Assembly: GCA_012798485.1 (NCBI GenBank)
Contig: JAAZND010000027.1
Location: forward strand, 1-32,688
DNA: 32,688 nucleotides
Direction of reading: 5' to 3'
Source: Candidatus Beckwithbacteria bacterium
GTDB taxonomy: Bacteria; Patescibacteriota; Microgenomatia; UBA1400; UBA1449
The notes under the pieces were generated by a model. The model made no database searches. It was not told where the DNA came from and saw nothing but the letters and a program-made list of their open reading frames with translations. Shown in pieces: positions 1 to 32,688 of this stretch (its first letter is position 1; every line of letters begins with the position of its first letter). The position numbers and the translations under genes are program-made.

Positions 1-216
1 ATGCCTTTTTCTAGCTTTAATTTTTCTTTGAGTAGATACTGCTTGAGCATGAATAGCTACATAGATATTTTTCCAACGATTTCGTTTTAACTCTCTGCTG
101 ACAGTTGAAGGTTGACGATTTAATCTGTGAGCAATTTGTCTAATTGAAATATTTTGTGACTTCCAAATAGCAATCAGATCTCTTTCTTTAGAAGTCAGTT
201 TGTTTATTTTTTTCAT
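1..216 (-). mobile_element. IS30-family transposase, N-terminal part (truncated by window edge)
   Basis: Manual reverse-strand translation MKKINKLTSKERDLIAIWKSQNISIRQIAHRLNRQPSTVSRELKRNRWKNIYVAIHAQAVSTQRKIKARKRH; HTH_38/IS30-type helix-turn-helix; open to window edge. Confidence 0.75.
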
Positions 217-238
217 ACTTTGCATTTTACTGCAAAGT
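217..238. repeat. Perfect 8-bp inverted repeat ACTTTGCA-ttttac-TGCAAAGT at the end of the IS30-like element
   Basis: Read directly; lies between the transposase start and the interrupted racemase gene. Confidence 0.6.
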
Positions 239-728
239 GTTGCTTTTCCATTTAGAACTTAGGGATGGTAAAACAACTTCAACTTTATTTTGATTTAATT
301 GATTTTGATATAGCCTTGTTTGAATTGTCATTGGCGATGCTAATAAACCAATTTTTTTATATTTGCCTAAACTTACTTCATTAACTACAGCATCGATCAT
401 AGAAATAAATGGTTTTTCTGTCTGATTTTGTAATTCCGGTAATATTAAATGTGCCATATTGCAAGCCATAGCAAAATAGCAAACTGGTATCTGCGACAAT
501 CTACTTACTCTATCTCGCAAAATAGAAAGCGCTACATTTTTATTTTTTTTATTGCAAAAAAAATCAGGCACCGGAATTGAGTCGATAATAATTTCCGGAT
601 AATCATTGTTATTTGCTGCGCCAAAGATACTCCCGACTTGCTTCGATTATCAACTGATACAGCTGAGCTGAAGCATCGAGCCCCATACCACCTAAGACAC
701 CAATAATTTTATGATTTATTTTTTTCAT
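227..728 (-). pseudogene. Aspartate/glutamate racemase family protein, disrupted by frameshift and IS insertion
   Basis: N-terminal frame from 728: MKKINHKIIGVLGGMGLDASAQLYQLIIEASREY...; shifts by one near the ..SREY/VGSIFGAANNNDYPEIIIDSIPVPDFF.. junction into ORF 227-571 (MACNMAHL, IGLLASPMTIQTRLYQ); C-terminus lost at the IS-like boundary. Confidence 0.75.
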
Positions 729-753
729 ATATTCTCCTATTTAAATTAATTAA

Positions 754-985
754 CAAAAAACCCTTGCAGCTCACCAAAAAAAATTGGTTAGTCACAAGGG
801 CTTTCAAAAATTGAAGGCGGTGCCACCTTGTTTTATCAAATTGTCACCAATTTGAACTTAACAACCGACTCTTAAAAATGACATCGGTTTGAAGTGTGGT
901 TACGGACTTCTACCGGGAAAAACTACTCAGTGTAAACTTTTTGCCTTTCCAGCTCCAGGGCCCATTCTCCCTATCAACGCTCTTC
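754..985 (-). ncRNA. T-box leader RNA (tRNA-sensing riboswitch) upstream of the racemase gene
   Basis: T-box core ACAAGGUGGCACCGCC followed by CCCUUGU; alternative terminator CCCUUGU...GCAAGGG + U6 ends just before the racemase RBS (AGGAG) and ATG at 728. Confidence 0.85.
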
Positions 986-1017
986 TATAAGAAATTAGAA
1001 CATAAATCAAAAAATAG

Positions 1018-1091
1018 TGTCAGAGGTGGGAGTCGGACCCACGACCTCAGCGTTATGAATGCTGTGCTCTAACCAACTGAGCTACCCTGAC
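1018..1091 (-). tRNA. tRNA-Met (anticodon CAT)
   Basis: Cloverleaf: acceptor GTCAGGG/CTCTGAC, D-arm GCTCAGTTGGTTAGAGC, anticodon loop TTCATAA, T-arm GTGGG TCCGACT CCCAC. Confidence 0.9.
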
Positions 1092-1189
1092 ATAACTAAT
1101 TTAAAATGCAAAATGAAAAATACAAAATTTAAAGAAGAAAAATAAATTAAAAATAATTTTTAGTTTTTCATTTTTAATTTTAAATTAAT

Positions 1190-1266
1190 TGGTAGCGGGT
1201 CCCCGGTAACGCTCCAGAGGTTAAGCGAGGTTATGAGCCTCGCGGGATACTTACCCCCCACCCGCT
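1190..1266 (-). tRNA. tRNA-like / initiator-type tRNA-Met (anticodon CAT) with non-canonical D and T arms
   Basis: Acceptor AGCGGGT/ACCCGCT + A + CCA encoded; anticodon arm CGAGG CTCATAA CCTCG (initiator-type C32); D-loop only about 6 nt without GG; T-loop AGCGTTA lacks TTC. Confidence 0.55.
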
Positions 1267-1347
1267 ATATGCAAACTACGAAACAAAATATATCTTATCA
1301 AATTTACCTTTTTTAAGCAATTTTAATTTAGAGAAAAATTATAGGAT

Positions 1348-1722
1348 TTATAAAAACAAATTCAACCAATTTTGCAAATTATTGCTTGTTTTTACAAGTT
1401 CTTTATTTTGAGAACTATATAGTCGATAGGCAGAAGCATTATTTTCCTCCTTGAGACTATTTGGTAAAACCACCATTTTTTCTCCAGGTTTAATCATTTT
1501 TAATTTATCTCTAATTTCTTTTTCAATATATTGAGCATCTTTTCTCTTATTTTGATCTTGAAGATAAAAAAATTTTTCTTTTTTTAAATCTTCAACTTTA
1601 TCTTGAGCCAATTTAATTCTTTCTTCCACTTTAATAACCCTAAAACTATTTTCAATAATACCCACCACAAGAAACATGATGACACAAACAAAAAAAATGG
1701 TGAGTAAGCGACCGAATCTCAT
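1348..1722 (-). CDS. FtsB/DivIC-like septum formation initiator protein
   Basis: ORF track; one N-terminal TM followed by coiled coil, 124 aa. Confidence 0.6.
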   Translation of the reverse strand: MRFGRLLTIFFVCVIMFLVVGIIENSFRVIKVEERIKLAQDKVEDLKKEKFFYLQDQNKRKDAQYIEKEIRDKLKMIKPGEKMVVLPNSLKEENNASAYRLYSSQNKELVKTSNNLQNWLNLFL

Positions 1723-1796
1723 CTTTACAAAAATCCTCAGTTTTGCTATTATAAGCTAAGTTTTTTATAAAATAATTTCTGTCTCAAAATTACATC

Positions 1797-2657
1797 ATGG
1801 CTCTTAACCTAGATCAAACTCATCAAAACTTTTTAAACTTTCTGCAAGAAAAAGGTAGAGCTTCTGCTACTATTTTAGCATACGGTAATGATATTGAGCA
1901 GTTTTTAACTTTTCTCAAAGGAAAAAATATCAATGAAATAGAACAAGTCTCTGTTAATGATATTGAGGACTTCAAAAACCATCTTTTGCAAAATAAATAC
2001 ACTACTAAATCGGTTGCAAGAAAATTAAATTCAATCAAAACTTATTATAAATATTTAGAAAAAGAAGGTTTAATTAAAGAAAATCCTAGCCAAAAAGTTG
2101 AACATCCTAAATATATTCTCACACCTCCTAGGATTTTAACCAAAATGGAATATCGCAGTCTAAGAGATGTGGTAAGAAACGATCCTAGAATGTATGCTAT
2201 TGTAGAGCTATTTTTACAAACCGGCATTAGAATTAGCGAACTGGCAAGATTAAAACTTAAAGACATCCAAAACAACAAAATTACTATCAATGCTTATGAA
2301 TCTCATATTACTCGTACTATTCCTTTAAACAAACCAGCTCAAAATGCCATTAATGAATGGTTAATGCTTCGCACTCAAAGCGAAAATGATGAATTATTTA
2401 TTACCAAGACGGGAAAACCATTTCAAGTAAGAAATATCCGCACCTCCATGGATCGTTATTTTCGCCTGGCTGATATCAAAAATGCCACCGTTAATGATCT
2501 TAGACATACTTTTATTGCTCATCAACTTAAAGCTGGAACTCCTTTAATTTTGGTTTCAAAACTGGCTGGGCACAAAAGATTGTCTACTACAGAAAAATAT
2601 CTTGAATTCATCAAAGAAAGCAATGGGCAGGAAAACATGAAACTTGAAGCTTTATAA
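1797..2657 (+). CDS. Tyrosine recombinase, XerC/XerD-like
   Basis: SAM-like N-terminal domain; GIRISELARLKL, DLRHTFIAHQL, LAGHKRLSTTEKYL motifs. Confidence 0.9.
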   Translation: MALNLDQTHQNFLNFLQEKGRASATILAYGNDIEQFLTFLKGKNINEIEQVSVNDIEDFKNHLLQNKYTTKSVARKLNSIKTYYKYLEKEGLIKENPSQKVEHPKYILTPPRILTKMEYRSLRDVVRNDPRMYAIVELFLQTGIRISELARLKLKDIQNNKITINAYESHITRTIPLNKPAQNAINEWLMLRTQSENDELFITKTGKPFQVRNIRTSMDRYFRLADIKNATVNDLRHTFIAHQLKAGTPLILVSKLAGHKRLSTTEKYLEFIKESNGQENMKLEAL

Positions 2658-3608
2658 TTTTCTCTGAAATTGAAAATCCCAGATCATCTGTGATATTTTG
2701 GGTACCACTTCTAAAACTTCACTTTCCTTAATCCCTTCAGTTAAAATACATAAACCATAAGGATTAGCAGCTAAAACCAAACCACAATCACTGTAAATCT
2801 GAATCCCATTTCCGATTTTATGGACCACTTGAACATTTGCAGGAATTCCTGCTGGGATACGATCTTCATATTCGGTTTGAGTCAAACTATCCAAAAATAA
2901 TTGTTTATCACTTTGATTTTGAAAAATTTTATTATTATAAATATCAATCAATAACAACGTCATATCTTTAGCTGAGGTTGTATTGTCTTCTATATTTGTC
3001 TGATTCATTTTTCTAGAAGAAACAAAAGCTTGAATTTTGTCTATACCTGCTTTTTGGGCTAAAACATAAACCGCAGTATTGTCACTATATTTTCCCGCAA
3101 AAGATACCAAATCCTGATAAGTATATTGCGAACCGAATTGTTGATTAATCAAAGTTCCACTTCCATCCTGAACATCCTTCCTTGCCAAAGTATAAACTTC
3201 CCCTAAGTCTTGCTCTCCATTTTCTACTTGTCTTAAATATTCAACCACAATAGGAATTTTATTAATTGAAGCTGCTGGATAAGTTTTATCATAATTTTCT
3301 CCTAACACATAATTATCTTTGATAGAATAAAACAGCCAACCATATTCACCTTGTTTATCGATTAGTAAATTGTTAATCTTTGCTTTCAATTCTTCAGCAG
3401 AAAGATTGGTCCATTGAGACACATAGCTATTTTGATCATTGCGCTCAGCAGTAAATTCATATTTTTTCTCTGGTAAAATTTGGATGTTAAAATTCTTAGC
3501 AGGTTGATTCAAAAACCAAATCAAAAAACAAAGTATAGAAATAAATAAAAATAACCAAAACGGTTTTCTCTTGTGTAAATTAGAATTTATTTGTTTTAAA
3601 TCTTGCAT
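2652..3608 (-). CDS. Membrane-anchored class A beta-lactamase-like / penicillin-binding serine hydrolase
   Basis: N-terminal TM; SxxK (SINK), SDN (YSDNTAVYVLA), HKIGNG in KTG position. Confidence 0.75.
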   Translation of the reverse strand: MQDLKQINSNLHKRKPFWLFLFISILCFLIWFLNQPAKNFNIQILPEKKYEFTAERNDQNSYVSQWTNLSAEELKAKINNLLIDKQGEYGWLFYSIKDNYVLGENYDKTYPAASINKIPIVVEYLRQVENGEQDLGEVYTLARKDVQDGSGTLINQQFGSQYTYQDLVSFAGKYSDNTAVYVLAQKAGIDKIQAFVSSRKMNQTNIEDNTTSAKDMTLLLIDIYNNKIFQNQSDKQLFLDSLTQTEYEDRIPAGIPANVQVVHKIGNGIQIYSDCGLVLAANPYGLCILTEGIKESEVLEVVPKISQMIWDFQFQRKL

Positions 3609-3614
3609 ATATTT

Positions 3615-4562
3615 TTAGGAAAGAAGTTTTTTTATCTCAGGCAAAAATAAAAGTCCTTGTTTAGGTCCAACCTTACTTACAACAGAAGCGGCATTATAAG
3701 CGGCGATTTTTAAACTATCGGCGATAGAAAACCCAAGAATTTGTCCAGCCACAAAAGAAGAACCAAAGCTATCACCAGCCCCAGTTTCTTCAACAGTTTT
3801 CGCTTTTACAATATCCTGAAAATAGATTTTTTTATCTTGAGTAAAAACTCGAGAACCTTTTCTGCCTTCCGTAATCAACACCATTTCACAGCCCAATTTT
3901 AACACGTCTTTCTGTTTAAATTCTTCATTGCCATCTTTGCCAAGCAAATCCAAAAATTCTTGTTTGTTTAAAATTAAGATATGAATAAAAGGTAAAAAAC
4001 TCAATAATGTTTTTCTGTCCTCAAGCTCACTTCCTCCTGGATTGAAAGCAATTTTAATTTGCTTATTTTTTGACAAACCAATCATCTTGGCAAGCAATTT
4101 AAAATCTCCTCCCAAACTTGAAGCATAAATCCAATCAGCATCAAGTCGATCCCAGTCAACTTTATACCAAGACAATAAATTAGAGGCAGCTCGATGTACC
4201 AAAATAGTTCTTCCCCCATCCTGGCCTACCAACACTATACTACTACTGGTGGGTTTTTTAGCTGTTGCTTGTAAGTGGACAAGGCTTACGCCTTCATCTC
4301 GAAGTTTAGCTCTCACAATTGAAGCCCAATAGTCTCGTCCCACGCAAGCTATGAGTCCAGTTTGCAAACCCAAACGCTCGAAACAAACAGCTACATTGGT
4401 AGCTCCACCTCCAGTTGTCATAAGATTATCATCAAGATTAATTTTCCCGCCATATTCGGTACACAACATCGGTCCTTCTTCTTTTTTATAAATTTTAAAA
4501 TCTGCAGAAGTTAAATAAATATCAATGGTAGCACTACCAAAACATAAAACATTAAATTTCAT
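3615..4562 (-). CDS. PfkB-family carbohydrate kinase (ribokinase-like)
   Basis: GGGATNVAVCFERLGL and C-terminal ETGAGDSFGSSFVAG signatures. Confidence 0.85.
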   Translation of the reverse strand: MKFNVLCFGSATIDIYLTSADFKIYKKEEGPMLCTEYGGKINLDDNLMTTGGGATNVAVCFERLGLQTGLIACVGRDYWASIVRAKLRDEGVSLVHLQATAKKPTSSSIVLVGQDGGRTILVHRAASNLLSWYKVDWDRLDADWIYASSLGGDFKLLAKMIGLSKNKQIKIAFNPGGSELEDRKTLLSFLPFIHILILNKQEFLDLLGKDGNEEFKQKDVLKLGCEMVLITEGRKGSRVFTQDKKIYFQDIVKAKTVEETGAGDSFGSSFVAGQILGFSIADSLKIAAYNAASVVSKVGPKQGLLFLPEIKKLLS

Positions 4563-4598
4563 GGTCTCATTTTAACAAAGAAGCTAAATTGTTAAAAG

Positions 4599-5528
4599 TC
4601 AGCTAGTAATTTGTAAAATTTTTTCTTCAATTCCTTTTTGATCAAGTTGATAATAATGTAAAAGTTCATCTAAACTACGACTCGACTGACCAAATTCACC
4701 CTTAACTCCATGACAAAAAACCGGCACAGGAAATTTTTCTGCCAAAAACTGAGCAATCCTACTTCCCAGTCCGCCAATAATCTGATGATCTTCAATGGTT
4801 AAAACTTTTTTGGTTTTTTGCGCTGACTGTAAAACCAAATCTTCAGCCAAAGGTTTAAGGCTATTTAAATTGATCAACTCAACATCAAGCTTTCCTACTA
4901 AGTTATTCGCTGCTTGCAAAGCAAAATAAGCCATCGGGCCAGCGGTAATAACTGTTAAATCACTACCTGGTCTCAAAACCTCTACCTGACCAATTTTAAA
5001 ATCACTGGTAAAGTTGGGTAGTTCATATTTGGATAAACGAATATAAACTGGCCCTTTTTGCTTAAAGCTTTCAAAAACCGCCTGTTTAGCTTGATTGTAA
5101 TCAGCTGGAGTTAAAACAGTTAAATTAGGTAAAACTTGAGTAATGGCCAAATCTTCCAAAGCTTGATGACTTCCTCCATCAGCAAAATTAGAAAAACCAG
5201 TATGATGTCCAGCAATTTTAACATCCAAATTTTGCAAACAGACAGAAATTCTTAATTGATCCCAATTGCGGGCTGGAGAAAAACAAGCAAAGGAAGACAC
5301 AAAAACAGTTTTACCTGTCATTGCAATTCCAGCAGCAATTCCCATCATATTTTGTTCTGCCACCCCACATTGAACTGCACGATTGCTAAATTTATCAAAA
5401 AACCAATAGCAGCGAGTTGATTCTTTTAAATCTGCTGTAATTACAAAAACATCTCTTTCTTTTCCTCCTAATTCCAAAAGACCTTGACCAAATCCATCAC
5501 GTAAAGAATATTTTTTTTTAAATTTCAT
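4599..5528 (-). CDS. Transketolase, C-terminal (Pyr/C domain) subunit
   Basis: SRCVAEQNMMGIAAGIA-like region, HHTGFSNFADGGSHQALEDLA, overlaps upstream N-terminal subunit. Confidence 0.88.
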   Translation of the reverse strand: MKFKKKYSLRDGFGQGLLELGGKERDVFVITADLKESTRCYWFFDKFSNRAVQCGVAEQNMMGIAAGIAMTGKTVFVSSFACFSPARNWDQLRISVCLQNLDVKIAGHHTGFSNFADGGSHQALEDLAITQVLPNLTVLTPADYNQAKQAVFESFKQKGPVYIRLSKYELPNFTSDFKIGQVEVLRPGSDLTVITAGPMAYFALQAANNLVGKLDVELINLNSLKPLAEDLVLQSAQKTKKVLTIEDHQIIGGLGSRIAQFLAEKFPVPVFCHGVKGEFGQSSRSLDELLHYYQLDQKGIEEKILQITS

Positions 5529-6432
5529 AGTTAGTTCGTAATTCTTTTAAAGCTTTAATTAATTCTTCTTCCGTGGGAACTCTTCCATGCCACACGGGGT
5601 CATCTTGCATGAAGCTTACTCCTTTCCCCGCAATGGTATGAGCAATAATCATCACGCTATGGTTATAAATAGCTTTAGCCTTTAAATAGGTATCAATAAA
5701 ATCATCAATATCATTCCCATCACATTCCAAAACCAACAAACCAAAAGCTTCATATTTTTCTTTCAAAAATTCAATCGGCATAACTTCATAAGTATAGCCA
5801 TCTATTTGAATTTCATTGCGATCCAAAATAAAAATCAGATTATCCAATTTATATTTTTGGCAAAACATATAAGTTTCCCAAACTTGACCTTCTTGCTGCT
5901 CTCCATCAGAGGTAATACAGACAACATAATTTTGATCTCCATTTTGCTTATGCGAAAAAGCCATTCCAGCAGCTAAACTAACTCCTTGTCCCAAAGAGCC
6001 AGAAGTGTTTTCTACTCCAGGTAAGTTCTGATTTAGTAAATTGGAAGAGAAATCTTTAGCTTTACCACTCCAACGTAAATCATTGAAAGCAATATTCTCA
6101 GCTTTGTAATATCTTTGAAAATGAGGGTGACCCTGAAGAGAAGAACCAAAATCTCGAAGAGTTAACAATTTTTTGGTGGGAAAAAATCCTCTCTGAGCTA
6201 AGGTGGCATATAAAACTGGACAAATATGACCATTTGATAAAATTAATTTGTCTCGATCTTGCCTCCATGGGTTTTGCGGATCGATATTTAAAAGATAAAA
6301 ATAAAGAGCAGTAAAAATATCAGCCATGCCCAAGGCTCCAGCAGCATGACCAGTTTGAGCTTGATAAAGCATCTTTAAAATATCTTGACGGACAACGCTC
6401 GCTATACCTTCTAATTTGGGCAGATTATGCAT
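5518..6432 (-). CDS. Transketolase, N-terminal (TPP-binding) subunit
   Basis: GHAAGALGMADIFTALYF, LILSNGH, ENTSGSLGQGVSLAAGMA, TSDGEQQEGQVWE; overlaps 4599-5528 by 11 bp. Confidence 0.9.
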   Translation of the reverse strand: MHNLPKLEGIASVVRQDILKMLYQAQTGHAAGALGMADIFTALYFYLLNIDPQNPWRQDRDKLILSNGHICPVLYATLAQRGFFPTKKLLTLRDFGSSLQGHPHFQRYYKAENIAFNDLRWSGKAKDFSSNLLNQNLPGVENTSGSLGQGVSLAAGMAFSHKQNGDQNYVVCITSDGEQQEGQVWETYMFCQKYKLDNLIFILDRNEIQIDGYTYEVMPIEFLKEKYEAFGLLVLECDGNDIDDFIDTYLKAKAIYNHSVMIIAHTIAGKGVSFMQDDPVWHGRVPTEEELIKALKELRTNYEI

Positions 6433-6469
6433 AGCCCTATTTTATACTAAAAAAAGATTTAAGATAATG

Positions 6470-6475
6470 TATAAT
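6470..6475 (+). promoter_or_regulatory. Putative -10 box TATAAT upstream of fluoride riboswitch 1
   Basis: TATAAT sits 5-6 nt before the predicted aptamer 5' end; no convincing -35 seen. Confidence 0.45.
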
Positions 6476-6480
6476 AATAT

Positions 6481-6543
6481 AAGCGATGAAGCTCGCTTAT
6501 GCGGTTAGCGCTAATAGCTTCTACTTTATAGTAGAGGCTTTTT
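6481..6543 (+). ncRNA. Fluoride (crcB-type) riboswitch with intrinsic terminator
   Basis: AAGCG AUGAAGCU CGCUU stem-loop, second stem, UAAU, then AGCUUCUAC; same layout as the known crcB aptamer (GGCGAUGGAGUUCGCC...GCUAAUGACUCCUAC). Loop GAAGCU (6488-6493) pairs with AGCUUC (6516-6521), which is also the 5' arm of the 10-bp terminator hairpin (6516-6539) + U-tract. Confidence 0.85.
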
Positions 6544-6547
6544 ATAT

Positions 6548-8305
6548 ATGAAACAAAAAAACATATTTACAGAATTTAAAACAATAATCGAAAACCTAAA
6601 AATAGTTGCAAACAGTAGTCAAAACACTCTAATAACTGAAGAAGTTAAAAAACTAGAAGTAAAAATTGCTAAAAAGGAATTTTTATTAATTATTTTAGGT
6701 CAATATAAAAGAGGTAAAAGCACTCTTATAAATGCTCTACTAGCGCAAAAATTATTGCCGACCTCAATAATACCCCTAACCTCCATTATCACAATAATAG
6801 CTTATGGAGATAAACCAAAGTGTGTTGTTGAATTTTTTCATAAAAAACCAAAAATACTTTCTATTTCTAAACTCCCAGAATTTATTACCGAGGGGAAAAA
6901 CCCAAAAAATATTAAAGGGGTTAAAAAGGTGTTTATAAATTTACCCAATGATTTTCTAAAACAAGGAATTCGCTTAGTAGATACCCCAGGAGTAGGCTCA
7001 ATTTATCAACACAACACTGATTTAAGCTATAAGTTTGTTAAACAAGCAGATATGGCAATTTTCTTAATAAGTCCAGACCCTCCTATAAGCCAAGCTGAAT
7101 TAAAATTTTTACAAACAATAAAAAATGATTTAGCTAAAATCATTTTTGTACAAAATAAAATTGACCAAATTGAAGCTGGAGATTTACAAAAATCTTTTCA
7201 ATTTAGCCAAAAAGTTATTAATGAGGTTTTTGATAATAAAAAAATAAGACTTTATCAAGTTTCTGCCAAAAAAGGACTCGAGGGTAAAATTGAAAACAAT
7301 CCCGATAAAATACAAACCAGCAATATTATAAAACTAGAAGAGCAGCTTAAAAATAAATTCCTTTCCAAAAAAGACAATATTTTAATATTATCCCTAATTA
7401 TCAAAATCCAAAATCTTATTAAAGAACTTGAATTTGAAATAAAATTAAAACAAGAATCTCTAAGATTGCCAATTGAAAAATTAAAAGAAAAAACTGAATT
7501 ATTCCATCAAGAAGCGTTAAAAATTAAACAAGAAAAAGAAGATAGTAATTATATTCTTCAAGGTCAAATAGAAAAAATAATCAAAGAAACTTTAGTTAAA
7601 GACCTGGAAGATTTACAAAAAATTGAAATCCCCAATTTAAGACTTATGTTTAAAAATTTTACCCAAACCAATCTTAATTTGTCTGGATCTGAGTTATTAA
7701 AAACATTTAATCAGTTTATCGAAAAAACAATAAAAAATATCTTTAAGCAATGGCGTAAAGAAGAAGAAAAAAAGCTACAAAAAATTTTAAATAAAATTAT
7801 CATTCGCTTTTCTCATCAAAACAATCTTCGTATCCAAAAAATTAAACAAATATCATCTGAAATTTTTAATTTTGAGATTAATAAAATTGAAGATAATCTT
7901 CTATTTGCTAAAGAATTCGAATTTAGATTTGCCTTTGATGAATATAAAATTAACCTTGACTTTTATAGTCCACTAATTTCAAAATTACCAAAATTTCTCT
8001 CTCATAAATTGCTTTATCCCAAAATGGAAAGGGATTTATTGAATGAGCTCGATCGGCATTGTGGTCGTTGTCGTTATGATTTTAGTCAAAGAATTAATAA
8101 AAGTATCCTTGATTATCATAACAAATTAGAAAGAGACTTAGAACAAGCTATTAAAAATATTGAGATAATTTTGATAAAAACCATAGAACAAAAAGGAGAG
8201 CAAGAACAACAAGAGAAGATTATAAGCCTTAAGCTCAATCAACAAAGGTTAATGCTTAACAAAATAAAGAAAAAATTATTAGAAATCAATCGCTATGAAC
8301 TTTAA
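6548..8305 (+). CDS. Dynamin-like GTPase family protein (585 aa)
   Basis: G1 GQYKRGKSTLINALL, G3 DTPGVGS, G4 QNKID, long coiled-coil C-terminal part. Confidence 0.85.
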   Translation: MKQKNIFTEFKTIIENLKIVANSSQNTLITEEVKKLEVKIAKKEFLLIILGQYKRGKSTLINALLAQKLLPTSIIPLTSIITIIAYGDKPKCVVEFFHKKPKILSISKLPEFITEGKNPKNIKGVKKVFINLPNDFLKQGIRLVDTPGVGSIYQHNTDLSYKFVKQADMAIFLISPDPPISQAELKFLQTIKNDLAKIIFVQNKIDQIEAGDLQKSFQFSQKVINEVFDNKKIRLYQVSAKKGLEGKIENNPDKIQTSNIIKLEEQLKNKFLSKKDNILILSLIIKIQNLIKELEFEIKLKQESLRLPIEKLKEKTELFHQEALKIKQEKEDSNYILQGQIEKIIKETLVKDLEDLQKIEIPNLRLMFKNFTQTNLNLSGSELLKTFNQFIEKTIKNIFKQWRKEEEKKLQKILNKIIIRFSHQNNLRIQKIKQISSEIFNFEINKIEDNLLFAKEFEFRFAFDEYKINLDFYSPLISKLPKFLSHKLLYPKMERDLLNELDRHCGRCRYDFSQRINKSILDYHNKLERDLEQAIKNIEIILIKTIEQKGEQEQQEKIISLKLNQQRLMLNKIKKKLLEINRYEL

Positions 8306-8495
8306 TTTTATAACCGTTATTATTGGATTAATCTTTTCACCTCTTGCCGCTATTATGGCTTTTATTATTACTTATCAAGAATACTCACATCACTTTTCAG
8401 ATAAGAAAGAGCCTTTAAAATTATCTAGTCAAGCAGCCTTAATGACATTAATCTTTTTTTTAATTCTCTGTTTAATTATTGGTTTGTTAATTTAG
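8295..8495 (+). CDS. Small two-TM membrane protein (66 aa), translationally coupled to the dynamin-like gene
   Basis: Start ATG overlaps the upstream stop (ATGAACTTTAA); two hydrophobic segments. Confidence 0.65.
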   Translation: MNFNFITVIIGLIFSPLAAIMAFIITYQEYSHHFSDKKEPLKLSSQAALMTLIFFLILCLIIGLLI

Positions 8496-8508
8496 ACTAT
8501 TGCTACTT

Positions 8509-9381
8509 TTATTCAAATAATGGTAAATCATATTTTTCTAAATGTTTTAAAATAGTCACCGCCTGATAAGTTTGCTCAATATTGGCAATCCCAATAAATT
8601 GGGAGCGAGCAAAGCCACCATTTCCTTTCTGGCAAGCAATTAAAAAAGATAATAAAGAAGATTGTCTGGGAATTGAAATCTTTAATAAAATAAAACTCTC
8701 AACTGCCCAAAAATATTCCTCTAAATAATTAGCTCTCTCTATTTGTCTTTTTAAAAAATTTATAGTTTTTTTTAGTTTTACTAAGGGATAGTTAAGTTTT
8801 TTAAGAATTTTTAAGGCATAATATGTTGTAGATAATTCTGAACCTTTTATATTTCCAAAACCACCATCTGTATTTTCCAACGATAAAATGAAGTCAATAA
8901 TATTTTGATTTGCTTCATTTATATTAAAATTTTTACATAAAAAGGTTAAATAATATAAATCTTTTACTTCTCCTTCAACCAAGTCTAGGTAAAGCGTGTT
9001 GACTGAATTATCAGATAGTAAAAATTTTGTTTCAGCTTTAGCCTTAAATTTCTTTTTTTTAAAAATGTTTTTATTTGTAGTATTTTCTAAAATAAAAGGG
9101 GAGTATTTTTTAAATTCACTAATATCAATTTTTAATGCTTTATATGTTTGAACTGCAAAAAACAAAGATGAAATACACTTTAAATTTCCCTCCTTATCTT
9201 CATTTTTAAAAAAACGCATAATTTCGCTTATGGGTATTTGTTTACTATTAAGTAGTTTAAGCGTTTCCACAGCACACATGGTGTCTAAGGCAGATGATGG
9301 TGTAACTCTGGCAAAAAAATAACCACCATCCGAAAGATGGCGAGCCTGGAGATATTGAATAATGTGATTTTTATTAAACAT
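8509..9381 (-). CDS. Prenyltransferase / terpene-cyclase-like alpha-alpha toroid repeat protein
   Basis: Repeats DGGYFFARVTPSSALDTMCAVETL, TDGGFGNIKGSELSTTYYALKIL, GNGGFARSQFIGIANIEQTYQAVTIL. Confidence 0.7.
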   Translation of the reverse strand: MFNKNHIIQYLQARHLSDGGYFFARVTPSSALDTMCAVETLKLLNSKQIPISEIMRFFKNEDKEGNLKCISSLFFAVQTYKALKIDISEFKKYSPFILENTTNKNIFKKKKFKAKAETKFLLSDNSVNTLYLDLVEGEVKDLYYLTFLCKNFNINEANQNIIDFILSLENTDGGFGNIKGSELSTTYYALKILKKLNYPLVKLKKTINFLKRQIERANYLEEYFWAVESFILLKISIPRQSSLLSFLIACQKGNGGFARSQFIGIANIEQTYQAVTILKHLEKYDLPLFE

Positions 9382-9382
9382 A

Positions 9383-9466
9383 AAAAAGCTCCTACTAAAT
9401 TTTATAATAGTAGAAGCTATTAGTTTCTGTTTTCGGTAGAAACAATTAGGTGAGCCTCATCACAAT
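9383..9466 (-). ncRNA. Second fluoride (crcB-type) riboswitch with intrinsic terminator
   Basis: Reverse strand GUG AUGAGGCU CAC, stem GUUUCU/AGAAAC, UAAU, AGCUUCUAC; loop GAGGCU pairs with AGCUUC (G-U wobble where leader 1 has A-U), which is also the 5' arm of the terminator AGCUUCUACU...AGUAGGAGCU + U6. Confidence 0.82.
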
Positions 9467-9532
9467 AATATTTTTATATTATCATAAAAAACTAGTCTTT
9501 TGCAAAATTAAGTTCATAAATAAGTTTAAAGA

Positions 9533-10171
9533 CTAAAAAAGTTTTGCCAGTCTCTGAAGTCTAAAAAGGTTTTTGGGGTAATTTTGCCAAAGATAAGAAT
9601 TAACCGCCACACCATCAGCTCTCGCCTGAAAACATTGTTTGGCACTATCAAAGTTTATTCCACCGTCAATAATAATTTCCGCTTTTTTTCGGCAGTTTTG
9701 CCGTACATAGTTTATTTTCTCTAAAACTGAAGAATTAAATTTTTGATGAGCAAACCCAGCTTTTACAGCCATTAATAAAATCTGATCAAATTGATTTAAT
9801 AAAGGAACTTTAACCTTGAAAATATCTGTATCCAAATCAATTGCAATTCCTGTTCTTATTTTTTTCTCCCTTAATTCTTGTAAAAAATTTTTTACTTCTT
9901 TTAGTTTTTCAAGGTGGATGGTAATCAAACTCACTTTATTTTCAAGGCAAATTGCAATCCAATCCATGGGGTTTTCCACCATCAAATGAACATCACAATT
10001 GATGTTTTCAAAACTCATTAACCATTGATTGGGAAGAATAGTTTGATTATCCGCAAAGTTTTTTTCAATAACGTCAATTTGAATTCTGTTACCATATTGC
10101 AGGGATTTTAAAATTTTATGACTAAAAGCAGGATATTCTTTTTCTAGAATAGTTGGGATTATTTGTTTCAT
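9533..10171 (-). CDS. Ribulose-phosphate 3-epimerase family protein
   Basis: TIM-barrel epimerase motifs: IQIDVIEKNF, CDVHLMVENPMDWI, VKAGFAHQKF, IIDGGINFDSA. Confidence 0.8.
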   Translation of the reverse strand: MKQIIPTILEKEYPAFSHKILKSLQYGNRIQIDVIEKNFADNQTILPNQWLMSFENINCDVHLMVENPMDWIAICLENKVSLITIHLEKLKEVKNFLQELREKKIRTGIAIDLDTDIFKVKVPLLNQFDQILLMAVKAGFAHQKFNSSVLEKINYVRQNCRKKAEIIIDGGINFDSAKQCFQARADGVAVNSYLWQNYPKNLFRLQRLAKLF

Positions 10172-10183
10172 AAGAAAAAATTT

Positions 10184-11380
10184 TTATTGCTCTAAAATTT
10201 CAATTCCTGGTAAATTACCTTTTTCAATATATTCAAGCATAGCTCCCCCACCAGTGGAGATATGGGTAATATTTTCTAAGTGATTATGTCCCTCAATGCT
10301 TGAAAGTGTATCTCCACCACCCACAATACTGATCAAATGTTTATGAGCAATAATAGCTTCGTAAACTGCTTCTGTGCCTCTAGCAAAAGCCTTAACCTCA
10401 TTAACTCCCATTGGGCCATTCCAAATTACAGTTTTAGCCTCGGCAATAATGCGAGCATATTCTCTCTGGGTTTGTCTGCCAATATCTAAAATTTGAAATT
10501 GTTTTGGCATTTCCTCTATTACCACTTCTCCAATTTTCACTCCAGAAGACAAGTTTCCAACAATAGCATCAGTAGGCATAAAAAGCTTGGTGTCAGCTCT
10601 TGTGGCTTTCCAGATTAAGCTCTGGCAAATACGTAAGGATTCCGGAGAATACATAGATCTACCAATATGAAAACCAAAGGCTTTAAGAAAAGTATTGGCT
10701 ACTCCTCCACCCAACAAAACATAATCAGCCATGGTCATTAATTTTTCCAAAACTGGAATTTTGGTAGCAGCCTTAGCCCCACCCACAATTGCTACCAGTG
10801 GTCTTTGTGTTTCTTTAATTGCCTTACCTATCATTTCTATCTCTGTTTGTAGTAAATAACCAGCATAAGAAGGCAGTATTTCTGCAATTCCCACCACACT
10901 ACTATGAGCTCGATGACAGGAACCAAAAGCATCATTGACAAAAATATCTCCCAGTTGCGCTAATTTTGCTGAAAAACTGCGGGAATTAATTTCTTCACCC
11001 AGTTCAAATCTCACGTTTTCAAGCATAATTACCTCACCATTTTGACAGTCTAAAATTTTCTCTCTTTCAGCAAGACTATGATACTTTTCAGCAAAAATCA
11101 CATTTCTTTTAATTTGTTTTTGCAAATACAAAGCAATCGGGCGCAAAGAAAATTCTTCACTTGCCACACCAGGCTCTGGTCTTCCAAAATGAGACATAAT
11201 AACCAATCTTTTGGGTTTTTGCTTCAAAATATAATCAATTGTTTTTAAAGACAAACCAATACGCGTATCATCTTTTACCCTATATTCTCCATTTTCTTTT
11301 TTGACTGGAACATTGTAATCAACTCTTAAAACCACCCCCTTGTTCTCCAACTTAATATCTTGAATTTTTCTAAGTTTCAT
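10184..11380 (-). CDS. pgk: Phosphoglycerate kinase
   Basis: VVLRVDYNVPVK, MSHFGRPEPG, FVNDAFGSCHRAHSS, VAIVGGAKAATKIPVL, SIVGGGDTLSSIE. Confidence 0.97.
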   Translation of the reverse strand: MKLRKIQDIKLENKGVVLRVDYNVPVKKENGEYRVKDDTRIGLSLKTIDYILKQKPKRLVIMSHFGRPEPGVASEEFSLRPIALYLQKQIKRNVIFAEKYHSLAEREKILDCQNGEVIMLENVRFELGEEINSRSFSAKLAQLGDIFVNDAFGSCHRAHSSVVGIAEILPSYAGYLLQTEIEMIGKAIKETQRPLVAIVGGAKAATKIPVLEKLMTMADYVLLGGGVANTFLKAFGFHIGRSMYSPESLRICQSLIWKATRADTKLFMPTDAIVGNLSSGVKIGEVVIEEMPKQFQILDIGRQTQREYARIIAEAKTVIWNGPMGVNEVKAFARGTEAVYEAIIAHKHLISIVGGGDTLSSIEGHNHLENITHISTGGGAMLEYIEKGNLPGIEILEQ

Positions 11381-11523
11381 ATTTGAAAAGGTTTTACAAA
11401 ATAACTCTGGGTTTTTTATAAATCTCTCTTATTTATATTTATAGTTTTAAAATAAAGCTATTTTTATTTAACCACAAAAAAGAAAAGATATTCAATTGGA
11501 ACTTTTATTGTTATACTTTTATT

Positions 11524-12834
11524 ATGCAACAACACCCTATTCCTCAGAATGTTTCTAAATATCAGTTTCGTCTTATAGGCGATATGACCATCAAACAGTT
11601 TGCTTTTTTAGGTGGTGGCATTATCCTAGCTTTCTTGGCTTATAAATTTCCCCTGCTTCCCACCATTTTAAGGCTGCCATTTGCTTTTGCTTTTGCTGCA
11701 TCTGGGGCAATGATTGCATTTGTGCCTTACGAAGAAAGAACGCTGGATATTTGGATTGTTAATTTTTTTAAATCCATTTATACTCCCACTCAATTTTTAT
11801 GGAAAAAGAGACTGGAATTGCCAGATTATTTTAATTTTAAAAAAAAATACAAACATGATTATGTGAGATCAGAGTTTTCCCAAAATGATAAAACTCAACT
11901 AGAAAAATACATTAACTCCCTCAACGCCAACCACGATGATCCTTTTAGCAAGGTGGAAAATCAAAAGATACAACAGATCAATAATTTGTTTAATCCAAAC
12001 CCTGTAAGTTTTGCCAATATTTCTAATCAATATTTTAAAACTAGCAACAACACCCCTCACGCTAACAGCTCCCTCATTAGGCCATCTCAACAGCCAATAG
12101 TAAGAATTCCTTCCCTAACTCAGGTAAGTCGTCCCACAACAGCTCCAGTTCCACAGGCAAAAATCAATAATTTACCCCCAACTCATGATCAAGTGGCTAA
12201 AACTATACAAGACCCCAAGTCACAACCAGCAATAACTATAAATAATCCAGTTAGATCAGCTATCAATATTCCAAGACAACAAGTTGTTTTTAAACAACCC
12301 TTTGCTCAAAAACAAACACCACAAATACCCTCTCAAAACACCACTCCCGATATATTGCCAAACCCAGTTGTAAAACCCAAGCAAGAAACAGTGATAAAAA
12401 TAGATACAACCCAACAAATCAACCAGAAACCCACAATAAAAATTCAGGCAGCACCATCACTCACTCCACCTATAAAAATGAAAAGTCTTTTTCCTGATAA
12501 AAACCCTAAAAAAATAGAACCACAATACCTATCAGATATCCAAATGCCTATTAATCCAGATGTTGCCAATACCATTGTGGGTATCACCATCGATACCCAC
12601 AACAAATTAATTACTAATGCTATTCTGGAGGTCTTGGATAAAAACAACCTTCCTATAAGAGCTTTTAAATCAAATGCTGTGGGACAGTTTTTTGTCTCTA
12701 CTCCAATAAAAAATGGCACCTATACAATAAACACTGAGCATCCAGATTATATTTTTGATACAATAAAGTTTGAGGCCAGCGGTAAAATTATCGCTCCTCT
12801 TAAAGTTGTGGGGAAACCCAAAAACAATCTATAA
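11524..12834 (+). CDS. PrgI-family T4SS-like membrane protein with C-terminal carboxypeptidase-regulatory-like (Ig-like) domain
   Basis: N-terminal PrgI-like region with two TMs, Pro/Gln-rich linker, C-terminal VGITIDTHNKLITNAILEVLDKNNLPIRAFKSNAVGQFFVSTPIKNGTYTINTEHPDY. Confidence 0.7.
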   Translation: MQQHPIPQNVSKYQFRLIGDMTIKQFAFLGGGIILAFLAYKFPLLPTILRLPFAFAFAASGAMIAFVPYEERTLDIWIVNFFKSIYTPTQFLWKKRLELPDYFNFKKKYKHDYVRSEFSQNDKTQLEKYINSLNANHDDPFSKVENQKIQQINNLFNPNPVSFANISNQYFKTSNNTPHANSSLIRPSQQPIVRIPSLTQVSRPTTAPVPQAKINNLPPTHDQVAKTIQDPKSQPAITINNPVRSAINIPRQQVVFKQPFAQKQTPQIPSQNTTPDILPNPVVKPKQETVIKIDTTQQINQKPTIKIQAAPSLTPPIKMKSLFPDKNPKKIEPQYLSDIQMPINPDVANTIVGITIDTHNKLITNAILEVLDKNNLPIRAFKSNAVGQFFVSTPIKNGTYTINTEHPDYIFDTIKFEASGKIIAPLKVVGKPKNNL

Positions 12835-12837
12835 AAC

Positions 12838-13965
12838 ATGCCCAATATTGCCATTCCTATCAAAGCCAGTACTCAGGAACATCTTGATATTGAAGACATT
12901 CAAGATGACATTGTTATTCTCAAAACTGGAGCTTGCAGTTTAATTATTCAAGTAACAGCTATTAATTTTGGTTTATTATCTGAGGAGGAACAAGATGCGA
13001 TTATTTTTGCCTATGCTGCTCTTTTAAATTCTCTCAATTTCCAGATTCAAATCCTCATTAGATCTAATATTAAAGATGTCACAGACTATATTCGCCTAGT
13101 ACAAAAACAGGAGCAAAAATTAAGCCAACAAATCAACACCACCAATATAACTGACCAAAAAAGACGCAAAATGCTTTTATTAACTCAACTGCAAAAATAT
13201 CGTGAATTTGTCGAAAGAACCGTAAGGGATAATCAGGTGTTAGATAAAAAATTTTATATCTGTATTCCTTTTTCCGTTTTGGAATTGGGCTTATCAACTA
13301 CTTTATCAGATAATTTTAAAAAAAATAAAAAATTGCCTTTTCCCAAATCTTATATTTTAGAAAAGGCTAAAATGTCCCTTTACCCAAGGCGTGATCATCT
13401 TTTTAGACAATTTGGTCGGCTTGGTCTTCAAACTAGACAACTTAACACCCAACAACTACTGGAGCTGTTTTACAATTTTTACAACCTTGAATCTATTGGC
13501 CAAAGATTTATTCCTTCAAAAGAATACAACACCCCAATTGTTCAAGCGGGTTTAGGTAAAGATAAAAAAGGTAGCTATTATCAAGAGCCAAAAAATCCTT
13601 TTCAAAGGTTTGAGACGGGCAATTTGGGAAACATCACCCCAACGGGTTCAGCCACTGCTTTCCCAGGCAAAACTAAACGCGACAACATTCAATTTAACCA
13701 AAGTTTTCTTAACCCCAACCAAAACAACCCTTCTACCACCCAACCAATGAATCCTAATCAGGTTATGGGGGTAAATAATTATCAAAAACCCCAGAACCCG
13801 GCTTCTCCAACCACTAATAATATGACTGCCCTCAATCAAACTCAAACCATCAGCACTGGAGTTTTATCAAAACTAACACCAAATCAAAATAGCAAAACAG
13901 TTTTTGAAAAACCCAAACCCACCAAAGCCGATCAAAGCTTTGGTTATGACCAAGCTAATTATTAA
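12838..13965 (+). CDS. Putative VirB4 N-terminal-domain / TraC-like protein
   Basis: Between PrgI-like and VirB4-like genes; DIQDDIVILKTGACSLIIQVTAINFGLLSEEEQ region; Asn/Pro/Gln-rich C-terminus. Confidence 0.55.
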   Translation: MPNIAIPIKASTQEHLDIEDIQDDIVILKTGACSLIIQVTAINFGLLSEEEQDAIIFAYAALLNSLNFQIQILIRSNIKDVTDYIRLVQKQEQKLSQQINTTNITDQKRRKMLLLTQLQKYREFVERTVRDNQVLDKKFYICIPFSVLELGLSTTLSDNFKKNKKLPFPKSYILEKAKMSLYPRRDHLFRQFGRLGLQTRQLNTQQLLELFYNFYNLESIGQRFIPSKEYNTPIVQAGLGKDKKGSYYQEPKNPFQRFETGNLGNITPTGSATAFPGKTKRDNIQFNQSFLNPNQNNPSTTQPMNPNQVMGVNNYQKPQNPASPTTNNMTALNQTQTISTGVLSKLTPNQNSKTVFEKPKPTKADQSFGYDQANY

Positions 13966-13981
13966 TTATAAAAATAAAACT

Positions 13982-15799
13982 ATGGCACTATTTTCTTTTC
14001 CTTTAGGAAAGGGGCGTAAACCAGAAACAAAAGACCCAGAACAACAACAACTCGAGGAGGCGCAAAACAAAATTACTAAAGGCTTAACCTCTATTCAAGA
14101 TATTATTGCCCCCCCCTCTATTGAGGTTGACTTTTCCGATCTCAAAATCGGACAACTTTTTTACCGCACTCTTTTTGTGGCTGGCTATCCCAGATTTGTT
14201 AGCGCCAACTGGTTGGCTCCATTAATTAACTTCGATCATCCTCTTTCCATTTCGATGTTTATTTACCCGGTTGATGGTAAGGGTATTTTAGATGAACTAA
14301 AAAAGAAAATTGGCGAAATGGAGGCAGAAATTCAAACCGACCTACAAAGAGGTAAGATTCCCGATATTTCTACTCAAGTTCAACTGGAAGACGCCAAAAA
14401 TCTTCAAGAACAACTTGCCAAGGGAGCTGAAAGATTTTTTCAATTTGGTTTGTATGTCACAATCCCGGCAGAAAGCAAGAAGGAGTTGGATTTTATTACC
14501 AAGCAAGTCCAGTCTAATCTTGGGGCGCTTTTGATTATTTCCAAACCTGCCACACTCCAAATGGAAGAGGCTTTCAAAACCACTATTCCCATCTGTGAAG
14601 ACAAGTTGCAAATTCATCGAAACATGGATACCACTTCTCTAGCTACCACCTTCCCCTTTACCTCTTCTGAGTTAACAGACAACAAGGGCATTATGTATGG
14701 CATTAACGCCCACAACGACTCTTTGATTATTTTTGACCGTTTTTCTCTAGAAAACGCTAATAGTGTGGTTTTTGCCAAATCCGGCGCGGGAAAGTCTTAT
14801 ACTATCAAACTTGAGGCATTAAGATCAATGTTTTTTGATACCGAAGTTATTGTTATTGATCCAGAAGCAGAATATAAAAATCTCTGTGAAATTGTGGGTG
14901 GTGAACATATCACTTTTTCTTTCAATTCTCCCGCAAAACTTAATCCTTTTGACCTTTCTCAAGTTTATGAAGAAGGCGAAAACGAATTAGGTTTAAAAAT
15001 TTTATCCCTACATTCCTTATTTAAAATTATTATGGGAGATATCACCCCCATTGAAGAAGCCATTCTTGATCGAGCCCTAGTTTTAACCTATAAACAGAAA
15101 GAGATAACTCCAGATCCACAAACCCAAAGCAAAGAACCACCACTTTTGGAAGATTTGTATAAGGTTTTAATTGGGATGGAAGAACAAAAAGCTGCTTCCA
15201 TGGCTGCTAGGATTGAAAAGTTTCTTAAAGGAAGTTTAAAGGGAATTATTGACCAACACTCAAATGTGGATCTTGGTAATCAGTTTACTGTTTTTGATAT
15301 TAAAGAGTTAAGCGATGAATTAAGACCAATCGCCATGTTTATCATTCTTGACTATATTTGGACAAAAGTTAAAAAAGATCTTAAAAAAAGACTTCTAATT
15401 GTAGATGAGGCATGGTATTTGATGAAATACCCAGATTCAGCCCTCTTCCTTTATGGAATGGCAAAAAGAGCAAGAAAATATTATTTGGGGGTCACAACCA
15501 TCACTCAAGATGTTGAGGATTTTTTAGCTACCGATATGGGCAAGGCCATTGTCACCAACTCCTCTATTCAGGTTTTAATGAAACAATCCAGCGCAGCTAT
15601 TGATAAACTAGTTAAGGTTTTTTACCTTTCTCAGGGAGAGAAAAATCTACTTTTGTCGGCTGGCGTTGGTGAGGGTTTGTTTTTTGCTGGAGCCAACCAT
15701 GTGGCCATGAGGGTGGTTGCCTCTCCAGAAGAGCATCGGTTAATCACCTCAAACCCACAGGAAATTTTGGAAACAAAACAAGCAACCAACTATGGTTAA
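13982..15799 (+). CDS. VirB4-like T4SS ATPase
   Basis: Walker A VVFAKSGAGKSYTIKLEAL, Walker B RLLIVDEAWYLM; start set at 13982 (MALFSFPLGKG) because the ORF-track start (13904) lies inside the previous gene. Confidence 0.88.
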   Translation: MALFSFPLGKGRKPETKDPEQQQLEEAQNKITKGLTSIQDIIAPPSIEVDFSDLKIGQLFYRTLFVAGYPRFVSANWLAPLINFDHPLSISMFIYPVDGKGILDELKKKIGEMEAEIQTDLQRGKIPDISTQVQLEDAKNLQEQLAKGAERFFQFGLYVTIPAESKKELDFITKQVQSNLGALLIISKPATLQMEEAFKTTIPICEDKLQIHRNMDTTSLATTFPFTSSELTDNKGIMYGINAHNDSLIIFDRFSLENANSVVFAKSGAGKSYTIKLEALRSMFFDTEVIVIDPEAEYKNLCEIVGGEHITFSFNSPAKLNPFDLSQVYEEGENELGLKILSLHSLFKIIMGDITPIEEAILDRALVLTYKQKEITPDPQTQSKEPPLLEDLYKVLIGMEEQKAASMAARIEKFLKGSLKGIIDQHSNVDLGNQFTVFDIKELSDELRPIAMFIILDYIWTKVKKDLKKRLLIVDEAWYLMKYPDSALFLYGMAKRARKYYLGVTTITQDVEDFLATDMGKAIVTNSSIQVLMKQSSAAIDKLVKVFYLSQGEKNLLLSAGVGEGLFFAGANHVAMRVVASPEEHRLITSNPQEILETKQATNYG

Positions 15800-16899
15800 T
15801 CCAGTTTTACGGGCATAATAATGTGTAATAAATTCTTGTCTTCTTTATTTCTTAAAACCACAGGGGCTAAGCTACCATTAAAAGTAATTTCGGTTATGCC
15901 ATTTTCCACCAGATTGAAAAAGTCCAAGAGATAATGAAAGTTAAAACCCACAATTAAACCATCCCCCTCTTGATTTATATCCACAGAAACCTCCCCTTCT
16001 CCACTAAAATTTGCCTGGGTCAACATTTTTAACTTTTTTTTCTCAATTTCCCACTTTACAATATTGGCGCTTTGTCTTGCAAACACCGCCATTTGTTTAA
16101 CCGCAAAAAGAAGGTCTTCTTTGTCTCCGGTAATTTTTAAAGAAAAACTTTCGGGAATAATTTTGCGAAAATTAGGATAGTCTCCTTGTAAAATTCTGAT
16201 AGAAACAATCCTATCTTCTCCCCTGATCCACAATTGTCCTTGTGTCTTATCAAATCCCAAGCTAATGTTTTCACCTTCAATATCTTTGATAATTTCCAGA
16301 AGTAATTTGGCTGGAATCACTAAATCTCTTTCCCACCCCCCTTCAAATTCAAGAGAGCTCAAACTCAACCTGAATCCATCGGTTCCAATTAATTGCAACA
16401 AGTTGCCCTCTTGATGGAAAAGGATACCTGTCAAGATTGGTCTAGAATCGTCGGTAGCCACAGAAGGGGTGGTTTTTTTTAGGGCCTCATTAAATTTTTC
16501 TGCTTTAATAAGAATTTTTTGTTCGGTTTCTTCTATTTTAAAATCCGGGTAGTCATTAAAATCAACCAAAGGGAAACTAGCCTTGCTTTGCTTTTGTTCT
16601 ACAATAATCTTATCTTTGGTAAAATTTAAAAAAACCACTCCATCTCTCAATGTTTGTAAGTATTCCAAGATTGTGCCCACATTAATAGCATAAACCCCTT
16701 CTTTGCCTTTTTCCTTATTTTCAATCTTGACATTAACCATGATGGCGGAGTTTAGATCGGTGGCTCTTATTTCCAGGTTGTTGTTTTTGATTTTAAGTAA
16801 GGCGTTGTTTAGAATGGGTAATTGAGGATTATTTTTAATGATTCTTAGACTAATTTGTAACGCCTTTTTAAAACTAGAATTATTTAAAGATATTTTCAT
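15796..16899 (-). CDS. dnaN: DNA polymerase III subunit beta (sliding clamp)
   Basis: MKISLNNSSFKKALQISLRIIKNNPQLPILNNALLKI..., VATDDSRPILTGILF, C-terminal APVVLRNKEDKNLLHIIMPVKLD. Confidence 0.95.
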   Translation of the reverse strand: MKISLNNSSFKKALQISLRIIKNNPQLPILNNALLKIKNNNLEIRATDLNSAIMVNVKIENKEKGKEGVYAINVGTILEYLQTLRDGVVFLNFTKDKIIVEQKQSKASFPLVDFNDYPDFKIEETEQKILIKAEKFNEALKKTTPSVATDDSRPILTGILFHQEGNLLQLIGTDGFRLSLSSLEFEGGWERDLVIPAKLLLEIIKDIEGENISLGFDKTQGQLWIRGEDRIVSIRILQGDYPNFRKIIPESFSLKITGDKEDLLFAVKQMAVFARQSANIVKWEIEKKKLKMLTQANFSGEGEVSVDINQEGDGLIVGFNFHYLLDFFNLVENGITEITFNGSLAPVVLRNKEDKNLLHIIMPVKLD

Positions 16900-17194
16900 A
16901 TTTTACTTCCTTTTCTTATTTTAACTTTTGAACAATTTATTATAAACGATAAAAAACAAAAACATATATATTTATATTAGTAGTTATTAGCAGGCTTGTG
17001 GATATGTTGAAAAAAGCATTTTTTCAGGCTTTAATAACTGTGGAAAACTGGTTGACAAGTTGTTTAAAAGATTTTTTACTTTTTTAAAATTATTCCCTTC
17101 TTTTCCACAAAAACAAGCAGGTTGTTTAAAAAACACAACGTTTTTCAACAGTTTTTCTACAAAATTTCAACACCTTATCCACAAGTTATCAACA
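16900..17194. other. Putative oriC segment (dnaA-dnaN intergenic) with DnaA boxes
   Basis: TTATCCACA 17175-17183, TTATCAACA 17186-17194, TGTGGATAT about 16997-17005, plus other TGTGGAAA/TTTCCACA-like sites; AT-rich. Confidence 0.7.
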
Positions 17195-18595
17195 CTAACC
17201 ATAAATTTTCTGTCTTAAGCTTGAGATTTCCTCTCTAATATTTTCTGATTTATTGGCCAATTTATCAATTTTTTCCACAGCATGCATCACGGTTGTGTGA
17301 TCTCTTCCTCCAAACATCATACCAATTTCTGTATATGGCATATTAAGATCGTGTTTTAATAAATACATCGCAAACTGCCTTGGAACCACAATTGGCTTAC
17401 TTCTTTTGGGACCATAAAGAGCGTTAATTGATAAATCAAAATATTTTGACACCCCACTCACTATTTCTTTGGGATTAATATAAACCCTGGGTTTTAAGTT
17501 TTTTTCAGCTGGAATTTCTTGATTGAGTTTTTGCAAAACTATATTTTTTAATGTTTCTGTGGGCTTTATTTCTTGGATAGCGTAAACTTGACTTAAAAAC
17601 CCCTGGAGCTTTCTGGTAGAGGTAATATGTTTGGCAATAATTTGGGCAATATCCATAGGTAAATCTTTTTGCATTTGTTTGGCTTTAATTAATAAAATAG
17701 CTGTTCTTAGTTCAAAATTGGGGGTCTGAATATCGATAGTCAATCCCTCTTCAAATCTTGACCTAAGCCTGTCTTCTAGGAGCTTAATTTCGTGGGGAGG
17801 GCGATCCGAGGTTAGAATTATCTGGCCGCCAGCTGCCCTAATTTCATTAAAGGTGTGGAAAAATTCTTCTTGGACTGTATTTTTGCCGGCAATAAATTGA
17901 ATATCATCAATCAAAAGAATATTAACTTTACGATATTTGTTTCGAAACTTGGGTGTGTTTTTTCCTCTGATAGCCTCAATAATTTCATTGGTAAAGGTTT
18001 CACTCATACAATACTTTAGTTTGGTTTCTGGTTCGTTTTGTAAAATACGAATAGCCACCGCCTGCATAAGGTGAGTTTTTCCCACCCCAACATCCCCATA
18101 TAAAAATAAAGGATTGTAGGCTTTCCCTGGATTTTTGGCTACTGCAATGGCTGCAGCATAAGCCACTTCATTGGTTGGAGAAACAGCAAAATTTTCAAAA
18201 GTATAATCCTTGTTTAGCCCCCCCCTACTAATATTGTTTTTCAAAATATTATCTTGATTTTGTTGTTTGAGGTAATTTTCTGTTGCCTCACTAAATAAAG
18301 GGGTTTCTTGGCCTAGTGAATTGTTTTTGGGGCTTATTTCCTCTTCAATGATTAAATTAATAACACACTGAGAATTTAAAATTAGGCCCAGTGTTTGATG
18401 AAGACTTTTTAAATATTTCCCCTCCAATGTTTGTTTTATAAAGGCATTGGGGCTGGCGATAGTGACAATTTTATTCTCTCCATTTTCCTCAACTGTTTTG
18501 AGGTGGGTGTTTTTAAAAAACAAATTAACAGGGGTATTTCCCAACTCTAGTTCTAATTGTTTAATGGTTTTTTGCCAGACATCATTGTAGTCCAT
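17195..18595 (-). CDS. dnaA: Chromosomal replication initiator protein DnaA
   Basis: NPLFLYGDVGVGKTHLMQAV, ILLIDDIQFIAGK, C-terminal domain IV GGRDHTTVMHAV. Confidence 0.98.
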   Translation of the reverse strand: MDYNDVWQKTIKQLELELGNTPVNLFFKNTHLKTVEENGENKIVTIASPNAFIKQTLEGKYLKSLHQTLGLILNSQCVINLIIEEEISPKNNSLGQETPLFSEATENYLKQQNQDNILKNNISRGGLNKDYTFENFAVSPTNEVAYAAAIAVAKNPGKAYNPLFLYGDVGVGKTHLMQAVAIRILQNEPETKLKYCMSETFTNEIIEAIRGKNTPKFRNKYRKVNILLIDDIQFIAGKNTVQEEFFHTFNEIRAAGGQIILTSDRPPHEIKLLEDRLRSRFEEGLTIDIQTPNFELRTAILLIKAKQMQKDLPMDIAQIIAKHITSTRKLQGFLSQVYAIQEIKPTETLKNIVLQKLNQEIPAEKNLKPRVYINPKEIVSGVSKYFDLSINALYGPKRSKPIVVPRQFAMYLLKHDLNMPYTEIGMMFGGRDHTTVMHAVEKIDKLANKSENIREEISSLRQKIYG

Positions 18596-18616
18596 AATGG
18601 CTTGAACATACCAAAG

Positions 18617-18625
18617 TTATCCACA
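18617..18625 (+). promoter_or_regulatory. DnaA box TTATCCACA upstream of dnaA
   Basis: Exact consensus between dnaA and rpmH. Confidence 0.7.
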
Positions 18626-18728
18626 CAAAGTCAAGAGGAGTTTCCACAAAAAATGTTTTTTATTAGTTTTCATTTTAAAATAAGATGTTATAATAAGTTT
18701 TATAAATAAAATGTTTTTAGTTAGGTCA

Positions 18729-18757
18729 AAGTACTAAGACGAAAAGTACTTATTTTT
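18729..18757 (+). terminator. Terminator-like hairpin / possible attenuator in the rpmH leader
   Basis: AAGTACT-aagacgaaa-AGTACTT followed by ATTTTTT. Confidence 0.5.
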
Positions 18758-18793
18758 TATCGCTTTTTGTTTTTTGTATTTTGTTTTTAAAAA

Positions 18794-18952
18794 GTGCCAA
18801 AAAGAGTTTATCAACCAAAAAAAATTAAACGTATTCGTACTCATGGATTTTTGAAAAGACTTAGTATGGCTTCGGGCTTGGATGTTTTAAAAAGAAGAAG
18901 AGCCAAAGGAAGAGCGAAACTAACGGTTGCCAAAAAATTAAAACAAAAATAA
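18794..18952 (+). CDS. rpmH: 50S ribosomal protein L34 (GTG start)
   Basis: Manual translation [52 protein letters not shown] (52 aa); absent from ORF track. Confidence 0.96.
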
Positions 18953-18959
18953 TTAATTA

Positions 18960-19301
18960 ATGCCCTTTGTTTTTACCAAACTACCAAATGATTTGATTTA
19001 TGTGGTTTTAAAAAGTGGTAAAGCAGTTGATTTCACCAATTTTTATTTTAAGTATATAAGCAATCAAGAAATGGGTCTTAGGTGGCAAGTAGTTTTTTCC
19101 TTAAAAATAGATAAAAGAGCTTGTGTACGCAACAAGAACAAGCGAATTGTGAAAGAGTGCGTTAGAATGGCTCTAGTAAATGCTAGAACCAATAAAAATC
19201 TTGATTTATTGATTGTTATAAAAAAAAGAATTGATCTGCTTGATTTTAAAACAATAAAAACTGAAATAGGGCAAGGGATTAACAAACTTAATTATCTTTA
19301 A
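18960..19301 (+). CDS. rnpA: Ribonuclease P protein component
   Basis: Position after rpmH; RACVRNKNKRIVKECVRMAL motif. Confidence 0.9.
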   Translation: MPFVFTKLPNDLIYVVLKSGKAVDFTNFYFKYISNQEMGLRWQVVFSLKIDKRACVRNKNKRIVKECVRMALVNARTNKNLDLLIVIKKRIDLLDFKTIKTEIGQGINKLNYL

Positions 19302-19399
19302 AATTAGACTTGTATTAAGATAATAGCTGCTCAAAATTATCAAAAAATTAATATTATTTATTATAGTTTGTTAGAATTATTTTTTAATAAACCACAACT

Positions 19400-20182
19400 T
19401 TGAATATTTGGTACCTTTTTCTTTACCAACCCCTTGTTAATATTTTAATTTTTGCTTACTTAGCTCTGGGAAATAACTTGGGGCTTGCTATTATTGCCAT
19501 TACCGTTTTAATTAGAATAGCCTTAGTTCCCTTGACAAAGCCCAGTATGGATTCTGCTGCTAAAATGCAGCAACTTCAACCAGAAATAGCAAAATTAAAA
19601 GAGCAGTATAAGGATGATAAACAAGGACTGGCTCAGGCTCAGATGGATTTGTATAAAAAATACAATATAAATCCTTTTGGTGGGCTTGTACCAGTGATTG
19701 TGCAGTTTGTCATTTTGATTGCTTTATTTCAAGCTTTTAACAATGTTTTAAAAACAGATATTGTTATTAACGAATTAAATGGGGTTTTGTATCCATTTTT
19801 AAAATTAGCTGAAAACATTAAACTTAACACCAATTTTTTGTATTTAGATTTAACTAAACCAGATGTTTTCCCTTTACCGTTTAAAATCGGGCCATTGGCT
19901 GTTTTTCCGGGATTTTTTCTAATTCTGGCTGCTGTTTCACAATATTTTTCTTCCAAACTAATGACACCTGCCTTACCCAAGCAAACAGAAAGAAAATTAA
20001 CAGATCAAGAAGAAATGACCACGAGCATGCAAAAACAAATGACATTGTTAATGCCAATTATGACCCTGATTATTGGTTTAAATTTTGCCTCTGGTTTGGT
20101 TTTGTATTGGGTGACTTTTTCTCTTGTGATGATTGCACAGCAATTAATTAGTAAAAACAAAAAGAAGTTAAAAATTAATTAG
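19400..20182 (+). CDS. yidC: YidC/Oxa1-family membrane protein insertase (TTG start)
   Basis: LGNNLGLAIIAITVLIRIALVPLTKPSMDSAAKMQQLQPEIAKLKEQYKDD; oriC gene order. Confidence 0.93.
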   Translation: MNIWYLFLYQPLVNILIFAYLALGNNLGLAIIAITVLIRIALVPLTKPSMDSAAKMQQLQPEIAKLKEQYKDDKQGLAQAQMDLYKKYNINPFGGLVPVIVQFVILIALFQAFNNVLKTDIVINELNGVLYPFLKLAENIKLNTNFLYLDLTKPDVFPLPFKIGPLAVFPGFFLILAAVSQYFSSKLMTPALPKQTERKLTDQEEMTTSMQKQMTLLMPIMTLIIGLNFASGLVLYWVTFSLVMIAQQLISKNKKKLKIN

Positions 20183-20210
20183 CTTAAATTCTGAAGCTTA
20201 GAATTTAAGC
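20182..20210. repeat. 11-bp perfect hairpin between yidC and jag
   Basis: GCTTAAATTCT gaagctt AGAATTTAAGC, no U-tract. Confidence 0.7.
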
Positions 20211-20221
20211 ATTAAAACAAT

Positions 20222-20674
20222 ATGGCAACAGAAATTGTAGAAAGTTTGCAAAAAATCTGCAAAGACTTATTGGAAAAATTAGAAATAAAAGGAAAAATAA
20301 CAATTGAACAAGGTGATGAACGCTATTTGGTTAACTTTGAAGCTGAGGAAACAGGAATGCTGATTGGTTATCATGGAGAAAATATTGAAGCTATTCAAGT
20401 GGTTTTAACCCAGATGATTTATCATCAAACCAAGCAATGGATCCGTATTGATGTTAACGTGGGTGATTACTGGCAGAAAAGAGAAGAAAAATTAAAAGCC
20501 ATGGCTGATCGAGCAGTAGAAGAGGTTTTGTTTTCCAATAAAAGTTGTACTATGCCAGAGATGACAAGCAAGGAAAGAAGAATTGTGCATCTTTATCTTA
20601 AGGAAAAAGTCGAAGTTAAGACCGAGTCTGTGGGTGAGGGTGAGGCAAGAAGATTGGTGATTTTCCCTCAGTAA
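20222..20674 (+). CDS. jag: KH/R3H-domain RNA-binding protein (Jag/SpoIIIJ-associated)
   Basis: GMLIGYHGENIEAIQVVL (KH), MTSKERRIVHLYLKEKVEVKTESVGEGEARRLVIFP (R3H). Confidence 0.92.
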   Translation: MATEIVESLQKICKDLLEKLEIKGKITIEQGDERYLVNFEAEETGMLIGYHGENIEAIQVVLTQMIYHQTKQWIRIDVNVGDYWQKREEKLKAMADRAVEEVLFSNKSCTMPEMTSKERRIVHLYLKEKVEVKTESVGEGEARRLVIFPQ

Positions 20675-20705
20675 TTTCTTTTGTCTGCAAAATGGGTTAA
20701 AATGA

Positions 20706-20736
20706 AAGAGTGTTTTTTTACAAACACTCTTTTTTT
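20706..20736 (+). terminator. Rho-independent terminator
   Basis: AGAGTGTTTttttacAAACACTCT + TTTTTT. Confidence 0.85.
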
Positions 20737-21984
20737 ATGAAAATCAATTTAACAGATTTTAAAACTAGAATATTTATCAATACTTCCTCTCAATTACTAT
20801 CCAGAGGTTTTATTATCCTCACCAGTCTTTTAACTACTCTACTACTTAGGCGTTATCTTGGACAAAGCGGCTATGGTTTGTATGTTTACATTTTAAATTT
20901 TGTGATGCTTTTGGTAGCCTTTACTGATATGGGATTACACTTAACCACAGTTAGAGAAGTGGCTGTTAAAGAGGAAAAAGAAAAAACTTTAGGAACAGCT
21001 GTGTTTGTTAGTGTTTTACTGCTTTTTTTAGTTTTAGTTTTTTTATTATTATTTTTTCAACTTGATTTATTGCCAACCAACATCAAGTCTTCTTTGTTAA
21101 TTTTAGTTTTTTTATTTAGCTTTTTGGCCCTGAAGGAGATTTTTGTTACTGTTTTACATTCTCTGGAGAAATTATATTTAAGTAGTTTTTTAAGTCTTAT
21201 TTTTGGAGTGATTCAATTACTAACTATAGCTTTAGTTATTTTAAGCAAAAAAGGAATATGGGAAGTTTTTCTTTACAATCTTATTGGTTTTGCTTTGGTT
21301 TTAATTATCAATTTTCTTTTAATGTTTCGAAAAAAATTATTTGTTTTTAATTTTAATTTAAAACAAGCTAAAGGTTTATTTTTTAAAGCCGTGCCCTTAG
21401 GTGGAATGCTGGTTTTATTTACCATTTATTCAAAAATAGATACTTTGCTTATTGAGCATTTTTATTCTGTGGCAGAAGTTGGGGTTTATGGGTTGTGCTA
21501 CAAAATTTACGATAATCTGGTTTTACCAGCAGCTTTTTTAATGAATGCTTTTTTACCAGAATTTAGTAAGCTGGTTAACAAAGACAGAATCGCCTTACTG
21601 AAAATTAGTAAGGTTAGCGCTTTTATTTTACTTGCTACATCTATTGTTTTGTTTGTTATCGTTTATTTGTTGTCTCCTTTTATTTTTAAGATTTTAACAG
21701 GCGAGAGTGGGGGACCAGAAGTTTTGATTTTAAGAGTTTTAGCCATTTCTTTATTTTTTGCCTATCTTAATCATTTAACCGGCTATTTAATTATAGCCTT
21801 GGGAAAACAGATTGTTTCTCTAAAAATTTCTATATTAGCATTACTTTTCAACTTTGTTTTCAACTGGTTTTTTCTCCCGGTTTACGGGATTGTGGCAAGC
21901 GCGGCGATTACTGCTTTGACGGAATTTTTGGTTTTGTTTTTTTCATTTCTTGCCATCAGAAAAAGTTTTATAAAAGTTGATTAA
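20737..21984 (+). CDS. Polysaccharide flippase / Wzx-type membrane protein
   Basis: Multi-TM, SQLLSRGFIILTSLLTTLLLRRYLGQSGYGLY; start corrected to 20737 because the ORF-track start lies in the terminator. Confidence 0.82.
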   Translation: MKINLTDFKTRIFINTSSQLLSRGFIILTSLLTTLLLRRYLGQSGYGLYVYILNFVMLLVAFTDMGLHLTTVREVAVKEEKEKTLGTAVFVSVLLLFLVLVFLLLFFQLDLLPTNIKSSLLILVFLFSFLALKEIFVTVLHSLEKLYLSSFLSLIFGVIQLLTIALVILSKKGIWEVFLYNLIGFALVLIINFLLMFRKKLFVFNFNLKQAKGLFFKAVPLGGMLVLFTIYSKIDTLLIEHFYSVAEVGVYGLCYKIYDNLVLPAAFLMNAFLPEFSKLVNKDRIALLKISKVSAFILLATSIVLFVIVYLLSPFIFKILTGESGGPEVLILRVLAISLFFAYLNHLTGYLIIALGKQIVSLKISILALLFNFVFNWFFLPVYGIVASAAITALTEFLVLFFSFLAIRKSFIKVD

Positions 21985-21999
21985 CAACTTGAGGGTTTT

Positions 22000-23199
22000 A
22001 TGGATAAGCTTCAAATTCTTAAAAAGCTACAAATTCTAAGTTTTTATCTTGTGCTTATTTTGCTACCTACCCAACTAGGAAAACACTATTGGCTCTCTGA
22101 GTCTTTGGTTAGGGGATTTAGAGTTGATTATGTGACTATTTGTTTTTATCTGACTGATTTTTTAATCTTGATTTTTGTAAGCCTGGAATTTTTACTTAAT
22201 AAAAAGATTAAGAAGCAATTTTTTTACCTTCCTTTAATTATTTTAACCTGGAATTTTATACAGCTGTTTTGGACGCCGTTGAAGATTTTTCAAGTCTTCT
22301 TTAGTGTAAAAGTTTTTATATTTTTAATTTTTGCCTTAATTGTTGCCAGAAAAAAATTTAATTTTTCTGTTATCTCTAAGATTTTTAGCTTTCAACTTCT
22401 GTTTCTATTTTTATTAAGTTTAGCGCAGTTTTTACTAACTCATTCTGTGGATGGTATTTTTTATTTTCTGGGAGAAAGACGTTTTAATCTTTTAACACCC
22501 GGAATTGCCCAAGAAAATTTGGGTGGCAGACTTTGGCTTAGGCCTTATGCCACTTTTTCTCACCCTAATGTTTTGGCTGGATATGTAGTTTTAGTTTTAA
22601 CTTTTCTTCTGTTAAATTTAAAAAAGGTCAATTTAAAACTAGTTTTAATTTCCTTGTTAGCTGGAATATTAACGCTTATGTTAACCTTTTCAGTAGCTGG
22701 TATGGCGGTTTTTTTAATTGCCGGGATATTATTGCTATTACTAAAATTTAAAGAAGGCTTTCTTTTGCAAAATAGTAAAAAAATGCTCTTACTGAGTTTG
22801 GTTTTCAGTTTTTTGGCTCCAATCTTACTTTTGTTATTTTCAGACAACAATGAAGCAGTGTGGTTGAGAAATTTAATTTTTTTAAACAATTTACAAAACT
22901 TACCACAAAATTTTTTGCTTGGAGTTGGCTGGTTTGGTAATTTAGTTTTGAAAAATCCCAATCTTTCTGTTAAATCGGTCCAACCAATTCACAATTTTTT
23001 TTGGCAGCTGCTTTTTTCTGTAGCAATTTTGCCGTTAGCCTTACTTATGGTTAAATATGGTAGGAGGTTTATAAATAATTTAACTAAGCAGCAAGTGATT
23101 CTATTAATTTTAATTTGCTTACTTGGGGCTTTTGATCACTACTTATTAAGTTCTCAACAAGGTATACTCCTTATGCTAGTTTTACTCTGCTTAAAATAG
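22000..23199 (+). CDS. O-antigen ligase/polymerase-like membrane protein
   Basis: Multi-TM with RLWLRPYATFSHPNVLAGYVVLVL motif. Confidence 0.75.
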   Translation: MDKLQILKKLQILSFYLVLILLPTQLGKHYWLSESLVRGFRVDYVTICFYLTDFLILIFVSLEFLLNKKIKKQFFYLPLIILTWNFIQLFWTPLKIFQVFFSVKVFIFLIFALIVARKKFNFSVISKIFSFQLLFLFLLSLAQFLLTHSVDGIFYFLGERRFNLLTPGIAQENLGGRLWLRPYATFSHPNVLAGYVVLVLTFLLLNLKKVNLKLVLISLLAGILTLMLTFSVAGMAVFLIAGILLLLLKFKEGFLLQNSKKMLLLSLVFSFLAPILLLLFSDNNEAVWLRNLIFLNNLQNLPQNFLLGVGWFGNLVLKNPNLSVKSVQPIHNFFWQLLFSVAILPLALLMVKYGRRFINNLTKQQVILLILICLLGAFDHYLLSSQQGILLMLVLLCLK

Positions 23200-23220
23200 T
23201 TTTTCCTGTATAATCTGCTT

Positions 23221-23655
23221 ATGTCTATTTTCAAACAAATTATTATTAATACTGACGGTGGCGCCAGAGGAAATCCTGGACCAGCCGCTATTGGTATTGT
23301 TTTCACAAATGAAAATAATATTTTGCATGAATATGGAGAATATATTGGAGAAAGTACGAATAATATGGCAGAATATTTAGCTTTGAAAAAAGCTTTGGAA
23401 ATTTTTTTACAAAAAGAATTTAAGACAATTGAACTGGTATTTTTGTTGGATTCAGAACTCGTAGTCAGACAGCTGAACGGCCAGTACAAAGTTAAAAACG
23501 TGGAATTAAAAGTGATTTTTAACCAAATTGTAAATTTATTACAAAAAATTAAACAAGCTGGTGTGCAAACAATTGTCATTAAACACATTTTGAGAAATTT
23601 AAATAAAAGAGCTGATCAATTGGTTAATCAAGCTATTGATGATCAGTTAAATTAA
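23221..23655 (+). CDS. RNase H family protein
   Basis: INTDGGARGNPGPAAIGIV, STNNMAEYLALKKALE, LDSELVVRQLNGQYKVKN, LNKRADQLVNQA. Confidence 0.92.
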   Translation: MSIFKQIIINTDGGARGNPGPAAIGIVFTNENNILHEYGEYIGESTNNMAEYLALKKALEIFLQKEFKTIELVFLLDSELVVRQLNGQYKVKNVELKVIFNQIVNLLQKIKQAGVQTIVIKHILRNLNKRADQLVNQAIDDQLN

Positions 23656-23870
23656 GATTTATCTCTTCATGTTTCTATTTGCCAGACAAAAGCACAAAAT
23701 TTTATTGGGTAGGCTTTATAATTTCTTTCTTGATATTTACTCTTCGAATACGCTATGATGTTGGTAGATTCAAAATTAAAAATAGCGCTCGAATTATATC
23801 CGCATAATTTAAGCAATGATTTTATAGATTAAATTTAACAAAATACTTATTTTTTAATAAACGCTGCCCA

Positions 23871-26800
23871 ATGTCTCAATCTTTAGAAAAATACCAGAAC
23901 AAAGATAAAGATTTAATTACTATTTTAGTAGGTGGTGGAGCTGGTTTTGTCGGTTCTCATCTTTGCCAAATGCTTTTGGAGCAAAACTGTTATGTTTATT
24001 GTGTTGATAACTTTTTAAGTGCTAAAGAAAAAAATATTAAAACTTGTTTAGCTAACCCTCGTTTTAAACTGATTAAGCATGATCTTTCCGAAAAGAATAG
24101 TTTAAGGATTGACAGACCCTTGGATTACGTTTTTCATCTTGCTGGTATAGAGCCATATATCAATGGACTCAATTTAGACTTACCCACCTTGATGGTTAAT
24201 TCTTTTGGTACAAGAACTTTATTAAATCTGGCTCACAAACACCAAGCCAAATTTTTGTTGGGTTCTTCTGAAGATATTTTTCATGAATTTCATCCTGGAC
24301 CTAAATTTACTGATTATTTTCAAAATAGAATCAATGAGGGAGAAACAATTTTTGCTCAGGCTAAAAAATTTGCTGAAGAACTAGTGGTTGAGTTTGCCAA
24401 AGAAAAAAATCTGGATGCCAGAATTGTCAGAATGGGTTTTGTCTATGGGCCAAGACTAAATATTCAAAGCGGTAATCTGATGGTTAAAATGATGGCCCAA
24501 GCTGTATTTGAAAATAGAGTTTTTCTGCCTAATGATGGAATGTCGATTATTTATCCGACTTTTATCAGTGATGTGGTTTTTGGCATGATCAAAGCCATGT
24601 TTTCCCAAAGTAGTAAAGGTAGAATTTATGGCTTGATTAATCCGGAACCCAAGACTTTGTTGCAAATTGCTTATACTCTTAAGGATTTATTACAAGTAGA
24701 TTTAAAGTTTAATTTTTATCAAGATCCAGCCATTTCCAAGGATTTAAAACTTAAACAGGAGATTTTGCAAAGTCAAGAAGCCTTGGGCTGGTATGCTCGG
24801 GTAGATCTTGAAAAAGGATTACAAAAAACAATTGAGTGGTTAAAAACTCAGACAGATATTAAAAATTATTTAACCCAGCATCAAGATAAACGCCTAAGTT
24901 CAGTCAAAGTCGCACAAATAACAAGACCAATTGTGAGCATTGTTGAGGAAAAGAAAGAAAAACCACAAGTAATTTTAAATCAGAATAGAATTGTTAATAA
25001 AACCATTTTAGAGCCCCAAAGACTGGTAGAGCAGAGCAGTAATCTCAATCCACCCAATTTTTCTATAGCGACTCATTATCAGACAGAACCAGTCAAAGTT
25101 AATTTACCCAATCCTGTTAATAGTTTTAATAACTTAAAAAAAGAAATACTACCGTCTCATTTTTCTTCGCTTACTATTCAGCCAGCAGTCATTAATTTCC
25201 CTTTCTGGCATAAACTTAAAGAGTTATTTACACCCAAAATTAAATCCAATTTTAAAAACCAAGAACAGCCCAAAAACAAGGTTAAAATATTTAAGTTTTT
25301 TATAGCTTCCTGCTTATTTTTTCTGGTTTTAGTTTTATTTTTTTCTCCACTGCTTATTTTTAGATTATCAACGTCTTTTAGTTTATCCAGTTTAGCTGAA
25401 GCTGAAAAATACTACGAACAACATGAATTTGCAGTTATGCAAAAAAAGATTGAAAAAACAAGTCAAATATGGAAAAAAACTAATAATCTATACGCCTTAG
25501 CTTCGTGGCAAAATAATTTGTTGAATTTAAATTTTAGTGATGAAGTACTGTTTTACCAAAACCACATGGACGAAATAGCTTTGATTTTTACTAAACTGAA
25601 TGAAGTTAATAATAACTTGGAACAATTACATAATATTATTTTTGGCAAAGAATTGGGGGACAGTAAACAATTTTTAGAAAATATTAACCTAGAGCTGAAT
25701 ACTATTATGCAGACCAGCTCCATTCTTAAGGCCGAAAATGGTTCAAGAGTCGAAAACCTTAGTCTGTTTCAAAAAATTGAAGAGATGAGGAGCAAAACAG
25801 AACAGGGTTTGATTTTTGCTCAAATTGTTCCAGATATTTTTGCCTTTAATGATAAGAAAAAAATCATGTTTTTAATCCAAGATAGTCAGGAATTGAGACC
25901 AACTGGAGGATTTATTGATAGCGTGGGAATCGCAACAATTGAAAAAGGTAAAATTTTAGATTTTGAGGTGAAGAATGTCTATCAGCTTGATGCTTTACTA
26001 AAAGGGAAAGTTGAGCCTCCTGAGGAATTAGTAAAGTATTTAAAAGAGAAAAACTGGTATTTGCGTGATAGTAATTTTGATCCAGATTTTAGTCAATCAG
26101 CTTATCAAGCTTTATGGTTTTTGGATAAAGAAATGGGCATTACTGCCGACGGAGTAGTAGCAGTTAACCTGGATTTTTTCAAAAAAATATTGAGTCAAAC
26201 TGATGGTGTCTTTTTACCTGAGTTTAACGAAACCATTACGGCTGATAATTTTTTAAGTAGAGTCAATCAATATGCTGAATTAAATCTTTTTGATGGTCAA
26301 AATAACAACCAGAAAAGTTTTTTACAAACCTTTAGTGAGCATTTTTTTGAGAAGTTAAAAGTGTTTCCTACAAATCAGAGACAAAATTTAGTTTTACAAA
26401 CAGTGAAAGCTTTTGAAGAAAAAGATTTATTAATGCTGTTGCCGGATACCAATAGTGCAGCAGTTTTGGCAGCTCAAGGCTGGGATGGGACTTTACGTGA
26501 AACTCCAAATGAGCTTTTGGAGTTTGGCAAAGTGAATGTGGCTGATTATCTGATGATAGTTGATACTAATGTGGGGATTAATAAGGCAAATTATTTGGTT
26601 CAGAGAAACTTGAAACACAATATTATTATTGATGAAGGCGGTAATGTAAAAGTGGAAGCTGCTGTTAATCTGCAAAATCTAGCTTCCTCTCAAGTTTGGC
26701 CAAACGGAACTTATAAAAATTACTTACGTTTTTATTTGCCTAGTCAGGCTAAATTTAACACTTTGACTTTAGATGATAAGAAAATTTTTTCCTCCAAAAT

Positions 26801-27116
26801 AGAACTGGAGAAAATTGGCACTAAACAAGTGGTGGGAACTTTAGTAGAGATTAAACCTCAAGAAAATACTACTATAAAATTGACCTACATGCTTAGTGGT
26901 AAAATTTCCTTGAATAATCAATCTAATTACGTTTTTTATCTACAGAAACAGCCAGGGATAGGTGCCCCTAATGTGACAGTGAAAATCAATTATCCACAAG
27001 CTTTAAAAGTGGCTAAGCTTTCATCAGAAGCAACGATGCAAAATAATAGTTTGCAGTTTTTGGCTACTCTTAATAAAGATCGAGTCTTTGCAGTTTCCTT
27101 TTCTCCTAAAAACTGA
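23871..27116 (+). CDS. Fusion: NAD-dependent epimerase/dehydratase-like (SDR) N-terminus + TM + DUF4012 C-terminus
   Basis: GGAGFVGSHLCQML Rossmann motif; central TM (FFIASCLFFLVLVLFFSPLLIF); FLIQDSQELRPTGGFIDSVGIATIEKGKILDFEV typical of DUF4012. Confidence 0.8.
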   Translation: MSQSLEKYQNKDKDLITILVGGGAGFVGSHLCQMLLEQNCYVYCVDNFLSAKEKNIKTCLANPRFKLIKHDLSEKNSLRIDRPLDYVFHLAGIEPYINGLNLDLPTLMVNSFGTRTLLNLAHKHQAKFLLGSSEDIFHEFHPGPKFTDYFQNRINEGETIFAQAKKFAEELVVEFAKEKNLDARIVRMGFVYGPRLNIQSGNLMVKMMAQAVFENRVFLPNDGMSIIYPTFISDVVFGMIKAMFSQSSKGRIYGLINPEPKTLLQIAYTLKDLLQVDLKFNFYQDPAISKDLKLKQEILQSQEALGWYARVDLEKGLQKTIEWLKTQTDIKNYLTQHQDKRLSSVKVAQITRPIVSIVEEKKEKPQVILNQNRIVNKTILEPQRLVEQSSNLNPPNFSIATHYQTEPVKVNLPNPVNSFNNLKKEILPSHFSSLTIQPAVINFPFWHKLKELFTPKIKSNFKNQEQPKNKVKIFKFFIASCLFFLVLVLFFSPLLIFRLSTSFSLSSLAEAEKYYEQHEFAVMQKKIEKTSQIWKKTNNLYALASWQNNLLNLNFSDEVLFYQNHMDEIALIFTKLNEVNNNLEQLHNIIFGKELGDSKQFLENINLELNTIMQTSSILKAENGSRVENLSLFQKIEEMRSKTEQGLIFAQIVPDIFAFNDKKKIMFLIQDSQELRPTGGFIDSVGIATIEKGKILDFEVKNVYQLDALLKGKVEPPEELVKYLKEKNWYLRDSNFDPDFSQSAYQALWFLDKEMGITADGVVAVNLDFFKKILSQTDGVFLPEFNETITADNFLSRVNQYAELNLFDGQNNNQKSFLQTFSEHFFEKLKVFPTNQRQNLVLQTVKAFEEKDLLMLLPDTNSAAVLAAQGWDGTLRETPNELLEFGKVNVADYLMIVDTNVGINKANYLVQRNLKHNIIIDEGGNVKVEAAVNLQNLASSQVWPNGTYKNYLRFYLPSQAKFNTLTLDDKKIFSSKIELEKIGTKQVVGTLVEIKPQENTTIKLTYMLSGKISLNNQSNYVFYLQKQPGIGAPNVTVKINYPQALKVAKLSSEATMQNNSLQFLATLNKDRVFAVSFSPKN

Positions 27117-27160
27117 TAAAATACGCTTATCATTATTCAAATTTAAATATTTAAACGGAC

Positions 27161-27190
27161 TTAATCTTTAAGATTATATTTAAAGATTAA
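27161..27190 (+). repeat. 11-bp perfect inverted repeat just upstream of the L25 gene
   Basis: TTAATCTTTAA gattatat TTAAAGATTAA. Confidence 0.65.
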
Positions 27191-27198
27191 ACTAGGAA

Positions 27199-27876
27199 AT
27201 GGCAAATAAAATTATTCTAAAAGCTTATAAAAGAGAATTAGTTGGTAAAAAAGTGAAAAAATTGAGAAAAGAAGGCAAAATTCCTGCCAATATTTATGGG
27301 AAAAACATTGCTTCTCAAGCAATTATGGTTGATCTTCTAGATTTTAAAACTGTTTATAAAAGCGCAGGTGAAACTTCCATTATTAGCCTGCAGCTTGAAA
27401 ATGAAGAAAAAGATAGACCAGTGTTGATCGCTGATCTTCAAGCTCATCCAATTGATAAAAAAGTTTTACATATTGATTTTCGCCAAGTAGATTTGAAAGA
27501 AAAAATTACTGCCAATATTCCACTTGAATTTGTAGGGAAAGCTCCAGCCGAAACGCTGGGGGCTTCTATTGTACCTATCAGACAAGAAGTTGAAGTCGAA
27601 GCCTTACCAACCGATTTGCCAGAGAAATTTGAAGTGGATTTAAGCAAGTTGACAGAAATTGGTCATACCCTAACTGTTAAAGATTTGGTAGTAGATACTG
27701 CTAAAGTCAAAATTTTAACAGAAGAAGGGGAAGTTTTAGTTAAAGCTGAGGAACAAAAAGAAGAAGTGGTGGAGGAAGCTCCAGCAGAGGCTACTACCGA
27801 AGAAGGCGCTGAAAAAGTCGGTGAAGAGGTAAAGAAGGAAGGAACTAAAGAAGAAGCCAAACAAGAAACTAAATAA
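27199..27876 (+). CDS. rplY: 50S ribosomal protein L25/general stress protein Ctc, with acidic tail
   Basis: KRELVGKKVKKLRKEGKIPANIYGKN; TL5-like C-terminal domain; Glu/Ala/Lys-rich tail. Confidence 0.93.
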   Translation: MANKIILKAYKRELVGKKVKKLRKEGKIPANIYGKNIASQAIMVDLLDFKTVYKSAGETSIISLQLENEEKDRPVLIADLQAHPIDKKVLHIDFRQVDLKEKITANIPLEFVGKAPAETLGASIVPIRQEVEVEALPTDLPEKFEVDLSKLTEIGHTLTVKDLVVDTAKVKILTEEGEVLVKAEEQKEEVVEEAPAEATTEEGAEKVGEEVKKEGTKEEAKQETK

Positions 27877-27898
27877 TAAAAATTGCTTTGAATTTTTT

Positions 27899-27925
27899 AA
27901 AACCCCGCTTTAGCGGGGTTTTTTA
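27899..27925 (+). terminator. Rho-independent terminator
   Basis: AAAACCCCGCTTTAGCGGGGTTTTTT. Confidence 0.92.
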
Positions 27926-28744
27926 TTGGCAAATGTGTAAATACTGATCTTCGATTTGAGGGTTAAGCCATTTGACTAAAGTGATTGTTTGTTGACAATT
28001 GCTTGTCTGCTTTAGCTCTGACTCAAGCTTAGCTTTTTGTAAAAGCAAGGTCAGAGAATATGGGTATTTTCCTAATTTTTGATCAATTTCTGCCAAAAGT
28101 TTTTTTTGTCTGGGGATAAACTCGACCAAATTGATTGTTTGTTGCATTTTTTTTTCAAAAAAAATATTCAGATAAAATTTTTTTAAAAACTGATTTTGTT
28201 GTTTGCCAATCTTGAGGAATTGTTGTGCTAGTTCTGCTTGTCCAAAATTCAAACTTTGAGAAGCAAAATCAAAAGAGCTGGAAGGCAAGGAAGGAAAAAA
28301 GTTTAAGTTTTGAATTTCCTGCTTAAAAGGTTGCTGGGCAAGTCGATTATTTAAAACAAAAAGATTAAGAAAGTAAGAAGACAAAAAGAAAGTAATTAAA
28401 AAATAAAAACGATAATGCCAAGTAAAATGCAGGATTTTCCTGCCCATCTTTTTGAATAAATATTTGAGAGTTTTGTAAATTTTTAAACAAAACAGATTTG
28501 CCTTTTTCAATAATTTAACAAAAAGAACTTGCAGATATTGATAAATTTTAAAATTTTTGTGAATCTGTTCTTTAAAGGACTCGGATTTTTCTAGTAAGAT
28601 TTTTTTACTATAAAGAAGTAAATTTTTAATTTTTTTTAAAAACAATTTAATGTTTTGTTGATAATATAAGATTTTTTCTTTTTGAACTTCTGTTTTTTGC
28701 TGCTGTTTTTTAATTTCGGCAATAATTTCTCTTCGATTTTTCAT
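27923..28744 (-). CDS. Hypothetical membrane protein with coiled-coil N-terminus
   Basis: Lys/Gln-rich N-terminus, one central TM, helical C-terminal part. Confidence 0.6.
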   Translation of the reverse strand: MKNRREIIAEIKKQQQKTEVQKEKILYYQQNIKLFLKKIKNLLLYSKKILLEKSESFKEQIHKNFKIYQYLQVLFVKLLKKANLFCLKIYKTLKYLFKKMGRKILHFTWHYRFYFLITFFLSSYFLNLFVLNNRLAQQPFKQEIQNLNFFPSLPSSSFDFASQSLNFGQAELAQQFLKIGKQQNQFLKKFYLNIFFEKKMQQTINLVEFIPRQKKLLAEIDQKLGKYPYSLTLLLQKAKLESELKQTSNCQQTITLVKWLNPQIEDQYLHICQ

Positions 28745-28759
28745 GTTAATAAGGGTTTT

Positions 28760-29458
28760 TTAAGCTCCCCTTCGGCGTTCTCTTTGACTATAATCTGCTA
28801 AAATTTGATCAAGTTCTTGAGTAGTTAAATCCGGCATAAGAGTTTGGGTAAAACTAAGCTCACTATATTGATTTTGCCATGATAAAAATCCAGAAAGTCT
28901 TTGTTCTCCGCCAGTGCGAATAATTAAATCAGGATCGGGCACAGAAGCAGTATCTAAAAATTGGACAAAATCTTCTTCAGTTAAGTTTTCAATATTACTT
29001 TGATCATATTTACCAGACTTGATCATTTTTTTGATTGCTCTTACGATTTCATCTCTACCGCCATAATTAAGCGCAATTGTCACTGTTAGTTTAGTATTTT
29101 GCGCTGATGCTTGAGCTTTCTCATTAATAGCTTTGACAAGATCTGTTGGGATTTTGGACAAATCACCGATAGTTTGTAATTTAATTCCTGCCTGATTGTA
29201 TTTGTCAGCATTTCTTTGAGTTAGTTCTTTTAAAATTGTAAAAATAGCGTTAGCAAAATCCTGACCTCTTTTCCAGTTTTCAGTTGAAAAAGCCCAGAAA
29301 GTGAGATAAGGAATGCCTAAGTTAAGGCAGTGAAAAATAAGCTCATCAATTTTTTGATTAGCCACAAATTTGTGACCAGCAATAACGGGTAGTCCTTGTT
29401 TTTGTGCCCAACGGCGATTACCATCGACAATAAAAGCAATATGTTTGGGATAGTTCAA
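28760..29458 (-). CDS. uppS: Isoprenyl transferase (undecaprenyl diphosphate synthase-like)
   Basis: HIAFIVDGNRRWAQKQGLP, LTFWAFSTENWKR, DLIIRTGGEQRLSGFLSWQNQYSEL. Confidence 0.93.
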   Translation of the reverse strand: MNYPKHIAFIVDGNRRWAQKQGLPVIAGHKFVANQKIDELIFHCLNLGIPYLTFWAFSTENWKRGQDFANAIFTILKELTQRNADKYNQAGIKLQTIGDLSKIPTDLVKAINEKAQASAQNTKLTVTIALNYGGRDEIVRAIKKMIKSGKYDQSNIENLTEEDFVQFLDTASVPDPDLIIRTGGEQRLSGFLSWQNQYSELSFTQTLMPDLTTQELDQILADYSQRERRRGA

Positions 29459-29509
29459 AGTAAATGGCTAAATTGTCAAATTGTTAATTTATTTAACTTA
29501 TTTTACAAT

Positions 29510-30256
29510 TTAAAAACCTAGATTTAAGCCACCAATATATTGAATAATCTGCATGAGCCAGAAAGAGACAAAGATAATGATGAAACCAATTATAGCAGAG
29601 GTAAGAGTTTTTTGTCCCTTTTCTATTTTTTCTTGATTACCAGCAGAGGTAAGAAGATTAAAACCAGAGAAAAGGATAAGTAAAAACAAAACTACTCCAG
29701 CAATAGCTAAGAAGTATTTAAAGACAATAGAAATCACATTTCCTAGATTTCCATATTTTGTGCTAATTGAATCTGAAAGCTCAGAAATTTTAAAACTAGA
29801 AGAGGAACCTTTATTGTCATATTGAGGAGCTGGCTCAATATCTGAAGTTTTTGTTATAGGTCCAGCAGCAAATCCATCCTTTATTTTTGTATCATCTTGT
29901 TTTGTATTGATGTTTTTAGGATAAAAGTAGACTTGATATGTATTGTCTTTGTAGTAACAAGTAGCTTTACTATAATCATTATTAGAAAAGCCTGTTTCTG
30001 CCGTAACCCAATCTTTAAAATTGGGTGATTCTCTACATTCTTTTTCTGTTTTACTTAAACTAGCATCTTCTAAAATTGGCAAATTACACGATCCTTCTAG
30101 ACATTTTAAACCATTATTACAAGTTCCAGAAGAAAAAGTTCCAATAGAATAGCAACATGGTTGGCTTTCCCCACCACAATCTGCAGCATAGAGCACTTTA
30201 TCAAAAATGATAAATAAACAAATGAGGATAATTGGTAAAAAAATGAATTTGTTCAT
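29510..30256 (-). CDS. TrbC/VirB2-like two-TM domain protein with Cys-rich N-terminal ectodomain
   Basis: Start set at 30256 (MNKFIFLPIILIC signal peptide); C-terminal KYFLAIAGVVLFLLILFSGFNLLTSAGNQEKIEKGQKTLTSAIIGFIIIFVSFWLMQIIQYIGGLNLGF. Confidence 0.75.
   Translation of the reverse strand: MNKFIFLPIILICLFIIFDKVLYAADCGGESQPCCYSIGTFSSGTCNNGLKCLEGSCNLPILEDASLSKTEKECRESPNFKDWVTAETGFSNNDYSKATCYYKDNTYQVYFYPKNINTKQDDTKIKDGFAAGPITKTSDIEPAPQYDNKGSSSSFKISELSDSISTKYGNLGNVISIVFKYFLAIAGVVLFLLILFSGFNLLTSAGNQEKIEKGQKTLTSAIIGFIIIFVSFWLMQIIQYIGGLNLGF
29529..29668 (-). repeat. 140-bp exact direct repeat, copy 1
   Basis: Identical by eye to 31301-31440. Confidence 0.92.
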
Positions 30257-30260
30257 AAGC

Positions 30261-31205
30261 TTAGAATCCAGGTATTTGTAATATTTGTACACCAATTAAT
30301 TTAAGCAAAAAGATAGCAAAAATAATAAAGAGCAAACCACTAACAGCAGAGAAAATGGTATCCTTGGCTTTATTAATATTTTCTGGATTACCAGTGGAGG
30401 TGATCAAAGAAATACCACCCATAACAATAAGAAGAAAAGCTATGCCTCCACCAATACCAACAGCAAAAGTCAAAAGCCAGTTAATAAATCCTCTTGGTTC
30501 ATAAGGCAGACAACCTAGAGCAGTTTTAATACCTGCGCCATATGAATTAGAACAGTTTTGAACATAAATCTTCATCGGGTCTATGGCTTGTCTACAGTCA
30601 CAGGTTGGTTTTCCATCAGAATCAATATTTGTGACAGCTTCCAATACATTAGGACATCGATTATTTTTATCACAAGATTGAATAATATCTTTAGATAAAC
30701 ATTTTTCAGTTGTTGGATCATAAATCATTCCTTTGGCTTCACATTGTTCTTTTTTTGAATTTTTAATACATTTACCGTATCCTCCAGAAGAATTCCCCCC
30801 ACTAGAAGTATTACATACTAAATCTGAGCTTTTGCAAAAAGGAGCTGCTGGACAACAATCACTTCCTTCCTTGATTCCACAATTATTAGTTGATGAGTTT
30901 TTAGGTTTACATATGTTTCCTTCACAATATTCAGTCGAATTGTCACATTGATCTTCAAATATTGATAAATTTTCAAGCTGACAATCTGCATACATACCAA
31001 GATCTATATATTTACTGATTTGGCAACCATTTCCATTGTCTGTGGGGACTAAAGGAATTTGACATATCGATGGGTTAGTATTCTCTGGTTTGGATGATGC
31101 TTGAAAGTATGATGGGCAGCAATCTTTTGCTAAAATACCCTGCTTAAAAAAAAATATAAAGGTAAAGATAAATAAAAAAACAAAAAATATTTTTATACTT
31201 TTCAT
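30261..31205 (-). CDS. TrbC/VirB2-like two-TM domain protein with Cys-rich N-terminal ectodomain
   Basis: Start set at 31205 (MKSIKIFFVFLFIFTFIFFF signal) because the longer ORF overlaps the upstream gene; C-terminal INWLLTFAVGIGGGIAFLLIVMGGISLITSTGNPENINKAKDTIFSAVSGLLFIIFAIFLLKLIG. Confidence 0.75.
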   Translation of the reverse strand: MKSIKIFFVFLFIFTFIFFFKQGILAKDCCPSYFQASSKPENTNPSICQIPLVPTDNGNGCQISKYIDLGMYADCQLENLSIFEDQCDNSTEYCEGNICKPKNSSTNNCGIKEGSDCCPAAPFCKSSDLVCNTSSGGNSSGGYGKCIKNSKKEQCEAKGMIYDPTTEKCLSKDIIQSCDKNNRCPNVLEAVTNIDSDGKPTCDCRQAIDPMKIYVQNCSNSYGAGIKTALGCLPYEPRGFINWLLTFAVGIGGGIAFLLIVMGGISLITSTGNPENINKAKDTIFSAVSGLLFIIFAIFLLKLIGVQILQIPGF

Positions 31206-31281
31206 AATTATTTTAAAAACACAAAATTTGTATATCTGATATGTTAATTTTACTGGAACTAAGCTTAAGAAGCAATGTGTT

Positions 31282-32679
31282 TTAAAAACCAAGGTTAAGT
31301 CCACCAATATATTGAATAATCTGCATGAGCCAGAAAGAGACAAAGATAATGATGAAACCAATTATAGCAGAGGTAAGAGTTTTTTGTCCCTTTTCTATTT
31401 TTTCTTGATTACCAGCAGAGGTAAGAAGATTAAAACCAGAAAAGAGCATAAGAAGGAATAAAATAATTCCGGTAAAGCCCAAAAAATATTTAAAAACAGC
31501 AGAAACTACAGCCCCTAGATTTTCATATTTTGCATTGATGGGATCTGAAAGATTTGAAATAGAAAAATTGGAATTATTTCCTGATGAATTATTTTTCAAT
31601 CCCTCGATGCGATTATTTAATTCCTGAGAATGAGGATTCAGACTTTGAGATTCTTTAGCTAGAGAACTAGCATTACCTTGATGATTAGTTGTGGAACCTT
31701 TTGAAGAAGTTGTATTACCTCCAGTACCTTTGTTATATGGGGAGTAATCATAAGGTTTAGCTAGAGAGCTGGCGTTGCCAGTATAAACAGAAGCTTCTGT
31801 TGTTAGTGATTCTCTATTTCCATTTTTATAATAAGGAGAATAATAGGCATTTTCATAATAACAGACTTGTTGAGATTCTATAAATTGTCCATCAGTAGCT
31901 ATACATGTTTCTTCAATTGACATTTGCTTGATTAGATTAGGGTTATTTATAGCATCATCCCCTGGATAATCAGGAGTCCCAGTAGTATAAAAACAAATTC
32001 CCTCAGAGATAAATCCTCCAGTTAAAGCACATAAGGCTTCATCAGAAATAATCATAGGTCCTGGATAGCTTGTCCCCGCCTTGCTATAATTATTAGGGAT
32101 TTCTTGGGCTATACTGGTTAGATCTTCTTGGATATCAACTTCCTCTTCCGGTAAAAGTTGAATGGTTTCCAATGGATTTATACTTGAGTAATCTACTGTG
32201 TTTTGGATTGTTTCAAGATTTATCAGTCTATATGGAGCAAGACATCCTTGTCCCGCCACCCATATTTTATTATTTTGTTGACAAGTATTGCTTAGATTTT
32301 GTCCAATATCTGAATTATACTCAAAAATATCAAGGCTATTTATTGTTATGTCAGTATTTGTATCGTTTTGAAAAGTGAGACTGTTTTGATAGACACAGTT
32401 ATTGTTTTCCAAAACACCTTTTTCACAAGTGCCGTTGGTAGGGTAATAGAGAGTGTTGCATTCAAGAGTATATTCATTCTGGGTAAGACCTTGAGAAAAG
32501 AATAGCTCACCATTTTCACTAATACAGTTTTGACTAAAGTTGGCGATATATTGATTGATAGGATCAGAGAAAGCTAAAATTTTTTCATCAGTTAGAATAA
32601 GAAAAATATTAAATAAAAAAAATAACACAATAAATATGCTGACATGTTTAATTTGTGTTGTGATTTTTTGATTGTTCAT
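31282..32679 (-). CDS. TrbC/VirB2-like two-TM domain protein with long N-terminal ectodomain
   Basis: Signal-like N-terminus; C-terminal VFKYFLGFTGIILFLLMLFSGFNLLTSAGNQEKIEKGQKTLTSAIIGFIIIFVSFWLMQIIQYIGGLNLGF. Confidence 0.75.
   Translation of the reverse strand: MNNQKITTQIKHVSIFIVLFFLFNIFLILTDEKILAFSDPINQYIANFSQNCISENGELFFSQGLTQNEYTLECNTLYYPTNGTCEKGVLENNNCVYQNSLTFQNDTNTDITINSLDIFEYNSDIGQNLSNTCQQNNKIWVAGQGCLAPYRLINLETIQNTVDYSSINPLETIQLLPEEEVDIQEDLTSIAQEIPNNYSKAGTSYPGPMIISDEALCALTGGFISEGICFYTTGTPDYPGDDAINNPNLIKQMSIEETCIATDGQFIESQQVCYYENAYYSPYYKNGNRESLTTEASVYTGNASSLAKPYDYSPYNKGTGGNTTSSKGSTTNHQGNASSLAKESQSLNPHSQELNNRIEGLKNNSSGNNSNFSISNLSDPINAKYENLGAVVSAVFKYFLGFTGIILFLLMLFSGFNLLTSAGNQEKIEKGQKTLTSAIIGFIIIFVSFWLMQIIQYIGGLNLGF
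31301..31440 (-). repeat. 140-bp exact direct repeat, copy 2
   Basis: Identical by eye to 29529-29668. Confidence 0.92.
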
Positions 32680-32688
32680 AATTTTTTC

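Follow-up and report, generated by a model that had tools for sequence, protein, structure and literature searches.

Genes and leaders in the window

The 32,688-nucleotide stretch of Candidatus Beckwithbacteria DNA analysed here (the window) carries two short RNA leaders upstream of genes that point towards each other. The aptamer of leader 1 (6478–6525, plus strand) overlaps a 10-bp terminator hairpin (6516–6539, plus strand) and precedes a gene for a 585-residue dynamin-like GTPase (6548–8305, plus strand; PF00350, 93.4 bits) with no close NCBIfam equivalog. The end of the GTPase gene overlaps a gene for a 66-residue protein (8295–8495, plus strand), for which hydropathy and a seven-member alignment predict two membrane helices. 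This protein carries an ITYxEYxHHF motif and has no Pfam match above the cut-off. The idea that it represents half a CrcB was rejected, as it shows no CrcB profile similarity (probability 0.3%).

Leader 2 occupies positions 9463–9382 of the minus strand and runs into the start codon of a 290-residue protein of the prenyltransferase alpha-alpha toroid fold (8509–9381, minus strand; PF00432, 54.3 bits, cut-off 26.5). The AlphaFold model of the toroid has a mean pLDDT of 86.8 and a pTM of 0.86. Its nearest solved folds by Foldseek are GGTase beta subunits, and the TM-scores (0.4–0.67) and large rmsd indicate membership of the same fold class rather than close homology. The beta subunits of protein prenyltransferases bind zinc through Asp, Cys and His ligands, in a D-x-C pattern. 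A motif check against this pattern found D-x-C in none of six toroid members and no invariant His, so a prenyltransferase zinc site is not recognizable; the DxDD motif of class II terpene cyclases is likewise absent from all six. A candidate promoter just upstream of leader 2 (TTGCAA, 16 nt, GATAAT; 9478–9505, minus strand) came from a consensus scan and carries little weight, because the AT-rich sequence here shows no significant excess of such motifs.

Two further features were observed in the window. A tRNA-Met gene is closely followed by a T-box leader (793–986, minus strand; RF00230, 51.4 bits, below the gathering score of 93, E = 1.3e-8) with a terminator after it, and a broken racemase-like reading frame lies further downstream. 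A transketolase is split over two adjoining ORFs that encode its N-terminal and C-terminal halves (4599–6432, minus strand).

Aptamer and expression platform of leader 2

Leader 2 comprises a complete fluoride (crcB-motif) aptamer and an overlapping terminator, and very probably is a fluoride riboswitch of ordinary anatomy. Its RNA reads, from 9463 down to 9382, GUG AUGAGGCU CAC CUAAUU GUUUCU-loop-AGAAAC UAAU AGCUUC UACUA...UAGUAGGAGCU UUUUU, with the AUG at 9381. A 3-bp P1 (5′ arm GUG at 9461–9463, pairing with CAC at 9450–9452) encloses the pseudoknot-forming loop AUGAGGCU (9460–9453) and gains one extra pair reaching into the loop in the MFE fold. The P3 hairpin of that fold (9423–9443; GUUUCU at 9443–9438, AGAAAC at 9428–9423) is followed by UAAU (9422–9419) and AGCUUCUACU (9418–9409). 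The pseudoknot 5′ strand GAGGCU (9453–9458) forms six out of six pairs with the 3′ strand AGCUUC (9413–9418), which is also part of the terminator 5′ arm. All core bases are found: AUG after P1, U-N-A between P3 and the pseudoknot, and U after the pseudoknot. The bases seen in the crystallized aptamer (AUG, U-N-A-U and the U after the pseudoknot) are retained in both leaders.

Rfam evidence alone is equivocal for leader 2. RF01734 matches it at 9473–9404 (minus strand) with 22.6 bits (E = 0.034 in a scan of 4227 families, E = 2.8e-4 when the 1.17-Mb genome was searched with this family alone) and matches leader 1 at 6473–6530 (plus strand) with 28.1 bits. Both fall short of the gathering score of 34 bits, which is a database cut-off and not a structural feature; as a criterion it misses both leaders and was rejected. 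A second covariance model was trained on 16 leaders, all from other genomes, so that neither window leader was included. This held-out model delimits the leader 2 aptamer, together with the sub-gathering RF01734 match, at 9409–9468 (minus strand). It recovers leader 2 with 36.0 bits (E = 3.7e-8) and leader 1 with 48.0 bits (E = 1.6e-11), and the next-best window site has E = 0.26. The covariance-model check proposed in an earlier, sequence-only reading of this DNA thus identifies both leaders. A descriptor consisting of P1, AUG, the six-base pseudoknot, U-N-A-U/C and UA matches exactly leaders 1 and 2 in the window; its strict form had no matches in 100 Markov-shuffled windows, and a looser form had 0.67 per window. 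Five more weak RF01734 matches in the same genome were rejected by the descriptor and a clade model. Of weak matches in 19 relatives (E up to 0.05) these tests left only that in genome G034, and a match in G336 was discarded for lack of the fluoride core.

Covariation across 18 leaders supports the aptamer pairings. P1 and the pseudoknot are paired in 97.2% of cells, versus 90.6% in shuffles, and the pseudoknot alone in 99.1%. Both sides of a pair change in 14 cells, versus 3.6 in shuffles, at five pairs (three of six in the pseudoknot, two of four in P1); the outermost of the four aligned P1 pairs is absent in leader 2. The covariation score was reached by none of 500 shuffles, a comparison that related sequences may win even without structure. 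Such a kinship artefact is disfavoured here because pairing falls to 38–56% when the partner strand is slid and because the structure of the class is known.

Comparison of the two window leaders refines what the sequence-only reading had described. The UAAU, AGCUUCUACU, the GUUUCU/AGAAAC stem, the GUG/CAC P1 and the terminator are all present in leader 2 as it listed them. It had also taken the loop to be kept in both leaders, which is incorrect: the loop of leader 1 is AUGAAGCU, and the exact octamer AUGAGGCU occurs once in the window (9453–9460). The pseudoknot does contain a G-U in leader 2 (GAGGCU/AGCUUC) where leader 1 (GAAGCU/AGCUUC) has A-U. This change is one-sided, the 3′ strands being identical, and therefore not compensatory as had been proposed; the term is apt for P1, which shows one two-sided change (C-G versus U-A), and for P3, which is a different stem in leader 2. 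Similarly, the statement that structure is kept while sequence differs describes the wider alignment and the P1 and P3 of this pair, and not their pseudoknots. P1 is indeed weaker in leader 2 than in leader 1, and the two leaders might plausibly have different fluoride thresholds, a matter that sequence alone does not decide. The toroid leaders of genome G323 and of a Chloroflexi genome have the same 3-bp GUG/CAC P1, which therefore appears to be an inherited form and not a defect.

The aptamer of leader 2 lies in the 5′ UTR and overlaps its expression platform. The full-length leader has an MFE fold made up of P1, P3 and one hairpin of 11 bp (−20.1 kcal/mol, z = −3.03). This terminator hairpin (9418–9408 pairing with 9397–9387) and its six-U run together span 9382–9418 (minus strand); the first U closes the hairpin and the run reaches the AUG directly. 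The Shine-Dalgarno sequence AGGAG (9393–9389) lies inside the 3′ arm, 7 nt before the AUG. Because aptamer pseudoknot and terminator both use AGCUUC, they are mutually exclusive, and because the one hairpin has AGGAG in its 3′ arm and is followed by a U run, both termination and masking of the ribosome site are possible.

We infer the following switching scheme. Without fluoride, AGCUUCUACUA would pair with UAGUAGGAGCU; the resulting terminator would reach to the start codon and cover the Shine-Dalgarno sequence. Fluoride, as a magnesium complex, would hold the aptamer together and keep AGCUUC in the pseudoknot with GAGGCU, leaving the hairpin open and allowing the toroid gene to be transcribed and translated (fluoride-ON). 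Leader 2 would thus represent a compact natural design in which a single hairpin probably serves as both terminator and ribosome-site mask. Leader 1 would act likewise on the GTPase and the two-helix membrane protein, and the two leaders would define a small fluoride regulon without CrcB or CLC. The U-run is present in the window leader and in the CrcB leader of G034. In the toroid leader of G323 the same hairpin, with AGGAGC, precedes the AUG with no intervening U-run, a layout that speaks for translational masking in that genome; no strong downstream hairpin follows the toroid leaders of G529 and Kaiserbacteria.

Leaders, regulated genes and exporters in other genomes

The ligand class is fixed as fluoride because close relatives use the same RNA for CrcB. 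It precedes CrcB-DUF190-pyrophosphatase-MFS-enolase in G034 and MFS-CrcB-CrcB in G661; it also precedes pyrophosphatase genes in G323, in G348 (twice, with the two-helix membrane protein after each) and in G102. Pyrophosphatase and enolase are recognized fluoride targets and riboswitch-linked genes (PMC11139923). The linkage to fluoride-resistance genes is therefore made through near-identical leaders in relatives and not within the window. Together with the aptamer anatomy, the held-out model and the 18-leader covariation, it bears out the original assignment of leader 2 as a fluoride riboswitch.

A protein-pattern scan of 85,000 species' genomes showed that the toroid protein is rare, returning six relatives (G323, G529, G651, Kaiserbacteria, Chloroflexi and Gottesmanbacteria); none was found in viral contigs, phages or plasmids. 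The orthologues in G323, G529 and G651, the last of which is cut short, lie under the same RNA; these three are not independent, because they had been found earlier through the RNA and had seeded the toroid query. For the Kaiserbacteria and Chloroflexi toroids, for which the search was blind to the RNA, complete leaders are located immediately upstream. The Gottesmanbacteria toroid retains only the 3′ half of the leader and the terminator, in the terminal 125 nt of a contig, and the dynamin-like gene 2 kb away has a complete leader. The missing aptamer 5′ half of this toroid leader (L048, 1–125, plus strand) possibly reflects an assembly join of the two similar leaders.

The three genes are arranged differently from genome to genome. 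In the window, the GTPase and membrane protein genes face the toroid gene; in Gottesmanbacteria, the toroid and membrane protein genes face the GTPase gene. In G323, the GTPase and toroid genes diverge, and the membrane protein is under its own leader about 6.5 kb away. The dynamin-like gene is preceded by a leader in all three genomes where it was seen beside the other two. A phylum search for the membrane protein added one clear case, G102, where the order is leader-pyrophosphatase-membrane protein; it also returned a partial homologue in G598 with no leader nearby and a weak match in G663. Overall, other Patescibacteria and one Chloroflexi genome have these genes under the same RNA, beside a riboswitch-controlled pyrophosphatase and near an enolase.

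Several further loci were recorded as well. A fluoride island in G323 (L040, 5670–15096) contains four complete leaders and genes for the dynamin-like GTPase, the toroid, a 76-residue orphan, enolase, pyrophosphatase, a DUF211 protein, a VIT1-like protein and the two-helix membrane protein. The 76-residue protein, which has no Pfam match, follows the toroid (L040, 8404–8634, plus strand); in G348, a fluoride leader at the edge of a contig is followed by a similar protein start (L041, 1–145, minus strand). The Chloroflexi genome contains a second, divergent fluoride riboswitch (L051, 5762–5826, minus strand) ahead of genes for a MoxR-type AAA ATPase, a DUF58 protein and a DUF4129 protein (L051, 1982–5601, minus strand).

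The window genome (95.8% complete) contains no CrcB and no CLC match. Among 11 genomes examined, no CrcB or CLC match passes the cut-off in any of the nine that encode a toroid or membrane protein, an absence to be read with the incompleteness of the assemblies in mind; sub-threshold matches comprise one CrcB-like sequence in G651 and one CLC-like sequence in G529. The other two, with leader-CrcB arrangements, have CrcB above the cut-off and no toroid or membrane protein at those loci. Of 380 genomes of the phylum, a single one has CrcB above the cut-off. Since its absence is the norm, it does not itself show replacement, and we rejected it as strong evidence when taken alone.

Alternative readings and comparison with known systems

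The novelty of this locus is in the genes controlled by leader 2, not in the riboswitch itself. Fluoride riboswitches are reliable pointers to fluoride-handling genes, and here they point to three families without a known fluoride role, in genomes without a recognizable exporter. The recurrence of this combination of switch and gene in unrelated genomes suggests that a response to fluoride draws on genes with no earlier connection to it. We tentatively propose, at slightly less than an even chance, that a fluoride-response module separate from CrcB/CLC-F is made up of the toroid, the dynamin-like GTPase and the two-helix protein; reduced-genome Patescibacteria would use this module and would have passed it to Chloroflexi or received it from them. 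All three proteins may be protective, and the two-helix protein could be a new exporter or a membrane-protection factor.

The strongest competing explanation, a serious one although less likely than not, is that the three genes are passengers beside fluoride switches and contribute nothing to fluoride tolerance. None of the three proteins has a known fluoride biochemistry, the membrane-protein homologue of G598 stands without a riboswitch, and the rarity of CrcB makes a genome lacking it unremarkable. Against this, the genes are the first or second cistron right after the switch in several lineages and in varied arrangements, the Chloroflexi genome included. It is far less probable that the leaders have the fluoride fold but respond to a different ligand, like variants known in other riboswitch classes. 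Such a variant would explain the unusual downstream genes in the window and would fit the sub-threshold Rfam scores, but the ion-site bases of the known structure are all conserved, relatives have CrcB and pyrophosphatase genes behind nearly identical leaders, and the G323 toroid leader shares one stretch with a riboswitch-controlled pyrophosphatase, near enolase. Least probable of all is that leader 2 is a decayed duplicate of leader 1 that has lost fluoride binding and works only through its terminator/Shine-Dalgarno hairpin: its 3-bp P1, long AU-rich P3 and lower score would suit decay, but six pseudoknot pairs and every core base are retained, and leader 2 is closest to the leader of the orthologous G323 toroid gene (GUGAUGAAGCUCACCUAAUUGUU) and not to leader 1, which marks leader 2 as an old leader that was inherited with its gene and retained. 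Through the three small genes to which the riboswitches point, fluoride resistance in cells lacking CrcB and CLC-F becomes testable.

In the literature covered, we found no link of fluoride riboswitches to prenyltransferase-fold or dynamin-like genes, to Patescibacteria or to the Candidate Phyla Radiation; the supplement of the 2012 Science paper might mention one. Like protein prenyltransferase beta subunits and squalene-hopene cyclases (PF00432), the leader 2 gene product is a predicted toroid with GGF repeats (Foldseek E = 4e-5 to GGTase-I beta). The GTPase shares the Dynamin_N domain of bacterial dynamin-like GTPases (PF00350) and differs in being under a fluoride riboswitch in three genomes. 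CrcB/Fluc channels are likewise small membrane proteins under fluoride riboswitches, but the 66–72-residue protein has two helices rather than four.

Leader 2 shares with the RF01734 class its P1, P3, six-pair pseudoknot, core bases and a terminator that uses the pseudoknot 3′ strand. It differs in its sub-cut-off score, its 3-bp P1, its weak A-U and G-U pseudoknot pairs, a terminator U-run adjoining the start codon, a 3′ arm that doubles as the Shine-Dalgarno sequence and control of genes for which the papers covered report no link to this class. As in the B. cereus crcB riboswitch (Hertz et al. 2024, PMC11077080), pseudoknot and terminator compete for the same six-base strand. In that switch a wobble at pseudoknot position 1 (U17-G42) is critical for switching, and strengthening position 4 had no effect on function in vitro and increased basal expression in cells. 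Leader 2, in contrast, has U-A at position 1 and its G-U wobble at position 4, so by analogy the G-U may tune, rather than define, the switch.
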